A DNA stretch of 64,000 nt. It comes from Planctopirus ephydatiae. Its GTDB lineage: Bacteria > Planctomycetota > Planctomycetia > Planctomycetales > Planctomycetaceae. The position numbers were made by a program, and so were the translations under genes. Of the stretch, positions 1-64,000 are shown one piece after another; position 1 is the first letter of the stretch, and every line of letters starts with the position of its first letter. The notes beneath the pieces are model-generated. The model was not told the origin of the DNA. It ran no database searches and saw only the letters and a list, made by a program, of their open reading frames with translations. The stretch spans positions 4,684,001 to 4,748,000 of the forward strand of contig NZ_CP036299.1 in the NCBI RefSeq assembly GCF_007752345.1, in the 5' to 3' direction.

Positions 1-1
1 T

Positions 2-64
2 CCCAAAGCCAAGAAGTTTTATATCGTCAATTCGGGCGAATCTGGCGACTATGAACTCGACTGA
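2..64 (+). CDS. C-terminal end of a gene truncated by the window edge
   Basis: An open frame enters from the left edge and stops at TGA 62-64, giving about 20 residues ending in ESGDYELD. The acidic tail and codon use look like genuine coding sequence. There is too little to name a family, and no terminator is evident just after it. It could also be a chance open frame, since a 20-codon run is short. Confidence 0.45.
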   Translation, partial: PKAKKFYIVNSGESGDYELD

Positions 65-338
65 AGACATAATCTCATCTGACGTTGCGCAAAATCTCAA
101 ACCAGGATTTCCCTGAATCAAAAAAGGGTGCGTGTCGGCCTGGGCAGTCTTTTTCGCTTTCAGGAGCCATCCCCTCCGTTGAACTGTCAACCAGACCCTC
201 ATGAGAAACACCGTAACTCATTACTGTCAAATACCTTACTCTACACAAATTTGATCTAACAGATGTTCAGCCTGTGCATCATGAAGATGCAACGAACTCA
301 AACGGCTGCCATCCACGGGAAACAGGATCATCTCTGCC

Positions 339-1565
339 ATGAATTTCCACCCACTCTCCAGACCGCAAAGAGATTCTGTGATTCCACTTACGTTGTTCCG
401 AAGCTGGTTGACTGGTATCGCTTCCTGGGTCGCATTTTTGATCCTCGGCATGACTTCTCATGGTGCATGGACTGCCCATTGCCCATTCTGCCCGCCATCG
501 CAACCGACTTATGCCGAACATCTGGCCAACAGTGATGTCGCCATTCTGGTGCAATGGAAAGGCCAGAAGGTGCATTCTGAACAGGAAGCCACGACAACTT
601 TTGAAATTGTCGATCTCCTCAAGGGGGACCCGAAGGATTGGAAAAAGGGGGGAGAAGTCTCCGTCCCTTATGCCCGAGATGGACAGCCAGGCGACCTCCT
701 CCTCCTCATGGGGCAGGCCGATGCCAGTCAGAAAGAAAAAAACACGAATTGGGTTCTCGTGCAAGAAGTCAATGAAGTGCTTTATGGATACATTCGTAAA
801 GCCCCCCCACTTGAGGAGAAGAATACCAGGCGTCTGGAGTTTTATTGGCAGGGGCTTGAATCTCTCGATCCGGAAATCGGCAACGATGCTTTTGCCGAAT
901 TCAGTCGGGCCACCTACGCCGATGTCGCCTCCATCAAAGCCGTCTATCAACCCGAGAAATTACGGCAGTGGCTGCGATCCGAACAGGTTCTCCCTATTCG
1001 GAAAGGTATTTATGCCATGATGTTAGGGCTTGTTGGCAACGGTGAAGATGCCACCTGGATGCTTGAAGAAATCCTGCGTCCTGTCGAACCCCAGGAAACA
1101 CGCCTCGGAATTGACGGCATGATGGCAGGCTTTGTCCTGCTCGAAGGTCAGACGGGCCTCGAGAAGATCTGCCACGCCAAACTCGACAACCCCCAGACTT
1201 CACCTGCCGAACTCTACGCCACCGTGAATCTGCTGCGTTTCCTCTGGGAAGAGAATCCCCTCCATCTGACGCCTGAGATCCTCCGCAACCAGCTACGCAA
1301 ACTATTATCCAAAAAAGAATTAGGTGAAGTTGCTCTGGTCGATCTGGCCCGTTGGAAAGACTGGGGAGCCTGGCCGATGATTCAAGCTCAATGGGGACAG
1401 GGCGCTTTCTCGAACACGACGGGAAAACAGAAAATCGTCCAGTTCGCACAGACCATGCTCAAAGACCAGAACTGGGGTGATCCCCAGTCCCGCCAGGCCG
1501 TTCAAGACTTTATCGACCGGAATCCATTGCCCAAATCTCCATTTCTGCCTCTACCAACCCCCTGA
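339..1565 (+). CDS. Secreted protein of unknown function with an N-terminal CPFC motif
   Basis: This is a 408-residue protein with no enzyme family I can name. A hydrophobic stretch around residues 22-45 looks like a signal peptide or anchor with a long N-region. It is followed at once by CPFC, a Cys-x-x-Cys pair near the start of the exported part. The following 90 residues (DVAILVQW, FEIVDLLKGD) resemble small beta-domains that planctomycetes carry in families of exported proteins. The remainder is helical and HEAT-like. Export suggests a role in the periplasm or envelope. Start is the ATG at 339, with a weak AGGA upstream. It stands alone, with 330 bases of non-coding DNA after it. Function unknown; export fairly likely. 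Confidence 0.82.
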   Translation: MNFHPLSRPQRDSVIPLTLFRSWLTGIASWVAFLILGMTSHGAWTAHCPFCPPSQPTYAEHLANSDVAILVQWKGQKVHSEQEATTTFEIVDLLKGDPKDWKKGGEVSVPYARDGQPGDLLLLMGQADASQKEKNTNWVLVQEVNEVLYGYIRKAPPLEEKNTRRLEFYWQGLESLDPEIGNDAFAEFSRATYADVASIKAVYQPEKLRQWLRSEQVLPIRKGIYAMMLGLVGNGEDATWMLEEILRPVEPQETRLGIDGMMAGFVLLEGQTGLEKICHAKLDNPQTSPAELYATVNLLRFLWEENPLHLTPEILRNQLRKLLSKKELGEVALVDLARWKDWGAWPMIQAQWGQGAFSNTTGKQKIVQFAQTMLKDQNWGDPQSRQAVQDFIDRNPLPKSPFLPLPTP

Positions 1566-1897
1566 GTATTTGACACTGCACCCAATGAGTAATTCTCCCC
1601 GATAGACGGGGAAAGAAAGTCAACCCTCTTGATACTTGCAAAAGTGCAGGATCAGGAAGTCTGGTCAGCCCCCTTTCGTGTGGATATGATCAATTTTGGA
1701 AAGTGGTGACGGAGAGTCTCTGTCCACAGACTGTTTTGTCGAGAGAACTCGATTTTCCGAGAAATCAGTGGTTGCTGCGAAATCATCGATTTCTATCTAC
1801 GCCTGAAACTGAGTTTGGGAGATACTGCCGGTTAAGACAGGGCTGACCATTCAGGTAGCCGCTCAATTTGTGCTCTTCCGTTTCGGATTGGATATTC
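1566..1897. other. Intergenic region without a recognised gene
   Basis: This stretch holds no convincing ORF. A small hairpin (CCCC...GGGG around 1597-1611) lies shortly after the preceding stop and may act as a weak terminator, but it lacks a T-run. The rest should contain the promoter of the citrate-synthase-like gene; I see no clear -35/-10 pair. Confidence 0.5.
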
Positions 1898-3019
1898 ATG
1901 GCATCGCGACCACCACAGCTTTCTCCAGGCGAATTCGTCGTGGGCGATACCTCGATCACGGTGAAGCAACCGTCATTGCAATACCGCGGTTACCGTGTCG
2001 AAGATCTGTCGCGCGATGCTCAATTTCCTGAGGTAGCATGGCTGCTCATCGAAGGCTCATTACCCAGTCCTGAAGAACTGGCCGATCTCGAAGCCGCACT
2101 TTCTGAAGATGGCCGCCTGGATGACGAAGTCACGACCTGGCTGATCAATCTTCCTATGCATGTTCCCGGCCTCGATGCCCTCCGAACAGCCGTCAGCCTC
2201 ACGGCCACGCTCGATCCCCAGGCCCAGGATAACTCACTGGCTGCTCAACGCGAAAAAGCCTACCGACTGCTCGCACGCTACCCGATTATGGCTGCTGCTG
2301 TGGCTGGTGGTACGTTACCGGACGACGCCGAATACCACTCAGAACTTTCCTACGGCGGAAACTTTCTCCGCCTCGCCTCGGGCATTGAGCCACGCGATGA
2401 ACATGCTGTGGCGATGGATGCACTGCTGATCACTTCCGCCGATTTCGAATATGAACCCAGCACTCTGGCAGCACGCCTGGCGGCTGGCAGTCGCGTTGAT
2501 GTTCTGGGGGCCATGGTTGCCGCTTTGAGCATATTCTCTGGTGAATGCCCGCTTGATGAAGCCCGCGCGATTGCCGATCTGCTGGATGCTGTCCATAGCC
2601 CGGAAATGAGCCGCGATCTGATTCACAGGCTCTGGGAAGAACGAGCCATTCTCCCCGGCTTTGGGCCACGCATTCCCCGCGGAGGCGATGCCCGTGTCTG
2701 TGTTCTCAGCGATTGGGCCGATCAACTCTCCGATCAGCCCGATTTTGAGGTCTGGGAGGAACATGCCGACTGGATCGAAGCCGCCGCCTGGGAAGTTGCC
2801 GAACAAGGGCCCACACTTCTTTGGGCCGTCGTCAGAATGATGAAGTATCTTGGATTACCAGTTGACGCTGCTCCCGTGGTGATTTCCACAGGGCGTGTCG
2901 CCGGTTGGATGGCTCATTACATGGAACAGATCCGCACCACCTGGAAGCTGAGACCCCTGGGAGCCTACATCGGGCCGACCGACTTGCAGTTTCTCCGCGT
3001 TGATGACCGCAGTGCCTGA
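1898..3019 (+). CDS. Citrate-synthase-like protein lacking the catalytic residues
   Basis: The 373-residue protein follows the citrate synthase fold from end to end: the N-terminal YRGYRVEDL motif (residues 29-37) and the C-terminal GRVAGWMAH motif (332-340) are intact. The three catalytic positions are not. The first His region (GPxHGGANE in the family) reads SGECPLDEA (214-222). The GFGHRVY motif reads GFGPRIP (254-260), with Pro for the essential His. The NVDFYS motif with the catalytic Asp reads GPTLLWA (304-310). It should therefore not make citrate and may be a regulatory or structural paralogue. The frame opens at TTG 1868, but ATG 1898 is the more natural start. No citrate cycle genes lie nearby; the next gene is threonine synthase, 240 bases downstream. 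Confidence 0.85.
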   Translation: MASRPPQLSPGEFVVGDTSITVKQPSLQYRGYRVEDLSRDAQFPEVAWLLIEGSLPSPEELADLEAALSEDGRLDDEVTTWLINLPMHVPGLDALRTAVSLTATLDPQAQDNSLAAQREKAYRLLARYPIMAAAVAGGTLPDDAEYHSELSYGGNFLRLASGIEPRDEHAVAMDALLITSADFEYEPSTLAARLAAGSRVDVLGAMVAALSIFSGECPLDEARAIADLLDAVHSPEMSRDLIHRLWEERAILPGFGPRIPRGGDARVCVLSDWADQLSDQPDFEVWEEHADWIEAAAWEVAEQGPTLLWAVVRMMKYLGLPVDAAPVVISTGRVAGWMAHYMEQIRTTWKLRPLGAYIGPTDLQFLRVDDRSA

Positions 3020-3262
3020 CAACAGCAGAACCAGATGATGGGAACACAAATTTTCAGAAAAGATTTTCCCCGATTTCATACCCCTGAAGAGTAATGGAAT
3101 GGTTCCTTCATCACTCAATTGAATACGAAAACGGACTCCCAAACCTTCACAACCATTACGCCACGATTTCCTTCCGAGAGTCTCCACGAAGAAAGCCCAC
3201 ATTCGGAGCAGATCATTGTCCCGCAGGCCATTGATCATCCCCGCTCTGCAAAGGTTGATTGT

Positions 3263-4714
3263 ATGACCCCACCCACTGCCGCCATCACTCCCCCTGTCGC
3301 CAAACTTTTCCGCTCCTCACCGACCGATGCGGCTTTCCAGGTGTGTATTGAACCGACTTGCCGGGCGACCTATGCGGTCGATCAGACATTGACTTCATGC
3401 ACAGCGTGCGGAAGTCTGCTGGATATTGGCTACGACTGGAATCGAATCCGCGTGCCGGGCTCGATGCGCTGGTTCGAACAGCGCTGGAGCCGCCGCAATC
3501 AGCCTCTCGATTTCAGCGGCGTCTGGCGTTTTCGCGAGTTGTTCCCCTTCGCTCCCGAAGAGTCGATTGTCACCATTGGAGAAGGTCAGACGATTCTCCA
3601 GAACTCAGCGGCTGTGGCGAATTACGTCGGTGTGCAGCACGGAAATCTGTTTTTGCAGTACGAAGGGCTCAATCCCTCCGGCAGCTTCAAAGATAACGGC
3701 ATGACTGCCGCCGCCACACATGCCCGCATGGTGGGTGCCCATGTTGCGGCCTGCGCCTCGACAGGCAATACGAGCGCATCATTGGCCATCTATGCCAGTT
3801 CGACCAAAGCCTTCAGGACTGTGGTGTTCATCGGGAGTGGCAAGATTGCCTTCGGGAAGCTCTCACAGGCTCTTGATTACGATGCCTGCACAGTCCAGAT
3901 CATGGGTGACTTTGACGACGCCCTGGCTCGCGTTCGCGAAGTTTCTTCCGAGCGAGGCATCTACTTGTGCAACAGTGTCAACCCGTTCCGCCTCGAAGGC
4001 CAGAAGTCGATCATGTATCGAGTTCTCGAAGGTCTCGGCTGGGAAGTTCCTGACTGGATTGTGGTTCCCGGTGGTAATCTCGGGAACAGCAGTTCGTTCG
4101 GCAAGGCCTTGGCCGAACTGAAGCAACTGGGCCTGATTGATCGCATCCCACGCCTGGCTGTCATCAACGCCCATGGAGCGAATACGCTGCAGCAGCTCTA
4201 CAACGAGCATCATGTCCGCTGGAATAATGGCAATGTTCCTTTAGAGACCATCAATCGGTTTTATGCGGAAATGGATCTCAATTCTCGCCGTGCGGATACC
4301 ATTGCCAGTGCCATTGAGATCAATCGGCCTGTGAACTTAATGAAGTGCCTGCGGGCCCTTGAAACCTGTGACGGCGTCGTGCGCGATGTACATGATCAGG
4401 AAATTCTCGACGCCAAAGCGCAGGTGGGAGCGGGCGGTTTTGGATGTGAGCCGGCCAGTGCTGCCAGTGTGGCCGGTGCTCGTCTCCTGCGGGCACAAGG
4501 TGTGATTGCTCCTTCCGACCGAGTAGTGTGCATTCTCACTGGCCATCAGCTCAAAGATCCGGATGCCACCGTCGCGTATCACTCGGGGAATCGTGACATG
4601 TTTGAATCGAAGCTGGCTCGCCGTGGCGTGACCGAAACCCCCTTCCGCAATATGCCGCAGGGCGTTGAGAATGATCTGGGGAAGATTCTGGAACTCCTCG
4701 CCCGGCTCGATTAG
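3263..4714 (+). CDS. thrC: Threonine synthase
   Basis: PLP-dependent enzyme converting O-phospho-L-homoserine to L-threonine in the cytoplasm. The 483-residue product has an N-terminal zinc-ribbon-like stretch ([10 protein letters not shown] then CTACG, residues ~26-50) typical of the long threonine synthases. The PLP lysine motif [10 protein letters not shown] lies near residue 141, followed by the phosphate-binding glycine turn [20 protein letters not shown] and the C-terminal GCEPASAA region also match. The frame could begin at TTG 3119, but ATG 3263 has AAAGG eight bases upstream and is preferred. The alternative upstream 48 residues look disordered. No other threonine genes are adjacent. 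Confidence 0.93.
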
Positions 4715-4853
4715 ACTTTCGTCACCTGCCTTTCAGATGAAATCAGCAACCAGGATTCTGGTGAGGATCAGCCAGAGGCTACGACTTCATCTGTTGGACT
4801 GGCAGAGGCAAATGGCAGAGCCAGTTGCATGAGACTTCGTCCCTCCCCCGGAC

Positions 4854-5363
4854 ATGTCAGCCATGCCTCAATCACCATTCGAAGAACTTGAGTATCTGGC
4901 GGATTTTCTCCCTTCAAACGGAGAATCCATTGTGGTTTCCCGCCGCGATGGCGAACTTGTCTGCGAAGCTGTCAAGCATCCGCAGAAATCCGATCCTCTG
5001 GACGACCCGGCTCTCTACGGGCGACTTGTGCAGATCAACGAGCGTCTGCAACGTCTTTCCGTTCGACCCATTGTCATTGGTGTACTGGCCTGGTTCTGGC
5101 TGTGTGTAGCCCACCATCAAGGGATGGATGTCGGCATCTCGGGGTGGTTCCTGGATGTGGGCTTCGGTTTGCTGATTGGTGTCGCCATCAGTTCGTGGAT
5201 TCAGTACCGCCAGTGGAAGCTCTTCCGCAAGATTCATCATGAATCGCTGGCCCGCCAACTCCGGCAGACGCGTATTGATCAGCACACCTTGATCGGCGCA
5301 CTCAGACATCAACCCGAATTGCGTCTGCTCTTCTCGCAACTCGTGCAGGCCACCTCGCACTGA
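4854..5363 (+). CDS. Small membrane protein of unknown function
   Basis: The 169-residue protein has an acidic N-terminal half of about 75 residues and two hydrophobic segments (about residues 73-90, PIVIGVLAWFWLCVA, and 96-115, WFLDVGFGLLIGVAISSW). A basic helical C-terminal tail rich in Arg and Gln follows. A hairpin inner-membrane protein with both ends in the cytoplasm is the simplest topology. I recognise no family. A second ATG three codons downstream (4863) is an alternative start. It lies 140 bases after threonine synthase and convergent with the adenylate kinase gene, from which 27 bases separate it. Confidence 0.75.
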   Translation: MSAMPQSPFEELEYLADFLPSNGESIVVSRRDGELVCEAVKHPQKSDPLDDPALYGRLVQINERLQRLSVRPIVIGVLAWFWLCVAHHQGMDVGISGWFLDVGFGLLIGVAISSWIQYRQWKLFRKIHHESLARQLRQTRIDQHTLIGALRHQPELRLLFSQLVQATSH

Positions 5364-5390
5364 AATTACCTACCATGCTATTTGTCTGAC

Positions 5391-6038
5391 TCAGCCATTT
5401 TTAGGCGCAATCCCCAGGCCTGCGCGGATGTTGGCCTGGATTTCATCACGTGTCAGACGCCCATCGACATCAATGACGAGTTCCTTTTTGCGGAAGAGTT
5501 CCAGCGCCGGCTCGGTTTTCGTGCGATAGTCGTTCAGCCTCGATCGAATCGCATCGTGATTGTCATCGTCCCGCTGCACGAGCTTACCATTGCAGACATC
5601 GCACACATCGTCCTCCGCGGGCCGATGGAAGATTAGGTTGTAGTCCAGCCCGCAGTTGCTGCAGAGCCTGCGTGCCAGCACTCGCTCGAAAACCACCTGA
5701 TCGGGCACATCGATATGAATGACTGCATCAATGTCGTAGCTTTCAAGAAAGAACCTCGCCTGCACGAGATTTCTCGGGAAACCATCGAGAATAAAGCCGT
5801 AGTTCCAGTCGTGTTCGCCCAGTCGCGCCCGGATGATGTCTTCGACCGTGTCGTCGGGAACCAGCTGCCCTTCCGCAATCTGCCGCTTGATTCTCGCACC
5901 CAGCTTGGTGTGGGTCTGAATATGCCAGCGAAAAATATCTCCCACGCTGATATGCACAAGATCGAGATCATCCTTGAGGAGTTTGGCCTGCGTACCTTTG
6001 CCGCAACCCTGAACACCCATGATGACATACTTATGCAT
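5391..6038 (-). CDS. Adenylate kinase family nucleoside monophosphate kinase
   Basis: A 215-residue P-loop kinase that transfers phosphate between ATP and AMP (or a related NMP). Walker A is GVQGCGKGT near the N-terminus. The AMP-binding segment contains SVGDIFRWH, and GFILDGFPRN is the family signature. The LID domain carries two Cys pairs (CSNCG and CDVCN, 16 residues between), the zinc-binding type of lid. Length fits adk. ATG 6038 is chosen because GGGAGAG precedes it; the frame extends upstream to 6131 without homology. Sequence identity to textbook adk is moderate, so it may be a second paralogue; I therefore give no symbol. It is divergent from the U32 gene. Confidence 0.9.
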   Translation of the reverse strand: MHKYVIMGVQGCGKGTQAKLLKDDLDLVHISVGDIFRWHIQTHTKLGARIKRQIAEGQLVPDDTVEDIIRARLGEHDWNYGFILDGFPRNLVQARFFLESYDIDAVIHIDVPDQVVFERVLARRLCSNCGLDYNLIFHRPAEDDVCDVCNGKLVQRDDDNHDAIRSRLNDYRTKTEPALELFRKKELVIDVDGRLTRDEIQANIRAGLGIAPKNG

Positions 6039-6353
6039 AATAGAACTCTCCCACCATCCATTCGACGACAGGCCCTTTGGCCACAAGTGGGGAGTTTGAC
6101 GACTCGGCTGATTGAATTCCACAATTGACACTCCCGGAGAACGACAGAATCACCACCTGCATGGTCGGGAATTCGTTACAATGCGTATTGCCGGAGCAGT
6201 CTGGTTCTGGGCTGGGCTCTCTTTTCGCCAGATGCCAGAGAGTTTGACAATCCCCTGGCAATTCAATGTGGAATTGACTGAAACATCGGTTTTCCAGGTG
6301 TAATTATACCCCCGGGCGAATTCGACGTTCTGTGACAAGAAGGTTTTCCGATA

Positions 6354-8987
6354 GTGACTCTGCACGCCGCCCCAGGAAATGAAACTGGCAAAAGTCTCGG
6401 CTTACGTCCCGAGTTGCTCGCACCGGCAGGCAGCCGTGAAGCCATTCGAGCCGCCATCGAAAATGGCGCCACGGCTGTCTACTTCGGCCTGCAATGCGGC
6501 TTTAACGCCAGGGCCAGAGCAACCAACATCGCCACGACCGATCTCCCCGAAGTCATGCAGGAACTGCACAGTCGCGGTGTTCGCGGCTATGTCACACTTA
6601 ACACGCTCATCTTTTCCGAAGAGCTCGAAGAGTTTGAGTCCATCGTCAGGCTTTGTGCCGAATCAGGGGTCGATGCCGTTCTTCTGCAGGATTTAGGAGC
6701 AGCCCGCTTATGCCAGGCAATCTGCCCTGCTCTGCCCATCCATGCTTCGACTCAGATGACACTCACCAGTGCGGAGTGCATCGAAGTCGCCAAGGAGCTG
6801 GGGATCAGCCGGGTTGTACTCCCCCGCGAACTCTCCATCGATGAGATTCACAAGCTGCACTCCGCCACCAGTATGCCGCTGGAAGCTTTTGTGCATGGTG
6901 CGTTATGCGTCGCCTATTCCGGACAGTGCCTGACGAGCGAGTCTTTGGGTGGCCGCAGTGCCAATCGGGGTCAATGCGCACAGGCTTGCCGCTTACCCTA
7001 CGAACTGATCTGCGATGGGCAGGATGTTGATCTCGGCAATGTCCGCTATCTGCTCAGTCCGCAGGATCTGGCTGCTTACGAACTGACTCCCGAACTCATC
7101 GAAGCGGGAGTGATCTCCTTCAAAATCGAAGGCCGCTTAAAAACTCCCGAATATGTGGCGAACATCACCAGGCATTATCGTGATGCGATTGATCGCAGCA
7201 CCATGGGGGAGCTTCCTCAATGGACACCTGAAGTTCGCCGAGAAATGGAGTTGAGCTTCTCACGCGGCTTTTCGACAGGCTGGCTGAAAGGGTGCGATCA
7301 CAAAGAACTTGTCCCTGGCCTCTCTTCGAGCAAGCGGGGTGTACTTCTGGGAAAAGTGTTGCGCGTGGCCCCACCACGCATTCTGCTCAGACTCGAAAGC
7401 CCGCTAAACCGTGGCGATGGAGTCGTCTTCGACGGCGACCGCACCACAGGTGAAGAGCAGGGGGGCCGTGTCTACGAACTCTTCACACCTCGGCAGAATG
7501 GCCAATCCTTGCGATTGGAAGGGACTGCGGAAGCTGGCCTGGTCGAAGTGGAGTTCGCCACCGGTGCCATCGATTTTGCAAAGATCTCGCCCGAGCAGAA
7601 ACTGTGGAAAACCGATGATCCTCAGCTGATTCAAAAACTTCGCCGCACATTCACAGGGCCGGAAGCTCTGGCCCGCATGCCACTCGATCTGCAGGTCATG
7701 GCTCGAGCTGGCGAAACTCTGCAAGTCTCAGCTCGTCTCTATCGTCAGGATGGCACGAGTCTGCCGACCGTGGTCGTTACCTCGACCGAACCACTTCCCG
7801 TGGCCACAAAACATGCGGTCACGGAAAGCTATCTGCTCGAACAGTTGGGACGCCTGGGGCATACCCCTTTTGCGATACGTGATCTCTCTGCCGAGATTGT
7901 GGGCGGCCCGATGGTTCCCATGAGCCTGCTTTCCAAAGTCCGGCAGGAACTCATCCGCCAACTCCTCGAAGCTCTGGCCATTCCGGAAACTCATACAGCA
8001 GCCACCCAGCCCATTCTCACCACCTGGCGCCAGCGCCTGCAGCAATCGCGTATTGAAAGCCTCCTTCCCGAAGAGAAATCGACAACAGCAAATCAAACTC
8101 TACTCCCGCAACTTCTCGTCATGGTGCGGCAGCCCGCACAACTGGAGCATCTTGTTCCCGCAGAGCTGGAACTCCCTGGCCAGGCACAACTCGGTGGCGT
8201 GTATGTCGACTTCGCTGATATTCGCGAGTACCGCCAGGCCGCCGAGTGGGGACGCACGCATGGAGTGAAGGTCTGGCTGGCCACGCCACGCATTCAGAAA
8301 CCGGGCGAATATCCCATTTTTGCCGCGATGGCCAAACATGCTCCCGCTGGTTTTCTGGTGCGAAATCTCGCAGGGATTGATTTCTGTACTCGTAAAAACA
8401 TCCCCTTTGTGATCGATTTCTCGCTCAATTGCGCGAACGAACTGACAGCCGAGTACCTGGAAGGCTTTGGCCCTGAACGACTGACCCTTTCCTATGATCT
8501 GAACCGCGAACAACTTCTCGACCTGGTGCGTGCCACCCGGCCGCAACGGCTCGAAGTCGTCATTCACCAACAGATGCCCATGTTCCATATGGAGCATTGT
8601 GTCTTCTGTGCTGTCCTTTCGCCGGGAACCAATAAAACGAACTGCGGCCGCCCTTGCGACGACCACTTTGTCGAACTCCGCGATCGTGTCGGTATGCAGC
8701 ATCCCCTCACAGCCGATGTCGGTTGCCGGAACACGCTGTTCAATGCCCAGCCTCAAAGTGCTGCCGAGGTTGTTCCAGAACTACTTGAGCAGGGGGTGAA
8801 AAACTTCCGCCTCGAGTTTCTGAATCAGGATCGTCAGACCATCCGCCGAACGATCTGCGAATATCAGGCACTGCTCAACGGCCAAAGGAAAGGCCGTGAA
8901 GTCTGGCAATCGCTCAGTGCGATGAATCGCGTGGGTGTCACTCGCGGCACTCTCGAAGAACGTCGGAACCCACTGGCCATCCTGTAG
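6354..8987 (+). CDS. U32-family peptidase / RlhA-like protein with DUF3656-type region
   Basis: A long (877-residue) U32 protein. The N-terminal barrel starts at ELLAPAGSREAIRAA (residue ~20). The signature HGALCVAYSGQC lies around residue 180, followed by GRSANRGQCAQACRLPY, as in E. coli RlhA, where U32 proteins hydroxylate rRNA or tRNA and bind an iron-sulfur cluster. The middle (~340-560) fits the DUF3656 insert. The last third is a second barrel-like region with a further cysteine set (CVFCAVL, CGRPC, near 755-775). RNA modification is more likely than proteolysis, given what is known of RlhA and TrhP. Start is GTG 6354 with AGAAGG upstream. The ComEA-like gene begins 13 bases after its stop, suggesting co-transcription. 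Confidence 0.9.
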   Translation: MTLHAAPGNETGKSLGLRPELLAPAGSREAIRAAIENGATAVYFGLQCGFNARARATNIATTDLPEVMQELHSRGVRGYVTLNTLIFSEELEEFESIVRLCAESGVDAVLLQDLGAARLCQAICPALPIHASTQMTLTSAECIEVAKELGISRVVLPRELSIDEIHKLHSATSMPLEAFVHGALCVAYSGQCLTSESLGGRSANRGQCAQACRLPYELICDGQDVDLGNVRYLLSPQDLAAYELTPELIEAGVISFKIEGRLKTPEYVANITRHYRDAIDRSTMGELPQWTPEVRREMELSFSRGFSTGWLKGCDHKELVPGLSSSKRGVLLGKVLRVAPPRILLRLESPLNRGDGVVFDGDRTTGEEQGGRVYELFTPRQNGQSLRLEGTAEAGLVEVEFATGAIDFAKISPEQKLWKTDDPQLIQKLRRTFTGPEALARMPLDLQVMARAGETLQVSARLYRQDGTSLPTVVVTSTEPLPVATKHAVTESYLLEQLGRLGHTPFAIRDLSAEIVGGPMVPMSLLSKVRQELIRQLLEALAIPETHTAATQPILTTWRQRLQQSRIESLLPEEKSTTANQTLLPQLLVMVRQPAQLEHLVPAELELPGQAQLGGVYVDFADIREYRQAAEWGRTHGVKVWLATPRIQKPGEYPIFAAMAKHAPAGFLVRNLAGIDFCTRKNIPFVIDFSLNCANELTAEYLEGFGPERLTLSYDLNREQLLDLVRATRPQRLEVVIHQQMPMFHMEHCVFCAVLSPGTNKTNCGRPCDDHFVELRDRVGMQHPLTADVGCRNTLFNAQPQSAAEVVPELLEQGVKNFRLEFLNQDRQTIRRTICEYQALLNGQRKGREVWQSLSAMNRVGVTRGTLEERRNPLAIL

Positions 8988-9000
8988 CGGGAAAACTGTT

Positions 9001-9453
9001 ATGGGGCAGGAAAGCCAGTCAGCCAATCACCACAGCAGGAATCTGCCATCGCAACCAGGCGATAGCGAATCTCCCGCTCGCTTCTGCGGCATGACGCATG
9101 GCGATGCCCTGGTTGTTTTTGGATTGGCCTTCATACTGCTCTGTCTCGCGGGTGGGCGATTTGTGTGGCATGGCGTGTGGGGGAATCCACTGGTGCATGT
9201 CGAAACACTGCAGGGAGAACCCATTCCACTGGAGATCGACATCAACTCAGCGAACTGGATCGAGTTTTTGCAGTTGGATGGAATTGGCGAAACTCTGGCT
9301 CGTCGGATTGTGGCCGACCGCGACGAACGAGGCCCCTTCCAGAGCGTTGAGGATCTCACTCGCGTCCGCGGCCTGGGCGAAAAAATGATCGAACGCTTTC
9401 GCCCTTACCTGACATGCGAGCCTCGCCCAATTTCACCGGTCCATGATCTTTGA
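9001..9453 (+). CDS. Membrane-anchored helix-hairpin-helix protein, ComEA-like
   Basis: A 150-residue protein with one transmembrane segment (residues ~36-55, ALVVFGLAFILLCLAGG) and a C-terminal double HhH domain (81-138). The HhH region reads IDINSANWIEFLQLDGIGE and later VRGLGEKMIERF, the ComEA pattern that binds double-stranded DNA without sequence specificity. In competent bacteria ComEA holds incoming DNA outside the inner membrane, so a role in DNA uptake is inferred by family. No comEC or pilus genes are visible here. ATG 9001 is chosen over the upstream frame opening at 8935, which overlaps the U32 gene. The tail PRPISPVHDL is unremarkable. Confidence 0.85.
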   Translation: MGQESQSANHHSRNLPSQPGDSESPARFCGMTHGDALVVFGLAFILLCLAGGRFVWHGVWGNPLVHVETLQGEPIPLEIDINSANWIEFLQLDGIGETLARRIVADRDERGPFQSVEDLTRVRGLGEKMIERFRPYLTCEPRPISPVHDL

Positions 9454-9723
9454 GCGTCTCGTCATCGGGCAGCAGATTCTCCCTAACAGAGGTTGAGAAA
9501 AATGAATTTTTGCGAATGCAGGAGGTTTGGTGCGACTGGGCAAACATGACTCGGCGGTTTTTGCAACTTTTACCAAAAAAACTGCCATTGACGCTCTTGC
9601 GGGCATGCTCGCTGGGCGATATTTCCTTCATAAGTGAAGAAAGATTCGTCGCCTCAGCGGCGTGTACCAAGGTCAAGACGATCCCGGTGCTTTCAAAGTC
9701 ACTTTTGGCAAGGATGCCCGACC

Positions 9724-10125
9724 ATGAGCCGATTGCGTGTTTACTGGCCTGATGCTGTCAGCGATGCAGAAGAGTTGATTGTTCCCTTCACTCCACTGCA
9801 GATGGATATCGCTCCTGAGCGAACCTCCAGGCGCCCTCAACTCCCATCGCGATCCAGTCGACATCCTCAGACGACGATCCGCGCCCCTCATTTTCTCGCT
9901 GCGAGCGATTCATATCCAACGCACGATGCCATCAACAGTTCCGTACTGGACCGTGCCCGCACGCTCTACCTGAACCGTTGCTGCCCCGATTGCTCCCATC
10001 CCATTGTCGAGCCCGTCGAACTCGACGATGCCATGGTCAATCGCAATGGCCAGCCCATCCCGGGGACAGCCACCCTCATTGGCTTCCGCTGCGATGCCTG
10101 CGACAACGAATGGCCCGCCCGATAA
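9724..10125 (+). CDS. Small protein with a C-terminal zinc ribbon, function unknown
   Basis: The 133-residue product is basic and Ser/Pro/Arg-rich for its first 65 residues, which look disordered. It ends in a compact domain with two Cys pairs, CCPDCSH and CDACDNEW, about 37 residues apart, arranged as a zinc ribbon. Such a domain commonly binds nucleic acid or another protein. ATG 9724 has AAGGA about 11 bases upstream; the frame is open further back to 9634. It follows 270 bases of non-coding DNA and is convergent with the TrhO-RluA fusion gene. No family name can be given. Confidence 0.7.
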   Translation: MSRLRVYWPDAVSDAEELIVPFTPLQMDIAPERTSRRPQLPSRSSRHPQTTIRAPHFLAASDSYPTHDAINSSVLDRARTLYLNRCCPDCSHPIVEPVELDDAMVNRNGQPIPGTATLIGFRCDACDNEWPAR

Positions 10126-10167
10126 CAATTGATCAGCGATCGAAAATCGTTCCTGTCGGCTGACTCA

Positions 10168-11970
10168 TCACGATACTGCTCCGGCCTCACCGGCCCATGC
10201 CGGTGGTGGAGCCGTAAACTCCATCGTTGTTCGATCCACTGGATGCTGAAAGCGAATTCGCCAGGCATGCAGACACATGACCTGCTCAGAATCCTTGGGT
10301 TCTGTCGCCAGTTCACCACCTGGCATATAGAGAGGATCTCCCAGAATCGGCAGTCCCAAATGCCACAAATGCACTCGGATCTGATTGGTCCGGCCAGTGA
10401 TGGGCCGCACTTCCAAAAGGCTAGTTCCATCCCCCAGACGCTGCACCAGTCGGAAGAGGGTACTCGCCTCGACTCCTCCCGATTCATCAATCTCGCGTGA
10501 ACCCATCACCCCGGCCACATCCGTCATGGGTGCATGGCATTCGAAGCTCTCCTCGGCAGGCTCGCCCTGAACTCGGGCCAGATAAACCTTTTCGACTTCC
10601 CGCCGGGAGAACTGTGGCTGCAAGCGCCCCGCCATGTGCCGCGTTCGCGATAACACCAGCACGCCCGTCGTCATCGCATCCAGCCGATGGGCCGCCCGAG
10701 GACTTTGCGGATCGTAGATCTGTGCCAGCAGGTACTGCAGCGTGTTGCGATGAAACCGGCCACTGGCATGCACCGGGAGTGGTGCCGGCTTGTTGATCAC
10801 CACGATCGACTCGTCTTCATACAGCCAGCGAATATCGGCATTCACAGCAGGCTCGATGGTTCCCGGCAAGCGATGAATGATCCGCTGGCCAGGGTGTACC
10901 GTCTCATCGAGCCGCATGGGCGCGAAGGTCTCGCTCAGCAGCCGACCTTCCAACTCAGCACTTTCCCACACGCCCGCTTCCAGATGAGGCAGCACCTGCT
11001 GCAGGAATTCTCTCACAGTCAGACCAGCATGCTTCTGCGACACCTGCAAAGGTCGATCATTCACATACGAAACACACCCGGGCAAGGGATCGATCAATCC
11101 CTGCAGCATTCTTTCACGTTCCCGCAGGCCGTCTTCCATTTCCTGGGCTGACGTTTTGAAACAGTAAGGACACGACTGACCGATGACATAGCGTGGATCG
11201 GCCTGTTCTTCCGGTACCAGTGGCGTCTGACACCTGAGACACTGCGTCGTCGAAGATTCCTCCAGATTGGGATCAACCCCCACCCGCTGATCGAAAACGA
11301 AGCACTCCCCCTGATAGTGAGCACTGCCACACTCTTCAAAGTATTTCAGAATGCCGCCATCAAGCTGATAGACCTGCTCGTAACCTTCCTTCACGAAAAA
11401 CGGGCCAGCCTTCTCACAGCGAATCCCTCCCGTGCAGAACATGACCACGGGCTGCTTCTTGAGTTCTGGAGGCAACTTCTGGCGCGATACCTCAGGAAAA
11501 TCGCGAAACGTCGCCAGATTGAGATCAATCGCGTTTTCGAATGTCCCGAGTTTGACTTCGTAATCATTGCGCGTGTCCAGCAACGTCACCGGGCGGCCCT
11601 CATCCAGCCAGGCCTTGAGCTCCTTGGGTGAAAGCTTCGGCGCGGGTTGCCGGCTGGGGTCAATCTCCGGGAGCCCAAAGGCAATAATCTCCCGCTTGAT
11701 CCGCACGAGCATCCGCGTGAAGGGCTGATGATCACTCGGGCTGTACTTGGCTGGCAAACCCTCCAACCCCGGGATCTTCCGCACCTCTTCAAGGAGTTCT
11801 TCCACCTTTTCCGGGAAGCCAGCGATGAACATATTGATCCCCTCAGTACTGAGGAGAATCGTTCCTTTCAGCTCCCGGGCATGGCAAAACGAAAGCAGTT
11901 TTTCCCGCAAGGGCTTCAAATCCGCCAGCGGGGCAAAACGATAAGTCGAAATATTCGTGTAAACTGACAT
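10168..11970 (-). CDS. Fusion of tRNA uridine hydroxylase TrhO (rhodanese) and RluA-type pseudouridine synthase
   Basis: One 600-residue chain holds two RNA-modifying enzymes. Residues 1-~225 match TrhO (YceA): an N-terminal ferredoxin-like domain (STEGINMFIAG) and a rhodanese domain with the catalytic cysteine loop CTGGIRCEKA. TrhO uses oxygen to make 5-hydroxyuridine at tRNA position 34. A Cys4 zinc ribbon (CLRCQTPL, CPYC) follows at ~240-275. A degenerate S4-like segment (~290-365) comes next. The C-terminal pseudouridine synthase (~375-590) has HRLDAMTTG with the catalytic Asp, plus RPITGRTNQIRVH. ATG 11970 begins at the TrhO homology; the frame extends back to 12153 without it. The pseudouridine target cannot be told from sequence. 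Confidence 0.92.
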   Translation of the reverse strand: MSVYTNISTYRFAPLADLKPLREKLLSFCHARELKGTILLSTEGINMFIAGFPEKVEELLEEVRKIPGLEGLPAKYSPSDHQPFTRMLVRIKREIIAFGLPEIDPSRQPAPKLSPKELKAWLDEGRPVTLLDTRNDYEVKLGTFENAIDLNLATFRDFPEVSRQKLPPELKKQPVVMFCTGGIRCEKAGPFFVKEGYEQVYQLDGGILKYFEECGSAHYQGECFVFDQRVGVDPNLEESSTTQCLRCQTPLVPEEQADPRYVIGQSCPYCFKTSAQEMEDGLRERERMLQGLIDPLPGCVSYVNDRPLQVSQKHAGLTVREFLQQVLPHLEAGVWESAELEGRLLSETFAPMRLDETVHPGQRIIHRLPGTIEPAVNADIRWLYEDESIVVINKPAPLPVHASGRFHRNTLQYLLAQIYDPQSPRAAHRLDAMTTGVLVLSRTRHMAGRLQPQFSRREVEKVYLARVQGEPAEESFECHAPMTDVAGVMGSREIDESGGVEASTLFRLVQRLGDGTSLLEVRPITGRTNQIRVHLWHLGLPILGDPLYMPGGELATEPKDSEQVMCLHAWRIRFQHPVDRTTMEFTAPPPAWAGEAGAVS

Positions 11971-12094
11971 GCCAACCAACAACTCAAACGGAAACTGACG
12001 ACCCTGAGAAACCTCGCAACCACACATTGAATTTAACATGCCCGTGAGCTGCTCACTATCGAACGAGTTTAACGGCACTTCAAAGGTTCTGATT

Positions 12095-13654
12095 ATGGAG
12101 CGGCAACTGGCACACTTCGCCTGGAGCCTGATCTTCTGTCTGATGGCAGGCATGTCCCTCGCCCATCCTTGTCAAGCCGCCCACGAACCCTTGGGTATTC
12201 GCATGACCGACCGTGCGACAGGACGCGGAATTCCGCTGGTAGAACTGACTTCCACCACTCACGAAAAGTGGTTTACCGACAGTGCCGGGTGGGTGGTAAT
12301 CGATCAACCCGATCTCATGGGCCGGGAACTTCACCTGGCAATCGAGTCACCCGGTTATCTCGCTCCCAAAGATGGATTTGGCATCACAGGCCAGCGGGTC
12401 AAAGTCGAACCGGGGAAGAAAGTGACAATTTCACTCGAGCGCCAACAAATGGCCGAAAGGCTCTATCGCACCACGGGTCATGGCATTTTTCGAGCCGCTC
12501 GCAGACTGGAAATCCCCAATCTTCCCAAAGAACCATCAACCGAGGCGCGCATTGCCGGTTGCGACAGTGTGCTCGTTGCCAGATATCGAAATCAACTCCA
12601 CTGGTTCTGGGGAGACACCCCTGTTCTCGAATATCCTCTCGGCAACTTTCATATGACGGGTGCCAACACACCTTTACCATCGGAAGTACCGCCTCTCGAT
12701 CAGCAGCCGCCATTTTATCACTACTTTGTCAAACCGGATGGTGCCGTCAAACCAATGATGCCCATGCCCGGAGATGGCCCCACCTGGATGGGTGGCTTAT
12801 TCACCATCCGCGATACGACCAGCCAGGAGCGTATGGTGGCTGGTTACTCCAAGATCAGGAACGGTCTCGAATCGTACCGCTGGGGCTTAGCCGTCTGGAA
12901 TGATGGCGAAAACCAGTTTGAACCACTTTGTGAGTTTCCCGCAGGAAAATCGTTCTACCCGATCTCGCAGAATCATGTCCTGCAGACGACGACCGAACCT
13001 GAAGACGATCGCTATTTTTACTTCTGCCAACCCTTCCCCCTGGTGCGAGTTCTGAAAACCTGGGACGCTATCCAGTCCATCGATCGCTACGAAAGCTATA
13101 CCTGCGAAGCTGCCCACTCGACAGAAGAATCGCCCGCTCTGGATCGCGATGCCCACGGGCTTTTGAAATACGAGTGGAAAAGTGGATTCAAACCACTCAC
13201 ATCGGCTCGACTTCAACAATGGATCAAACTGGGGTTACTCAAAGAACAGGAAAGCCTGATCGCTCTCACGGATTGTTCCACCGGCAAGCCCATCGAAGTT
13301 CATTACGGCTCAACCAGTTGGAATCCTTATCGCAAACAGTACATCACCATTTTCTCGCAGCTTCATGGCGAGAAATCGAAAGATCGGCCCGCCTCGACGC
13401 TGGGGAATGTCTGGTTGACCGAAGCCCCTTCGCTCACCGGCCCGTGGAGCAAAGCGACCCTCCTGGCCACTCACGGCCACTACTCCTTCTATAACCCCTT
13501 GCAGCACCCGGAGTTTTCCGAGCAGAAAGGCCGCATTATCTACTTTGAAGGGACATTCACCAAATCATTCTCCGGCTTGACCGAAAGCGTCCCACTCTAC
13601 GAGTACAACCAGCTCATGTATCGCGTCGATCTGGAGCACGTCAAAGCGGAATAA
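12095..13654 (+). CDS. Secreted protein with carboxypeptidase-regulatory-like domain and glycosidase-like propeller
   Basis: 519 residues beginning with a signal peptide (hydrophobic ~7-27, cleavage near CQAAHEP). Residues ~30-110 form a regulatory-like beta-sandwich (TDRATGRGIPLVELTS, then ESPGYLAPKDGFGITG, then KVTISLERQ). The rest is rich in aromatic, Asp and Gly motifs (WFWGDTP, TWMGGLF, SYRWGLAVW, YFEGTFT) as in beta-propeller proteins related to glycosidase clans. Catalytic residues cannot be assigned. Such proteins are common in planctomycete polysaccharide-handling gene sets, but no sulfatase or hydrolase partner sits here. ATG 12095 has AAAGG upstream and precedes the signal peptide directly. 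It is divergent from the TrhO-RluA gene, 124 bases away. Confidence 0.83.
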   Translation: MERQLAHFAWSLIFCLMAGMSLAHPCQAAHEPLGIRMTDRATGRGIPLVELTSTTHEKWFTDSAGWVVIDQPDLMGRELHLAIESPGYLAPKDGFGITGQRVKVEPGKKVTISLERQQMAERLYRTTGHGIFRAARRLEIPNLPKEPSTEARIAGCDSVLVARYRNQLHWFWGDTPVLEYPLGNFHMTGANTPLPSEVPPLDQQPPFYHYFVKPDGAVKPMMPMPGDGPTWMGGLFTIRDTTSQERMVAGYSKIRNGLESYRWGLAVWNDGENQFEPLCEFPAGKSFYPISQNHVLQTTTEPEDDRYFYFCQPFPLVRVLKTWDAIQSIDRYESYTCEAAHSTEESPALDRDAHGLLKYEWKSGFKPLTSARLQQWIKLGLLKEQESLIALTDCSTGKPIEVHYGSTSWNPYRKQYITIFSQLHGEKSKDRPASTLGNVWLTEAPSLTGPWSKATLLATHGHYSFYNPLQHPEFSEQKGRIIYFEGTFTKSFSGLTESVPLYEYNQLMYRVDLEHVKAE

Positions 13655-13680
13655 CTTTGGATCCGACATGATCAGGCCCG

Positions 13681-14181
13681 TTAGTAGTCAGGCAGATTCC
13701 TCAAGTCAAAACCTTTGTTAACTAGAAACCGTCCAGCCAGGTAGCATTCACGGACTTCCAGAAACATAAACAGAAAGAATGGAGCCATGATACAACAGGG
13801 GGACAAAACCATTACGCTCAGAAGAACAGCCATGCACCAGTAACTGACCTGCAATGAGCTCCACGGCTGGATGTTAAAATTCAGTCGGCAAGTCACAAGA
13901 CCTGCACCACAGGCAAACATGATTGACAGATAACCGAGGAACATACCGTCTTCAGGATTCCTGCGGAGAAATGTTAAAAGTCTCCACACCCCCAAACTTT
14001 TCACCTCGAAAGCTGCAAAAAGCAGGATCCAAGAGGATGGAAGTAAGTGAATCGCACCGGCAATAGGGCCGATCCAGAGTGTATTCCTGAGTGCCTTTCG
14101 ATAGATGAGTATCTGTGAGATTACTACCGCTTCGACCGGGTCGCGATCGTCGAGACGATCTTCTGAACCTGAAGCAATCAT
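13681..14181 (-). CDS. Multi-pass membrane protein of unknown function
   Basis: A 166-residue hydrophobic protein with about four membrane segments: IGPIAGAIHLLPSSWILLFAA, FLGYLSIMFACGAGLV, VSYWCMAVLLSVMVLSP and CIMAPFFLFMFLEV (each quoted in part). The N-terminus is acidic (GSEDRLDDRDPVEAV). The architecture resembles small planctomycete membrane proteins of unknown role. ATG 14181 is preferred; the longer frame to 14286 would overlap the HIT gene, whose stop is 25 bases upstream of this start. The two are thus probably one transcript. Confidence 0.7.
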   Translation of the reverse strand: MIASGSEDRLDDRDPVEAVVISQILIYRKALRNTLWIGPIAGAIHLLPSSWILLFAAFEVKSLGVWRLLTFLRRNPEDGMFLGYLSIMFACGAGLVTCRLNFNIQPWSSLQVSYWCMAVLLSVMVLSPCCIMAPFFLFMFLEVRECYLAGRFLVNKGFDLRNLPDY

Positions 14182-14206
14182 GTGGCCTGTTCCAACAGAG
14201 TGCTCA

Positions 14207-14614
<408 letters not shown>

Positions 14615-14729
14615 TCAGAAACCTGATCGCCAGAGCAGAACGGCCATTTGCCAGTTCTGTGAAATTTTCACGATGGCTGGATCCACCAATTGACAGCAGC
14701 ATCAGAAATGAACATCTTCGTTAAAGATC

Positions 14730-16706
14730 ATGCTAAATGACGATTTGCACGCACTCATGCCCGAGAGAATGATTATGCCTTCCACACTATCCTCCTGGTT
14801 CCGGCGGCATCTGGCCACACTGCTGAGTTTCACACTCTGTCTATCGGTTGTCGTCATGGGCAACTCTTTACTGGCCCATCCGGATCTCGAAGAAGATGGC
14901 CTGCTGACACATTTTGTTGTCGGTGGTCATCGTATTGAAAATGGCCGTGTCGAAGACCAGACCCATTCGGCCAAAGCCACGCTTGTCGGTAAACCCCAGC
15001 CGGTCACCATCGGCCCAGCCGAGGGGTTAGTCTTCAATGGAAAAGATGAGTACCTGCTGATTGCCGAGAATGTGGCGGCGGCTGGTAAACTGCTCCCCAA
15101 AAAAGAAATGACTGTCTCGGCCTGGGTGAACCTCAAATCGACAGGCCAGTGGGGAGCCATTGCCGGCTGCCTCGAAGATACCGGCAATTACGAGAAAGGC
15201 TGGCTCCTGGGCTACGAAAATGGAAAATTCTCCTTCGCCCTCGCCAGCAAAGGGAGTGATGACGGCAATGGCCTGATGACCTATCTGACAGCCAAAGAAC
15301 CCATCGAACTGGGCCGCTGGTACCACATTGCCGGAACCTACGATGGCCAGACGATGAAGCTCTACGTCAATGGCAAGCTGGCGAATGAATCCAAAGCACA
15401 ATCGGGCGAGATTCTTTATGAACCCAAATCACCTTATGTGATCGGGGCTTACAAAGATTCCAACGAATTTCATGGCTGGGAGGGCGCTTTTCAGGAAGTG
15501 AAAGTCTACAGCCGGGCTCTTCCCGCAACCGAATTTGCAGCCGTCGCCAAGAAGAACGAGAACCTCGTGAGTTGGAACCCTCCCAATAACACTAAGCTCG
15601 AATTTCTCGTGAAGCCTTACCTGCAGCATGTGACTTCGACATCGATTGTCGTCATGTGCGAAACATCACGACCGGCGATGACGAAGGTCAACTTTGCCAT
15701 ACGCCAGCCTTTCACTTTGAAGGCCGCCAGCGAAACTCCGTCGCTGATTCAGGAAGTTCCTCTTAAAGATCTTTCACCAGGCACAATCTACTACTATCAG
15801 GTGCAGTGCGAATCTCCCGATGGTCAATCGATCAAAAGTGAAATCTACAGTTTTCAGACAGCCTTTGGAGCGGACCGCCCCTGGGCTTTCGGAATTGTCG
15901 GCGATACCCAGCGCAACCCGGTCATTACAGCAGCCTGTGCCGACGGACTCTATGCACTCCGGCCCAACTTCGTCATTCACTGTGGCGATGTCGTCGATAA
16001 TGGCTTTGCCAAAAACCAATGGATCAAAGACCTGTTCGAACCTGCCCACAATCTTATGGCGCACACGGTCGTCTTCCCCACGATTGGCAATCACGAACAG
16101 AATGCCCACTGGTACTACGATTACTTCAGCCTTCCCAAGCCCGAATACTATTACACCTTCACCTATGGGAATGCCCAGTTCTTCATGATCGATTCCAACA
16201 AGCCTCTCGATCCTGGGTCGGAACAGTATCTCTGGCTGGAGAAAGAACTGGCGAAATCCACAGCCACCTGGAAGTTCACCTGCCACCATCACCCCTGCTT
16301 CACCAGCGATTCGGACGATTATGGAAACCTGACAACTGGTGCTGGTGAGAGGCAGCCCACCTACGGCGACCGCAATGCCCAGAAACTCATTCCGCTCTAT
16401 GAGAAGTATGGTGTGGATATCGCGTGGAATGGCCACATTCACGTTTACGAACGCACCTGGCCCATCTACCAGATGACAATCAATCAGAAAAAAGGGGTTC
16501 GCTACATCACCAGTGGTGGCGGTGGTGGACACCTCGAACAAGCCGCTGCACAGCGGGCGTGGTTCAGCCTCCATTTCAAACGGGCGTATCATTACTGCTA
16601 TGTCACGGCGTTTGAGAACACCATTCAATTCAAAGCCTACGACACCGAAGGACGATTGTTCGACACCTTCGAACTCACCAAGGACCAGCCAGCCCCCAAG
16701 AAATAA
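14730..16706 (+). CDS. Secreted LamG-domain purple-acid-phosphatase-like metallophosphoesterase
   Basis: 658 residues in three parts after a signal peptide (~25-50). A LamG/concanavalin-like domain spans ~55-270 (VFNGKDEYLLIAE, TVSAWVNLKSTGQWG, GAYKDSNEFHGWEG). A fibronectin-like phosphatase N-domain follows at ~290-380. A calcineurin-type metallophosphatase fills ~385-630, with its metal motifs in order: GDTQ, CGDVVDNG, GNHEQN, HHHPC and GHIHVYERT. Purple acid phosphatases hydrolyse phosphate esters; the LamG part suggests binding to polysaccharide or a cell surface. Export places it outside the cytoplasm. ATG 14730 is the outer start; ATGs at 14760, 14769 and 14775 lie just before the signal peptide and cannot be excluded. 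Confidence 0.9.
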   Translation: MLNDDLHALMPERMIMPSTLSSWFRRHLATLLSFTLCLSVVVMGNSLLAHPDLEEDGLLTHFVVGGHRIENGRVEDQTHSAKATLVGKPQPVTIGPAEGLVFNGKDEYLLIAENVAAAGKLLPKKEMTVSAWVNLKSTGQWGAIAGCLEDTGNYEKGWLLGYENGKFSFALASKGSDDGNGLMTYLTAKEPIELGRWYHIAGTYDGQTMKLYVNGKLANESKAQSGEILYEPKSPYVIGAYKDSNEFHGWEGAFQEVKVYSRALPATEFAAVAKKNENLVSWNPPNNTKLEFLVKPYLQHVTSTSIVVMCETSRPAMTKVNFAIRQPFTLKAASETPSLIQEVPLKDLSPGTIYYYQVQCESPDGQSIKSEIYSFQTAFGADRPWAFGIVGDTQRNPVITAACADGLYALRPNFVIHCGDVVDNGFAKNQWIKDLFEPAHNLMAHTVVFPTIGNHEQNAHWYYDYFSLPKPEYYYTFTYGNAQFFMIDSNKPLDPGSEQYLWLEKELAKSTATWKFTCHHHPCFTSDSDDYGNLTTGAGERQPTYGDRNAQKLIPLYEKYGVDIAWNGHIHVYERTWPIYQMTINQKKGVRYITSGGGGGHLEQAAAQRAWFSLHFKRAYHYCYVTAFENTIQFKAYDTEGRLFDTFELTKDQPAPKK

Positions 16707-16901
16707 GGATTGCTGATCACAGGTTCAATTCTGTCCCGCCGGCATGGTTCCTTTTGAAGCTTATGGCCTTGTCATGACGCCATATTGAAAGACATTCAGG
16801 AATCAACTCGCCAGATTTTCACTTGAATGACTATTCAACTGTGAAACAATAAGCGAGGGTAAGTTGCCCCGGTCGAATGGTTGTGATTGCTGGGAATCCT
16901 G

Positions 16902-17921
16902 ATGACAAAATCCGTACGAGCCTATGCCGCCAAAAGTCCGAATGCTCCACTTGAAGTCATGGAATTCCAATGGGGAGAATTACCCCGTGGACAAGTTGAA
17001 GTTCAGGTCGAGTCTTGTGGAATTTGCCACTCGGATCTTTCGATGCTCCACAATGACTGGGGGATGACACAGTTCCCGTTTGTTGGCGGCCATGAAGCGA
17101 TTGGAAAAATCGTCGCTGTCGGTGAAGGTGTTGATACAGCGAGAATCGGGCAGCGCGTCGGGGTTGGCTGGACATCCCACAGTTGCATGACCTGCTCCAC
17201 CTGCATGAGTGGCGATCACAATATGTGTGCCACAGCAGAAGGGACCATTGTAGGCCGACACGGTGGGTTTGCCGAAAGAGTGCGCTGCCAGGCCCAGTGG
17301 GCACTTCCACTGCCAGAAGCTCTGGATCCGCTGACCTCCGGGCCGCTCTTTTGCGGTGGAATTACTGTATTCAATCCTTTGTTGCAGTTTGGCATTCAAC
17401 CCACAGCCCGCGTGGGAGTGGTCGGAATCGGCGGATTGGGGCATATGGCACTCAAGTTTGCCCGTGCCTGGGGCTGCGAAGTGGTCGCTTTCACCTCCAG
17501 CGATTCCAAGCGTGATGAGGCCATGGAACTGGGCGCTCACCGCGTACTGAATTCTCGCGACGATGCGGCTCTGGCTCCGCATTTCGGAACATTTGATCTG
17601 ATTATTTCAACCGTCAACGTTTCTTTGAATTGGCCGCTTTACATCAATCTGCTGGCCCCTCGCGGCCGGTTGCACACCGTCGGTGCGATAGCGGAACCTG
17701 TTGCCCTGATTGCGTTTCCAATGATCATGGGCCAGAAATCCTTCTCAGGATCACCCACTGGCAGCCCGGCTTCCATGGCCAAAATGTTGAATTTCTGCGA
17801 GCGGCACCAGATCGCTCCCGTCACGGAAGCATTCCCCCTCAGCGAGATCAACAAAGCGTTTGATCATCTGAAATCGGGGCAGGCCCGCTACCGGATTGTC
17901 CTGGAAAGCGACTGGAAGTAG
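16902..17921 (+). CDS. Zinc-dependent alcohol dehydrogenase (cinnamyl-alcohol-dehydrogenase/YahK type)
   Basis: A 339-residue medium-chain dehydrogenase that oxidises alcohols or reduces aldehydes with NAD(P). The catalytic zinc site is CGICHSD (residues ~36-42) with GGHEAIG. The structural zinc lobe has four Cys: CMTCSTCMSGDHNMC. The cofactor site is GIGGLGHMALKFA, with the following SSDSK suggesting NADP preference as in YahK. Length is typical. ATG 16902 is preferred over TTG five codons upstream because homology begins directly after it. It stands alone, between the phosphoesterase and a long non-coding stretch. The physiological substrate cannot be inferred. Confidence 0.93.
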   Translation: MTKSVRAYAAKSPNAPLEVMEFQWGELPRGQVEVQVESCGICHSDLSMLHNDWGMTQFPFVGGHEAIGKIVAVGEGVDTARIGQRVGVGWTSHSCMTCSTCMSGDHNMCATAEGTIVGRHGGFAERVRCQAQWALPLPEALDPLTSGPLFCGGITVFNPLLQFGIQPTARVGVVGIGGLGHMALKFARAWGCEVVAFTSSDSKRDEAMELGAHRVLNSRDDAALAPHFGTFDLIISTVNVSLNWPLYINLLAPRGRLHTVGAIAEPVALIAFPMIMGQKSFSGSPTGSPASMAKMLNFCERHQIAPVTEAFPLSEINKAFDHLKSGQARYRIVLESDWK

Positions 17922-18505
17922 ACGCAAGTCCAATCTCATGAAACCTTTATATCAATTCCTCACAGAGCCCGGCACAACAACCAGAGTTTGTGCAGGGCTT
18001 GGCTTTGAGTGGGCAAGGATTTCGCTGACCGCATGCTGCCATCTTTTCCCAAGTGGTAATTTCTGCCTCAAAACAGCTCTTAAGTACCTCCCTGGGCAGG
18101 TCATCGGCTGAAAACGCCGAAAACGATTCAGTCCTGAAATTTCGTATTGAAAGAATCCTGAATTTTGGGCTTGATCCGGCCTGATTGCCGTTGCCCGTTT
18201 CTTTTCGATCTCGCTAAAACGCAAATGTTGATTGTTCTTGCCTTGGCGATTCGCCCCCAGCGATGAACCGACGGCAGCGACTCTTGACAACTTGACTTCT
18301 GCCATCTCTTGCCCGCCTGGATCTCTGATCCACGGAACCCGGCCTTCAGGTTCCTGCCTTTCGAATGCTTTTCCGATCTTTCAGTTTTCACTCCCGTCCC
18401 GATCACGACCCTTCCAGAAAAGTCGAGTTCCTCTACTTCAACTGGATGAGTCTTTCCGATCTCACCTGTTCGCGCCTGCCCTTCGCCACCATCTGAGGTG
18501 TCTCG
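17922..18505. other. Long leader/control region before the barrel/beta-helix gene
   Basis: About 580 bases with no credible gene. Short open frames on both strands (18128-18550 minus, 18232-18681 plus) overlap each other and have no homology I recognise. The region is C/T-rich just before the downstream gene. GAGGTG at 18496-18501 serves as the ribosome site for ATG 18506. A long 5' leader is possible; I see no riboswitch that I can name. Confidence 0.45.
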
Positions 18506-21500
18506 ATGTCTCATTTTGCGCGCCGATTGTTCGCCCATGCGATCCAGCATCGTACTCGCTGGCTTTCGGCTGGATTATGCCTGACGGCTGTTTCCTCACT
18601 CCCTGTGGAATACAAAAACACAGTGCAGGCGCAGGACTGGCTGGCCGATTCGACCATCAATGTCGGATCGTCACTGTATGAAGGAGGCACCTCAACGCAG
18701 CAAGGCCAGGCCTTAGGGACAGCCTTCCGCGTCGGGCACTTCACAGGTCCGTGGATCGGACGTGAAGATTCCATCACTCCTGTCGAATTGATGCCCTACG
18801 GCTTTATCGAAAACTTCATGCTCTTCGGTGATCTTCGTGGCTTCCGCTCGAATTCGGATCGCTATGGAGCCAACGTCGGCGGTGGTGCTCGCTATTACCT
18901 CGAAAACTACGACCGAATCATCGGTGCGAATGCGTATTTCGATTACGACGAAACCAGTGGTGCTCCCTTCCGTGATGTCGGCTTTGGTATTGAAACTTTA
19001 GGCCGCTATTGGGATGCACGAGTCAATGCATACTTCCCAGTAGGGCCTACCGAACAGCTCCTCAGCCAGAGCGTGGTCACAGGAAGTCAACGATTCCAGG
19101 ATTTCCGTATCCTCTTCGACCGCGAGCGAGTTGTCGGTCTTGCTCCCAAAGGTTTCGATGCCGAATTCGGCATGCCGTTATTCTTCAACAGCTTCTTCGA
19201 GCGGCACGATCTCCGCGCCTTTGGTGGTTTCTACCATTATCAGTCAGAAAATCTGCCCACTCTCTGGGGTTGGAAGGGACGACTCTCTGCCGATGTCATC
19301 CCCAGCATTAACGTCGGCCTTGAAGTCGCTCATGACCAGGTCTTCAAGACCAACGTGGCGTTCAATGTGCAATGGACATTCGGTGGCTTCCGCCAGGGTG
19401 AAAGCGAACGGATCACTCAGATCAATCGCATGACCACTCCTGTCCGCCGCAGCTACAACGTGGTTGTCGCACGGAATACCGTCATCGATGAAGATGTTGT
19501 CGCAATCAACCCTACCACTGGTAACGCGTACAACGTTCAGCATGTTGACAGTAACGCAGCCGGTTTCGAAAACGGGACCGTCGAGAATCCCTGGAACACT
19601 ATCCAGGAAGCTCAAGGGATCGTGGGTGAAGATATCATCTTCGTCCATGCCGACAGCGTGTTTGATAATCCCGGCACGATCAATCTCGAATCCGGTGTTC
19701 GAGTTCTCGGCGAAGGAAATGGTGTCAACCACTTCGTCAATGTCGAGGGTCTAGGAAATATCCTTTTGCCACGGGCCACCGCCGGTGTGAATCGCCCACT
19801 GATCCAGAACACCATTGGTGATGGTGTCGTGCTGGCTGCGAATACAGAATTCAGCGGCTTCGTCGTCGATAACCCAAGTGGTTTTGGCATCGTTGGGACA
19901 GGCGATCTCGGCCAGTCATTTATCCGCAACACCTCGGTTTCCAGCAGTGGTTTAGCCGGAATTTCTCTTAACAATACTCAAGGTGCATTGAGTATCCAGA
20001 ACTCGACGATTTCCGATCCTGATGGCAATGCCAATGCTCTGGAAATCATCGGTGGAAACTCGACCGTTACCTTTACTGGAAACTCCAGTTCAACAGCCTT
20101 CGACATCACCAGTACAGGTGGTGCCGCACTGCTTGTGCAAGGTATGACGGGTGGATCTGTCAATCTGACTGGCTCACAGATCTCGAACGATGCTGGCCTG
20201 GGTGTCCAGATTCAGAATAACGCCAGCATTGTGACCGTCGATTCTGCCACAATTTCCAATGCCACAGGAAACGCAGTCCTTGTCAACAACACCTCCCGGA
20301 ACGTGACCTTCCGTGGCCCGCTCAATATTTCGAATGCAGGCGACGACTCTATTCTTATTCAGAATACAGCCGCTGGCTCAACGGTTTCGTTCACGGATCT
20401 GTCAAATACGACCGGCGTCACCATCAGCGGTCGCGGCGGACAGGGGGTGAACATCAACAACAATGCGGGCAACGTCAACTTCTTCAGCCCTGTGAGCATT
20501 GCCGGCCTGGGTGGAGTGGGTGATGCTGCCATCGACTTCCAGAATAACTCCGGGAGTGCATTATTCCAGAACATTACGATTCAAGATAGTGCGGGCGATG
20601 GTATTCGGATCGGTGAAACCGCACTGGGAAGCAATAACACTGGTCGATTTACCGTCAGCGGCATCACCAGTATCACTGGGAACATCGCACAAAACGGTAT
20701 TGCCATTACCGATGACAGCGCGGTTGTCACTTTCGGAAATGCAGCCACAACCACCGGGATCAATGGTCGCGGGCTGGCAGGCATCAGCGTCATTGACAAC
20801 AACGCGAACGTCAGCTTCCTGGGAACCACCAGCATTGGTAACCCTGGTGGCAGCACCAGCCCGGCCATTGATCTGCAGGATAACGACAACGCGAATATTG
20901 TCTTTGGCAGTGTGATTGTCACCGATGCGACCGGGCCGGCTGGCCAGGGGGCAGGTGTCAACATTACCGGTAACGCTTCGAACATCTCCTTCAACTCTCT
21001 CGATGTCACTACCATCGACGGTATCGGCCTCTTCGTTCGCAATTCGCAAAGCCTGACGATTGCCGACGGCTTTATCGACTCCACATTCGCCACAGCAGGT
21101 CGTTCGGCCATCGATATTGAGGACTCTGGCTACGTCATCACTCTCGATGGAGCCTCGGCCGATACACCCACCGGGGCTGGTATCAGGCTGGTCAATAATA
21201 CGGGGGTCAACGGGACTGGCAATGCTCAGTTCGTGATCACCGGCACCGATGTCGCCCGTGATGGTGGTACCATTCAGAATGGTGATGCAGACGGTGTCTT
21301 CGCTGTGAACTCCGGTGGAGTCAGCCTCACCGGGATGACCATCAACGACAATCTCGGCCGTGGTGTTTTCGCCAGCAATCTGCGACAGCTCAATGTCTTT
21401 GGCAGCACGACAGCAGGTGACATTTTTGCGAATGGATTCTCCGGCGTCGAAACACTCAATGTGGATGTCGTCCAGATTGCCGACATGCAATTTACCAACA

Positions 21501-22420
21501 ACGGTGCCGTCAATACGGACAACCCGGAAATTCTGCTCCGTGCGAATGCACTCTCGCAAACAACCCCCTCTGGGCAAACCAGCACTGGTTACCAATGGCT
21601 GATTCAACGCAACGTGATTACCGAGAACGGTGTTGACGCGGTCCGCCTTCAGTCGGAAAACACCAACGTCGGCACGCTCTTCCTGACAGTGGGTGGCCCG
21701 AACAACAACGATCTGGTGACCTTCCTGCCTGGAGCAGCCACGAGCGACGGCAATACGATCACACTCAATTCCATCACCCCTGGTGCAGCTGGTGTCAACG
21801 TCCAGTGGAACAATGCTCTCTCAGCCGCTGCTCAGTGGAATCTGATCACGGTGACAGGTGCCAACAACGGTGCAGAACGCATCGGGATGCGGTTTGCGAC
21901 CACCAACACCCTTCAGCCACACGTGATCAATGTTCTCGACAACACCATCAATTCGACACGTGAGAACTCCACTGGCTTTGAATTCTCTCAAGCCGGTGTT
22001 CTCAACGCGATTATTGCCCGCAATAACGTGAACTTTAATACGCCGGATGTCTTCGTCGACTTCAACCGGGCGATGCGATTCAACATCGGCAATAACTCGG
22101 TCGTCGATCTGACCGACAACGTGACCCTCGATGCTGATGATGGATCGCAAGGCTTCCTGTTTGAAACCGTGGGCAGTGGCAGCACCTTCTTCATTGCCCG
22201 TAACGACCTGACCTTCACCAACAACTTCTTCGGATTCTTTGAAGAAGGGATTGTCTTTGAAACCGTTACAGGAACGGTCAACTTCATCGGCGGTGACGAT
22301 CTCACAACCAATAACCTGGTTAACTTCACAGGAACCACAGGTACAGGCACTGCCTTCCAGTTCCTCTCAGGAACATCAACCGGCTCACTCCGAGTTAACG
22401 GAATTCAAATCTTCCCATAA
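18506..22420 (+). CDS. Giant outer-membrane protein: inverse-autotransporter-type barrel plus beta-helix passenger
   Basis: 1304 residues. A signal peptide with a long basic N-region ends near QAQDW (~42). Residues ~45-305 have the repeating aromatic/Gly strands of an inverse autotransporter (intimin/invasin) barrel: GGGARYYLENYDRIIGANAY, FRDVGFGIETLGRYWDAR, GLAPKGFDAEFGMPL. The barrel comes first and the passenger second, as in that family. After a linker, NPWNTIQEAQG opens a right-handed beta-helix of about 900 residues with many NNxGN and ITG turns (for example VNINNNAGNVNF). The chain ends on a beta-helix strand without a sorting domain. A surface adhesin or matrix protein is inferred. 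ATG 18506 has GAGGTG upstream. A strong terminator follows, so it is a single-gene unit. Confidence 0.85.
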   Translation: MSHFARRLFAHAIQHRTRWLSAGLCLTAVSSLPVEYKNTVQAQDWLADSTINVGSSLYEGGTSTQQGQALGTAFRVGHFTGPWIGREDSITPVELMPYGFIENFMLFGDLRGFRSNSDRYGANVGGGARYYLENYDRIIGANAYFDYDETSGAPFRDVGFGIETLGRYWDARVNAYFPVGPTEQLLSQSVVTGSQRFQDFRILFDRERVVGLAPKGFDAEFGMPLFFNSFFERHDLRAFGGFYHYQSENLPTLWGWKGRLSADVIPSINVGLEVAHDQVFKTNVAFNVQWTFGGFRQGESERITQINRMTTPVRRSYNVVVARNTVIDEDVVAINPTTGNAYNVQHVDSNAAGFENGTVENPWNTIQEAQGIVGEDIIFVHADSVFDNPGTINLESGVRVLGEGNGVNHFVNVEGLGNILLPRATAGVNRPLIQNTIGDGVVLAANTEFSGFVVDNPSGFGIVGTGDLGQSFIRNTSVSSSGLAGISLNNTQGALSIQNSTISDPDGNANALEIIGGNSTVTFTGNSSSTAFDITSTGGAALLVQGMTGGSVNLTGSQISNDAGLGVQIQNNASIVTVDSATISNATGNAVLVNNTSRNVTFRGPLNISNAGDDSILIQNTAAGSTVSFTDLSNTTGVTISGRGGQGVNINNNAGNVNFFSPVSIAGLGGVGDAAIDFQNNSGSALFQNITIQDSAGDGIRIGETALGSNNTGRFTVSGITSITGNIAQNGIAITDDSAVVTFGNAATTTGINGRGLAGISVIDNNANVSFLGTTSIGNPGGSTSPAIDLQDNDNANIVFGSVIVTDATGPAGQGAGVNITGNASNISFNSLDVTTIDGIGLFVRNSQSLTIADGFIDSTFATAGRSAIDIEDSGYVITLDGASADTPTGAGIRLVNNTGVNGTGNAQFVITGTDVARDGGTIQNGDADGVFAVNSGGVSLTGMTINDNLGRGVFASNLRQLNVFGSTTAGDIFANGFSGVETLNVDVVQIADMQFTNNGAVNTDNPEILLRANALSQTTPSGQTSTGYQWLIQRNVITENGVDAVRLQSENTNVGTLFLTVGGPNNNDLVTFLPGAATSDGNTITLNSITPGAAGVNVQWNNALSAAAQWNLITVTGANNGAERIGMRFATTNTLQPHVINVLDNTINSTRENSTGFEFSQAGVLNAIIARNNVNFNTPDVFVDFNRAMRFNIGNNSVVDLTDNVTLDADDGSQGFLFETVGSGSTFFIARNDLTFTNNFFGFFEEGIVFETVTGTVNFIGGDDLTTNNLVNFTGTTGTGTAFQFLSGTSTGSLRVNGIQIFP

Positions 22421-22501
22421 GGCGGGATATCACCTGGCTTTGCTCAACCTGGCCTCCGATCCATGTTGATCACGCCTGATAACGTTCCTGTCGCACTAGG
22501 C

Positions 22502-22542
22502 AGCCCTGTGGAAATCCCCCCGATCTCCACAGGGCTGTTTCG
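22502..22542 (+). terminator. Hairpin terminator after the barrel/beta-helix gene
   Basis: An 11-base perfect stem, AGCCCTGTGGA (22502-22512) paired with TCCACAGGGCT (22526-22536), is followed by GTTTCGTT. It lies 80 bases after the stop of the giant gene. The T-run is short but the stem is very stable. Confidence 0.85.
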
Positions 22543-22600
22543 TTGGTCAAAAACGCACCACTTGGCAACTCTTACCGATCTCAGAATGAACATCACGTGA

Positions 22601-22655
22601 TGTGCCATGCTTGCGGCTTTTGTGCCATGCTTGCCGCCCGGAGCAAGCATGCTGG
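22601..22655. repeat. REP-like intergenic palindrome, copy 1 (with a duplicated left arm)
   Basis: TGTGCCATGCTTGCGGCTTT (22601-22620) is followed at once by TGTGCCATGCTTGCCGCC, then GGAGCAAGCATGCTGG to 22655. The second unit folds on GCATGCTTGC...GCAAGCATG-type arms. Related copies lie at 28432, 29744, 39980, 52084 and 62528. Confidence 0.75.
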
Positions 22656-22711
22656 ATCGGCCCCCGCCACGCGCCGTCGATTTCTACAACGCGTCATACA
22701 CCCAAACAAAA

Positions 22712-22744
22712 ATGCGACTCCAGGAATACCTCCCGGAGTCGCAT
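22712..22744 (-). terminator. Hairpin terminator of the Fe-S carrier gene
   Basis: ATGCGACTCC (22712-22721) pairs perfectly with GGAGTCGCAT (22735-22744). Reading on the minus strand, the hairpin follows the stop of the A-type carrier by 36 bases and is followed by TTTGTTTG. The plus-strand side also has an A/T-rich flank, so it could act both ways. Confidence 0.8.
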
Positions 22745-22780
22745 GAATTTTATTTTGGCAGTGGGACTTTTTCTACACCA

Positions 22781-23113
22781 TTAAGCCGAGAAGCTGCTGC
22801 CACATCCGCAGCTCTTCACAGCATTCGGGTTTTCAAACACGAATCCGCGACGATCCAATCCACTGTAGAAGTCGATGGTGGTACCATCCAGATACAACGC
22901 ACTCTTCTTATCGATAGCAACCTTCACACCATGATATTCGATCAGATGGTCGTTGACTGGATCAGCGGCTTCTTCGAAACCGAAGTTATACTTGAAGCCA
23001 CTGCAACCGCCACCGGCGATACCGACTCGAACCAGCGTGCTTTCACTCATCTGCTGCTCACTGATGATCCGCTGAATTTCCTTGGCGGCACTTTCGGTCA
23101 ATGTGACTGGCAT
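22781..23113 (-). CDS. A-type iron-sulfur cluster carrier (IscA/ErpA family)
   Basis: 110 residues that bind and pass on Fe-S clusters to apo-enzymes in the cytoplasm. The three conserved cysteines are visible: GGGCSGFKY in the middle and SCGCGSSF at the C-terminus. The N-terminus [17 protein letters not shown] is the family start, so ATG 23113 is chosen over the upstream frame opening at 23128; GAGGAATGAG precedes it. No isc or suf genes are adjacent, so the choice between IscA, SufA and ErpA is open. A hairpin terminator follows, suggesting a single-gene unit. Confidence 0.95.
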
Positions 23114-23293
23114 TTTCTCATTCCTCAATTAAGGGTATCGCTGTTTCACAAGTGAAAGCGAAATTCTATTGCATTATACAACCCGGCGTCACAAGTCAAC
23201 AAGGGGCATTGCTTGACCTGATGCCGGATGGAAAGTGGCGACACCGAACCATTCACCATCCACAACATTATACACCATCGAGCATTACGACAA

Positions 23294-24286
23294 TCAACCA
23301 GCCTTTTTCAGATTCTCTGGGCGACCTTCTGTCAGAAATCCTTCGTAGACTTTCTGAATCTCTTCAGCAGACGGAATCCCCGTATGAACCCATAAACCGT
23401 ACCGCAGCTTGACGGTTTGAGATGCTCCCCTTGCAGCCAGTACCACAGGCTTGGACAGCGTCATATCATTCTGATAAGACCCTTCCCCAAAAGGACTTAC
23501 GGTGAATAAACCATAGTCCCGAACGTGGTATCTGCCAGGACGAAAATTGGCCGAGTCATCGAGAATTGTTACGCCGTAAGTTTTTTCGTTCACCTTTCCG
23601 GAGTAGTCAATCCACGGTGCTGGCTTGCCCCAGGCCTCCTTGGTCTTTGTCTTCCCGTTGGCAGTGAGAATTTTTCCGCCCTGCAGTTCCCGCATTGTCT
23701 GAGCAATTCGAACTGCAAAAAATCCTTCTTTGGTATCACCCATAACCACGTCATCAACCAATGGTTCCAGCAGGATCTCTGCTGCAATCAGGCGGTTCGT
23801 GGTGATCGTCCAACGCGTGGTCTCTCGCAGTTGTGCCTGCCCTTCTCCATTAAGCCATTCATTTTCGAGTCGAATCACCACCTTATCGCCAGCCGCCTTC
23901 TCGATCGTCGCCCCGCGATTCACGATGGGCTCTCTCTCCATCCAGTGCTTGCCGTGATTCACTTCATCAATGCTGATCCACAATCCTTTATGGTGCGGAT
24001 GCTCTTTTTCTCCCGGTTCAATAGGCCGGGTGAGTATGGCCCCGTCGGCAGCCATCAGTGGCCAGAAATAGGGCTTTTTCAAATCCTTGCCCAAATGCAA
24101 AGTCGTGAAGGGTTGCCCATCAATCGTAATCGCAATCTGATCTCCCTCCTGCTGAGCAACGACTCCACCGTCCGCACCAAAAGTCGTGGTCGAGCCCAGC
24201 GTCAAACTGCAGATCACAGCCATGCACCAGAGAAACTGGCCAGCAGTTGGTAAAGCCCTCTTTCCAGTCATCTGTTGGAACGTCAT
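23294..24286 (-). CDS. Secreted PmoA-like protein (DUF6807 type)
   Basis: 330 residues with a signal peptide (hydrophobic ~21-38, cleavage near TFGADGG). The exported part begins with IAITIDGQPFTTLHLGKDLK and contains KPYFWPL, then EKEHPHHKGLWISIDEVNHG, the histidine-rich signature of the family misnamed after methane monooxygenase subunit PmoA. Despite the name there is no evidence for methane oxidation. Family members are abundant in planctomycetes and other carbohydrate-rich gene sets, and a beta-sandwich that handles sugars is one guess. ATG 24286 has AAAGG close upstream. It lies 180 bases from the Fe-S carrier and 220 from the PanE-like gene, so it may be transcribed alone. Confidence 0.85.
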   Translation of the reverse strand: MTFQQMTGKRALPTAGQFLWCMAVICSLTLGSTTTFGADGGVVAQQEGDQIAITIDGQPFTTLHLGKDLKKPYFWPLMAADGAILTRPIEPGEKEHPHHKGLWISIDEVNHGKHWMEREPIVNRGATIEKAAGDKVVIRLENEWLNGEGQAQLRETTRWTITTNRLIAAEILLEPLVDDVVMGDTKEGFFAVRIAQTMRELQGGKILTANGKTKTKEAWGKPAPWIDYSGKVNEKTYGVTILDDSANFRPGRYHVRDYGLFTVSPFGEGSYQNDMTLSKPVVLAARGASQTVKLRYGLWVHTGIPSAEEIQKVYEGFLTEGRPENLKKAG

Positions 24287-24507
24287 TGCCTTTTCTCCCG
24301 GTTGTTCACAAATCATGGTCGCCCATCATGCAGCGGGACATGGAAGTCCCCATCGGATGCAACAGGCAACCATACCAACCTCAGCCGTCACTTGCCTCAG
24401 GAAATGCCGGGCGCGAACATGAAATGACAACTGGAATTGCCACCATTCCCACACCATTTCAACATAACCAGTTGATTACAGGGGGTTCACTGCGATCCAG
24501 CGACAGA

Positions 24508-25479
24508 TCAACCTCTGGAGGAAGCACCTTCCCGCTCTCTGCGGATGTCAGCCACTCTTAAATGAGTGATTGCCAGGTCGAGCAAACTGAAACCTCCCAG
24601 GGGGACAGGCGATGGATAATTTTTGAGATCATAGAGAATCTGTGCCGCTTCATTCGCGCCCCCCGCTTCGAGATCGGTCATTAAGGAGGCCGCCAGTGTG
24701 GATTTTGGATTCAGGACGCGGTGCTTCAAATCCTGATAAACATGGTCTCTGGGTGGATAGCCCGCCCTTTCGGCAATCAAGCGGCATTCCTCGATAAGTT
24801 GTAACGTATACGCCCCTCCGCCAGCCTGCACAATATCTCCCACCGTACCCCGCATGAGGCAATTAATCCCCGCAAGCGTTGCCAGGAAGAACCACTTCTC
24901 CCACATCTCGAGCAAAATCTGGCGACTATGGACGGCAGTAAACTTCGCCTGAGAAAAAATCGGATCGATCACATCCACCCGCTCGGCCTGCTCGGTAAAT
25001 CGTTCTCCATAAACAAAATCGTGAACATTGCTCAAATGCACAATCTCACCAGCTGTGTTCAACCGAGCCGAAATATGGCATTTGCCACCCAGCACATGCC
25101 GGGGGCCAAACGCGGCATCTAAAACCTGCAGATGCCGCATGCCATTGAGCATCGGGATGATGAGCGTCTCAGCCCCAACGGCTGGTCGAATATCAGCGAT
25201 AGACTGCTCCAGGTCATAGGCCTTGCAGGTCAAAATCACGAGATCGAATCGGGCGGCAGGCTCACCCCGCTCTGCCAGCGCACTAAGTTCACTCGCCGTC
25301 AGGCAAGCAGGTGCCGGTAAAAACGCATTCCCGAACGAACTGGTGATCGTCAAACCCGCTTGAGCCAGCTTCTGTGCTCGCAGCGGCCGAACCAGAAAGG
25401 TCACATCCTGACCCGCTTCCAGCAGCCGACCGCCAAAATACCCACCCACAGCCCCCGCACCCAACACCAGAACTCGCAT
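24508..25479 (-). CDS. 2-dehydropantoate 2-reductase family protein (ketopantoate reductase-like)
   Basis: 323 residues of the PanE/ApbA family, which reduces 2-dehydropantoate to pantoate with NADPH in pantothenate synthesis. The Rossmann motif is LGAGAVGGYFGGRLL at the N-terminus. LTCKAYD carries the catalytic-type lysine. The C-terminal helical domain has KWFFLATLAGINCLMRG. The phosphate-binding strand ends in RPLRA, consistent with NADPH. Paralogues that reduce other 2-oxoacids are common, so the substrate is not certain. ATG 25479 has GGAAAGAG upstream. No other pan genes are nearby. Confidence 0.88.
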   Translation of the reverse strand: MRVLVLGAGAVGGYFGGRLLEAGQDVTFLVRPLRAQKLAQAGLTITSSFGNAFLPAPACLTASELSALAERGEPAARFDLVILTCKAYDLEQSIADIRPAVGAETLIIPMLNGMRHLQVLDAAFGPRHVLGGKCHISARLNTAGEIVHLSNVHDFVYGERFTEQAERVDVIDPIFSQAKFTAVHSRQILLEMWEKWFFLATLAGINCLMRGTVGDIVQAGGGAYTLQLIEECRLIAERAGYPPRDHVYQDLKHRVLNPKSTLAASLMTDLEAGGANEAAQILYDLKNYPSPVPLGGFSLLDLAITHLRVADIRREREGASSRG

Positions 25480-25616
25480 GGGTCTCTTTCCGTCATGAGA
25501 ATTCGACTTCGACCCTCGATGCCATCGAGTTCATCACCTCTCGAAAGCTCAACGATGGCTCAAACAGGTGATGAAAAATTCAAAACGATCTTCCATCACC
25601 CGCCACTTGCTTGATT

Positions 25617-27113
25617 TTAACCTGGCCCCATTCCCAGGTCGTAGGCCTTCAAATTCTGGCGATAGACAGCGAGTGCCGCGTGCAACGTCGAGCGGTCGAT
25701 CTTCCATTGGGGATTGCCATCCGTGAATCGATTGCAGTGCTCGACCAGCAGTTGATGCAAAAACTTGAACAGGTGCCGGGGCACGCGCATTTGCGACAAT
25801 GTGCTGACAAGTTCTGCTTCCGTCACGCTGCTGTCGAACCAGTCGAGCAGCTTGGGCGGATTGGTACTGCCATTTGTACAGGCCTTAATCCGATCGTTGG
25901 CGAGGTCGTACAGCGATTCCCCCGTCCACTCCAGCGAGCGGATCATATTCTGCTTATCAAGCCGCGAACGCTCGTAGAATTCGGGGTTTTCCCGGCTGAG
26001 AAAATGACTGATCTCGACAGGCAACAGCAGCTTGAAACCCAGTCCCGAATGCTTGAGAAACTTGTTATCGAACATCGGCCACATGAGATCACGCATGCGT
26101 TCGGCATTGCCGTTGATCAGATGCGGCTCATCGACACGATCAACAATCACCACCATCCCGGTGAAGCCCAACGTTCTCAGCACGCTTTGTAATTTCGAGA
26201 GGAATTCATAGCGGTCATCGCTGCGGTCCTTGGCAGGCACAGGCTGTGCCACGAGGTCTTTCGATTCAAAACCCGCCAGCACCTGCTTGAGTGCAATCAA
26301 AGGATGATTCAGCACGCGCACCTGCCGGCAAACGCGCCAGGCCAGCCACAACAATTTTGTCTGCTTGATCAGCCACGGGCCCCACGCAACCAGCAGCACC
26401 AGCCACGGCCAAGGCCTGCCAAACTGATTCAGCGAGCCGTTCTGCGCCAGCACGCCAAAGAGGACCAGCGTGGCCAGCGCTCCCAGTCCCAGTTCCCACC
26501 AGCTCACAAAGTTGGCGAACCTCAATTTGCGACGCAATGCATTCCAGCGCGTGGCGGGATGCGTACTGCGCGCTTTATCGAAAAAGGCAGCCAAGAGCAG
26601 CAGATCCCGTTTCTGTGAACGCGAAAGGCTCGCCAGTCGATCCGCATGAATCTCAAAAGCGCCAGGCTTGGACGTATGGCTCTCTTCCAGCACATCATCC
26701 ACAAGCCGAGTGGTCGCTAACGACAGAATGGCGTCCATGTGATCCCATAGCTTCCACTGACTCAAAGCCCGCTCGGGGCGGGAAGAGTGCGGCGCCACAT
26801 GCTGGCGGAAGTTGTCGAGAAACGGATTGAAGTCGTCGTACTCGACCACAAACACCCGTTCATTCGGATGCCCGACGTTATGCTCGGAAATCTGATCCAC
26901 CACCTGCAGGCGCAGTGCCGTTTTCCCACTTCCCTTTTCACCAAACACGACGGCTGTCGATGGTTCGCCCGGGTTGCCGCAGATTTTATCCCAGGCAGGA
27001 TGGAACGTCGCTTGAGCACAGAACCGCTTGAACAGCGGATCGCTCTGTGCGTCTTCCTGACTGAATGGATTCTGAGAAAGCCCATGATGTTCGAGAAACT
27101 GCTGAATCCGCAT
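25617..27113 (-). CDS. P-loop ATPase with an internal membrane hairpin (KAP-like), function unknown
   Basis: 498 residues. Walker A is GEKGSGKTAL (58-67) and Walker B is MVVIVDRVDE (~319-328). Between them lie two hydrophobic segments (~205-223 and ~234-250) flanked by basic helices. A P-loop ATPase with membrane segments inserted between Walker A and B is the plan of KAP NTPases, which organise membrane complexes or phage exclusion. The C-terminal part has VPRHLFKFLHQLL and a HNP-like helical end. The N-terminal motif LEHHGLSQNPFSQEDA recalls ExeA/Orc-type ATPases. ATG 27113 has AAAGG eight bases upstream and is preferred to TTG 27119. It stands alone, and its cellular role cannot be stated. 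Confidence 0.8.
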   Translation of the reverse strand: MRIQQFLEHHGLSQNPFSQEDAQSDPLFKRFCAQATFHPAWDKICGNPGEPSTAVVFGEKGSGKTALRLQVVDQISEHNVGHPNERVFVVEYDDFNPFLDNFRQHVAPHSSRPERALSQWKLWDHMDAILSLATTRLVDDVLEESHTSKPGAFEIHADRLASLSRSQKRDLLLLAAFFDKARSTHPATRWNALRRKLRFANFVSWWELGLGALATLVLFGVLAQNGSLNQFGRPWPWLVLLVAWGPWLIKQTKLLWLAWRVCRQVRVLNHPLIALKQVLAGFESKDLVAQPVPAKDRSDDRYEFLSKLQSVLRTLGFTGMVVIVDRVDEPHLINGNAERMRDLMWPMFDNKFLKHSGLGFKLLLPVEISHFLSRENPEFYERSRLDKQNMIRSLEWTGESLYDLANDRIKACTNGSTNPPKLLDWFDSSVTEAELVSTLSQMRVPRHLFKFLHQLLVEHCNRFTDGNPQWKIDRSTLHAALAVYRQNLKAYDLGMGPG

Positions 27114-27519
27114 GAACAACCTTTACGGCTGGTGAATGTAAGCTCTGCAAGGCCCTCATCAACTCAATAACTGGCACTTTCCACAGAGCGAAACATGAGA
27201 CAGAGCGAAACATGATTCCGTGACTTCCAATCGCTGGCGTCCATCACCCCAGATATCAAGGCCCTGCATCAATCCCTCGATCGAGGTCAAGTCCCGCCTC
27301 CTGTCGGACACAGACTGACGACCATCGACGACAGAGCCCACCGGGTCATACCTTCCCTGAAGGAAAGACGTTTGCCAGCACATCGCGCACTGCTACAGAA
27401 TACCTGTTCTGCGCAAAACATCGCCAGTGACTTGATCCGGGGATCAACCCTTGTGGAAAATTTCACACAGAATAAATCTCCCGACAACCCATGATCGTCT
27501 GTGAACCATCGAGAACCTT
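27114..27519. other. Divergent promoter region without a recognised gene
   Basis: About 400 bases between the minus-strand ATPase and the plus-strand phosphopantetheinyl transferase. It should hold both promoters. A short direct repeat, GAGCGAAACATGA, occurs twice in tandem around 27186-27211 (GAGCGAAACATGAGACA then GAGCGAAACATGATTCC). No gene or RNA is recognised. Confidence 0.5.
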
Positions 27520-28368
27520 GTGACGCTCTCCACAGCAGCCAACACTTCTTGCAGCCCGCTTCTGTGGCCCGACTGGTCGCCAGAGATCTTGTCCAGTTCG
27601 CCCAGCCACATCCTCGTGGTGCGCGTCCCGCTCGAAATCTCTCCTGACCGCCAGACCCAGTTGCGGGAACTTCTTTCCACCTCAGAACTGGCACGGGCCG
27701 ATCGGTATCGAATTCCGGAAGTCGGTCGCCGGTTCATTGCCTGCCGGGCCGCTCTCAAAACATTGCTGGCCATACACATTCAAGGATGCCATCAACCCGA
27801 AGAGATTCGAGCGATCGAACTCATTCCCACTGCCAGCGGCAAGCCCACCTGGGCCGGCAGCCAGAGCGATTTCAGTGTCAGCCATTCGGGCGAAATGGCC
27901 TTGATTGCCCTCCAGCTCCCCTGCTCAACATCCACAACAAATCACTCCCCCGCACCGCTGCGACTGGGAATTGACCTCGAACATGCTGCCCGCACGACCG
28001 ATTGCCTGCGACTGGCCCGCCGGTTCTTCGCACCCGGCGAAGTCGCTGCTCTGGAAGCACTTCCCGCAGAAGAGGTCCAGCGGGCGTTCTTCCGCTGCTG
28101 GACACGTAAAGAGGCCTATGTGAAGGCAATTGGCGTGGGCCTCGCGTATTCGCTGGAAGCGTTTGAAGTCCCTGTTCATCCCCTCCCCCCGGGAACCAGC
28201 CACCGCGCACTTCTCTCGCATGCCGCCGATATTCAACAGGTGCAGCGCTGGCAACTCTTCGAAACCGCACCCCACCCCCATTATGAAGCCGCTCTCTTCC
28301 TCGACGCGCCCCACCCTCCAAACATCAACTACGCCACCATCGATTGGGCGAAAATATCTATTCTATAG
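27520..28368 (+). CDS. 4'-phosphopantetheinyl transferase (Sfp/AcpT superfamily)
   Basis: 282 residues that attach the phosphopantetheine arm of CoA to carrier proteins of fatty-acid, polyketide or peptide synthases. The conserved motifs are in place: GIDLEH (Mg-binding Asp) around residue 150, and FFRCWTRKEAYVKAIGVGL around 190, with the W-x-x-KEA core. The N-terminal half contains RYRIPEVGRRFIACRAALK, as in two-domain Sfp-type enzymes. GTG 27520 is the only plausible start. No synthase or carrier protein gene lies in the window, so the partner is unknown. A REP-like repeat follows. Confidence 0.92.
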   Translation: MTLSTAANTSCSPLLWPDWSPEILSSSPSHILVVRVPLEISPDRQTQLRELLSTSELARADRYRIPEVGRRFIACRAALKTLLAIHIQGCHQPEEIRAIELIPTASGKPTWAGSQSDFSVSHSGEMALIALQLPCSTSTTNHSPAPLRLGIDLEHAARTTDCLRLARRFFAPGEVAALEALPAEEVQRAFFRCWTRKEAYVKAIGVGLAYSLEAFEVPVHPLPPGTSHRALLSHAADIQQVQRWQLFETAPHPHYEAALFLDAPHPPNINYATIDWAKISIL

Positions 28369-28431
28369 GTCAAGACCACGCACCAATTAACCCACCGCAT
28401 CCATAAATCACCACTCGGAAATCCGCTGCTG

Positions 28432-28464
28432 TGTGTCATGCTTGCAGCTCTGTGCAAGCATGCG
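28432..28464. repeat. REP-like intergenic palindrome, copy 2
   Basis: TGTGTCATGCTTGCAGCTC (28432-28450) followed by TGTGCAAGCATGCG. The arms CATGCTTGCA and TGCAAGCATG pair perfectly around a short loop. It lies 65 bases after the phosphopantetheinyl transferase stop, between convergent genes. Confidence 0.75.
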
Positions 28465-28619
28465 CTGACGGCCCCGAACGCAATCCTTCAAGTGGCGACC
28501 TGTTTCAGGGACATTGACTCGCGCGAAGACGCAAAGGGTTCCAAGTAGATCAGGGGTGCAGCCGTGATGCGAGAGGCCATTCCTTTGTGTCGTCTTGAGT
28601 GTGGGACTTCATTAACTCT

Positions 28620-29669
28620 TCAATGCAAGGAAGCATTCGGAACCAGCGGCGATTTGAGCCCTTGACCTAATTGCTGCAAAACGTCGTCAGCCTTTCGAGG
28701 TTCACACGCCTGTTCCAGCTGATCCAGAAACTGGCTTTCTCCTTCCAGGCCCGTTTCAAAGCCGGGGGAAAGGGCTTGCCGGTCGCCATAGCGTAGTGAG
28801 TAAGTGCAGGTGGCCAGATCGCGCCGATGCACAGGAAAGGCGAGGAGCAATCGCGGCCCACGCAATGACACAACGTCCGGCCGAAAGGCAGCTGCATCCA
28901 GCTCTGGCGGAATACTTCCCAGCCATAAGCGGTGCTGATTGATGTTGGAAACCACAAATGACACTTCAACAGCCGATGGTTTGCCCGCTGTTGATGGCGG
29001 GCCGGGCTTGGCCACCCGCGTACGGAGAATGCAATCCCACGGCGAAACTCCCGCTTCCGGCACGGCCCGTTCCACCTCGACAGGAATTTCAACCCCTGCA
29101 CCAACACCCACCCTCTCGGACGAAAAGCCCACTTCCATCGTACCAATCGGGAGGTTGCGAGTTTCGATGAGTGCCATCCAGCGGCGGGTGGCGTCTTCCC
29201 ATTGGTATAAAACCTGATTGGGTTCGTAGAGCCTTTGAACTTCAATGGGCTGCAACTTCTCTGTCAAATCCTGAGACCCGGATCGGGGAACGTTTCGTAC
29301 GATCCAACTGGCTTCGGCCACAATGGATGGAATCACGAGTGGCTCTTTTCGTGCAGGATCTTCGACCTCCACACGCAGATCGCGCAGGTCACTTCGCGAG
29401 GCGGAAAGGATATCGGGGCTCAACTCGACAAGCAGCCAGACAGTTTCGTGAGACGAGACATCTCCCGGCAATCGCTGGACACTGGCCGAAACATCGAGGG
29501 AAACCTGTTGACCCCAGGGCCTTGTCCGGGACTGAGCCTCATGGGTCGATGCACTGGGGCCCGTCTCCAGCGGAGATGCCTGTTCGCTGCAGCCGAAAAT
29601 CAACGGCAGCGATAAGCCGAGACAGAGGCTGGCCCAGGCAGGAACAGTCCTTCTTCGATAAGAAACCAT
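28620..29669 (-). CDS. Lipoprotein of unknown function
   Basis: 349 residues beginning with basic residues (SYRRR) and a hydrophobic stretch that ends in the lipobox LIFGC, so it should be a lipid-anchored envelope protein. The mature part is mostly beta, with paired strands such as VWLLVELSPDILSASRSDLR and the motif YQWEDATRRWMALIETR, and a C-terminal acidic helix. I recognise no enzyme family. ATG 29669 is chosen because it places the signal directly at the N-terminus; the frame extends to 29864 without support. It is convergent with the phosphopantetheinyl transferase gene and divergent from prkA. Confidence 0.75.
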   Translation of the reverse strand: MVSYRRRTVPAWASLCLGLSLPLIFGCSEQASPLETGPSASTHEAQSRTRPWGQQVSLDVSASVQRLPGDVSSHETVWLLVELSPDILSASRSDLRDLRVEVEDPARKEPLVIPSIVAEASWIVRNVPRSGSQDLTEKLQPIEVQRLYEPNQVLYQWEDATRRWMALIETRNLPIGTMEVGFSSERVGVGAGVEIPVEVERAVPEAGVSPWDCILRTRVAKPGPPSTAGKPSAVEVSFVVSNINQHRLWLGSIPPELDAAAFRPDVVSLRGPRLLLAFPVHRRDLATCTYSLRYGDRQALSPGFETGLEGESQFLDQLEQACEPRKADDVLQQLGQGLKSPLVPNASLH

Positions 29670-29743
29670 GAACTTCAGCCACCTCAACGGAGAAACAGCA
29701 GTGAAACGATAACTTTGCGGAATTCTTTTGTGCAAACTTTGTG

Positions 29744-29766
29744 ACAGGCAGCAAGCATGTTTTTGT
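29744..29766. repeat. REP-like fragment, copy 3
   Basis: The sequence GGCAGCAAGCATGTTTTTGTGC carries the right-arm core GCAAGCATG, followed by TTTTTGTGCTGT. The same T-run block, TTTTTGTGCTGTG, is present beside the core in the copy at 62528. Only half of the palindrome is kept. Confidence 0.5.
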
Positions 29767-30482
29767 GCTGTAAACGCCTGGAACAACCGAACCAAGTGAC
29801 GTCCTCTCGATGAAGGATTTGTGTATCGGAAGTGAAGAGTTTGCAAAGTTGGGCTTGTCGCCAACCCGGATGCAGAGATAATTGAATTGTGTAGACAGCC
29901 TTGGAATGCCTCCTCGACATACCTCTTCGAATCGATTGCGTGTCTATTCTGGTCGCCATGGTTCTGGCAAATCCATGGTTCTGTTAGGTGTGAGTCGATT
30001 TCCCAAAATTTCTTTTGACGCGTATTGTCGATCTCATGTTAGCATGTGGTGAAGTGATGTTGTCGATCACTGGAAGATGCCGCGAGGCTGACATTCCTCG
30101 CACTTCGGTTATGAATGTTCCCCGACCCTGATCAGAATCATTCCGGGTCTCGATGAACCCGAAATGTTCATGAAAAAATTGTACGCACACTTGGTGATGT
30201 GATTTGCAGTGAACGAACTGCAGTCGATGATTCAGGGGCTTTGAAAGCTCCTTTTGCTACAGCGTGTCAGACTCTCGCCAGTATTGACTCGAGATGGGAC
30301 TTCTCAGCCTGCCTTGCAAACTTTCGTCGATCGCTCTTTCCCACATCGAAACCATTGACGAACTTTCACCATAGCTCTGGCCCATCGCTCTGGCCCAAAG
30401 CTCTGACTAAGTGAAGTTCATGTGCAGTTCCCCCCTGTTCGCCAAGGCTGGCGGCAGCCTGCGCGACAGGAATGGAACTGCC

Positions 30483-30513
30483 ACATCATGAACCTCCCTG
30501 ATGTTCATGATGT
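30483..30513. promoter_or_regulatory. Perfect inverted repeat upstream of prkA
   Basis: ACATCATGAAC (30483-30493) and GTTCATGATGT (30503-30513) are exact reverse complements, separated by nine bases. The repeat sits about 155 bases before the prkA start. It may be an operator for a dimeric regulator or a hairpin in the leader; no T-run follows, so it is not a standard terminator. Confidence 0.55.
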
Positions 30514-30669
30514 CAGTGGCTGGCTGTCTGAACAGACCGGCAGCTCACGTATATTCAGGCACCTCGGAGATCTCACATCACAAAATTTCATCGTCAAGAA
30601 CCACATATATAAGAATTTGTATTGCAGAATTTCAGTTTCGCCGAACGGATTCGACTTTAGGAGTGAAAC

Positions 30670-32715
30670 ATGACGACAGGACAAGATCTGCTGGAAAAGT
30701 TCTCTGCCCGCCAGAATGCCGATACCTTCTGGCAGGAACACTGGCAGGGGACATTCGCCGAATATCTGGATATCGTTCGCGAAAATCCAGGTGTCGTGCG
30801 GACGGCTCATCAGCGGATGTACGACATGATCACATCCTATGGTGATTATTCTGTCGATGAGGGCCGCCGGGGTGGCCTGAAGCGCTATGCATTTTTTGAT
30901 GATCCCGACAACGGGGGGCGGGATGCGATTTTCGGTCTCACGGAAGAACTGGCACAACTTGTCTCCGTATTTCGCAGTGCGGCTCTCAAATACGGCAGCG
31001 AACGCCGGGTCTTGCTATTGCACGGCCCTGTGGGCAGCTCAAAATCGACCATTGCCCGACTGCTGAAAAAAGGGATCGAGCGCTATTCCCTCCAAGCCGA
31101 AGGAGCACTCTACACCTTTGGATGGATGGAAAAGGATGGCAGCATCACCTGGGATCCGATGAATGGTGACCCGCTACAGTTAATCCCCCATGCTTATCGC
31201 CAGGAATTATGCGATCAACTTAATGAGGAAGTTCAGAACGCGACTTACCCCATCGAGATTAAAGGGGATGTCTGCCCCCTTTCTCGATTCTACTTCCGTG
31301 AGCGACTCTCTGAGGAAAATGGCGACTGGACGAAAGTTCTCGGATCGATTGTCGTCAAACGCTTCTTCCTGTCAGAGGCCGATCGGATCGGGATTGGTAC
31401 TTTCCAGCCCAAAGACGAGAAAAATCAGGACTCAACAGAGCTGACTGGCGACATTAACTATCGCAAAATCGCCGAGTATGGCAGTGAATCTGACCCCCGC
31501 GCTTTCAACTTTGATGGCGAGTTTAACGTTGCCAATCGCGGCATGATCGAATTCATCGAAGTCCTTAAACTCGATGTCGCCTTCCTTTACGATCTGCTGG
31601 GGGCTTCGCAAGAACATAAAATCAAGCCGAAGAAGTTTGCTCAGACCGATATTGATACGGTGATTATCGGCCATACAAACGAACCAGAGTATCGCAAGCT
31701 GCAATCCAACGAATTCATGGAAGCCCTTCGTGATCGTACGGTCAAAATTGATATTCCCTACGTCACCAAGTTAAGCCAGGAACTCTCGATCTACGAAAAG
31801 GACTACAACAGCCGACGTGTCCGCGGGAAGCACATTGCTCCTCATACTCTCGAAGTGGCAGCGCTGTGGGCCGTTCTTACCCGACTGGAAGAACCCAAAC
31901 ATCACGGGTTGACACTGCTCCAGAAACTGAAGCTCTACAATGGAAAATCATTGCCAGGCTTCACGATGGATAATGTTGATCAGTTGCGGAAAGAAGCAAA
32001 GCATGAAGGAATGCAAGGGATTTCACCTCGCTACGTGCAGGATAAGATTTCGAATGCACTGGTCAACAATGCCGATGCCACCAGCATTAACCCATTCATG
32101 ATGCTTAACGAACTGGAAGGTGGGCTCAAGCATCATTCGCTCATTCCGAATGAAGATACCCGCGATGCTTACCGGCGGCTGATTTCTATCGTCAAGGAAG
32201 AATACACCGACGTGGTGAAGAATGAAGTCCAAAGGGCCATTGCTGCTGACGACGAGGCTCTCACACGACTCTGCGGCAACTATATCGATAATGTGAAAGC
32301 CTATACTCAGCGTGAACGTGTTCGCAACAAATTCACTGGCCAGGACGAACAGCCCGATGAACGCCTGATGCGGTCGATTGAAGAGCGCATTGATATCCCA
32401 GAGACACGGAAGGACGATTTCCGCCGGGAAATCATGAACTATATTGGAGCTCTAGCGCTCGATGGGAAAAAGTTTGACTATAAAACCAACGAACGCTTGC
32501 ACAAAGCTCTCGAAATGAAGCTTTTTGAAGACCAGAAGGACACCATTAAGCTCACCAGCCTGATTTCCAATGTGGTCGATAAGGACACTCAAGAAAAGAT
32601 CGACATTGTCAAGGGCCGACTGATTCGTGACTTTGGCTACAACGACGAATCAGCCCACGACGTGCTGCAATATGTCGCGAGCATCTTCGCCCGCGGCGAT
32701 GCCAAACGTGATTAA
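30670..32715 (+). CDS. prkA: PrkA-family AAA+ serine protein kinase
   Basis: 681 residues, close to the family's usual 640-690. An AAA+ domain comes first, with Walker [19 protein letters not shown] near residue 120. The motifs [12 protein letters not shown] and [15 protein letters not shown] follow (~295-340). The C-terminal third is the PrkA kinase-like domain with [15 protein letters not shown] and [16 protein letters not shown]. In other bacteria PrkA (YeaG) acts in starvation and stress responses, together with the next two genes. AGGAG six bases before ATG 30670 is a strong start. It is the first gene of the prkA-yeaH-spoVR set, with a 1-kb control region in front. Confidence 0.96.
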
Positions 32716-32825
32716 ACGACTCGCGAATGAAAAATTCAGCAGTTCTAGGGAACTGCCATGAGTTGAGTGATCACTTCCAGAATAATGGGAAGCCTTCCAT
32801 CCTGATGCCGGCATGAGGCCAGTCC

Positions 32826-33932
32826 ATGACTCGACCTATTGATCTTGATACCCAGCGGTTTAAAGAAATCGTCCGCGGGAAAGTGCGCGACGGACTAAAG
32901 AAGTACATCACTCAGGGAGAAATTCTGGGACGCCAGGGCCGGGAGGTGGTGAGTATTCCGATTCCAAATCTGGATATTCCCCGCTTTCGTCACGGTAGCA
33001 AAGGTTCTGGAGGAGTGGGCCAAGGCGAAGGAGAGGCTGGACAACCTGTTGGTCAGGGAGGTGATCAGGAAGGTGGCCTGGCCCAACCCGGCGATCAGGA
33101 AGGCCAGCACATTCGCGAAGCCGAACTGACTCTCGATGAGCTGGCTGACATGTTGGGAAGTGAGTTGGAATTGCCACTTATCACTCCCAAAGGAGACAGC
33201 ACACTCAAAACCAAAAAGTTGCGATACAACAGTATCCGCCAAACCGGTCCCAAATCGCTGCGTCATTTCAAGCGTACCTACAAGCGGGCCCTGAGGCGGC
33301 TGATTGCGACGGGGGGGTACGATCCTCTGACTCCCGTCGTCATCCCCACACATGAGGATGAACGCTTCCGCTCGTCCTCGGAAGTGGTGTTGCCGCATGC
33401 GAACGCCGCAGTCATTTACATGATGGATGTCTCCGGCTCAATGACCGACGATCAGAAACAGATTGTCCGGACAGAGTCATTCTGGATTGATACGTGGCTG
33501 CGCAGCCAGTACGACGGACTTCAGCGGCGGTATATCGTGCACGATGCCGTCGCCCATGAAGTGGATGAAGACACCTTCTATCGCACACGTGAGAGTGGGG
33601 GCACGAGAATTTCCTCAGCTTATACGATGGCTCAGAAAATCATCGAGCGCGACTTTCCTCCCGCAGACTGGAACATTTACTGCTTCCAGTTCAGCGATGG
33701 CGATAACTGGGGCGAGGACAACACGCTCTGCATGCAGAAACTGCAGAATGATCTGATCCCCGTCTGCAACCTCTTCTGCTATGGCCAGGTCGAAAGCCCC
33801 TATGGCACGGGAGATTACCTGCGTGAACTGAAGAAGATCGTCTCCCGTTTTGAAAATCTGATTCTCTCAGAGATCAAGAACCGCGAGGGAATCTACGAAT
33901 CGATCAAGACGTTTCTCGGGAAGGGAAAATAA
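32826..33932 (+). CDS. DUF444 protein, YeaH/YhbH family (vWA-like)
   Basis: 368 residues of the family that accompanies PrkA. A basic N-terminus (RPIDLDTQRFKEIVRGKVR) is followed by a Gly/Gln-rich linker (~60-105, GSKGSGGVGQGEGEAGQPVG). A von Willebrand A fold follows, with the metal site MMDVSGSMTD near residue 203 and the motif GGTRISSAY. YeaH/YhbH is needed for the stress or sporulation roles of PrkA in known hosts; its biochemical action is not settled. GAGG lies seven bases before ATG 32826. A 10-base palindrome, ATGCCGGCAT, lies just upstream (32805-32814). Spacing of 110 bases to prkA suits co-transcription. Confidence 0.94.
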   Translation: MTRPIDLDTQRFKEIVRGKVRDGLKKYITQGEILGRQGREVVSIPIPNLDIPRFRHGSKGSGGVGQGEGEAGQPVGQGGDQEGGLAQPGDQEGQHIREAELTLDELADMLGSELELPLITPKGDSTLKTKKLRYNSIRQTGPKSLRHFKRTYKRALRRLIATGGYDPLTPVVIPTHEDERFRSSSEVVLPHANAAVIYMMDVSGSMTDDQKQIVRTESFWIDTWLRSQYDGLQRRYIVHDAVAHEVDEDTFYRTRESGGTRISSAYTMAQKIIERDFPPADWNIYCFQFSDGDNWGEDNTLCMQKLQNDLIPVCNLFCYGQVESPYGTGDYLRELKKIVSRFENLILSEIKNREGIYESIKTFLGKGK

Positions 33933-34000
33933 TTACCATGCGCCTGTCATTCATTTGATCATTCCCTAGGACTTGAGAGTCTGCAGGCGAAAGGATTCCC

Positions 34001-35542
34001 ATGGCCACGTCGATCTCCACACACCGGCAACTTCCTGCCGAACTGCGTGAAATCCAGTTGAGAACGGAAGACTATGCACGCAGCTATGGGCTCGATTTCT
34101 ACGAAACGATTTTCGAGGTGCTCGATCTCGAAGAACTCTGCATGTTCGCTGCTTATGGTGGCTTTCCCACGCGATATCCGCATTGGCGATTTGGAGCCGA
34201 GTACGATGAGTTAGTCAAGACCCATATGTACGGGCTGCAGCGTATCTACGAGATGGTCATCAACAACGACCCCTGCTACGCCTATCTGCTCAATACGAAC
34301 ATGATGATCGACCAGAAGCTCGTCATCGCCCATGTTTACGGGCACTGCGACTTCTTCAAAAACAACGCCTTCTTCTCGCATACCAACCGCAAGATGCTCA
34401 ACCAGATGGCGAATCATGCCGCCAGAATCAGTCGTTACATCGATCGCATTGGGTATGAGCAGGTGGAGCAGTTCATTGATGCCTGCCTCTCTCTGGAAGA
34501 TCTGATTGACCCCCATTCCGTCCAGATCAAGAGGGCTCCGGATATCTCGGCTATGCCGCATGCCGCTCTCTTGCGAGATGAGGATTTTGAATATCTGGCG
34601 ACGGAAGGACGTTTCCCCTCGAAAGGGTATATGGATCAATTTATTAATCCGCCCGAGGTGCTCGAGCGCGAAGCCAAAGAGCGCAAAGACCGTGAAGTCG
34701 AACGTGTCAAGAAAAGATCTTTCCCTGAGCAACCCCAGCGGGATGTGCTGCAGTTTTTATTGCAGCATGCACCACTGCGTGACTGGCAGCACGATGTGCT
34801 GTCGATCATTCGCGATGAGGCTTACTACTTTGCGCCCCAGGGTCAGACCAAAATCATGAATGAGGGCTGGGCCAGTTACTGGCATACGTTCCTCATGACC
34901 CGTCACGGCATGAATGATTCCGAAGTCATTGATTATGCCGACCATCACAGTGGGACTGTCGCAATGACACCTCAACGACTGAACCCCTATAAAGTCGGGA
35001 TCGAACTCTTTCGCAATATCGAAGAACGCTGGAACAATGGCCAGTTCGGCCCTGAGTACGACAACTGCACGGATATGAAAGAAAAGGCCCTCTGGAAGAA
35101 GGATGTTGGATTAGGCCGGCAGAAGATTTTTGAAGTTCGCCGGATTCATAACGATATTACATTTATCGATGAATTCCTGACGCCTGAGTTTTGTGCCCAG
35201 CACAAGTTCTTCTCGTTTGCCTATAACCCTTCAGCAGATCAGTACGAAATTGCCTCGCGAGAGTTCGATCAGATCAAGCAGCAGCTCTTGACCAGCCTGA
35301 CAAATCATGGCCGGCCATTCATTTATGTGGTGGATGGGAACTATCGTAACCGTGGTGAGCTTTACCTGCAGCATCAATACCAGGGTGTCGAACTGAAACA
35401 GGGGCATACTCAGGATACTCTGGTCAATCTCCAGAAACTCTGGGCACGCCCCGTGCACATTGAAACTGTCGTAGACGACAAGCCGACAGTCATCTCTTAC
35501 GATGGGCATTCCCACCAGACCAGAATTGCTTCTCAAAGTTAA
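34001..35542 (+). CDS. SpoVR family protein
   Basis: 513 residues, the standard SpoVR length. Family signatures visible are YPHWRFGAEYDEL near residue 65, NTNMMIDQKLVIAHVYGHCD at about 100, and the HDVLSIIRDEAYYFAPQGQT block around 270, followed by KIMNEGWASYWH. The histidine/glutamate cluster looks metal-binding, though the reaction is unknown. SpoVR was named for a spore cortex role in Bacillus, but the prkA-yeaH-spoVR trio occurs in many non-sporing bacteria. AAAGGATTCCC precedes ATG 34001. Together the three genes form a stress-related operon. Confidence 0.95.
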   Translation: MATSISTHRQLPAELREIQLRTEDYARSYGLDFYETIFEVLDLEELCMFAAYGGFPTRYPHWRFGAEYDELVKTHMYGLQRIYEMVINNDPCYAYLLNTNMMIDQKLVIAHVYGHCDFFKNNAFFSHTNRKMLNQMANHAARISRYIDRIGYEQVEQFIDACLSLEDLIDPHSVQIKRAPDISAMPHAALLRDEDFEYLATEGRFPSKGYMDQFINPPEVLEREAKERKDREVERVKKRSFPEQPQRDVLQFLLQHAPLRDWQHDVLSIIRDEAYYFAPQGQTKIMNEGWASYWHTFLMTRHGMNDSEVIDYADHHSGTVAMTPQRLNPYKVGIELFRNIEERWNNGQFGPEYDNCTDMKEKALWKKDVGLGRQKIFEVRRIHNDITFIDEFLTPEFCAQHKFFSFAYNPSADQYEIASREFDQIKQQLLTSLTNHGRPFIYVVDGNYRNRGELYLQHQYQGVELKQGHTQDTLVNLQKLWARPVHIETVVDDKPTVISYDGHSHQTRIASQS

Positions 35543-35755
35543 GCGAGTGCTGGAATTCTCCGAAGGCTCTGAAGCGAATCCAGATCTGGGCAACAGTGCC
35601 GGTGCGTGACCCAGCCGGGAAAGGATGGGTACTCAGTCCGCACATATGCTAGACTGATTCGCATCCCTCATCAGTTGAATAATCAACAGAAAATGGATTA
35701 ACGCAACCATTTACTGTGATGAACAGTCGAAGTCCGTCTTTTCGAGAGCAGGTTA

Positions 35756-36412
35756 GTGGCCATTGGTTTGCAACAACGCTGGATTCGAGATCTGGTCATA
35801 CTCAGCATAATCGCAGGGGCGATCGCACTGATCTGCCTCTTTCGCATTCAGCAGGTCACGTCCCCTTCAAAAAGCGGGTCGCTGACGCCGGTTCTCCCCT
35901 CGAATCATGCGCATGAAACGTCACTTCGACTCAAGAGCACCCCACGATTCGAAGGGATCGATCAGCAGAACCGCATGTTTCGCCTCGATTCGATCCTGGG
36001 ACGCCACGAGATCTACCTGCTGTTCGTTCAAGAGTTCCATGCCCCCGACTCCCGGGCGGCTCTGGAAGCTTTGAAACGAATGGCTCGTGTGACCTCTTCG
36101 CCTGCGAAAGTCCGGTCCAATACAGCCTGGGAAGAAACTCAACTCGTGGTCGTCACAACATCGCTGCCGCCGATTGTTCGAGCCGAGCTGGAAAAAACGG
36201 GAAAGTTTGGTGGTACGATTCTCAGCGACGCGACCGGCGAAATTCGACGATTGTGGAATGTTAGTAATTTCCCCACGCTGTTCCATATCAATCGAGCCAG
36301 CCAGGCCCGCCACGAGCTGCTGCTCTATAATCCAGAAGATCAACCAGACAACTCAGCAGCCATTGAACAGTCAGCACCCACCGAACGGCCCGAATGGCAG
36401 GACTCACCATGA
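35756..36412 (+). CDS. Membrane-anchored thioredoxin-fold-like protein without CxxC
   Basis: 218 residues: a single N-terminal membrane anchor (~12-30, DLVILSIIAGAIALICLF) and an exported domain. The domain resembles redoxins of the TlpA/AhpC type: FEGIDQQNRMFRLDSILGRH, then EIYLLFVQEFHAPDSRAAL, and the late strand NVSNFPTLFHINRA. The usual Cys pair is replaced (EFHAPDS where WCxxC would be), so it cannot do thiol chemistry. GTG 35756 is the start. Its stop overlaps the next gene's start in ATGA, so the two are translated together. It lies 213 bases after spoVR. Confidence 0.75.
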   Translation: MAIGLQQRWIRDLVILSIIAGAIALICLFRIQQVTSPSKSGSLTPVLPSNHAHETSLRLKSTPRFEGIDQQNRMFRLDSILGRHEIYLLFVQEFHAPDSRAALEALKRMARVTSSPAKVRSNTAWEETQLVVVTTSLPPIVRAELEKTGKFGGTILSDATGEIRRLWNVSNFPTLFHINRASQARHELLLYNPEDQPDNSAAIEQSAPTERPEWQDSP

Positions 36413-36996
36413 CACATTCCCCATCCCACGATGCCTCACACTCCGATCGGGAACAATCTGCTTCCGAACTCACTGACGTTTCTTTGAACGTGAGTGGTGA
36501 GGGGATCAGTGGCAAAGCGGTCGATGGCCGCTACGTGGTGGTCGCCATGATCGTTTTTGGATTAACCGTGGCGATCGCGGTTGCTCTCTTCTGGAATTAT
36601 CAGACGAAGCCCTTCCGGATCTTAACTTTGGCACTGGGGAGGGAGTTCCCGGCTTCACTTCCAAAGGTGGAAGGTGGTCTGCCGAAGAAAGGGCCCGCGG
36701 TCCTGAGAATCGCCATTCGAGTCCCCTTTCATCCCGAGGAAGATAATGACGCCTTTGAAACGTTTCGCGACAAAGTGCTGGCCACCTGTGTGAAACATCA
36801 GAATCTCAAGCCCTTTCAGGATATTGAGCTGCATGTCTTTTACTTCCCCCCCAAGCATGTCGTTGTTCGCCGATCGGTGAAGATGCCTGTCAGTGAAGTC
36901 ATCGAAAAGTATCCGCAGACTGATGGGCCGAACAATAGTCAAGCGAATTCGAATTCTGTTGAACCCGAGACCGCCGATCGTCCGGCCGCAAATTAA
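36409..36996 (+). CDS. Single-pass membrane protein of unknown function, coupled to the preceding gene
   Basis: 195 residues: an acidic Ser-rich N-terminus (~1-40), a membrane segment (~44-62, VVVAMIVFGLTVAIAVALFW), an exported domain with alternating strands (AVLRIAIRVPF, IELHVFYFPPKHVVVRR) and a disordered Asn/Pro tail. No family is recognised. ATG 36409 forms an ATGA overlap with the stop of the redoxin-like gene, good evidence for translational coupling. The two may form one envelope complex. The gene is convergent with the MBL-fold hydrolase. Confidence 0.75.
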   Translation: MTHSPSHDASHSDREQSASELTDVSLNVSGEGISGKAVDGRYVVVAMIVFGLTVAIAVALFWNYQTKPFRILTLALGREFPASLPKVEGGLPKKGPAVLRIAIRVPFHPEEDNDAFETFRDKVLATCVKHQNLKPFQDIELHVFYFPPKHVVVRRSVKMPVSEVIEKYPQTDGPNNSQANSNSVEPETADRPAAN

Positions 36997-37089
36997 ACAG
37001 CCCGTGCCGGCTCACCAGAATCGTTACGTCATCGGTCGGGTGAAAAGTGGCACCCTAACCATCCTTCGACTGAATCCTCCGATGCGGTA

Positions 37090-37929
37090 CTACAACCAAA
37101 GCTTGATTTTTGATTTCAGCTCAGCGGGCAGACGTTTCATCACGGCCTTCTCAATGGTCGGTGTGGGATAGCGTGTGCTGAAGTGCATCGCGATGATCAC
37201 TTCATTCTGGAAGCGGTCTTTTCGTTCCACGAAATCGTCCAGATGCAAGTGGCCGAACTTATGCACTTTTTCGCGACGGTGCTCCGGGCGGAAGAAAGTC
37301 ATTTCAGTAATCAGCACTTTAGCCTGATAGATCGCTTCACAGGCATCGAGCCCTGCAGGAGCAGTATCCCCTGTGTACGCAATCCAGGGAGTACGAACTT
37401 CGGCGGTGACTTCATTCCCAGCTAAACGCAAATCTCGAATCTCATCACCGGAAAGGCCATGATATTCCGGCTTAAGCTTCATCCGGCGATTCCAGACAAC
37501 ATATCCCACGGAAGGGACGGTATGCTTCGTCGGAAACGATGTGACCACCCACTCGCGACCTAACTCGAATTCCGAGTTCTCGCCCACTCCAATCAAATTG
37601 ACCAGCATCCGCCCACGGTCCAGCTTCTGCCACGCACGGAGCATGCGCTCGACATCTTCCACCACGGCCTCAGGCACATAAACCGTCGGTGGCTCCAGCT
37701 TCATCATGCGGCGGCGGGCCACATAAGCCGGCAGAGCTGCCATGTGATCCAGATGCGCATGCGTGATAAAGAAGGTGGGAATGCCGATGAAGTCCCAGGG
37801 CGAGCCTCCCAGATCAAACCCAATTTTCAACTCGGGAATTCTCCAGTAGCTTTGAACAGCCGCCCGCGACCAGCCTTCAATCGTGATGTCTTTGTAAGGC
37901 ATCGAATGAACGGGAAGATTTTCAAGCAT
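37090..37929 (-). CDS. MBL-fold metal-dependent hydrolase (RNase Z-like)
   Basis: 279 residues with the metallo-beta-lactamase metal motif [12 protein letters not shown] (HxHxDH, around residue 57), a later Asp in YTGDTAPAG (~190) and a C-terminal HFSTRY. This arrangement is that of the RNase Z/ElaC-like branch, which cleaves phosphodiester bonds, for example at tRNA 3' ends. The protein is shorter at the exosite region than classical RNase Z and lacks an obvious flexible arm, so the true substrate is open. ATG 37929 is chosen as the start. The Gfo/Idh/MocA gene lies 58 bases upstream on the same strand, which suggests one transcript. Confidence 0.88.
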
Positions 37930-37987
37930 GTCAGTCCGTTCGCCTCGTAAAACCAATCAATCGCGGAACCAGTATCTTGGCCAGATT

Positions 37988-39067
37988 TCAGGAAACCTTG
38001 ACTGGTTTTCCAAGCTCGACACTGGCCAGTTCCGCATGGCACAGCGCCAGGGCACCTCGAGCCAGATCGGCAGACAGGCCACGAGGAACTTCCCCGGTTT
38101 GCACTGCCACGACTGCCTGTTGCAACTCCGCTGTGAAGGCGGCGTACCATTCACCGCCTCCCTTTAGTTTGGGCTGTGTCGCCTTTCCTTTCGAGAGGAC
38201 GGTCAGAGGTCTGTCGGCACACCACTGGCCCGCCAATGTCCCGGCAGAATAAATAAGTGTGGCTTCCTCAAAGAACAACTCGAACCCATGCGCAAAATCG
38301 AGGCCAGAAGCTGCCATCCCGCCACTGACTGCCGAAACCGCCAAACCAGCATCGTCAAAGACATAGTTGGAGTGCACATGGTTCACGAAACCTTCCTGCA
38401 AAAACCCGCGCGAGAAGACCTGGCGTGGAGTTCCGCAGATCAGGGAAATGAAATGATTGTCATGGATATGCAGATCGATCCCCCAACCGCCGAGCTTGGT
38501 GAAGTCGGACATTCCTCCTGACCACTTGGGGCTCGAAATAATGCGTTTGAAATTGGCAGCCAGGAGCTTGCCATATTTTTTGGAGGCGACCGCTTCCGCA
38601 GCGAACTGAAACTCAGGGAAGAATGGCAGCACATGGGCCACCATCAGCAGTTTCCCGGCTTTCTTTGCAGCAGCGACCATACGATCTGCCGATTTCAGAT
38701 CGACTGAGATCGGTTTTTCGACCAGAACGTGTTTACCCGCCTTCAGGGCGGCAATCACCATTTCTTCGTGCTGATCGTTCGGAAGGCAGATATCAATCAG
38801 GTCGATCTCGGGATCGGCAAACATTTCGTGGGGCTGGTCGTACGCACCAATTTTGGTGAGGTCGAGCTTCGGGCCCCGCGGGCCAAAGTTTCCCTGAATA
38901 CTCGTCCAGTCTCCCGCGAGCTTTTCTGCACTGCGTGTGCAGATCGCTGTCACGCTCCCACCTTTGAGCCTGGAACCAGCCAGCGTGCCATCCTCGCGAA
39001 TCTTTGTCGCACCGGCAAAGTGAGTCCAACCCATAAAGCCAATACCAAGAATACCGATCCGAATCAT
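37988..39067 (-). CDS. Gfo/Idh/MocA family oxidoreductase
   Basis: 359 residues. The NAD(P) Rossmann fold is at the N-terminus (GILGIGFMGWTHFAGA), and the family motif EKPISVDLKSADRMVAAAK lies near residue 117. The C-terminal alpha/beta domain carries GGWGIDLHIHDNHFIS, with the usual catalytic-type Asp/His pair. Family members oxidise or reduce sugars and inositols; planctomycetes carry many. AGGAG lies nine bases before ATG 39067. No signal peptide is seen, so it should be cytoplasmic. The sugar substrate cannot be read from sequence. Confidence 0.92.
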   Translation of the reverse strand: MIRIGILGIGFMGWTHFAGATKIREDGTLAGSRLKGGSVTAICTRSAEKLAGDWTSIQGNFGPRGPKLDLTKIGAYDQPHEMFADPEIDLIDICLPNDQHEEMVIAALKAGKHVLVEKPISVDLKSADRMVAAAKKAGKLLMVAHVLPFFPEFQFAAEAVASKKYGKLLAANFKRIISSPKWSGGMSDFTKLGGWGIDLHIHDNHFISLICGTPRQVFSRGFLQEGFVNHVHSNYVFDDAGLAVSAVSGGMAASGLDFAHGFELFFEEATLIYSAGTLAGQWCADRPLTVLSKGKATQPKLKGGGEWYAAFTAELQQAVVAVQTGEVPRGLSADLARGALALCHAELASVELGKPVKVS

Positions 39068-39241
39068 TCGCTCATCTCCTGAGGTGGCACGCCGTCACGA
39101 AATTCTGATGCACCTGTTTTCAGTCGGCGCTCCAGGTTTGTCCCGGCAGCTTTCCCAATGCGGAGCTGTAAATCAAGCGGCTGAAGGAAACACGCCACAC
39201 CCAGCCCACCAAAACTGCCAAAATGGCATATCATCGCCTTT

Positions 39242-39274
39242 TGCACAAAAAACAGGCAGCCCATTTTTTGTGCA
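39242..39274. promoter_or_regulatory. Perfect A/T-rich inverted repeat between the oxidoreductase and csrA
   Basis: TGCACAAAAAA (39242-39252) and TTTTTTGTGCA (39264-39274) are exact reverse complements with an 11-base spacer. It lies 174 bases before the minus-strand oxidoreductase and 217 bases before csrA. It could be an operator, or a hairpin with the look of a bidirectional terminator. A second small palindrome, TGCCAAAATGGCA, lies at 39215-39227. Confidence 0.5.
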
Positions 39275-39491
39275 TAGCCCTGCCACATTGCCCCCGATCA
39301 CTAAGAGCGGCGAATTTGGCCGATTTTGCACTGGATTCTGAGTGCCCGGTGTTGATATCTTCTTGACGACGCCATCGGAATGATTGCAGGTTTCGGGGAA
39401 AAGCCTCGGTCGCAATTGGGGCGGCATCGATTGCCAGATCGCTGGTATTGATTCACAGGGATGCGAATTCGGTCCATGAAGGGGGTGGGTT

Positions 39492-39692
39492 ATGTTGGTG
39501 TTGTCACGAAAGCCAGGCGAGAAAATCCTGATCGGCGAGAATGTCACTGTGACAATCGTCCGCATTGGGCCAAACACAGTCCGTCTGGGGATTGAGGCAC
39601 CGCGGGATATGAACATTGTGCGAGAAGAACTCTGCACAGGTGAAGACTCCGCTCCGACCACAACACACACGATTGATGTCCATCACGCTTAA
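39492..39692 (+). CDS. csrA: Carbon storage regulator CsrA (translational regulator)
   Basis: 66 residues that bind GGA motifs in mRNA leaders and change translation or stability. The whole fold is conserved: MLVLSRKPGEKILIGENV, then TVRLGIEAPRDMNIVREEL, with the RNA-binding Arg of VREEL. The C-terminal 17 residues (CTGEDSAPTTTHTIDVHHA) are extra and probably disordered. A purine-rich ribosome site (GAAGGGGGTGGG) lies just before ATG 39492. It contains GG-rich sequence, so self-control is possible but not shown. A clear terminator follows about 160 bases later. It stands alone, whereas many bacteria place csrA beside fliW. Confidence 0.95.
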   Translation: MLVLSRKPGEKILIGENVTVTIVRIGPNTVRLGIEAPRDMNIVREELCTGEDSAPTTTHTIDVHHA

Positions 39693-39849
39693 TGCCCGTG
39701 ATATCCATCTCTGTGCTGATGTGGTCACTTTTCGTCAGCACACATCTGCTGATGAAGCGATACCCTTTTGACTGGTTCTGATCACTCAGCAACACGTGTT
39801 TCTTTCGGTCAATGCCAAGCCCTCTGACGATGATCTTTGCACAACCATC

Positions 39850-39884
39850 ACCCGAGAACTGGCCATAGCCGTCTCGGGTTTTTT
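39850..39884 (+). terminator. Rho-independent terminator after csrA
   Basis: ACCCGAGA (39850-39857) pairs with TCTCGGGT (39872-39879), followed by a run of T residues to 39884. It lies 158 bases after the csrA stop and ends the csrA transcript. Confidence 0.85.
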
Positions 39885-39979
39885 CGTAAGCTGTTTTCTA
39901 TTAAGTTGGATTTGAGACAAACTTTATCCCTAAGGACATCTCCGCTTTTCAGAAATCAACCACACGTTGAGAGACCTGA

Positions 39980-39996
39980 AAAGCATGCTTGCTCCG
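39980..39996. repeat. REP-like fragment, copy 4
   Basis: AAGCATGCTTGCTCCG carries the palindromic core GCATGC and the left arm GCATGCTTGC of the family. The right arm is not kept. It lies between csrA and the small membrane ORF. Confidence 0.5.
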
Positions 39997-40110
39997 ATCC
40001 GCTGTCTGTTACACACAACTTTACATGCCTGTTTTCTTGAGGTCTGGCTGGAGACTGTGTGGCTGGAGTCAAACGTCCTCGTTTGCCCCAAGGTCAGTGG
40101 ACTCTAATCG

Positions 40111-40344
40111 TTGATCACGGGACTGATCTTGCTTGTCTGTGGCATATCCATTCGATTGGGTTATCGATCGATGGCATGGCTGGGTGTACTCGCAAATTTC
40201 TGGATGTTCGTGGCCACGCTTTTTTCAGCCATGTTTTTCGTTGCTTTGTTCCACGGAATACTCCTTTTTCCAGCCTGCCGACTGATGTGGCTGTGGTACA
40301 AAACTCCCGGAATGAGCCTCTTGAATGAGCGGAAATCTGCTTGA
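40111..40344 (+). CDS. Possible small membrane protein
   Basis: 77 residues from TTG 40111, with two hydrophobic segments (ITGLILLVCGISIRLG and WLGVLANFWMFVATLFSAMFF in part) and a short polar tail ending in NERKSA. The hydrophobic pattern and the neat basic end look coding, but there is no good ribosome site and no known homologue. It is convergent with the DEXH helicase, 22 bases apart. It could be a chance frame. Confidence 0.4.
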   Translation: MITGLILLVCGISIRLGYRSMAWLGVLANFWMFVATLFSAMFFVALFHGILLFPACRLMWLWYKTPGMSLLNERKSA

Positions 40345-40366
40345 GAAAATGATCGCTCTTCGTAAG

Positions 40367-42976
40367 TTACTTCCGGCGGGAGGTAGCGGCTTTCTCCAGC
40401 GGAATCTGCATCTTACGAATGCGGTCTTCGAGCTTTTCACTGGTTAATCGCTCGCGCAAACGGTCCACCATCAGTGGAAATGCCAGTGGAGTAAAACGCG
40501 GAAGCTCGACAAGCTGAATCGTGGCTCCCTGCAAACGAACTAATGTTTCCCGCAGTCGATTCGATTCCAGTTGCTGTTCGAGGACTTCTTGCCGAGCCTG
40601 CCTGAGCAGCAGATTGTCTGGATCGTATTCCGTGAAGACATCGTGCAGTAAACCTGCCGAGGCCTGCAGGTGCCTCGTCGATTTGGCCGCTCCGGGAAAA
40701 CCTTGAGAGATTAACCCGCTGATTCTGGCGACTTCTCGAAATTGCCGCCTGGCCATTTCGACGGCATTCAGACTCTGTTCAATATCCGCCTCGAGTTGAT
40801 CTTCCGAGAACAATCCCTCCTGGATCGCCCTGCCAACATCAATGGCCTCTGTCGCCAGGAGTTCAAAGCCATAGTCATTAATCGCCATCGTGAATGTGAC
40901 CGGCAGTCGTTGAGCCAATCGATAGGCGAACAGACTGGCCAAACCTTCGTGCACCAACCGGCCTTCAAACGGATAGAAGTAGTAGTGGTATCCTTCACGC
41001 GATTTGAGCGTCTCGACCAGCAGTTCGCCCATAGCCGGGATGAGTGACCAGTCGGCCTGCACTTCAAGAATTGGCCGCACAGCTTCCATTTCAGGGCCAA
41101 GAAACAGACCCTTGCGTGCTTCGTCCAGTTTGTTCCGCACAGCTTTAGAAAGTTCCGTTGAAAGGGGCATGCGGCCACCCATCCAGCGGGGTACTGGCCC
41201 GAGTTTGCCAGTCGCAGGTTTGACATAAGCCTTCATATCGTAGACACGAATCAATTCGAGCAGCTTACCCGAGAAAATAAAGCGATCTCCGGGCTTCATC
41301 TTCGAAACAAAAGATTCCTCGATCGTGCCTAATCGTGCACCACTGCGATACACCACAGAAAGACTGGCATCTCCCACAATTGTGCCAATCGCCATGCGGT
41401 GCTGACGGGCCACTTTCTGGCTGGTCACTCGATACTCGCCATCGACGACATCGACCCGTTGATAATCGGGATAAGCCCTGAGTGCTTCACCGCCACGATG
41501 AATAAAGTCGAGAACCCATTCCCATTCTTCTGCATGGAGATCATGATAGGCAGATGACTGTCTGACTTCCTGCAATAGATCCTCAGCACGAAAGCCCGTT
41601 CCCAAAGCGACCGTGACAGCATGTTGAACAAGCACGTCGAGTGGCTTTGAACGATGGATCCTCGCCTCCAGGTGGCCCTTTTCCAGCGATTCTCGAGCAG
41701 CGGCAAACTCCACGAGTTCCAAGGCATGAGTGGGAACACACACCACCCGGCTCAACGCCCCCGGTTGATGCCCTGCCCGCCCTGCTCGTTGCAACAGACG
41801 GGCCACACCTTTGGGGCTCCCCACCTGCAGCACTTGATCGACAGGTGAAAAATCGACTCCCAGATCGAGCGAGGAAGTACAGACCACAGCCTTTAATTTT
41901 CCCTCACGCAGCCCCTGCTCGACCCAGCGGCGAACATCCTGATCGAGTGAACCGTGATGCAGTGCCAGTTCGCCCGCCCAGTCTGGCCGAGCTTTGAGAA
42001 TCGCCTGATACCAGAGTTCTGTCTGGGCTCGAGTATTGGTGAAGACCAGCGTCGAGCGAGCCGCTTCGATCCTTTCGATGACCTGTGGCAACAGACGAAC
42101 CCCCAGATGGCCAGCCCAGGGGAATCGTTCAATCACAGGTGGGATCATGGAATCAATGGCGTACGATTTACTCGTTGCGCCATGCACAATCTTTCCCACA
42201 GGAGCCTGCGAAGCGGTGGTCTGATACGCAGCGATTCGCTTGCCAGTCGGCCTCCCCAGCAAGACATCACAGGAATGCTCAAGATTCCCGAGTGTGGCCG
42301 ATAATCCCCACACCTGCAATCGAGGTTGCCAGCATCTCAGTCGAGCCAGGCAGAGTTCAGCCTGCGTGCCTCGTTTTCCGCCCAGCAGCTCGTGCCATTC
42401 GTCGAAAACCACACATTCCAGGTTCGCCAATTGTTCCTGAGCATCTGCACGAGCCAGCAGAAGTGAGAGGCTTTCGGGAGTGGTAATCAGAGCTGTGGGT
42501 AATCGTTCGCGCTGGTGCCGTCTCGTTGTGGCTGATGTATCACCGGTCCGGCGTTCCACCAGCCATGGGAGCTTCAGATCCTGCACAGCCGCCTGCAAAG
42601 CATTTTCAGTATCGGCGGCCAGAGCACGCAGTGGCGTAATCCACAAAACTTTAAGGCCCGGTGCTTTCTGTGAAGGTTTTTTGCCCGCATCGACGAGTTT
42701 TTGCTCTTCGTGAAGTGCGCGCAAAAGTGGGCCTCCCCAAGCGGCATAGGTTTTTCCAGTCCCTGTGGTGGCATGAACTAAACCACTCTCACCCGCCAGG
42801 TAGTTTTGCCAGACTTCTTCCTGAAAAGGAAATGGCTGCCAGCCCCGGGAAGTGAACCAGTCTCTCATCGGCTGCAAAAGATCGGCCCTGACGACAGACG
42901 TTGAGTCGAGACCGGGCGCCAGATTCTCCGTGATTGAAGCTGACTTTCGCGAGATTCTAGGCCGCGGCGGCTTCAT
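40367..42976 (-). CDS. Lhr-like ligase-associated DEXH-box helicase
   Basis: 869 residues. Helicase domain 1 has Walker A ATTGTGKT (69-76), WITPLRALAADTENA, ITTPESLSLLLARA and the DEWH box in VVFDEWHELLGG, then WGLSATLGN. Domain 2 has LVFTNTRAQTELWYQA, CTSSLDLGVDFSPVDQVLQ and LLQRAGRAGHQ. The rest is the Lhr winged-helix and beta-barrel core. This length and order fit the family that often sits with an ATP-dependent DNA ligase, exonuclease and phosphoesterase. Those partners are not next to it here. AAAAGG nine bases before ATG 42976 favours that start over ATG 43015. A role in DNA repair or RNA-DNA unwinding is inferred. Confidence 0.92.
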   Translation of the reverse strand: MKPPRPRISRKSASITENLAPGLDSTSVVRADLLQPMRDWFTSRGWQPFPFQEEVWQNYLAGESGLVHATTGTGKTYAAWGGPLLRALHEEQKLVDAGKKPSQKAPGLKVLWITPLRALAADTENALQAAVQDLKLPWLVERRTGDTSATTRRHQRERLPTALITTPESLSLLLARADAQEQLANLECVVFDEWHELLGGKRGTQAELCLARLRCWQPRLQVWGLSATLGNLEHSCDVLLGRPTGKRIAAYQTTASQAPVGKIVHGATSKSYAIDSMIPPVIERFPWAGHLGVRLLPQVIERIEAARSTLVFTNTRAQTELWYQAILKARPDWAGELALHHGSLDQDVRRWVEQGLREGKLKAVVCTSSLDLGVDFSPVDQVLQVGSPKGVARLLQRAGRAGHQPGALSRVVCVPTHALELVEFAAARESLEKGHLEARIHRSKPLDVLVQHAVTVALGTGFRAEDLLQEVRQSSAYHDLHAEEWEWVLDFIHRGGEALRAYPDYQRVDVVDGEYRVTSQKVARQHRMAIGTIVGDASLSVVYRSGARLGTIEESFVSKMKPGDRFIFSGKLLELIRVYDMKAYVKPATGKLGPVPRWMGGRMPLSTELSKAVRNKLDEARKGLFLGPEMEAVRPILEVQADWSLIPAMGELLVETLKSREGYHYYFYPFEGRLVHEGLASLFAYRLAQRLPVTFTMAINDYGFELLATEAIDVGRAIQEGLFSEDQLEADIEQSLNAVEMARRQFREVARISGLISQGFPGAAKSTRHLQASAGLLHDVFTEYDPDNLLLRQARQEVLEQQLESNRLRETLVRLQGATIQLVELPRFTPLAFPLMVDRLRERLTSEKLEDRIRKMQIPLEKAATSRRK

Positions 42977-43365
42977 GGGCAACGACCTTTTAGAAGTCTC
43001 AACAGGGCGAGTCATTTGAATCAGAAACAAGGTTTCACAAGACTGTCTGGCACGAAATCATCGATTAATCCGTGGCGAGAAATTGATAGGAGATCGTAGT
43101 CGCATGCATCCTGTTGGAAAGGGATACAAGTTCGACAAGGCGTTGAGTTTCTGACGCTGACACCACAAATCACCTTGCGGGATTTTGAGACATCGATCAA
43201 CCTTATGGAAGTCGTGGACATAACTTGTTGAAAACAGACAACTTGAGCCCACAATTCGCAGTCTGTCACCGTATCGTTTCCAGTGCATCGTTTTTGAAGC
43301 AGAATATCTTTTTTTCCGACCCACGGATGGTGCAGCCAGCGGTTCGCTTTGAGGGAGATTGAAAC
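42977..43365. other. Divergent promoter region without a recognised gene
   Basis: About 390 bases between the helicase and the vWA gene. The first part could be N-terminal coding if ATG 43015 is used for the helicase. A 192-codon minus-strand frame (43021-43599) runs across it into the vWA gene and is taken as a shadow. GAGGGAGAT before ATG 43366 is the ribosome site of the vWA gene. Confidence 0.45.
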
Positions 43366-44463
43366 ATGACGACCCCTCAAAGAGCTGTGACCGAACCAGT
43401 AATTCAGGCTGCACAGGGAGCCACCAGACAAAGTGCGCTGGTGGGCTGGCTCCTTTCCGGCTGTCTCCATCTGATCGCCATCGTACTGCTCCTCTTTGTC
43501 ATTCAAGGACAAGGTGTTGAACGCGTTGGTTTCGGCAATGGTGCTGAAGGTCCACCCGGTCTCGTGATGGTGGATGCCAGTGATGGTGGGTTGACGCAAG
43601 AAGCCGCACCATCAGAAATTGGAATTGGAAACCGCCCTCTGCGAACAGCAGCAGGGAGCAGCGGGACTGGTCGGGAAGTTCAATCAACAGAACTCCCGGC
43701 TGATGTGCCACCAGTTCCACTCTCCTTGCCGAAAGCTGCTGCAGCAGGACTGGGTTCTGCCCGCGGCAACCTCGCCTCAGAGTTCTCTCCCACGGCGGGA
43801 ACTGGCAATAGTGGAACCGGCCTGACAGGGACAGGAACCAGTGGTGATCTGCGGGATCTGATCGAAGGGACAGGAACACGAAAACCGGGAACTGGCCTCG
43901 GTGCTGCCACACCTGGCACCAGCTTCATGGGGATCAAAGATCAGGGAAGCCGGGTCGTGTTTGTGATCGATTGCTCGGGAAGCATGACCAACTATAACGC
44001 GATGCGAGTGGCGAAGACTGCACTGGTCAGCAGCTTGCAGGCACTTGATACCGGGCAGCAGTTCCAGATCATTTTTTACAACGACAGCCCAACCTTTTTG
44101 AAAGGGACCAGTCGCGACGGAAAAGCCAGTTTGTGGTTTGCGACCGAGATCAACAAAACCCTGGCAACACAGCAGATCAGCGCGGTTCAGCCCGACCGGG
44201 GAACACAACATCTGCCGGCACTCAAGCTCGCTCTCAAGTTTTCTCCTGAGGTGATCTATTTCCTCACAGACGCCGATGAACCAGAGTTAACATCCATCGA
44301 GCGCAAAGAACTGATTCGGTTGAATCAAGGTCGCAGCCGCATTCATACGATTGAGTTTGGTCAAGGGCCGGAGTTGAAGACTGAGAACTTCCTCAAAAAA
44401 GTCGCTCGCGAGAATGGAGGAAGCTATCGATATGAAGATGTCACCCGCTTCACTTCCCGATAA
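43366..44463 (+). CDS. TonB-like membrane-anchored von Willebrand A domain protein
   Basis: 365 residues. A basic start is followed by one membrane segment (~27-46, GWLLSGCLHLIAIVLLLFVI), placed as in TonB proteins. A linker of about 140 residues is rich in Gly, Thr and Ser (GTGNSGTGLTGTGTSG). The vWA domain (~190-360) has the metal-site motif VIDCSGSM, then the conserved Thr in DRGTQHLPAL, and FLTDADEPEL. vWA domains bind partners through a metal ion. Planctomycetes have many such proteins without known function. ATG 43366 has GAGGGAGAT upstream. The next gene overlaps its 3' end by about 32 bases, so the pair is probably translated together. Confidence 0.88.
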   Translation: MTTPQRAVTEPVIQAAQGATRQSALVGWLLSGCLHLIAIVLLLFVIQGQGVERVGFGNGAEGPPGLVMVDASDGGLTQEAAPSEIGIGNRPLRTAAGSSGTGREVQSTELPADVPPVPLSLPKAAAAGLGSARGNLASEFSPTAGTGNSGTGLTGTGTSGDLRDLIEGTGTRKPGTGLGAATPGTSFMGIKDQGSRVVFVIDCSGSMTNYNAMRVAKTALVSSLQALDTGQQFQIIFYNDSPTFLKGTSRDGKASLWFATEINKTLATQQISAVQPDRGTQHLPALKLALKFSPEVIYFLTDADEPELTSIERKELIRLNQGRSRIHTIEFGQGPELKTENFLKKVARENGGSYRYEDVTRFTSR

Positions 44464-45541
44464 TCGCATCGCTGACTGGCAAGATGATCGAGGCGTAAAC
44501 CTAAACGTTTCCTCTTGGATGATCAGATCCATTCTGATCATCTGGCTGACAGCGTCAGGAACAGTCCTTCTGGGAAGTGGTCAAGCCCAGGCGATCGATC
44601 GGGTCGTCCTGCAACAGCCTGCAGGTGGCGGACAGATTGCGATCACTGGCACGATTCTCGACTATACCGGCGAATCGATCACCATTCGCCCCAGACAAGG
44701 CGGGACGATTGCCAGGCATGTTTCCAGCGATGTGATCGAAGTGACCACGGAGTATCTGCCAGAGCATCAACTGGCCATCGATTTGATGTCCCGCGGCGAC
44801 TGGAAAGCTGCTCGGGCTCAGTTGACCGCCACGGTTGAAAAAGAAGACCGTCTGTGGGTTCGCCGGATCATCCTCTCTCAACTGGTGCGTTGTGCCGCTG
44901 CCCTCGATGAGCCTTTAGCCGCGGGCCGATATTTTGCGGCTCTGGTGCAAAGCGATCCACAGACCATTCATGCTCACGTCGCACCGCTGGACTGGACGGA
45001 TCACATCCCTGATGAACCGTTGTTGTTACAAGCCCAGCAGTGGCTGAAAAGTTCGCATCGATTGACGCGATTGCTGGGAGCCAGTCATGTGCTCCGCGAT
45101 CACAATCTTGGCCCGCAGGCTGTGGCTGAACTGCAGATCATCCTGAGATCCGACGAAATCACGGCTCGTACTTTAGCTCAGGGGCAACTCTGGAAGCATC
45201 GCTTGAATGCACTGGAATTGACCAGTACAGAAGTCGCTCGCTGGGAAGAAACGATCCGGTCTTGGCCTGATCGATTACAGCCCGGAGCATGGACGGTTAT
45301 TGCCCGAGGGCACGAACATTTTGGCCAGTGGCCACAGGCAGCAGCCGCCTGGATCCGACTGCCGGTGGCTTTTCCAGATGTCGATGCCTTGGCAGCTTAT
45401 GCAGGTCTGCGCGGGGCCATCGCTTTCCAGGAAGCAGGACAGTTCGCCGCTGCCAGAACGATGGGCGAAGAAATCAGCCAGCGGTTCGCCTCGACCCGAC
45501 ACGGGAAAGACGCCACCAACTGGCTGAAAACTCTAAAATAA
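44432..45541 (+). CDS. Secreted or anchored repeat-helix protein of unknown function, partner of the vWA protein
   Basis: 369 residues. A hydrophobic segment at ~31-52 (SILIIWLTASGTVLLGSG) ends in QAQAIDR, a likely signal cleavage. A small beta domain follows (ITGTILDYTGESITIRPRQG). The rest is helical with TPR-like pairing (AIDLMSRGDWKAARAQL, AGLRGAIAFQEAGQFAAAR). No enzyme motif is seen. ATG 44432 is preferred because GGAGG lies 11 bases upstream, inside the vWA gene; ATG 44438 and ATG 44519 (directly before the signal) remain possible. The overlap with the vWA gene points to a joint role in the envelope. Confidence 0.75.
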   Translation: MKMSPASLPDNRIADWQDDRGVNLNVSSWMIRSILIIWLTASGTVLLGSGQAQAIDRVVLQQPAGGGQIAITGTILDYTGESITIRPRQGGTIARHVSSDVIEVTTEYLPEHQLAIDLMSRGDWKAARAQLTATVEKEDRLWVRRIILSQLVRCAAALDEPLAAGRYFAALVQSDPQTIHAHVAPLDWTDHIPDEPLLLQAQQWLKSSHRLTRLLGASHVLRDHNLGPQAVAELQIILRSDEITARTLAQGQLWKHRLNALELTSTEVARWEETIRSWPDRLQPGAWTVIARGHEHFGQWPQAAAAWIRLPVAFPDVDALAAYAGLRGAIAFQEAGQFAAARTMGEEISQRFASTRHGKDATNWLKTLK

Positions 45542-45616
45542 ATTGACACAGCTCTCTCTTCGAAGGCGAAAGATCTGTGGATCTTAGGGGCCATCAACGG
45601 AACTGGGTGGTGTGAA

Positions 45617-45961
45617 TTAAGAAACTGTCGCAGTGACCGTCGTGCTCAACCAGCGTTCCTGATCCACAATGATCAGTTCAGCAGGGTTCGATGGCGAAGG
45701 TGCCAGTTCGACACCGGCACCTTCCAGAAGACCGGCCTGCTCAGATTCTGCAGGAACATTTCCTTCATTACCAACAATGCGATACCACTGCAGGTGTGGC
45801 CAGTCACGACGGACGGCATTCAAAGCAGTCAGCAAAGCCTTGCTGCCAGCACCGGGTTTGAAGCCACACTTGGCTGCCGCATCATTATGAGTGGCGAGCT
45901 TATCGGCACGCTTCAAAGAAAAGATCACTTCCGCGAGTGCATCGGCACGGGTCGAGGCCAT
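45617..45961 (-). CDS. Small alkyltransferase-like (ATL/MGMT C-domain) protein, tentative
   Basis: 114 residues. The central part resembles the DNA-binding half of O6-alkylguanine transferases: an AEVIFSLKRADKLATHNDAA helix pair, then WPHLQWYRIVGNEGNV, where MGMT has PCHRVV and ATL proteins have PWHRVV, then QAGLLEGAGVEL as in QxxLLExEGV. There is no reactive Cys at the motif. ATL proteins flag bulky alkyl lesions for repair. The helices ahead of the motif diverge, so the match is tentative. ATG 45961 is chosen; the frame continues to 46015. It is convergent with the secreted repeat-helix gene. Confidence 0.6.
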   Translation of the reverse strand: MASTRADALAEVIFSLKRADKLATHNDAAAKCGFKPGAGSKALLTALNAVRRDWPHLQWYRIVGNEGNVPAESEQAGLLEGAGVELAPSPSNPAELIIVDQERWLSTTVTATVS

Positions 45962-46409
45962 GTTCAATCTCCAACAAACAATAGAAAACCGGCGAGGAAA
46001 TGGCCTTCCTGGCAACAGTGACCTTGAGCACTTGCGATTTTCAAGGTCGCCTCAATCACATCGAAAGAGAGAACCCTCTGACGACGTTATCCACTGTACT
46101 TATCATAACCAATTCTCCACCTCTTCTCAATGACTGAATTCCACTCTCTGCACATGTCGCATGCAAAGCCTGTGGCCAAGAGTAGTTCGCTCATTGCCTC
46201 ACTGGCAAAGACTGCCGGAATCGAGTTCGATTCTGAGCGAACCACGCGCACGACAACCACCAGCTCAGTCAGATTTGCAGTGAAACACCATCCATCAAGA
46301 AAGGCTCACGAGCGAATCCAATCGCCTGTTGCAAGTCTCCTCGTCGCATCGGAAAATGTCATCTCCGTTATCGGGCCTCAACAATTGCCGCATTGACACA
46401 CCCTCTGGA
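45962..46409. other. Divergent region without a recognised gene
   Basis: About 450 bases between the ATL-like and LarA-like genes. An 88-codon plus-strand frame (46130-46396) has low-complexity, Thr-rich sequence and no family, so I do not call it. The last part may be N-terminal coding for the LarA-like gene if TTG 46329 or ATG 46356 is used. Confidence 0.4.
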
Positions 46410-47741
46410 ATGGATCTTCATCCTTTGCCCAATCACCAGAATTCTCGCAGCCAACCATCTGCTGGTGCGGAGTATCAACTTCCACGCATGGCAAGGCTGA
46501 AACAGCAGTTTCAAAGGCCGCAAGAACGAAATCTTCGTCAGGCAGTCTTTCGTGAACTTGCGGCTCTGCACCTGGAAAAAAAGATCGCTCCCGGCCAGAC
46601 AGTGGCGATCACAGCGGGCAGCCGAGGGATCTCGGGCATTGATGTCATCATTAAAGGAGTCGTCGAATTCATTCAAAGCTTGGACGGGATCCCATTCATC
46701 GTACCGGCCATGGGGAGCCATGGCGGTGCCACCGCTGAAGGACAACTCGCAGTTCTCGCGGGCTATGGGATCACCCCTGCGACAATGGGGTGTGAGATTC
46801 GATCTTCCATGGCCACGACCATTGTGGGAGAGACAGCAGCAGGGATCCCCATCCATGTCGATCAGCACGCACTGGCCGCTGATCATGTACTGGTTGTGAA
46901 TCGCATCAAGCCTCACACGGGATTTGTGGGAGAAATTGAATCGGGCCTGCACAAGATGCTGCTGATTGGCCTGGGCAAACATCTGGGGGCGACGGTCTAT
47001 CATCAGGCGATTGTCCGTTCGAGCTTCCGCAAAATCTGGCAGGAAGTGGCTCCCGTTGTCATTTCCAAAGCCAGAGTCGTGGCAGGCTTAGGGATTGTCG
47101 AGAATGCCTTCGATGAAACGGCCCTCATCGCTGGTGTTCTGGTCGACGAGTTTGCCGAAAAAGAAGCGGAACTGTTGAAACTGGCCAAAGCCTACCTTCC
47201 CCGATTGCCTTTCAGAGAGATCGACCTGCTGATTGTCGACCAGATCGGAAAAAACATCAGTGGAACAGGCATGGATACGAACATTGTGGGCCGCAAGTAC
47301 AACGATCATGCGGCTACTCCTCAAGACGATGTGTCGATCCGCAGAATCTTTGTGCGTGGATTAACCGCAGCCACGCATGGCAACGCGACGGGAATTGGCA
47401 TTGCCGAATTCACCAATCATCGCACCGTCGCGAGCATCGACCGGGAGATCACCCAGATCAATTGTGTAACGGCCAGCCACCCCACCGGGGCCATGATCCC
47501 TGCCTCGTATGAAACCGACCGACAGGCCATTCAGGAAGCACTGAAAACGATTGGCTGGGTGCCACCTCATCAGGCGAAAGTCATTCAGATCCGGGATACT
47601 TTGCATCTGGGAGAGTTATTAGTGAGCGAAGCCTTTGCCCCGGAGCTGGCCAAGCATGATCAAATTCAACAAGTGACTGATTGGGAAGAGATGGAGTTTG
47701 ATCAGGACGATAATCTGCGTGATCTTCTGCCGGGCGAGTGA
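46410..47741 (+). CDS. LarA-like (DUF2088) nickel-dependent lactate racemase family protein
   Basis: 443 residues of the lactate racemase superfamily. Visible motifs are VAITAGSRGISG (~75-86), PAMGSHGGATAEGQ (~105) and RIKPHTGFVGEIESGLHKML (~165-185), which hold the His and Lys positions that carry the nickel-pincer cofactor in LarA. The C-terminal half has KNISGTGMDTNIVGRK and HGNATGIGIAEF. It may racemise a 2-hydroxyacid or act on another substrate, as LarA paralogues do. No larB, larC or larE lies nearby to make the cofactor. The start is uncertain: TTG 46329, ATG 46356 and ATG 46410 all have weak ribosome sites. The HD gene follows 51 bases later. Confidence 0.85.
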   Translation: MDLHPLPNHQNSRSQPSAGAEYQLPRMARLKQQFQRPQERNLRQAVFRELAALHLEKKIAPGQTVAITAGSRGISGIDVIIKGVVEFIQSLDGIPFIVPAMGSHGGATAEGQLAVLAGYGITPATMGCEIRSSMATTIVGETAAGIPIHVDQHALAADHVLVVNRIKPHTGFVGEIESGLHKMLLIGLGKHLGATVYHQAIVRSSFRKIWQEVAPVVISKARVVAGLGIVENAFDETALIAGVLVDEFAEKEAELLKLAKAYLPRLPFREIDLLIVDQIGKNISGTGMDTNIVGRKYNDHAATPQDDVSIRRIFVRGLTAATHGNATGIGIAEFTNHRTVASIDREITQINCVTASHPTGAMIPASYETDRQAIQEALKTIGWVPPHQAKVIQIRDTLHLGELLVSEAFAPELAKHDQIQQVTDWEEMEFDQDDNLRDLLPGE

Positions 47742-47792
47742 GAACAGACCGTCAACCGTTAAAAATTACAGCCACTGGATTCTTGAGCAGCC

Positions 47793-48470
47793 ATGAAGAC
47801 CGAAACCCTGCCAGACCCACAGCATGTCATCGAACAGATCGCACACAAAGTTCGACAACTGCTCGAACATGACGCGAGTGGTCATGACTGGTGGCATATC
47901 GAACGGGTGCGCCACGTTGCCTTGCAGTTGGCACAAAAGGAAGGTGCCGATGCATTTGTCGTCGAACTCGCTGCCCTGCTGCACGATATTGGAGACTGGA
48001 AGAACCAGACCGATGGACAGGATCGCGGAGCAGAACTTTCACGCATATGGCTGGAAGAATTCGGGCTCTCGCCAGAGACCATTCAACATGTCGCCGACAT
48101 CGTTGAAGGGATCTCATTCAAAGGAGCCGGTGTCGCTACAGAAATGCCGACGCTGGAAGGAAAGTGCGTGCAGGACGCTGATCGACTCGATGCCATTGGA
48201 GCCATCGGCATTGGTCGAGCCTTTGCCTTCGGCGGATCACGCGGCCGGCCCATGTACGATCCCGAAGTCAAACCAGAACTGCACCAGTCATTTGAAGACT
48301 ACAAACGAAAAAGCGGTGCCACGCTCAATCATTTCACAGAGAAGCTGCTGCTCCTCAAAGTGCGCATGCAGACTCCCAGCGGACGAGTTTGGGCCGAACA
48401 ACGGCATCAATTCACCGAAGAGTTTTACAATCGCTTCCTCGCCGAATGGGATGCTCGCGACATGGCCTGA
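47793..48470 (+). CDS. HD-domain phosphohydrolase (YedJ-like)
   Basis: 225 residues with the HD metal site: HDWWHIERVRHVAL (~31), then the paired LLHDIGDWK (~66), and the late Asp in QDADRLDAIGAIGIGRAF (~128). This is the pattern of YedJ-type cytoplasmic phosphohydrolases, whose substrates are mostly unknown nucleotides. Length is that of the family. ATG 47793 has weak TTGAG upstream. It probably shares a transcript with the LarA-like gene. The hairpin at 48482-48505 follows the stop by 11 bases and may end both this and the anti-sigma transcript. Confidence 0.92.
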   Translation: MKTETLPDPQHVIEQIAHKVRQLLEHDASGHDWWHIERVRHVALQLAQKEGADAFVVELAALLHDIGDWKNQTDGQDRGAELSRIWLEEFGLSPETIQHVADIVEGISFKGAGVATEMPTLEGKCVQDADRLDAIGAIGIGRAFAFGGSRGRPMYDPEVKPELHQSFEDYKRKSGATLNHFTEKLLLLKVRMQTPSGRVWAEQRHQFTEEFYNRFLAEWDARDMA

Positions 48471-48481
48471 GACGAAAAAAA

Positions 48482-48505
48482 GCGGGCGAACCGAAGTTCG
48501 CCCGC
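48482..48505. terminator. Bidirectional hairpin terminator between HD and anti-sigma genes
   Basis: GCGGGCGAAC (48482-48491) pairs perfectly with GTTCGCCCGC (48496-48505) around a four-base CGAA loop. The plus-strand side is preceded by GAAAAAAA, which forms a U-run on the minus strand. It therefore best fits the end of the minus-strand anti-sigma transcript, and it can also stop the HD transcript. Confidence 0.85.
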
Positions 48506-48601
48506 CTCTCCGTTGGTCGGTCACGCACCGACATTTCATCAATTCGTATTCATGACTGACCTATGGCCAGAATCCGTCATCAACAATTCCAAGCAGATGA
48601 A

Positions 48602-49366
48602 CTATTGGGTTCTTCTCTTAGGTTTAGGTGCAGTTTCCACGTCAGCTTCCTGAGGGAACTCGGGCATGACAGGTGGTGTCGTCCATTGCTGCTCCAGACT
48701 TACAGGCACGAGAGCTGAACGCTGAAAATCGCGTGACTGGTTCAAAAAGCGTGGATCGTTAAACAGATTTCTCGTCGCCACGCGATTGCCCGAAGCGTCA
48801 CCATCCGGAACAATAAGTGGATTCGTCAGACTGGCCGCAATAAGCACCGAAGCTGCCATAACGGCAATTGTCGGATACCAGCCAGCCGAAGACGTTTTGC
48901 GATGTGAAGGACGCCCATGACCCGCCCCCTGAGCTGCGGGCATCACTGCTGGCATCATGGCATCAACGCCCGATGTCAGCCCGGCGGCCTGCTTCATCTC
49001 AGCCCACGATTTGAACGGAATGGTCTGCTCCGTTCGATCCGGGAGATGTTCTGCTAACAACTGGAGTGTGACAGGAATGCCATGGCCAGCCACGGGTAAT
49101 GGCGGCTTGGAATCATCACTGCGAAATCGTTCCCGCTGAGAACTCGAGAGATCACTCAACCGGCACTCCAAAGCCACGGCATGCAAGGCCTGCATCGCAG
49201 TGGTCAACTCGGCCTCAAATTTCTGGCACGTGGTACAACTCAGCAGATGTAATCGAGCTGCTGGCGAGACACGGGAAGCTAGAGCAGCCTCCGATTCCGT
49301 CGCGACGTCATCACTGGCATCTGCAGCGAGTGCCAGCTCATGTCGAAATTGTTTACAGTCCATCAT
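48602..49366 (-). CDS. Probable anti-sigma factor with zinc-finger-like motif
   Basis: 254 residues. The cytoplasmic N-terminus has RLHLLSCTTCQKFEAELT (~38-55), the His-x3-Cys-x2-Cys pattern of zinc anti-sigma domains that clamp ECF sigma factors. One membrane segment follows (~168-185, PTIAVMAASVLIAASL), then an exported Pro-rich tail ending in PKPKRRTQ. The tail may sense an envelope signal. It lies 69 bases downstream of the ECF sigma gene on the same strand, the usual pair arrangement. A start at either Met of MMDC is possible. A hairpin terminator lies after it. Confidence 0.82.
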   Translation of the reverse strand: MMDCKQFRHELALAADASDDVATESEAALASRVSPAARLHLLSCTTCQKFEAELTTAMQALHAVALECRLSDLSSSQRERFRSDDSKPPLPVAGHGIPVTLQLLAEHLPDRTEQTIPFKSWAEMKQAAGLTSGVDAMMPAVMPAAQGAGHGRPSHRKTSSAGWYPTIAVMAASVLIAASLTNPLIVPDGDASGNRVATRNLFNDPRFLNQSRDFQRSALVPVSLEQQWTTPPVMPEFPQEADVETAPKPKRRTQ

Positions 49367-49435
49367 TTCACCTGAATCAATCGATAAGCCTGGCTGCTAT
49401 CAAGCTTGCAGCTGCACAGGCGCGGGCAGCGAATG

Positions 49436-50110
49436 TCATTCCACTCCTGCTTCCGAAGAAACTGCCGTACCATCATCAGCAAAGCCGGGCAAAGTCGTAC
49501 CTGCCAAAGAGCTTCGCTTGGCCCATAAGATACTGAATCGCTGCCGGGCCTCAGACAGCCGCCAGCGAATCGTCGCTTCGGTTCGTCCAAGGACAGCTGC
49601 AATTTCGGATGTTGAAAAATTTTCCAGATCTCGCAGGACGAGGACTGTACGATACTTTTCTGGAATCTGCTCCAGCACAGTCTGCACTTCCTGCTGCAAA
49701 TCGAGCTTCACCCGAGGATCGGCCATTTCGGGATCAGGAGACTTCTCCTGGCCGGTCTGGCTGAAGAGCGACCACCAGATGCGGCGTTTTTTCTGCCGCA
49801 AATGGTCGAGCGTCAGGTTCACTCCAATCTGGAAGAGCCATGGCCCAAACCGCCGCGAGGGGTCAAACTGAGAGAGCCGCACAAAGGCTCGCAGGAAAGT
49901 TTCCTGCGTCAGATCGGCGACAGTTTCGTCATCCGAAACAAAGCGGCCAATGACCCGCTGTACCCGCCGCTGGTAGCGATGCACCAGTTCGGCGAAAGCG
50001 TCCTCGTTGCCACTGCGTGCAGACTCTACCAGTCGAGCTTCACAGCCGCTGGAATCGAAGTCGTCACTCGTGTCTTGCGGAACGTCAATCCGCGGCATGG
50101 TTGGGCTCAT
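49436..50110 (-). CDS. ECF-family RNA polymerase sigma factor
   Basis: 224 residues. Region 2 is NEDAFAELVHRYQRRVQRVI, then the core-binding TQETFLRAFVRLSQFD with PWLFQIGVNLTLDHLRQKK. Region 4 is EKYRTVLVLRDLENFSTSEI, then GRTEATIRWRLSEARQRF, the helix-turn-helix that reads the -35 element. The ~35-residue acidic N-terminus and the Gly/Ala tail are extra. ATG 50110 is preferred to 50116 because GAGAGGA lies six bases before it but overlaps too closely with the other. The downstream anti-sigma gene suggests envelope-signal control. Its target promoters are not known. Confidence 0.92.
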   Translation of the reverse strand: MSPTMPRIDVPQDTSDDFDSSGCEARLVESARSGNEDAFAELVHRYQRRVQRVIGRFVSDDETVADLTQETFLRAFVRLSQFDPSRRFGPWLFQIGVNLTLDHLRQKKRRIWWSLFSQTGQEKSPDPEMADPRVKLDLQQEVQTVLEQIPEKYRTVLVLRDLENFSTSEIAAVLGRTEATIRWRLSEARQRFSILWAKRSSLAGTTLPGFADDGTAVSSEAGVE

Positions 50111-50652
50111 GGGCATTCCTCTCGTACAGCAGATTACGAAAAGGATTGCCAGAATGTGGGAAAGAACCGCTCAAGAATTTTCTATTGTGGCAACTTCATC
50201 GATCGTTAATACCAGAAAAAGCCTGTTGAGAACCACCAGCTTGTACATAACACGCTGCCGAATCATCACTTAGGCTTAATCCCTGACTCAACGCCTGGAA
50301 GATGCCTGCACCTGTTACGTTGGCCGAAGCCAGTTCCTTTATGATTGCATTTGTCGCGCGAAAGTTCACGCAAAATCTGGCAAATGCTGCATTGGGGAAA
50401 GGGTGACGTTAGTCGTTTGAATCGATTTCTGGCGGGCTGGCCATCAAGCCAGAGCGTCAGTTTTACGAAAATTCTCACGAGGGGTGGAAAGACTGGTGCT
50501 TGACGGAAGACCAATTGCCACCACACGATAGGCGACGCTTAAGCCATCGGGAAAGGGTTGTTGGATCGACCTCAATTCCATTAACACTCAGCCTTCAATT
50601 CCCCATCTGAAGCACGGTACGCACCACCGCAGACCTCTCTGGAGATCAATTC
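50111..50652. other. Control region between the sigma gene and the aldose epimerase
   Basis: About 540 bases without a credible gene. Short frames in both directions (for example 50266-50526 minus) look random. It should hold the divergent promoters, perhaps including one used by the ECF factor itself, but I cannot point to a specific -35/-10 pair. GGAG just before 50653 is the epimerase ribosome site. Confidence 0.45.
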
Positions 50653-51957
50653 ATGGATCGACAACACACGTTTCTTCACTCTCGAGATCGCCACAATTCT
50701 GCCTCATCCGACGGCCATCGTCGCACATCGTTTCCAGATAGATTATGGATCACTGGTTTTGGCCTGGGCTGCCTCACCTTGACCACCCTGCTGGGTTGCC
50801 CTGGGCAACCTCTGAAAACAACTCCCACCGACCCCACGAAGTCGGTCACAACATCCACCACTGCTGACCCGGCTGAAGCCGCCGCCATGAAAGGCCAACC
50901 GATGCTGACTGTGCAATCCGAGCCTTACGGAACAACACCAGAAGGAGCTGCGATTACGCAGTACACCCTCCAGAACGAATCCGGAATGAAAGTCTCGCTG
51001 ATTAATCTGGGGGCCACAGTCACCTCCGTCGAAGTGCCGGATCGTGAAGGCAAACTGGCCAACGTGACGCTGCATTTTCCCGACCTGGACGGCTACCTCA
51101 AAAATGGCCCTTATTTTGGAGGAATCTGCGGCAGGTTCGCCAATCGAATCGCCAATGCCCGTTTTTCGCTTGAAGGAAACGAGTACAACCTCTTCAAGAA
51201 CAATGGCGAACACACACTTCACGGCGGCAAAACTGGCTTTAACAAGCTGGTCTGGAAGGCTGATCCATTCGAAACCCCAGGCTCTGCCGGTGTCACCTTT
51301 GAGCTGGTGAGCCCCGATGGAGATGAAGGATATCCCGGTCAGTTGACTGTGCGAGTCTCTTATGCACTCACCAGTAAGAACGAACTTGCCATCAGCTACG
51401 AAGCGACCACGGATAAAGCTACCGTTCTGAATCTGACCAATCACTGTTACTGGAATCTGGCAGGAGCTGGAAATGGCACAGTTCTGGGCGAAATCCTCGA
51501 ATTGAAATGCGACAAATACCTCCCTGTCGATGAAGGAGGGATTCCGACGGGAGAACTGGCTGCTGTCGCCGGGACAGCGATGGATTTCTCCAAGCCCCAC
51601 GCCATTGGCGATGCGATTGCCCAGACGGTAAATGGCCATGGTGGATACGACCACTGTTATGTAGTCAATGGGACTCCCGGCGAATTGCGTCCTGCCGCTA
51701 AAGTCATTGATCCTTCTTCAGGCCGGGGGATGGAAATTCTGACGACCGAACCAGGGATCCAGTTCTACACGGGGAACTTCCTGAATGGCACTGCCGAGAA
51801 TGGGAACGCCGTCCAGCATGGTGCCTTCTGCCTCGAAGCACAGCACTTTCCCGATTCACCGAATCGTCCAGAGTTCCCCACGACGACACTCAAGCCAGGC
51901 GAAACCTACAAGCAGACGACCGTTCATCGCTTCTTTGTCGAACCTGCGGCCAAGTAG
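50653..51957 (+). CDS. galM: Lipoprotein aldose 1-epimerase (mutarotase)
   Basis: 434 residues, longer than usual (about 340) because of an N-terminal export region. A lipobox LTTLLGC (~42-48) after a hydrophobic run suggests a lipid anchor, followed by a Thr/Pro linker. The GalM domain (~85-430) has GGICGRFANRIANARF, HTLHGGKTGFNKLVW, the catalytic His in NLTNHCYWNLAG and the catalytic Glu in CLEAQHFPDSPN. It interconverts alpha and beta anomers of aldoses, here outside the cytoplasm, perhaps to feed a sugar importer. GGAG lies before ATG 50653. A hairpin terminator follows. No sugar operon is adjacent. Confidence 0.93.
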   Translation: MDRQHTFLHSRDRHNSASSDGHRRTSFPDRLWITGFGLGCLTLTTLLGCPGQPLKTTPTDPTKSVTTSTTADPAEAAAMKGQPMLTVQSEPYGTTPEGAAITQYTLQNESGMKVSLINLGATVTSVEVPDREGKLANVTLHFPDLDGYLKNGPYFGGICGRFANRIANARFSLEGNEYNLFKNNGEHTLHGGKTGFNKLVWKADPFETPGSAGVTFELVSPDGDEGYPGQLTVRVSYALTSKNELAISYEATTDKATVLNLTNHCYWNLAGAGNGTVLGEILELKCDKYLPVDEGGIPTGELAAVAGTAMDFSKPHAIGDAIAQTVNGHGGYDHCYVVNGTPGELRPAAKVIDPSSGRGMEILTTEPGIQFYTGNFLNGTAENGNAVQHGAFCLEAQHFPDSPNRPEFPTTTLKPGETYKQTTVHRFFVEPAAK

Positions 51958-51994
51958 TCGATTGGCAGCGGTTATATCAATTTAAAGGATTCAG

Positions 51995-52035
51995 GCCGCT
52001 GGATGGGAACGAAACCACTCCAGCGGCTCTTTGAT
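51995..52035 (+). terminator. Hairpin terminator after the aldose 1-epimerase
   Basis: GCCGCTGGA (51995-52003) pairs perfectly with TCCAGCGGC (52019-52027), followed by TCTTTGATTT. It lies 37 bases after the stop. Confidence 0.8.
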
Positions 52036-52083
52036 TTCCAGTGAGAGACATCCCAGAGATGAATGGCAAGTTGACGGTCAGTT

Positions 52084-52107
52084 AAGCATGCTTGCCCGGA
52101 GCATGCC
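52084..52107. repeat. REP-like intergenic palindrome, copy 5
   Basis: AAGCATGCTTGCCCGGAGCATGCC carries the arm GCATGCTTGC and a shortened right arm GGAGCATGCC. It lies between two hairpin terminators of convergent genes. Confidence 0.6.
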
Positions 52108-52139
52108 ATGGATCGTGGTTTGAGCAAACCTCAAAAAAA

Positions 52140-52171
52140 GCACTCCGCAATTCGATGAGAATGCGGAGTGC
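52140..52171 (-). terminator. Hairpin terminator of the coiled-coil gene
   Basis: GCACTCCGCA (52140-52149) pairs perfectly with TGCGGAGTGC (52162-52171). On the minus strand the hairpin comes 38 bases after the stop and is followed by TTTTTTTGAGG. Confidence 0.85.
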
Positions 52172-52208
52172 CTGAGATCGATCATTTGTTTCAGACCATC
52201 AGTTGAAC

Positions 52209-53726
52209 TTATGGCTTACTGCCAAAAGCACCGCTCGTCTGGCCTGTGGATGTTCGAGGTGGCAGACGACGTTCGCCCTGGAAAGCACTCGATGTGTTCC
52301 CTGTGGATGAACGCTCACCCAAAGGATCTGCCGTCGAAGCACTGGCTGCTCCAGCTTTCAGCGTGTAAGGACGGTCATCGCCCGGAGTGAAGAGACGTCG
52401 TTTTGGCTTGTAGCCCACATAGGCGATGAAGTCACTCAACGAGACAATTCGCACACCGTAAGTACGGGCTTCATTACGCATATCTTTGAGATGCTCGGCA
52501 ATCTTTTCGAAGCGGGCCCGTTCATCGTCGGCACTGGCACTGGCCACATCCGGGATGTCACCAATCACAAGAAACTTGATTTTCTCAGTGATGGGACCAC
52601 CTGTCCGTTCGCCGTTGTCATCAACTTCCGCAGCAATGGAAGCTCCGACAGACGTCAGCACTTCTCTCAGCAGATCGCGATCGTTGCGCTTGTCGTTATC
52701 GATGTCGATCCCGCCGATAAAGGCAAACGCTTCAGGGCGACCAGGACTCCAGATAGGAGTGTAAATCAGATCGCCAGGAGCAATCGGCCGGTAGAGGTCT
52801 TCATCGATGATACGAGCTTCGGCAAGTTGTGGCCCCACGATACGGGTCACTTCAATTTTGCCCTTCACGTCTTCCTTGCCGCGACCGACACCGTAGTTGT
52901 CTTTGCTATAGACACTGAATGTGGTGCGAACCTTGAGCAGATCAGTCTCACCAAGGTTGATCCAGACGAGTCGGGTGTTGTTATCCACGCGGGTGATTTT
53001 GCCATCGGGAATTTCGAAGCTGATCTGCGTCACCTTATCGACTTCATCAGCCAGATTGCGATTGATGATATTCAGGTTGCGAATCTGGTTATCGCGTTTG
53101 GTGAGATCGCGAGCCGCCTGATCCTTGACGGTATCCATCTCAACCTGAATCTGGTTGTAGTCATTTCGCAGACGGTTGATCTCGTTATTCTTGGCGTTGA
53201 CGGTCTCTGCAACTTCGTCAATTTTGTTGCGCAATTGAGTCTCAGCCACTAGCCGCTTTTGATCGTTCTGATCGGATCGATCCTGATAAGCCTTCTGCAG
53301 GGCCAGAAGATCAGCCTGCAGCTTATTCAGGTTCGCTGTAATCTGATCACGATCAGCGGCCGTCGTATCGAGCTCTTGCCTCAATTTTTGTAAAGTCGCG
53401 AGGAATGTGGGCTGGGCGAGTGATCCTCCCAGATTCCGCATTTCTTCGCGCATCTTGCCGGCGACCGTCTGCGGATTGTTCGGATTCGCCGGATCAACCA
53501 CTTCGGCCAGATCGAGCCCCACCAGTTTCTTCAGCTCAATCAGGTCGTTTTCGACCTTTTTGAAAGCCGTATCAGACTGCCTGGCTTTCGTTTCTGCAGC
53601 AGCAGTTTTTGCCTGATCCGTCGACCAGTTGCTGTGAAACATGTAGGTCGTCACTCCCAGAATGATGCTGAGCATCACAAAGAAAATGAGCGAACCAACC
53701 ACTGCCGGGGATTGCTTTTCAGCCAT
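52209..53726 (-). CDS. Membrane-anchored coiled-coil protein with a BRCT-like C-terminal region
   Basis: 505 residues. One N-terminal membrane segment (~9-29, VVGSLIFFVMLSIILGVTTYM) is followed by a long coiled coil (~35-240) rich in Lys, Glu, Gln and Asn (QKLRQELDTTAADRDQITAN, ETVNAKNNEINRLRNDYNQI). A beta region follows (VWINLGETDLLKVRTTFSVY). Near 380-455 comes KIKFLVIGDIPDV, then GVRIVSLSDFIAYVGYKPKR, resembling a BRCT fold. The tail is Ser/Thr-rich. The function is unknown. ATG 53726 has GGAG upstream; the longer frame to 53846 lacks support. It is divergent from polA. Confidence 0.8.
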   Translation of the reverse strand: MAEKQSPAVVGSLIFFVMLSIILGVTTYMFHSNWSTDQAKTAAAETKARQSDTAFKKVENDLIELKKLVGLDLAEVVDPANPNNPQTVAGKMREEMRNLGGSLAQPTFLATLQKLRQELDTTAADRDQITANLNKLQADLLALQKAYQDRSDQNDQKRLVAETQLRNKIDEVAETVNAKNNEINRLRNDYNQIQVEMDTVKDQAARDLTKRDNQIRNLNIINRNLADEVDKVTQISFEIPDGKITRVDNNTRLVWINLGETDLLKVRTTFSVYSKDNYGVGRGKEDVKGKIEVTRIVGPQLAEARIIDEDLYRPIAPGDLIYTPIWSPGRPEAFAFIGGIDIDNDKRNDRDLLREVLTSVGASIAAEVDDNGERTGGPITEKIKFLVIGDIPDVASASADDERARFEKIAEHLKDMRNEARTYGVRIVSLSDFIAYVGYKPKRRLFTPGDDRPYTLKAGAASASTADPLGERSSTGNTSSAFQGERRLPPRTSTGQTSGAFGSKP

Positions 53727-54418
53727 GCTGTTCTCCACCTCGAAATCGACGCCATTCCGTGGCGAATACGCGACTGTTGCTCCCGCAAACAGCAGGCAGA
53801 CCGGAATCAACCACCATGAGCGATCACTCGAACAAGAGTTACGCACCCATCGTGACGATTGCCGGAATGTTTTACCTGTTTACACCAGTCTAATAGGCCA
53901 CCGAGTCGAGTCAAGGCGTTACTGCAAAAACGGTTATAACGATTCTGCAGCCTGGTTAAACGATGAGCACAATCCTGTATTTCCTACTCGTGACTGGCTG
54001 CTGCCAAATGACGAACAGGCCGCACTGAATTGTGCAGACTCTCCCCTGCGACTATCGACCACAAACAATCCCTGATTTGGTCTGATTTCTTTGGGACGAC
54101 CAGCTTTTGATAAACTCTTGCAGAGGCTGTCGGTTGTATCGTCGGCAAGGCATCGAACCGCAACTTTGCTCAAATCATTGGGGCTCTCATCCACGAACCT
54201 GCTGTGGGCTGGGCATGGTTGTCACCGCGAAGACAAAAGATCAGTGTATCTGACCTGATCCTGTTTCCCGTGCTCGTGGCCCTGTGTCTGAAATGTCAGG
54301 CTCCCTGAGTTGGCATGATGAGATTTCATGGCGAGATCTCACGGCATCGCTCATGACCCGAATCTGCCACCAGCCAATTTTTGATCCTCGAATGATCCTC
54401 CTGCCAAAGAACCTCTTC
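53727..54418. other. Region between the coiled-coil gene and polA
   Basis: About 690 bases. A GTG-initiated extension of polA is open from 54284, so the last 135 bases may be coding. The remainder has no credible gene; an 86-codon minus-strand frame (53934-54194) is rejected on composition. Divergent promoters should lie here. Confidence 0.4.
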
Positions 54419-57400
54419 ATGCGTCGAGATCCAACTTCCAAAAACCGTACGGCCAATGAAGTGAATCCGCGCGATCTGTTTTCCAATCTTGAACCCGAGC
54501 CACAAACACAGCTCCCACCTGTCATCACTCCTTTGCCCAAAGACTCTCAAATAGCGGAACCATCACAAGCAGCCGTGAATTCTTTAAGCACAGAGACCAC
54601 CAAGGACACCGCTGTTCCCACAAAACTCCGGGAACGCGCCTGGCTGATCGATGTGTTCGGCGTCATGTTCCAGGTCTTCCATGCCATCCCGCCGATGACT
54701 AGCCCTGCTGGTCAGCCAACCAATGCGGTGTTTGGCTTTTGCCGTGATCTCTTATGGCTCATTGAGAAGCAGAAACCCACCTGGCTCATCTGCGCCATGG
54801 ATAGCCCGGGCCCCGGGATTCGCGAATCGTGGTATCCGGAATACAAGGCAAATCGTACCGAGATGCCCGAAGATCTCCGACCACAAATTCCTCTCTTGAA
54901 AGAGGTTTTCGAAGCCTTTGGACTACCCATCATTCAGCAGGATGGCTGGGAAGCTGACGACGTACTCGCTTCGCTGGCTGCACAATTTGCCAGGCACGGA
55001 ACAGATGTCGCCATTGTCACTAATGACAAAGACGCCCGCCAACTCCTGACGCCGCAAATTCAGATCTATAACCTCAGGAAAATGACCTGGTTTAACGAAG
55101 CCTCTTTGCTCGAAGAGTGGGGCATCAGGCCTGATCAGGTAGTGGACTTTCAAGGACTGGTCGGGGATGCCGTCGATAACGTACCCGGTGTGCCGCTGGT
55201 CGGGCCCAAAAAGGCAGCGGCTCTCTTGCAGCAGTTTGAAACTTTGGAAGGGGTTCTGGCCCATGCCGATCAGGCCCCGGGTGCCAAGCTGAAAGAAAAC
55301 CTCAAAAACTTTGCGGAACAAGCCCGGCTCAGCCAGAAACTTGTGCGGCTCAACACAGAACTCCAGTTAGATTTTGACCCGGAAGCAGGCCGACATTTCC
55401 GTCCCGATGTGGAAAAGCTGCAGGCACTGTTCCGGCGCTTAGGCTTCCGCAAACTGGTCGATGAAGCCGCAAGAGTCCTGGGACAGGTACCGCGCTCAAC
55501 AGTGGGCACAACTCAAAATTCGGCGACCACTCTACCATCGCTGAATGATGGGAATCCTGCTGAGAATTCACTCTTTTCAGAGCCTCAAAACAACACTGTG
55601 GTAACAGTACAGTCTTTACAAAGGCTGGAGCGAACATGGGAAATGGTGAATACTCCGGAAGGTCTCGCAGCGCTCTCCCGGCAATTGCCATTGCTCACGC
55701 AAATCTGTATCGATCTGGAAACAACCGGGCTCGACCCATTGCGCGATGAAATTGTTGGCTGGGCCATAGCCTGGGCGGCCCAGCATGGCCAGCTAGCCAG
55801 GGCAGTTTATCTACCTGTCCTGGGGCCTCCAGGATGCGTGCTGCTTGATGGAAAAGCAGTCGTTCAAACGCTCAAGCCCATTCTCGAGAATCCTCAATGC
55901 CAATTGATCAATCAGAATGTGAAGTTTGACCTGCTGGCCATGCGCAAGGTGGGAATTCGACCCGCCACCATAGGTCTTGATACCATGGTCGGTGACTATC
56001 TGCTCGATGCGGGTGCGCGTTCGCATAACTTGGAAGTGCTGGGGCAAAAGTATCTCTCTGCTGTCACGATTCCTATCTCAGATCTGCTGGGAAGTGGCAA
56101 AAACCAGAAGACGATGGATCAGATCGAGATCGAGCGCGTCGCCGAGTATGCCACCGAAGATGCTGAACTGGTCGTGCGCATGACACCCATGATTGAAGCA
56201 CAACTCCGCGAGGCCGGGCTTTGGAAGCTGTACGATGAAGTTGAAAAGCCTCTGATTCCGGTACTGGCCGATATGGAGTTCAAAGGCATCAAGGTCGATG
56301 TGCCCGAACTCGAACGGCAAAGCCAGGAGCTGTCGATCACGCTGGCCCGGTTGATGTCCGAAATTCACGAACTGGCGGGCCGGGAGTTCAATATCGATTC
56401 CCCTCTGCAATTACGAAAAATCCTTTTTGATGAACTGAAACTGCCAGTTCAGAAGAAAACCAAGACGGGTCCCAGCACCGATCAGGAAGTGCTCGAACTA
56501 CTGGCCCCCTTGCATCCTTTGCCTGCGAAAATTACCGAGCACAGGCATCTGACCAAGCTCAAAGGGACATACCTTGACGCCTTGCCACTTCTGGTTCACC
56601 CGCAGTCGGGGCGTATTCACACCTCGTTCAATCAGGTGGTGGCTGCGACTGGCCGGTTAAGTTCCAGCGACCCGAATCTGCAGAACATTCCGATTCGTAC
56701 ACCAGAAGGAAGCCGCATTCGTCGAGCCTTTGTTTCGCGCGACCCGGAGTGGCGACTTGTCTGTGCCGATTACTCGCAGATCGAACTGCGCATGCTGGCC
56801 CATTTCAGCCAGGATCCGGCACTGGTTTCCGCTTTTGAACATGGTGAAGACATCCATCGCCTCGTGGCGGCTCAAGTGCATCAGGTGGCTCTGGAAGATG
56901 TCACCAGTGACATGCGCCGCATTGCGAAAGCCGTCAATTTCGGCGTGATGTATGGCCAGAGCCCTTATGGTCTCAGTGCCGCACTCGGAATTAGCCGAGA
57001 AGCCGCCACGACATTTATTGATGAGTATTTTACGAGGTATGCAGGTGTCACGACCTTTATGGAAAACGTGCTCGATGAATGCCTGGCAACTGGTTATGCA
57101 CGGACAATCCTTGGTCGCCGCCGGCCCATTGAAGGGGTACGCGGCCCCCGTGAACGCAATCGAAATCGGAACATGGCCGAACGCACGGGAATCAACACTG
57201 TGATTCAAGGGTCGGCTGCGGATCTGATCAAAATGGCGATGATTCGAGTTCATCATCGGCTCGAACGCGAGAATCATCCGGGGCAACTTCTGTTACAGAT
57301 TCATGATGAACTCGTTCTCGAAGCTCCTGCTCATCTGGCAGAAGAGTTGGGTGCCCTCGTCCGTGAAGAAATGACAAAGGCCTTACCTTTGGATGTCCCA

Positions 57401-57448
57401 CTGGAAGTGGATGTGGCAATTGGTACCAACTGGCTCGACACTCAATAA
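54419..57448 (+). CDS. polA: DNA polymerase I
   Basis: A polymerase with all three activities. The 5'-3' exonuclease (~70-360) has WEADDVLASLAAQFA, NDKDARQLL and GDAVDNVPGVPLVGPKKA. The proofreading exonuclease (~420-600) keeps its DEDD residues: CIDLETTGLD, NQNVKFDLLAM and YATEDAELVV. The polymerase domain has motif A DYSQIELRMLAHFSQD (~783), motif B RRIAKAVNFGVMYGQSPYGL and motif C QIHDELVLEA (~961). About 65 extra residues precede the nuclease, Pro/Glu-rich and likely disordered. The start is uncertain: ATG 54419 is chosen, while GTG 54284 and several ATGs between have no better ribosome site. The stop codon lies inside an 18-base palindrome (57442-57459). Confidence 0.95.
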   Translation: MRRDPTSKNRTANEVNPRDLFSNLEPEPQTQLPPVITPLPKDSQIAEPSQAAVNSLSTETTKDTAVPTKLRERAWLIDVFGVMFQVFHAIPPMTSPAGQPTNAVFGFCRDLLWLIEKQKPTWLICAMDSPGPGIRESWYPEYKANRTEMPEDLRPQIPLLKEVFEAFGLPIIQQDGWEADDVLASLAAQFARHGTDVAIVTNDKDARQLLTPQIQIYNLRKMTWFNEASLLEEWGIRPDQVVDFQGLVGDAVDNVPGVPLVGPKKAAALLQQFETLEGVLAHADQAPGAKLKENLKNFAEQARLSQKLVRLNTELQLDFDPEAGRHFRPDVEKLQALFRRLGFRKLVDEAARVLGQVPRSTVGTTQNSATTLPSLNDGNPAENSLFSEPQNNTVVTVQSLQRLERTWEMVNTPEGLAALSRQLPLLTQICIDLETTGLDPLRDEIVGWAIAWAAQHGQLARAVYLPVLGPPGCVLLDGKAVVQTLKPILENPQCQLINQNVKFDLLAMRKVGIRPATIGLDTMVGDYLLDAGARSHNLEVLGQKYLSAVTIPISDLLGSGKNQKTMDQIEIERVAEYATEDAELVVRMTPMIEAQLREAGLWKLYDEVEKPLIPVLADMEFKGIKVDVPELERQSQELSITLARLMSEIHELAGREFNIDSPLQLRKILFDELKLPVQKKTKTGPSTDQEVLELLAPLHPLPAKITEHRHLTKLKGTYLDALPLLVHPQSGRIHTSFNQVVAATGRLSSSDPNLQNIPIRTPEGSRIRRAFVSRDPEWRLVCADYSQIELRMLAHFSQDPALVSAFEHGEDIHRLVAAQVHQVALEDVTSDMRRIAKAVNFGVMYGQSPYGLSAALGISREAATTFIDEYFTRYAGVTTFMENVLDECLATGYARTILGRRRPIEGVRGPRERNRNRNMAERTGINTVIQGSAADLIKMAMIRVHHRLERENHPGQLLLQIHDELVLEAPAHLAEELGALVREEMTKALPLDVPLEVDVAIGTNWLDTQ

Positions 57449-57677
57449 ACATTTATTGAAATCTTTAAGGGACAGCTCCCTTCCGGCATTCGTTGATAAA
57501 TTCAATCGGAATTCTCGACAAAACCTTTCGATGGAGTGGTTCATCGGGTAGCGTGTTCCGCATGGTGATCGTAAGAACTTCTTCGCGAGTTCTCTTGTCG
57601 AACATCTGCCTGTCAAACTTTCTACCGAATCGTGATTTGAAGATCTGTTGACGATCAAGCGAGATACGAAAGGCTTC

Positions 57678-59585
57678 ATGAACCAGCCGATCCATCGACC
57701 AGTTCGTTTGTTTCCTTTGCGGGCAGCATTGATGACTCGTCGCTGCTCGTTATGGATCGGGCAATCTTTCGCCATCAGCCGGCCGCTCCTCACGAAAGTT
57801 CTGCTCATCGCCACCTGCGTGCTGGCTGCGCAATCGGCCTACGCTATTGACCTCGAATCTTCCAAATGGGGGCTCAGCGGAAATGTCGCCAAGCGGCAAT
57901 TCAACCTGCTTTCGCTGGTGCTGCGTAATAACAGTCCTGAGGCGTACGATGGCTATGTACGCGTGAGAAAGTACATCGGCCCCTCTCCTGTCGATGTCTC
58001 CTATGTAGAGCCGGTATTTCTCAGCCCGTATTCCGAGAGAATCGTGCAGTTGTATGTCTATGCAGGTGAATGGAACGAGACCTGGCAACTGACAATTGCC
58101 GATCAGCCAGGTTCGATCACACTTCCATCACCAGCTCCTGCTCCTCCAGGTGTGGTTCATCTGGTCGGGAACCCGGCCTTGAGCCAGACATTGAATGGGA
58201 TTCCTAAGGTTGCCGATACCTATTTCCCGGTCTCAACCGCCGGTCTGAATGATGTCTCCCATATCCTGCTGGATCATCAACCCAACTGGGAAGAAGCACG
58301 AGCCCGGACTTTGCTAGACTGGATTGCTTTAGGTGGAGAACTGCATCTCATTCCCGGCAGTTCGGGTTCGTTACCCACATTGACTGGCCCTCTGGCGGTC
58401 CTCAATGCACCGCTCGACAGCCAGCGGATTCAGGCAGGCAAAATAGTAAAACATCAGAACAGCTTTACCAAACTCAATACTGAGCAGATTTTCGCGCAGA
58501 TTGGCCGCAAGAACCCGACTCCCGATAACCCCAATAACTATTACAACACCATCGACTACGAAGGTGGCGAATACTATAGCCGAGGATTCTTCAGCACACT
58601 CAAAGAGATCAGTGAGCCCAAGCATTTATGGCCTCTGATTCACTTACTCTCACTGGGATATATTGCGCTGGTCTTTCCCGGCGCCTGGCTGCTCGGGCTG
58701 AAGTGGAAGAGTTATCAGATCACATTTGCCGTCACTCTGGGGGCTGTGGTGATTTTTGGCGGGCTCTTTCAATTTCTGGGGCAGCGCGGTTATGGCGAAA
58801 AAACCCAGATCAACAGCGTGGCGATCTTAAGACCCGTGGCCGATAACGCCTGGGCAGTCGAAGGCTGGGGCAGTATGTTCGTGACCTCCAGCGGTCAAAG
58901 ATCAATTCGCCATCAGGGAACCGGCTTGTCTTATGCCACCTGTCAGTCTCAGGAAGCTGTCCAGGGAGTTGTTCGCAGCGGTACCGATGGTTCGATGAAT
59001 GTGAACTTTCCGCCCTATTCTCACCGGGAGTTTTCATACCGGCAGAGAATTCTTCAGCCAGTTCCTCAAGTGCAATGGCTACAGCTCAATGTGAATCAGG
59101 ACGTGTCGCCACCCGAATTGGTTTCGGGTGACTTGCTTGTCAGTGGGAAATTCCCCACGACACCCGGCAGTGCCTTTCTCGTGAGTGGCAAAGAGGTGAG
59201 GTCACTCATCCCTGTGAATGCTCCGGCGGATGCGAAAGCTGATTCTCCCACCACGGCAGGCGCCCAGGTGTGGAATGTCCGTGAAAAGCGGGGAGAACTG
59301 GCTGCGTTTCTCGGCGGCGACTATGGCACGCCATTTCCTTTTGCGAATCAATCATCCCGAAAAATGGATCGGGAACAGATTCTGGAGAAACTCAAGCCAT
59401 TGCTGACCGTTCGAGCGGCCAACATATCTGAAAAATCATCGGACGGAATCATGGCTCTCCCCGCAGGTAAAGCTTACGCGATCTTCTTCGCTGACCCACC
59501 ACCCGAACTAGAGCTGAAATCCAGCGATGGAATCCTCCAGCGAGGCTGGGCGGCTTACGTGCTGCCAGTTCCGCTGGAGCGATAG
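57678..59585 (+). CDS. Membrane/exported protein of an ABC-2 locus, function unknown
   Basis: 635 residues. A signal or anchor lies at ~30-56 (LLTKVLLIATCVLAAQSAYA). A beta-rich exported domain is followed at ~158-240 by a Rossmann-like fold (GVVHLVGNPALSQ, then HILLDHQPNWEEARARTLL, then DWIALGGELHLIPGSSG) resembling the amidotransferase-like domains seen beside ABC exporters. Two membrane segments lie at ~317-365 (IHLLSLGYIALVFPGAWLLG, FAVTLGAVVIFGGLFQFLG). A long exported C-terminal part follows. AAAGG five bases before ATG 57678 marks the start. The ABC ATPase begins 89 bases downstream, and the order recalls Gld-type ABC-2 sets. It may deliver a substrate or sense assembly. Confidence 0.8.
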   Translation: MNQPIHRPVRLFPLRAALMTRRCSLWIGQSFAISRPLLTKVLLIATCVLAAQSAYAIDLESSKWGLSGNVAKRQFNLLSLVLRNNSPEAYDGYVRVRKYIGPSPVDVSYVEPVFLSPYSERIVQLYVYAGEWNETWQLTIADQPGSITLPSPAPAPPGVVHLVGNPALSQTLNGIPKVADTYFPVSTAGLNDVSHILLDHQPNWEEARARTLLDWIALGGELHLIPGSSGSLPTLTGPLAVLNAPLDSQRIQAGKIVKHQNSFTKLNTEQIFAQIGRKNPTPDNPNNYYNTIDYEGGEYYSRGFFSTLKEISEPKHLWPLIHLLSLGYIALVFPGAWLLGLKWKSYQITFAVTLGAVVIFGGLFQFLGQRGYGEKTQINSVAILRPVADNAWAVEGWGSMFVTSSGQRSIRHQGTGLSYATCQSQEAVQGVVRSGTDGSMNVNFPPYSHREFSYRQRILQPVPQVQWLQLNVNQDVSPPELVSGDLLVSGKFPTTPGSAFLVSGKEVRSLIPVNAPADAKADSPTTAGAQVWNVREKRGELAAFLGGDYGTPFPFANQSSRKMDREQILEKLKPLLTVRAANISEKSSDGIMALPAGKAYAIFFADPPPELELKSSDGILQRGWAAYVLPVPLER

Positions 59586-59674
59586 ATTTTCCAAGCGACG
59601 GACCCGCACAGAATACGACAACACTTTTAGCCCCATCCATGACGTTTTGAATCCATACGTCGCCGAGGAATTTT

Positions 59675-60766
59675 ATGAATCACATGTCGGATGATGAAGC
59701 TCAGGCGGCCCCTCCTGATCAAGTCCAGCAGCCGACTCCACTGGACAATGAAGACTTTGAAAAAGCGGCGTCTTCTCCCGCTGGTGCTGCTGATGAGGCG
59801 TCAGATCAGATTGCCTGGGCCGATCCCAACCATGCGATCTCCCTGCACAACGTCACGCATCGTTATCAGGGAAAGAAGGCTCTGGATCGCGTCTCATTTG
59901 TCGTTGAAAAAGGAGCGCTGCATGGGTTCGTCGGGCCCAATGGAGCGGGTAAGACCACTTCGCTGAAGCTGGTCTGCACGTTATTGCAGCCACAAGCCGG
60001 GCGCGTGCGCGTCTTTGGCGAAGATGTCGTCGATAACATTCGTAAAGTCCGCACGATGATCGGCTTCATGCCCGATCACTTCAGCACCTACCGGCAGATG
60101 ACTGTCAACGAATATCTCGATTTCTTTGCCGCGGCTTATGGGTTGCCACCAGCCCGCCGTATCGAAGTGATCGAGCAGGTGCTGTCGCTGGTGGATATGA
60201 ACCATCGCCAGAACGATCTGATCAGCGGGCTTTCGCGCGGGATGCAGCAACGCGTGGGGCTGGCTCGAGTTTTGGTCAATGATCCGGAACTTTTACTGCT
60301 CGATGAACCGGCTTCAGGGCTGGATCCCCGGGCACGTATTGAGTTGATGGATATTTTGAGAGCCCTGCGGAGCATGGGCAAAACGATCTTCATCAGCTCG
60401 CATATTCTTTCGGAACTGGCGGAACTGTGTGATGCCGTCACGATCATCGACCGGGGAGAAATTCGCTTTTCAGGCCGCATTGGTGATCTGCTGACCAATC
60501 CCCAAAATCGCCACACATTGCGATTTGAGTTTGCGCCTGGATCCGCCGACATGCGTGAGGCGCTGGCTCAGATCGAAGGGGTTGTTTCGGCGGAAAAATC
60601 GGGCGAAGGGGCCGGCTATCGCGTCGAGTTTGATCCTGCCCGGCTCGATGCCAATCAACTCGTCGTGCGCGTCGCTTCTCTGGGTGTCCCGCTGGTCAGC
60701 TTCAGTGAAGATCGGCGACAACTCAACGAAGCCTTCATGGATCTGACAACGGCTGGTGTTCGATAA
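59675..60766 (+). CDS. ABC transporter ATP-binding protein (ABC-2 export type)
   Basis: 363 residues. After an acidic extension of about 45 residues comes the nucleotide-binding domain: Walker A GPNGAGKT (~87-94), Q-loop region MIGFMPDHFSTYRQMTV, signature LSRGMQQRVGLARVL (~185), Walker B LLLLDEPASGLDPRA (~206) and the H-loop ISSHILSELAEL. The C-terminal ~90 residues form a small regulatory domain (SADMREALAQIEGVVSAEKS). GAGGA precedes ATG 59675. It powers the permease encoded 67 bases downstream. The exported substrate is unknown. Confidence 0.94.
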   Translation: MNHMSDDEAQAAPPDQVQQPTPLDNEDFEKAASSPAGAADEASDQIAWADPNHAISLHNVTHRYQGKKALDRVSFVVEKGALHGFVGPNGAGKTTSLKLVCTLLQPQAGRVRVFGEDVVDNIRKVRTMIGFMPDHFSTYRQMTVNEYLDFFAAAYGLPPARRIEVIEQVLSLVDMNHRQNDLISGLSRGMQQRVGLARVLVNDPELLLLDEPASGLDPRARIELMDILRALRSMGKTIFISSHILSELAELCDAVTIIDRGEIRFSGRIGDLLTNPQNRHTLRFEFAPGSADMREALAQIEGVVSAEKSGEGAGYRVEFDPARLDANQLVVRVASLGVPLVSFSEDRRQLNEAFMDLTTAGVR

Positions 60767-60833
60767 CGATATCTGTTGGAAGTGATTGAAATCATTTCGC
60801 CTTGTTCGAAAGACCTGGGGAGTCGAATCACAG

Positions 60834-62519
60834 ATGTATCACGGGATTGCTGCACTCCTGGGTCGTTCGATGAAACTCGACGCCCGGCAACTGCCACCAA
60901 ATCTTTTTCGACTGGGATTTGTGCTGGCTCTGTACGGTGCATTACTGATTGCACAGCTCGAAGCAGGGAGCTTTGGTGCTCCCGGGCTGAGGTTCTTTCA
61001 GAATATCGCCTGGTTGAATTTTCTGGTGATTCTCTTCTCGGGAGTGACTTACTTCTCGACAGCCATTACTGAAGAGAAAGAAGAGGCCACTCTGGGCCTC
61101 TTGCGCATGGCCGGGATCAGTCCGATTGGAATTCTGCTGGGCAAATCGACAAGCCGACTGATCAGCGCTCTGATTCTGTTGACGATTCAAGTTCCCTTTA
61201 CACTCTTGGCAATCACGCTGGGTGGGGCAACTCTCGACCAGATTCTGGCGGCGTATGTGGCTCTAGGTGCCTTTATTATCTTTCTCGCCAATGCGGGCCT
61301 GTTTTCTTCGGTCATCTGTGCTCGTGGTGGAACAGCCGCTGCTCTGACCTGCTTCTGGGTTGGTCTCTACTTCATCATGCCCTGGTTCGCTTTTTACATT
61401 TCGTCAGAGATTCGTACTGCGCGTGGCCCGACAACAACCATCTCGAACTGGGTGGTCGCCACCAGCGATCTGCTGCAACAGACTTCCGTGGCGAGTGAAC
61501 TCAGCCAGATTGTCTCTTCGGGCTATGGCGATCTGAGTGATGTTCTCCCTGTGGATGAGGATGGGCAACCGATTTCCTCCTGGTCGTGGGCCGTCTGGCA
61601 GATTCGCTTCAAAATGCTGGCCACAACACAGGTCATTTCGAACATCATTGGTGGTTTACTCTTCTTTGCGATTTCGTGGATTCTCTTTGACCGGCTGACA
61701 CGTTACGAACGTCCCGGCTTTGTCGCCGAACGCAATCTGTTCATGCCGATAAAAATCGGTCGTGCTCAGCGGTCTCCACTGGGGCAGGCCTGGCAGAACC
61801 CGCTCATCTGGAAAGACTTTTACTTTGTGGCGGGCGGGCCACGATGGCTCTTTTTTCGACAGTTGCTGATCTGGATTGTGGTGATTGTCCTGTATTTCTG
61901 GATGTCCTTTGCCGGTGCTTTCGGGAGCGGCAGTTACTTCGAACTCGACCAGTTGTTCGCTATCGCGCTGACGATTTTCATTCTTGTCCTGATTATCGAA
62001 GCCTCGATTTACAGCTCTCGCATCTTCCAGACCGAACTGCAGAACCAGACGCTTTCGGCATTGCTCATGCTCCCCTGCTCCGTAGCATACCTCGGTTATT
62101 CGAAAGCGGTGGGTTGCCTGCTGGGACTGGTTCCCACGTTCATCTCGATTTTCTTTGCCTGGGTGGGAATTCTCGCATCCTCGGCGTACGTCGATCGCAC
62201 ACTCGAATTGACATTTGAAGTCCTTGGTCAGCCGATTGTCTGGTGTGGGGTGACGTTGGTGGTGATCTTCCTGAATCTCGTCACCACGCTTTCACTCTTC
62301 CTCAAATGGGGAGCTCTCCCGTTGAGTTTTGTCATCGTCTTTTTTGGCAGCAGTTGCTGTCCTCTGACATACATTCTCATGGCCTTTGCCGGTGCTGCCA
62401 ACGACCCGCTGGGTGCCTCGGCAGGGATTCTGATCAACATCATGGCCATGGCGCTGATCAGTCTGGTCTTCCATGGCGTCATCGCTTCGCGTCTGCAGGC
62501 CCTGGGCAGCAAACTTTAA
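60834..62519 (+). CDS. ABC-2-type transporter permease
   Basis: 561 residues with about ten to twelve hydrophobic segments (LFRLGFVLALYGALLIAQL, VILFSGVTYFSTAI, LILLTIQVPFTLLAIT, AFIIFLANAGLFSSVI, and further ones to ALISLVFHGVIA). The early EEKEEATLGLLRMAGISPIG motif is the coupling helix region typical of ABC-2 permeases that pair with an ATPase. Two repeated halves are likely (a second EASIYSSRIFQTELQNQTLS motif lies at ~400). ATG 60834 has GGGGAG upstream; TTG 60786 is an alternative. It completes the three-gene export locus. A REP-like element follows. Confidence 0.9.
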   Translation: MYHGIAALLGRSMKLDARQLPPNLFRLGFVLALYGALLIAQLEAGSFGAPGLRFFQNIAWLNFLVILFSGVTYFSTAITEEKEEATLGLLRMAGISPIGILLGKSTSRLISALILLTIQVPFTLLAITLGGATLDQILAAYVALGAFIIFLANAGLFSSVICARGGTAAALTCFWVGLYFIMPWFAFYISSEIRTARGPTTTISNWVVATSDLLQQTSVASELSQIVSSGYGDLSDVLPVDEDGQPISSWSWAVWQIRFKMLATTQVISNIIGGLLFFAISWILFDRLTRYERPGFVAERNLFMPIKIGRAQRSPLGQAWQNPLIWKDFYFVAGGPRWLFFRQLLIWIVVIVLYFWMSFAGAFGSGSYFELDQLFAIALTIFILVLIIEASIYSSRIFQTELQNQTLSALLMLPCSVAYLGYSKAVGCLLGLVPTFISIFFAWVGILASSAYVDRTLELTFEVLGQPIVWCGVTLVVIFLNLVTTLSLFLKWGALPLSFVIVFFGSSCCPLTYILMAFAGAANDPLGASAGILINIMAMALISLVFHGVIASRLQALGSKL

Positions 62520-62527
62520 TCTCTCCG

Positions 62528-62581
62528 TGTGCCATGCTTTTTGTGCTGTGTGCCATGCTTGCGGCTCTGCGCAAGCATGTT
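62528..62581. repeat. REP-like intergenic palindrome, copy 6 (with a duplicated left arm)
   Basis: TGTGCCATGCTTTTTGTGC (62528-62546), then TGTGTGCCATGCTTGCGGC and TCTGCGCAAGCATGTT. The arms CATGCTTGCG and CGCAAGCATG pair perfectly. The partial first unit mirrors the doubled structure of copy 1 at 22601. It lies just after the ABC-2 permease. Confidence 0.75.
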
Positions 62582-62731
62582 CTGCGACTTTTCGCCCGCC
62601 ATTTCCAATTGTGATTCCTCCCAGAACTGTTCGAACCAGGTACTTCGATCTCGTTTCGGCTATACTGCACGAGTGCCCAGTTCTTGTCCGGGTTCAATGC
62701 TGATTCCTTCCTGCAGTGACGTTTTCAACCC

Positions 62732-64000
62732 ATGCCCTCTTTTCTGCACGTAGCCGACCTCCATCTCGACAGTCCGAGAAGTGGACTTTCTCGCGATGCC
62801 AGTGCCCCGGTTTCTGAAATTCAGCAGGCTCCTCGCAGAGCACTCGAGCGATTGATTGACGAAGCCCTGAGGCGAAAGGTTTCTGCGGTTGTGATTGCTG
62901 GCGATCTTTACGATGGCGACTGGAAAGATCACCAGACGGGTCTCTTCTTCGTGAGGCAGGCCCAGAAGCTGGCCGACGCCAGGATCCCAGTGGTGATGAT
63001 CACCGGCAATCACGATGCCCAGTCAGTCATCACCCAGCAGCTTCCTTTACCCCCCAACGTGAAAGTTTTAAGTGTCGATGCACCTGAGACATTCCTCCTC
63101 GAGGATTGCGGTCTGGCACTGCATGGGCAAGGTTTCAAGAACCGGGCCGTACCGCAAAATCTGTCGGCGAACTATCCCGCTAAAATCAACAGCCTCTTCA
63201 ACGTAGGGCTCCTGCATACGTCGCTGACAGGCTTCGAAGGCCACGAAGTTTATGCCCCCTGCAGCTTGAGTGATCTGGCCCGGACCGGCTACGAATACTG
63301 GGCCCTGGGGCATATTCACAAACGGCAGGAATTCCCGCTGGCCAGTGGCGGGATGGCAGTTTTTCCAGGGAATCTGCAGGGGCGCCATATTCGTGAATGC
63401 GGGCCCAAAGGCTGCGAAGTTATCGAGTATCAACCGAACGGAATTCTCCAGCGAGAGTCAATTGTCCTCGATGTCTTTCGTTGGGAACTGCTTTCGATTT
63501 CAGTGGACGGATTATCTTCCCGAGACGAAATTCTCGCACTGATTGAAGATCACCTGCGCGCTTTTCGCACTTCCGCAGATCCCCAACCACATGCCCTGCG
63601 CATCGAACTGATTGGGGCCACAACTTGTCATGGCCAGCTCATCAACCGCCAGCGAGAACTTCGTGCCGAAATCCAGAGCCTCGTGGTACAGTCAGGAAGT
63701 GGCAACTGGTGGCTCGAAGACCTTTCGCTCCGCACAATCTTTCCAGAGGCATCCATTGATGCTGGTTTAGCCAGTGCTGCCTCTCAGGAATTGCTGGCAT
63801 TGGCCAGCTCTGAACTGCAGGCAACCCATTCCTCTCCCGAATTGCATCGTCTGATGCAAAGCTTGACTGAGGATTTGCGAAAGAAGCTCCCTGCGGAAAT
63901 CTCGTGGAGTGAAGTCCTTGGCCCCACCTCTTCGCCCTCTGCCAGTTCCACAACAAACGAGACATCAGCCACCGCGGGAATCGAGTGGAGTCCGCTTCTG
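62732..64000 (+). CDS. SbcD/Mre11-like DNA repair exonuclease (3'-truncated by the window)
   Basis: The frame runs from ATG 62732 to the end of the window (423 codons, no stop). It is a calcineurin-type nuclease: HVADLHLDSP at the N-terminus, then VIAGDLYDGDWKDHQ (~54), MITGNHDAQS (~90), LLHTSLTGFEG (~160) and WALGHIHKRQEF (~190), the five metal motifs in order. The following ~220 residues form the capping and helical part seen in YhaO/SbcD proteins, which trim DNA ends together with a SMC-like ATPase. That partner (YhaN/SbcC) would be expected downstream. It follows the ABC-2 locus after a REP-like element. Confidence 0.92.
   Translation, partial: MPSFLHVADLHLDSPRSGLSRDASAPVSEIQQAPRRALERLIDEALRRKVSAVVIAGDLYDGDWKDHQTGLFFVRQAQKLADARIPVVMITGNHDAQSVITQQLPLPPNVKVLSVDAPETFLLEDCGLALHGQGFKNRAVPQNLSANYPAKINSLFNVGLLHTSLTGFEGHEVYAPCSLSDLARTGYEYWALGHIHKRQEFPLASGGMAVFPGNLQGRHIRECGPKGCEVIEYQPNGILQRESIVLDVFRWELLSISVDGLSSRDEILALIEDHLRAFRTSADPQPHALRIELIGATTCHGQLINRQRELRAEIQSLVVQSGSGNWWLEDLSLRTIFPEASIDAGLASAASQELLALASSELQATHSSPELHRLMQSLTEDLRKKLPAEISWSEVLGPTSSPSASSTTNETSATAGIEWSPLL

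Follow-up and report, generated by a model that had tools for sequence, protein, structure and literature searches.

A conserved fusion of a TrhO-type tRNA hydroxylase and a pseudouridine synthase in Planctopirus ephydatiae

The fusion gene and its two halves

The window, which is the whole stretch of 64,000 nucleotides analysed from contig NZ_CP036299.1 of Planctopirus ephydatiae, contains a minus-strand gene whose product carries two RNA-modifying enzymes on a single chain of 600 residues (Table 1). Such a chain had been proposed in an earlier note on this DNA, and it is borne out by the one open frame and the domain matches. An alternative in-frame ATG lies upstream at 12153; in alignments, however, relatives start near residue 1 of the 600-residue form. 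The CTGGIRC and HRLDAMTTG motifs are intact and stand where the note had placed them, and the two enzyme families to which it had assigned the halves, TrhO and pseudouridine synthase, are confirmed by Pfam and NCBIfam profiles.

Table 1. Features of the fusion gene and their positions in the window
Feature	Position	Strand	Basis
TrhO–pseudouridine synthase fusion gene	10168..11970	(-)	Frame unbroken from 11970 down to 10168, 600 aa + stop; kept in 63 distinct homologues
UPF0176_N (acylphosphatase-like), residues 4-95	11686..11961	(-)	Pfam PF17773, E 6.4e-24
Rhodanese domain, residues 114-211	11338..11631	(-)	Pfam PF00581, E 6.5e-12
CTGGIRC active-site loop, residues 179-185	11416..11436	(-)	Invariant in 63/63 fusions
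Cys4 ribbon (C244, C247, C267, C270), TrhO C-terminal region	11161..11241	(-)	Invariant in 63/63 fusions
Linker helix, residues 274-292, then conserved LPGSxPYDNxRPxNVP	11095..11151	(-)	Predicted model and alignments
S4-like RNA-binding segment (putative), residues ~310-371	10858..11043	(-)	TIGR00005 match from residue 315; RluD alignment
RluA-family pseudouridine synthase catalytic domain, residues ~380-595	10186..10833	(-)	Pfam PF00849, E 4.4e-29; fold match to RluA
HRLDAMTTG catalytic motif, residues 428-436, Asp431	10663..10689	(-)	HRLD in 61/63 Planctomycetota fusions and 78/79 genome_contigs fusions

A full TrhO-type tRNA U34 hydroxylase spans residues 1–275 and scores well above the cut-off of the NCBIfam TrhO equivalog NF001133 (247.5 bits against 170). 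The Pfam Rhodanese_C model reached 21.6 bits at residues 220-251, against a curated threshold of 26.9, and all four cysteines are present. Mutagenesis of E. coli TrhO has revealed C200, T201, G203, and R205 as essential residues (PMC6599085). They correspond to C179, T180, G182, and R184 of the fusion, which are invariant in 63 of 63 fusions, and the basic tRNA-binding residues K112 and R114 of the E. coli enzyme correspond to R90 and K92, where the charge is the same and the residues differ. Fold comparison matched the TrhO half to the TrhO structure 4f67 (Z 30.0, 245 aligned residues, 2.2 Å) and to 9j5o, a complex of B. subtilis TrhO with tRNA (Z 28.4, 277 aligned residues, 4.8 Å). As to separate trhO and rluA genes, no second TrhO was found in the window genome, where the fusion is the sole TrhO, and six other proteins with PseudoU_synth_2 (PF00849) occur.

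The halves had been thought to be joined by the Cys4 ribbon, which proved wrong. The same motif occurs in standalone TrhO of E. coli, of plasmid records, and of planctomycete records, and judged from these sequences the ribbon is a regular component of TrhO. The predicted model and the alignments place the true joint at residues ~274-310, comprising the helix 274-292 and the LPGSxPYDNxRPxNVP stretch. An S4-like segment, also proposed earlier, is supported by the start of the TIGR00005 match at residue 315 and by full-length RluD (2ist), which aligned over residues 301-598 in the fold comparison (Z 22.4-23.4, rmsd 7.7); the profile search returned no Pfam S4 match in the fusion protein, and the segment is listed as putative. 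An AlphaFold2 model built from 45 fusion sequences has a mean pLDDT of 90.2 and a pTM of 0.63, which indicates well-folded domains and an uncertain arrangement of these relative to one another.

The C-terminal half matches PseudoU_synth_2 (PF00849) at residues 389-535 with 102.1 bits against a curated 26.8, and the NCBIfam RluA subfamily TIGR00005 with 195.8 bits against a cut-off of 192.7. Folded alone, it aligned with RluA (2i82) over 209 residues (Z 26.8, 2.2 Å), and full-length RluD aligned with it from its second residue onward (rmsd 7.7). HRLD, the motif II tyrosine, and GRTNQIR are all present in the fusion and predict an active pseudouridine synthase. The label RluA-type thus holds at the superfamily level and fails as a statement of orthology, since no E. 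coli equivalog cut-off is reached and the half stands in a clade by itself. The RluA equivalog NF007543, which represents the enzyme making Psi32 and Psi746, gave 96.7 bits (cut-off 286), and those of RluC, RluD, and TruC gave 82.5, 89.9, and 79.9 bits (cut-offs 378, 351, and 328). In the synthase tree the fusion halves group with SH-aLRT 98, apart from RluA, TruC, RluC, and RluD and not as sister to E. coli RluA, the placement of this clade among long branches being unsure. The best E. coli BLAST match is RluA in 56 of 66 fusions and RluC in 10, with small margins. Profiles, BLAST, and the tree all failed to assign the half to one E. coli enzyme, RluA being nearest by a small margin only; it is a subfamily of its own and not an RluA orthologue.

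Neighbouring genes are kept only in the congener, which gives no operon evidence. At 6354-8987 on the plus strand, 1.2 kb from the fusion, the window contains the genome's only U32 gene, whose product of 877 residues combines two Peptidase_U32 stretches with DUF3656. This is the architecture of the RNA hydroxylase RlhA.

Distribution and descent of the fusion

A survey of the class found the fusion in 64 of 198 genomes, including G510, where two contigs each carry part of it, and G451, where it is broken near the end. Standalone TrhO only was found in 9 of the 198, and two fusion genomes carry an additional TrhO. A counterpart 98% identical occurs in G315. In the phylum survey, TrhO was found in 36 of 392 genomes. 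Of the best 80 matches in genome_contigs, which holds 85,000 species genomes, 79 are fusions without a break; in the remaining one, from a Verrucomicrobia MAG (L197, 2842-4785), a single in-frame stop cuts the protein precisely at the joint. The matches are labelled mostly as Planctomycetota and Verrucomicrobiota; some, such as the record Rhizobiales bacterium TNE-4, are labelled as Pseudomonadota, and a single record as Myxococcota. The fusion is the only TrhO in six of the seven genomes checked from these matches. Adjoining separate genes for TrhO and an RluA-type enzyme were absent from the four proteobacterial plasmid records checked.

The search in other genomes that the earlier note had suggested was successful. 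Recurrence of the fusion in this many class genomes and in 79 of the best 80 genome_contigs matches rules out both a sequencing error and an isolated case. The fusion protein is a real, old, and conserved two-enzyme chain. A search of the open-access literature found no paper describing a fusion of TrhO with a pseudouridine synthase; an earlier description elsewhere is possible. To our knowledge, the fusion is present in many public genomes and yet apparently unstudied.

The TrhO halves form one clade (SH-aLRT 99), inside which the solo TrhO of three genomes (G105, G058, and G518) is nested; these read as secondary losses of the synthase. Two further genomes (G466 and G478) encode the synthase alone, starting just past the place where the ribbon would end, with the joint sequence kept and the motif intact, and carry a TrhO of another lineage elsewhere in the genome. 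The lone synthase reads as a fission of the fusion. The fusion itself has essentially a single origin. Between the two halves, distances are correlated (Mantel r 0.65, p 0.001). In comparison with the congener, dN/dS is ~0.015 for TrhO, ~0.06 for the synthase domain, and ~0.09 for the linker with the S4-like part. Together these values point to a shared history and to purifying selection on both halves. None of the 63 distinct fusions departs from CTGGIRC or lacks any of the four cysteines, and the two exceptions to HRLD are the broken G451 and G339. In the latter (L155, 3696-5573), TrhO is intact and the synthase has decayed, with HPPD in place of the motif and the motif II tyrosine lost; this genome has CmoB. 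Coupling of the halves is not obligatory, because TrhO occurs alone in G105, G518, and G058, the synthase occurs alone in G466 and G478, and the synthase has decayed in G339.

Probable wobble hydroxylation and candidate targets of the synthase half

Among the 198 class genomes, CmoB, for which ho5U34 made by TrhO is the substrate, was detected in 9, each of which has TrhO (7 fusions, 2 solo). The association has a Fisher p of 9e-5, uncorrected for kinship, the nine genomes representing five genera of two families and thus a smaller effective sample. The confinement of CmoB to TrhO-bearing genomes of the class lends indirect support to real formation of ho5U34. No convincing CmoB was detected in the window genome (a match of 24 bits to part of the model), and PF01596, the TrmR-type family, had no match there. 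Since neither methyltransferase was found, ho5U34 is probably unprocessed by known routes in this genome, and 55 of the 64 fusion genomes likewise have neither CmoB nor a strong PF01596 match. As a proxy for TrmR, PF01596 proved uninformative: it occurs in 59 class genomes at E 1e-10, and its strong matches are not positively associated with TrhO.

The synthase must act on a nucleotide other than U34 once this has been hydroxylated, because both reactions use C5. Five wobble-U family-box tRNAs of the window genome were compared; for tRNA-Ala(UGC), a pattern search gave no hit, and only a shortened copy in a tRNA array was recovered. Position 32 is a uridine in Pro(UGG) and Thr(UGU) and a cytidine in Leu(UAG), Ser(UGA), and Val(UAC), and apart from U33 and U34 the five share no uridine in the anticodon arm. 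C32 in three of them excludes, for this set, Psi32 as a general modification of TrhO substrates. The remaining candidate targets are position 32 in a subset of tRNAs, another tRNA position, and 23S rRNA. The suggestion that the two modifications fall on one RNA, perhaps on the same anticodon arm, is still inference: Psi32 is weakened by the three tRNAs with C32 and possible for the two with U32, and a common target in the anticodon arm agrees only in part with the tRNAs of this genome.

Packed, low-scoring tRNA-like genes with many anticodons were observed outside the standard tRNA set, at 1306-1307 kb, 1556-1559 kb, and 2313-2315 kb of G000:C1 (L163, L173, and L171). These clusters are perhaps phage-type tRNA arrays.

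Possible roles and comparison with known systems

The reading that we favor, with a probability of roughly one half, is a bifunctional RNA-modifying enzyme that forms ho5U34 and a pseudouridine elsewhere in the same tRNA. The TrhO half would very likely use O2 and the cysteine of the CTGGIR loop to hydroxylate C5 of the wobble U34 in family-box tRNAs, as E. coli TrhO does. The TrhO and S4-like surfaces might bring the synthase half to the same tRNA, where it would isomerise another uridine by the usual aspartate mechanism. In the window genome, the pathway probably ends at ho5U34 or continues through an enzyme other than CmoB or TrmR. A more far-reaching and tentative proposal is that the synthase half represents a new site-specific tRNA pseudouridine synthase coupled to wobble hydroxylation, and that the fusion serves a planctomycete-verrucomicrobial lineage as a two-step maturation enzyme of the anticodon region, with ho5U34 and not cmo5U34 as the usual end product.

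The two enzymes could also serve two RNAs, the TrhO half forming ho5U34 in tRNA and the synthase half acting on 23S rRNA, as do RluC, RluD, and, in its second activity, RluA, so that fusion would provide co-expression and a shared RNA-binding surface. This is possible, and it agrees with the alignment of full-length RluD, S4 domain included, over residues 301-598, with the rank of the rRNA enzymes RluC and RluD, which among E. coli proteins come closest to the half after RluA, and with C32 in three of the five wobble-U tRNAs, which speaks against a general Psi32. The best single E. coli match, however, is RluA (56 of 66 fusions), which also makes Psi32 in tRNA; joining to a tRNA enzyme most simply means a shared substrate, and the window genome already has two RluD-like proteins.

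The pseudouridine synthases TruB and TruA act as tRNA chaperones apart from catalysis, and by this precedent the synthase and S4-like half might mainly be an RNA-binding or folding module for TrhO, with catalysis secondary or dispensable. The intact TrhO of G339 beside its decayed synthase motifs and the dropping of the half by some members of the clade would fit such a module, which is nonetheless unlikely given that HRLD is retained in 61 of 63 and 78 of 79 fusions, that dN/dS of the synthase half is low, and that G466 and G478 keep the half alone with an intact motif. The idea that two adjacent genes were joined by a sequencing or annotation error, for which the stop at the joint of the one MAG might be cited, is refuted by independent genomes, the frame being unbroken in dozens of independent assemblies and the window genome being one 5.2 Mb contig.

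As known so far, TrhO and RluA-type enzymes are separate proteins, and their stable, old fusion suggests that wobble hydroxylation is linked to a pseudouridine not yet placed. The bifunctional reading makes a narrow prediction, namely that one ho5U34 and one pseudouridine are lost together on loss of the gene. It also draws attention to a large bacterial group, represented by the 55 of 64 fusion genomes, in which wobble modification of tRNA may stop at ho5U34.

With TrhO (YceA, UPF0176; oxygen-dependent tRNA uridine-34 hydroxylase), the fusion shares the order of UPF0176_N, Rhodanese, and Cys4 region, the essential loop residues, and the fold of 4f67 and 9j5o. It differs by a whole pseudouridine synthase added C-terminally and, in the window genome, by the absence of CmoB and PF01596 for the next step. 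The RluA-family synthases RluA, RluC, RluD, and TruC have the same catalytic domain with the HRLD aspartate, and an S4-like N-terminal segment is found in RluC and RluD; the fusion half is set apart from them by its own clade, by scores below all equivalog cut-offs, and by the TrhO ahead of it on the same chain. Fusions of TrhO with TrmR (YceA-TrmR) have been reported in three eukaryotes by Sakai and colleagues (PMC6599085), and those of Phytophthora and Phaeodactylum likewise place TrhO on one chain with another tRNA-modifying enzyme, which by analogy offers a precedent for the present fusion. The partner in YceA-TrmR is a methyltransferase acting on the same nucleotide, whereas here it is a pseudouridine synthase whose target is necessarily another uridine.
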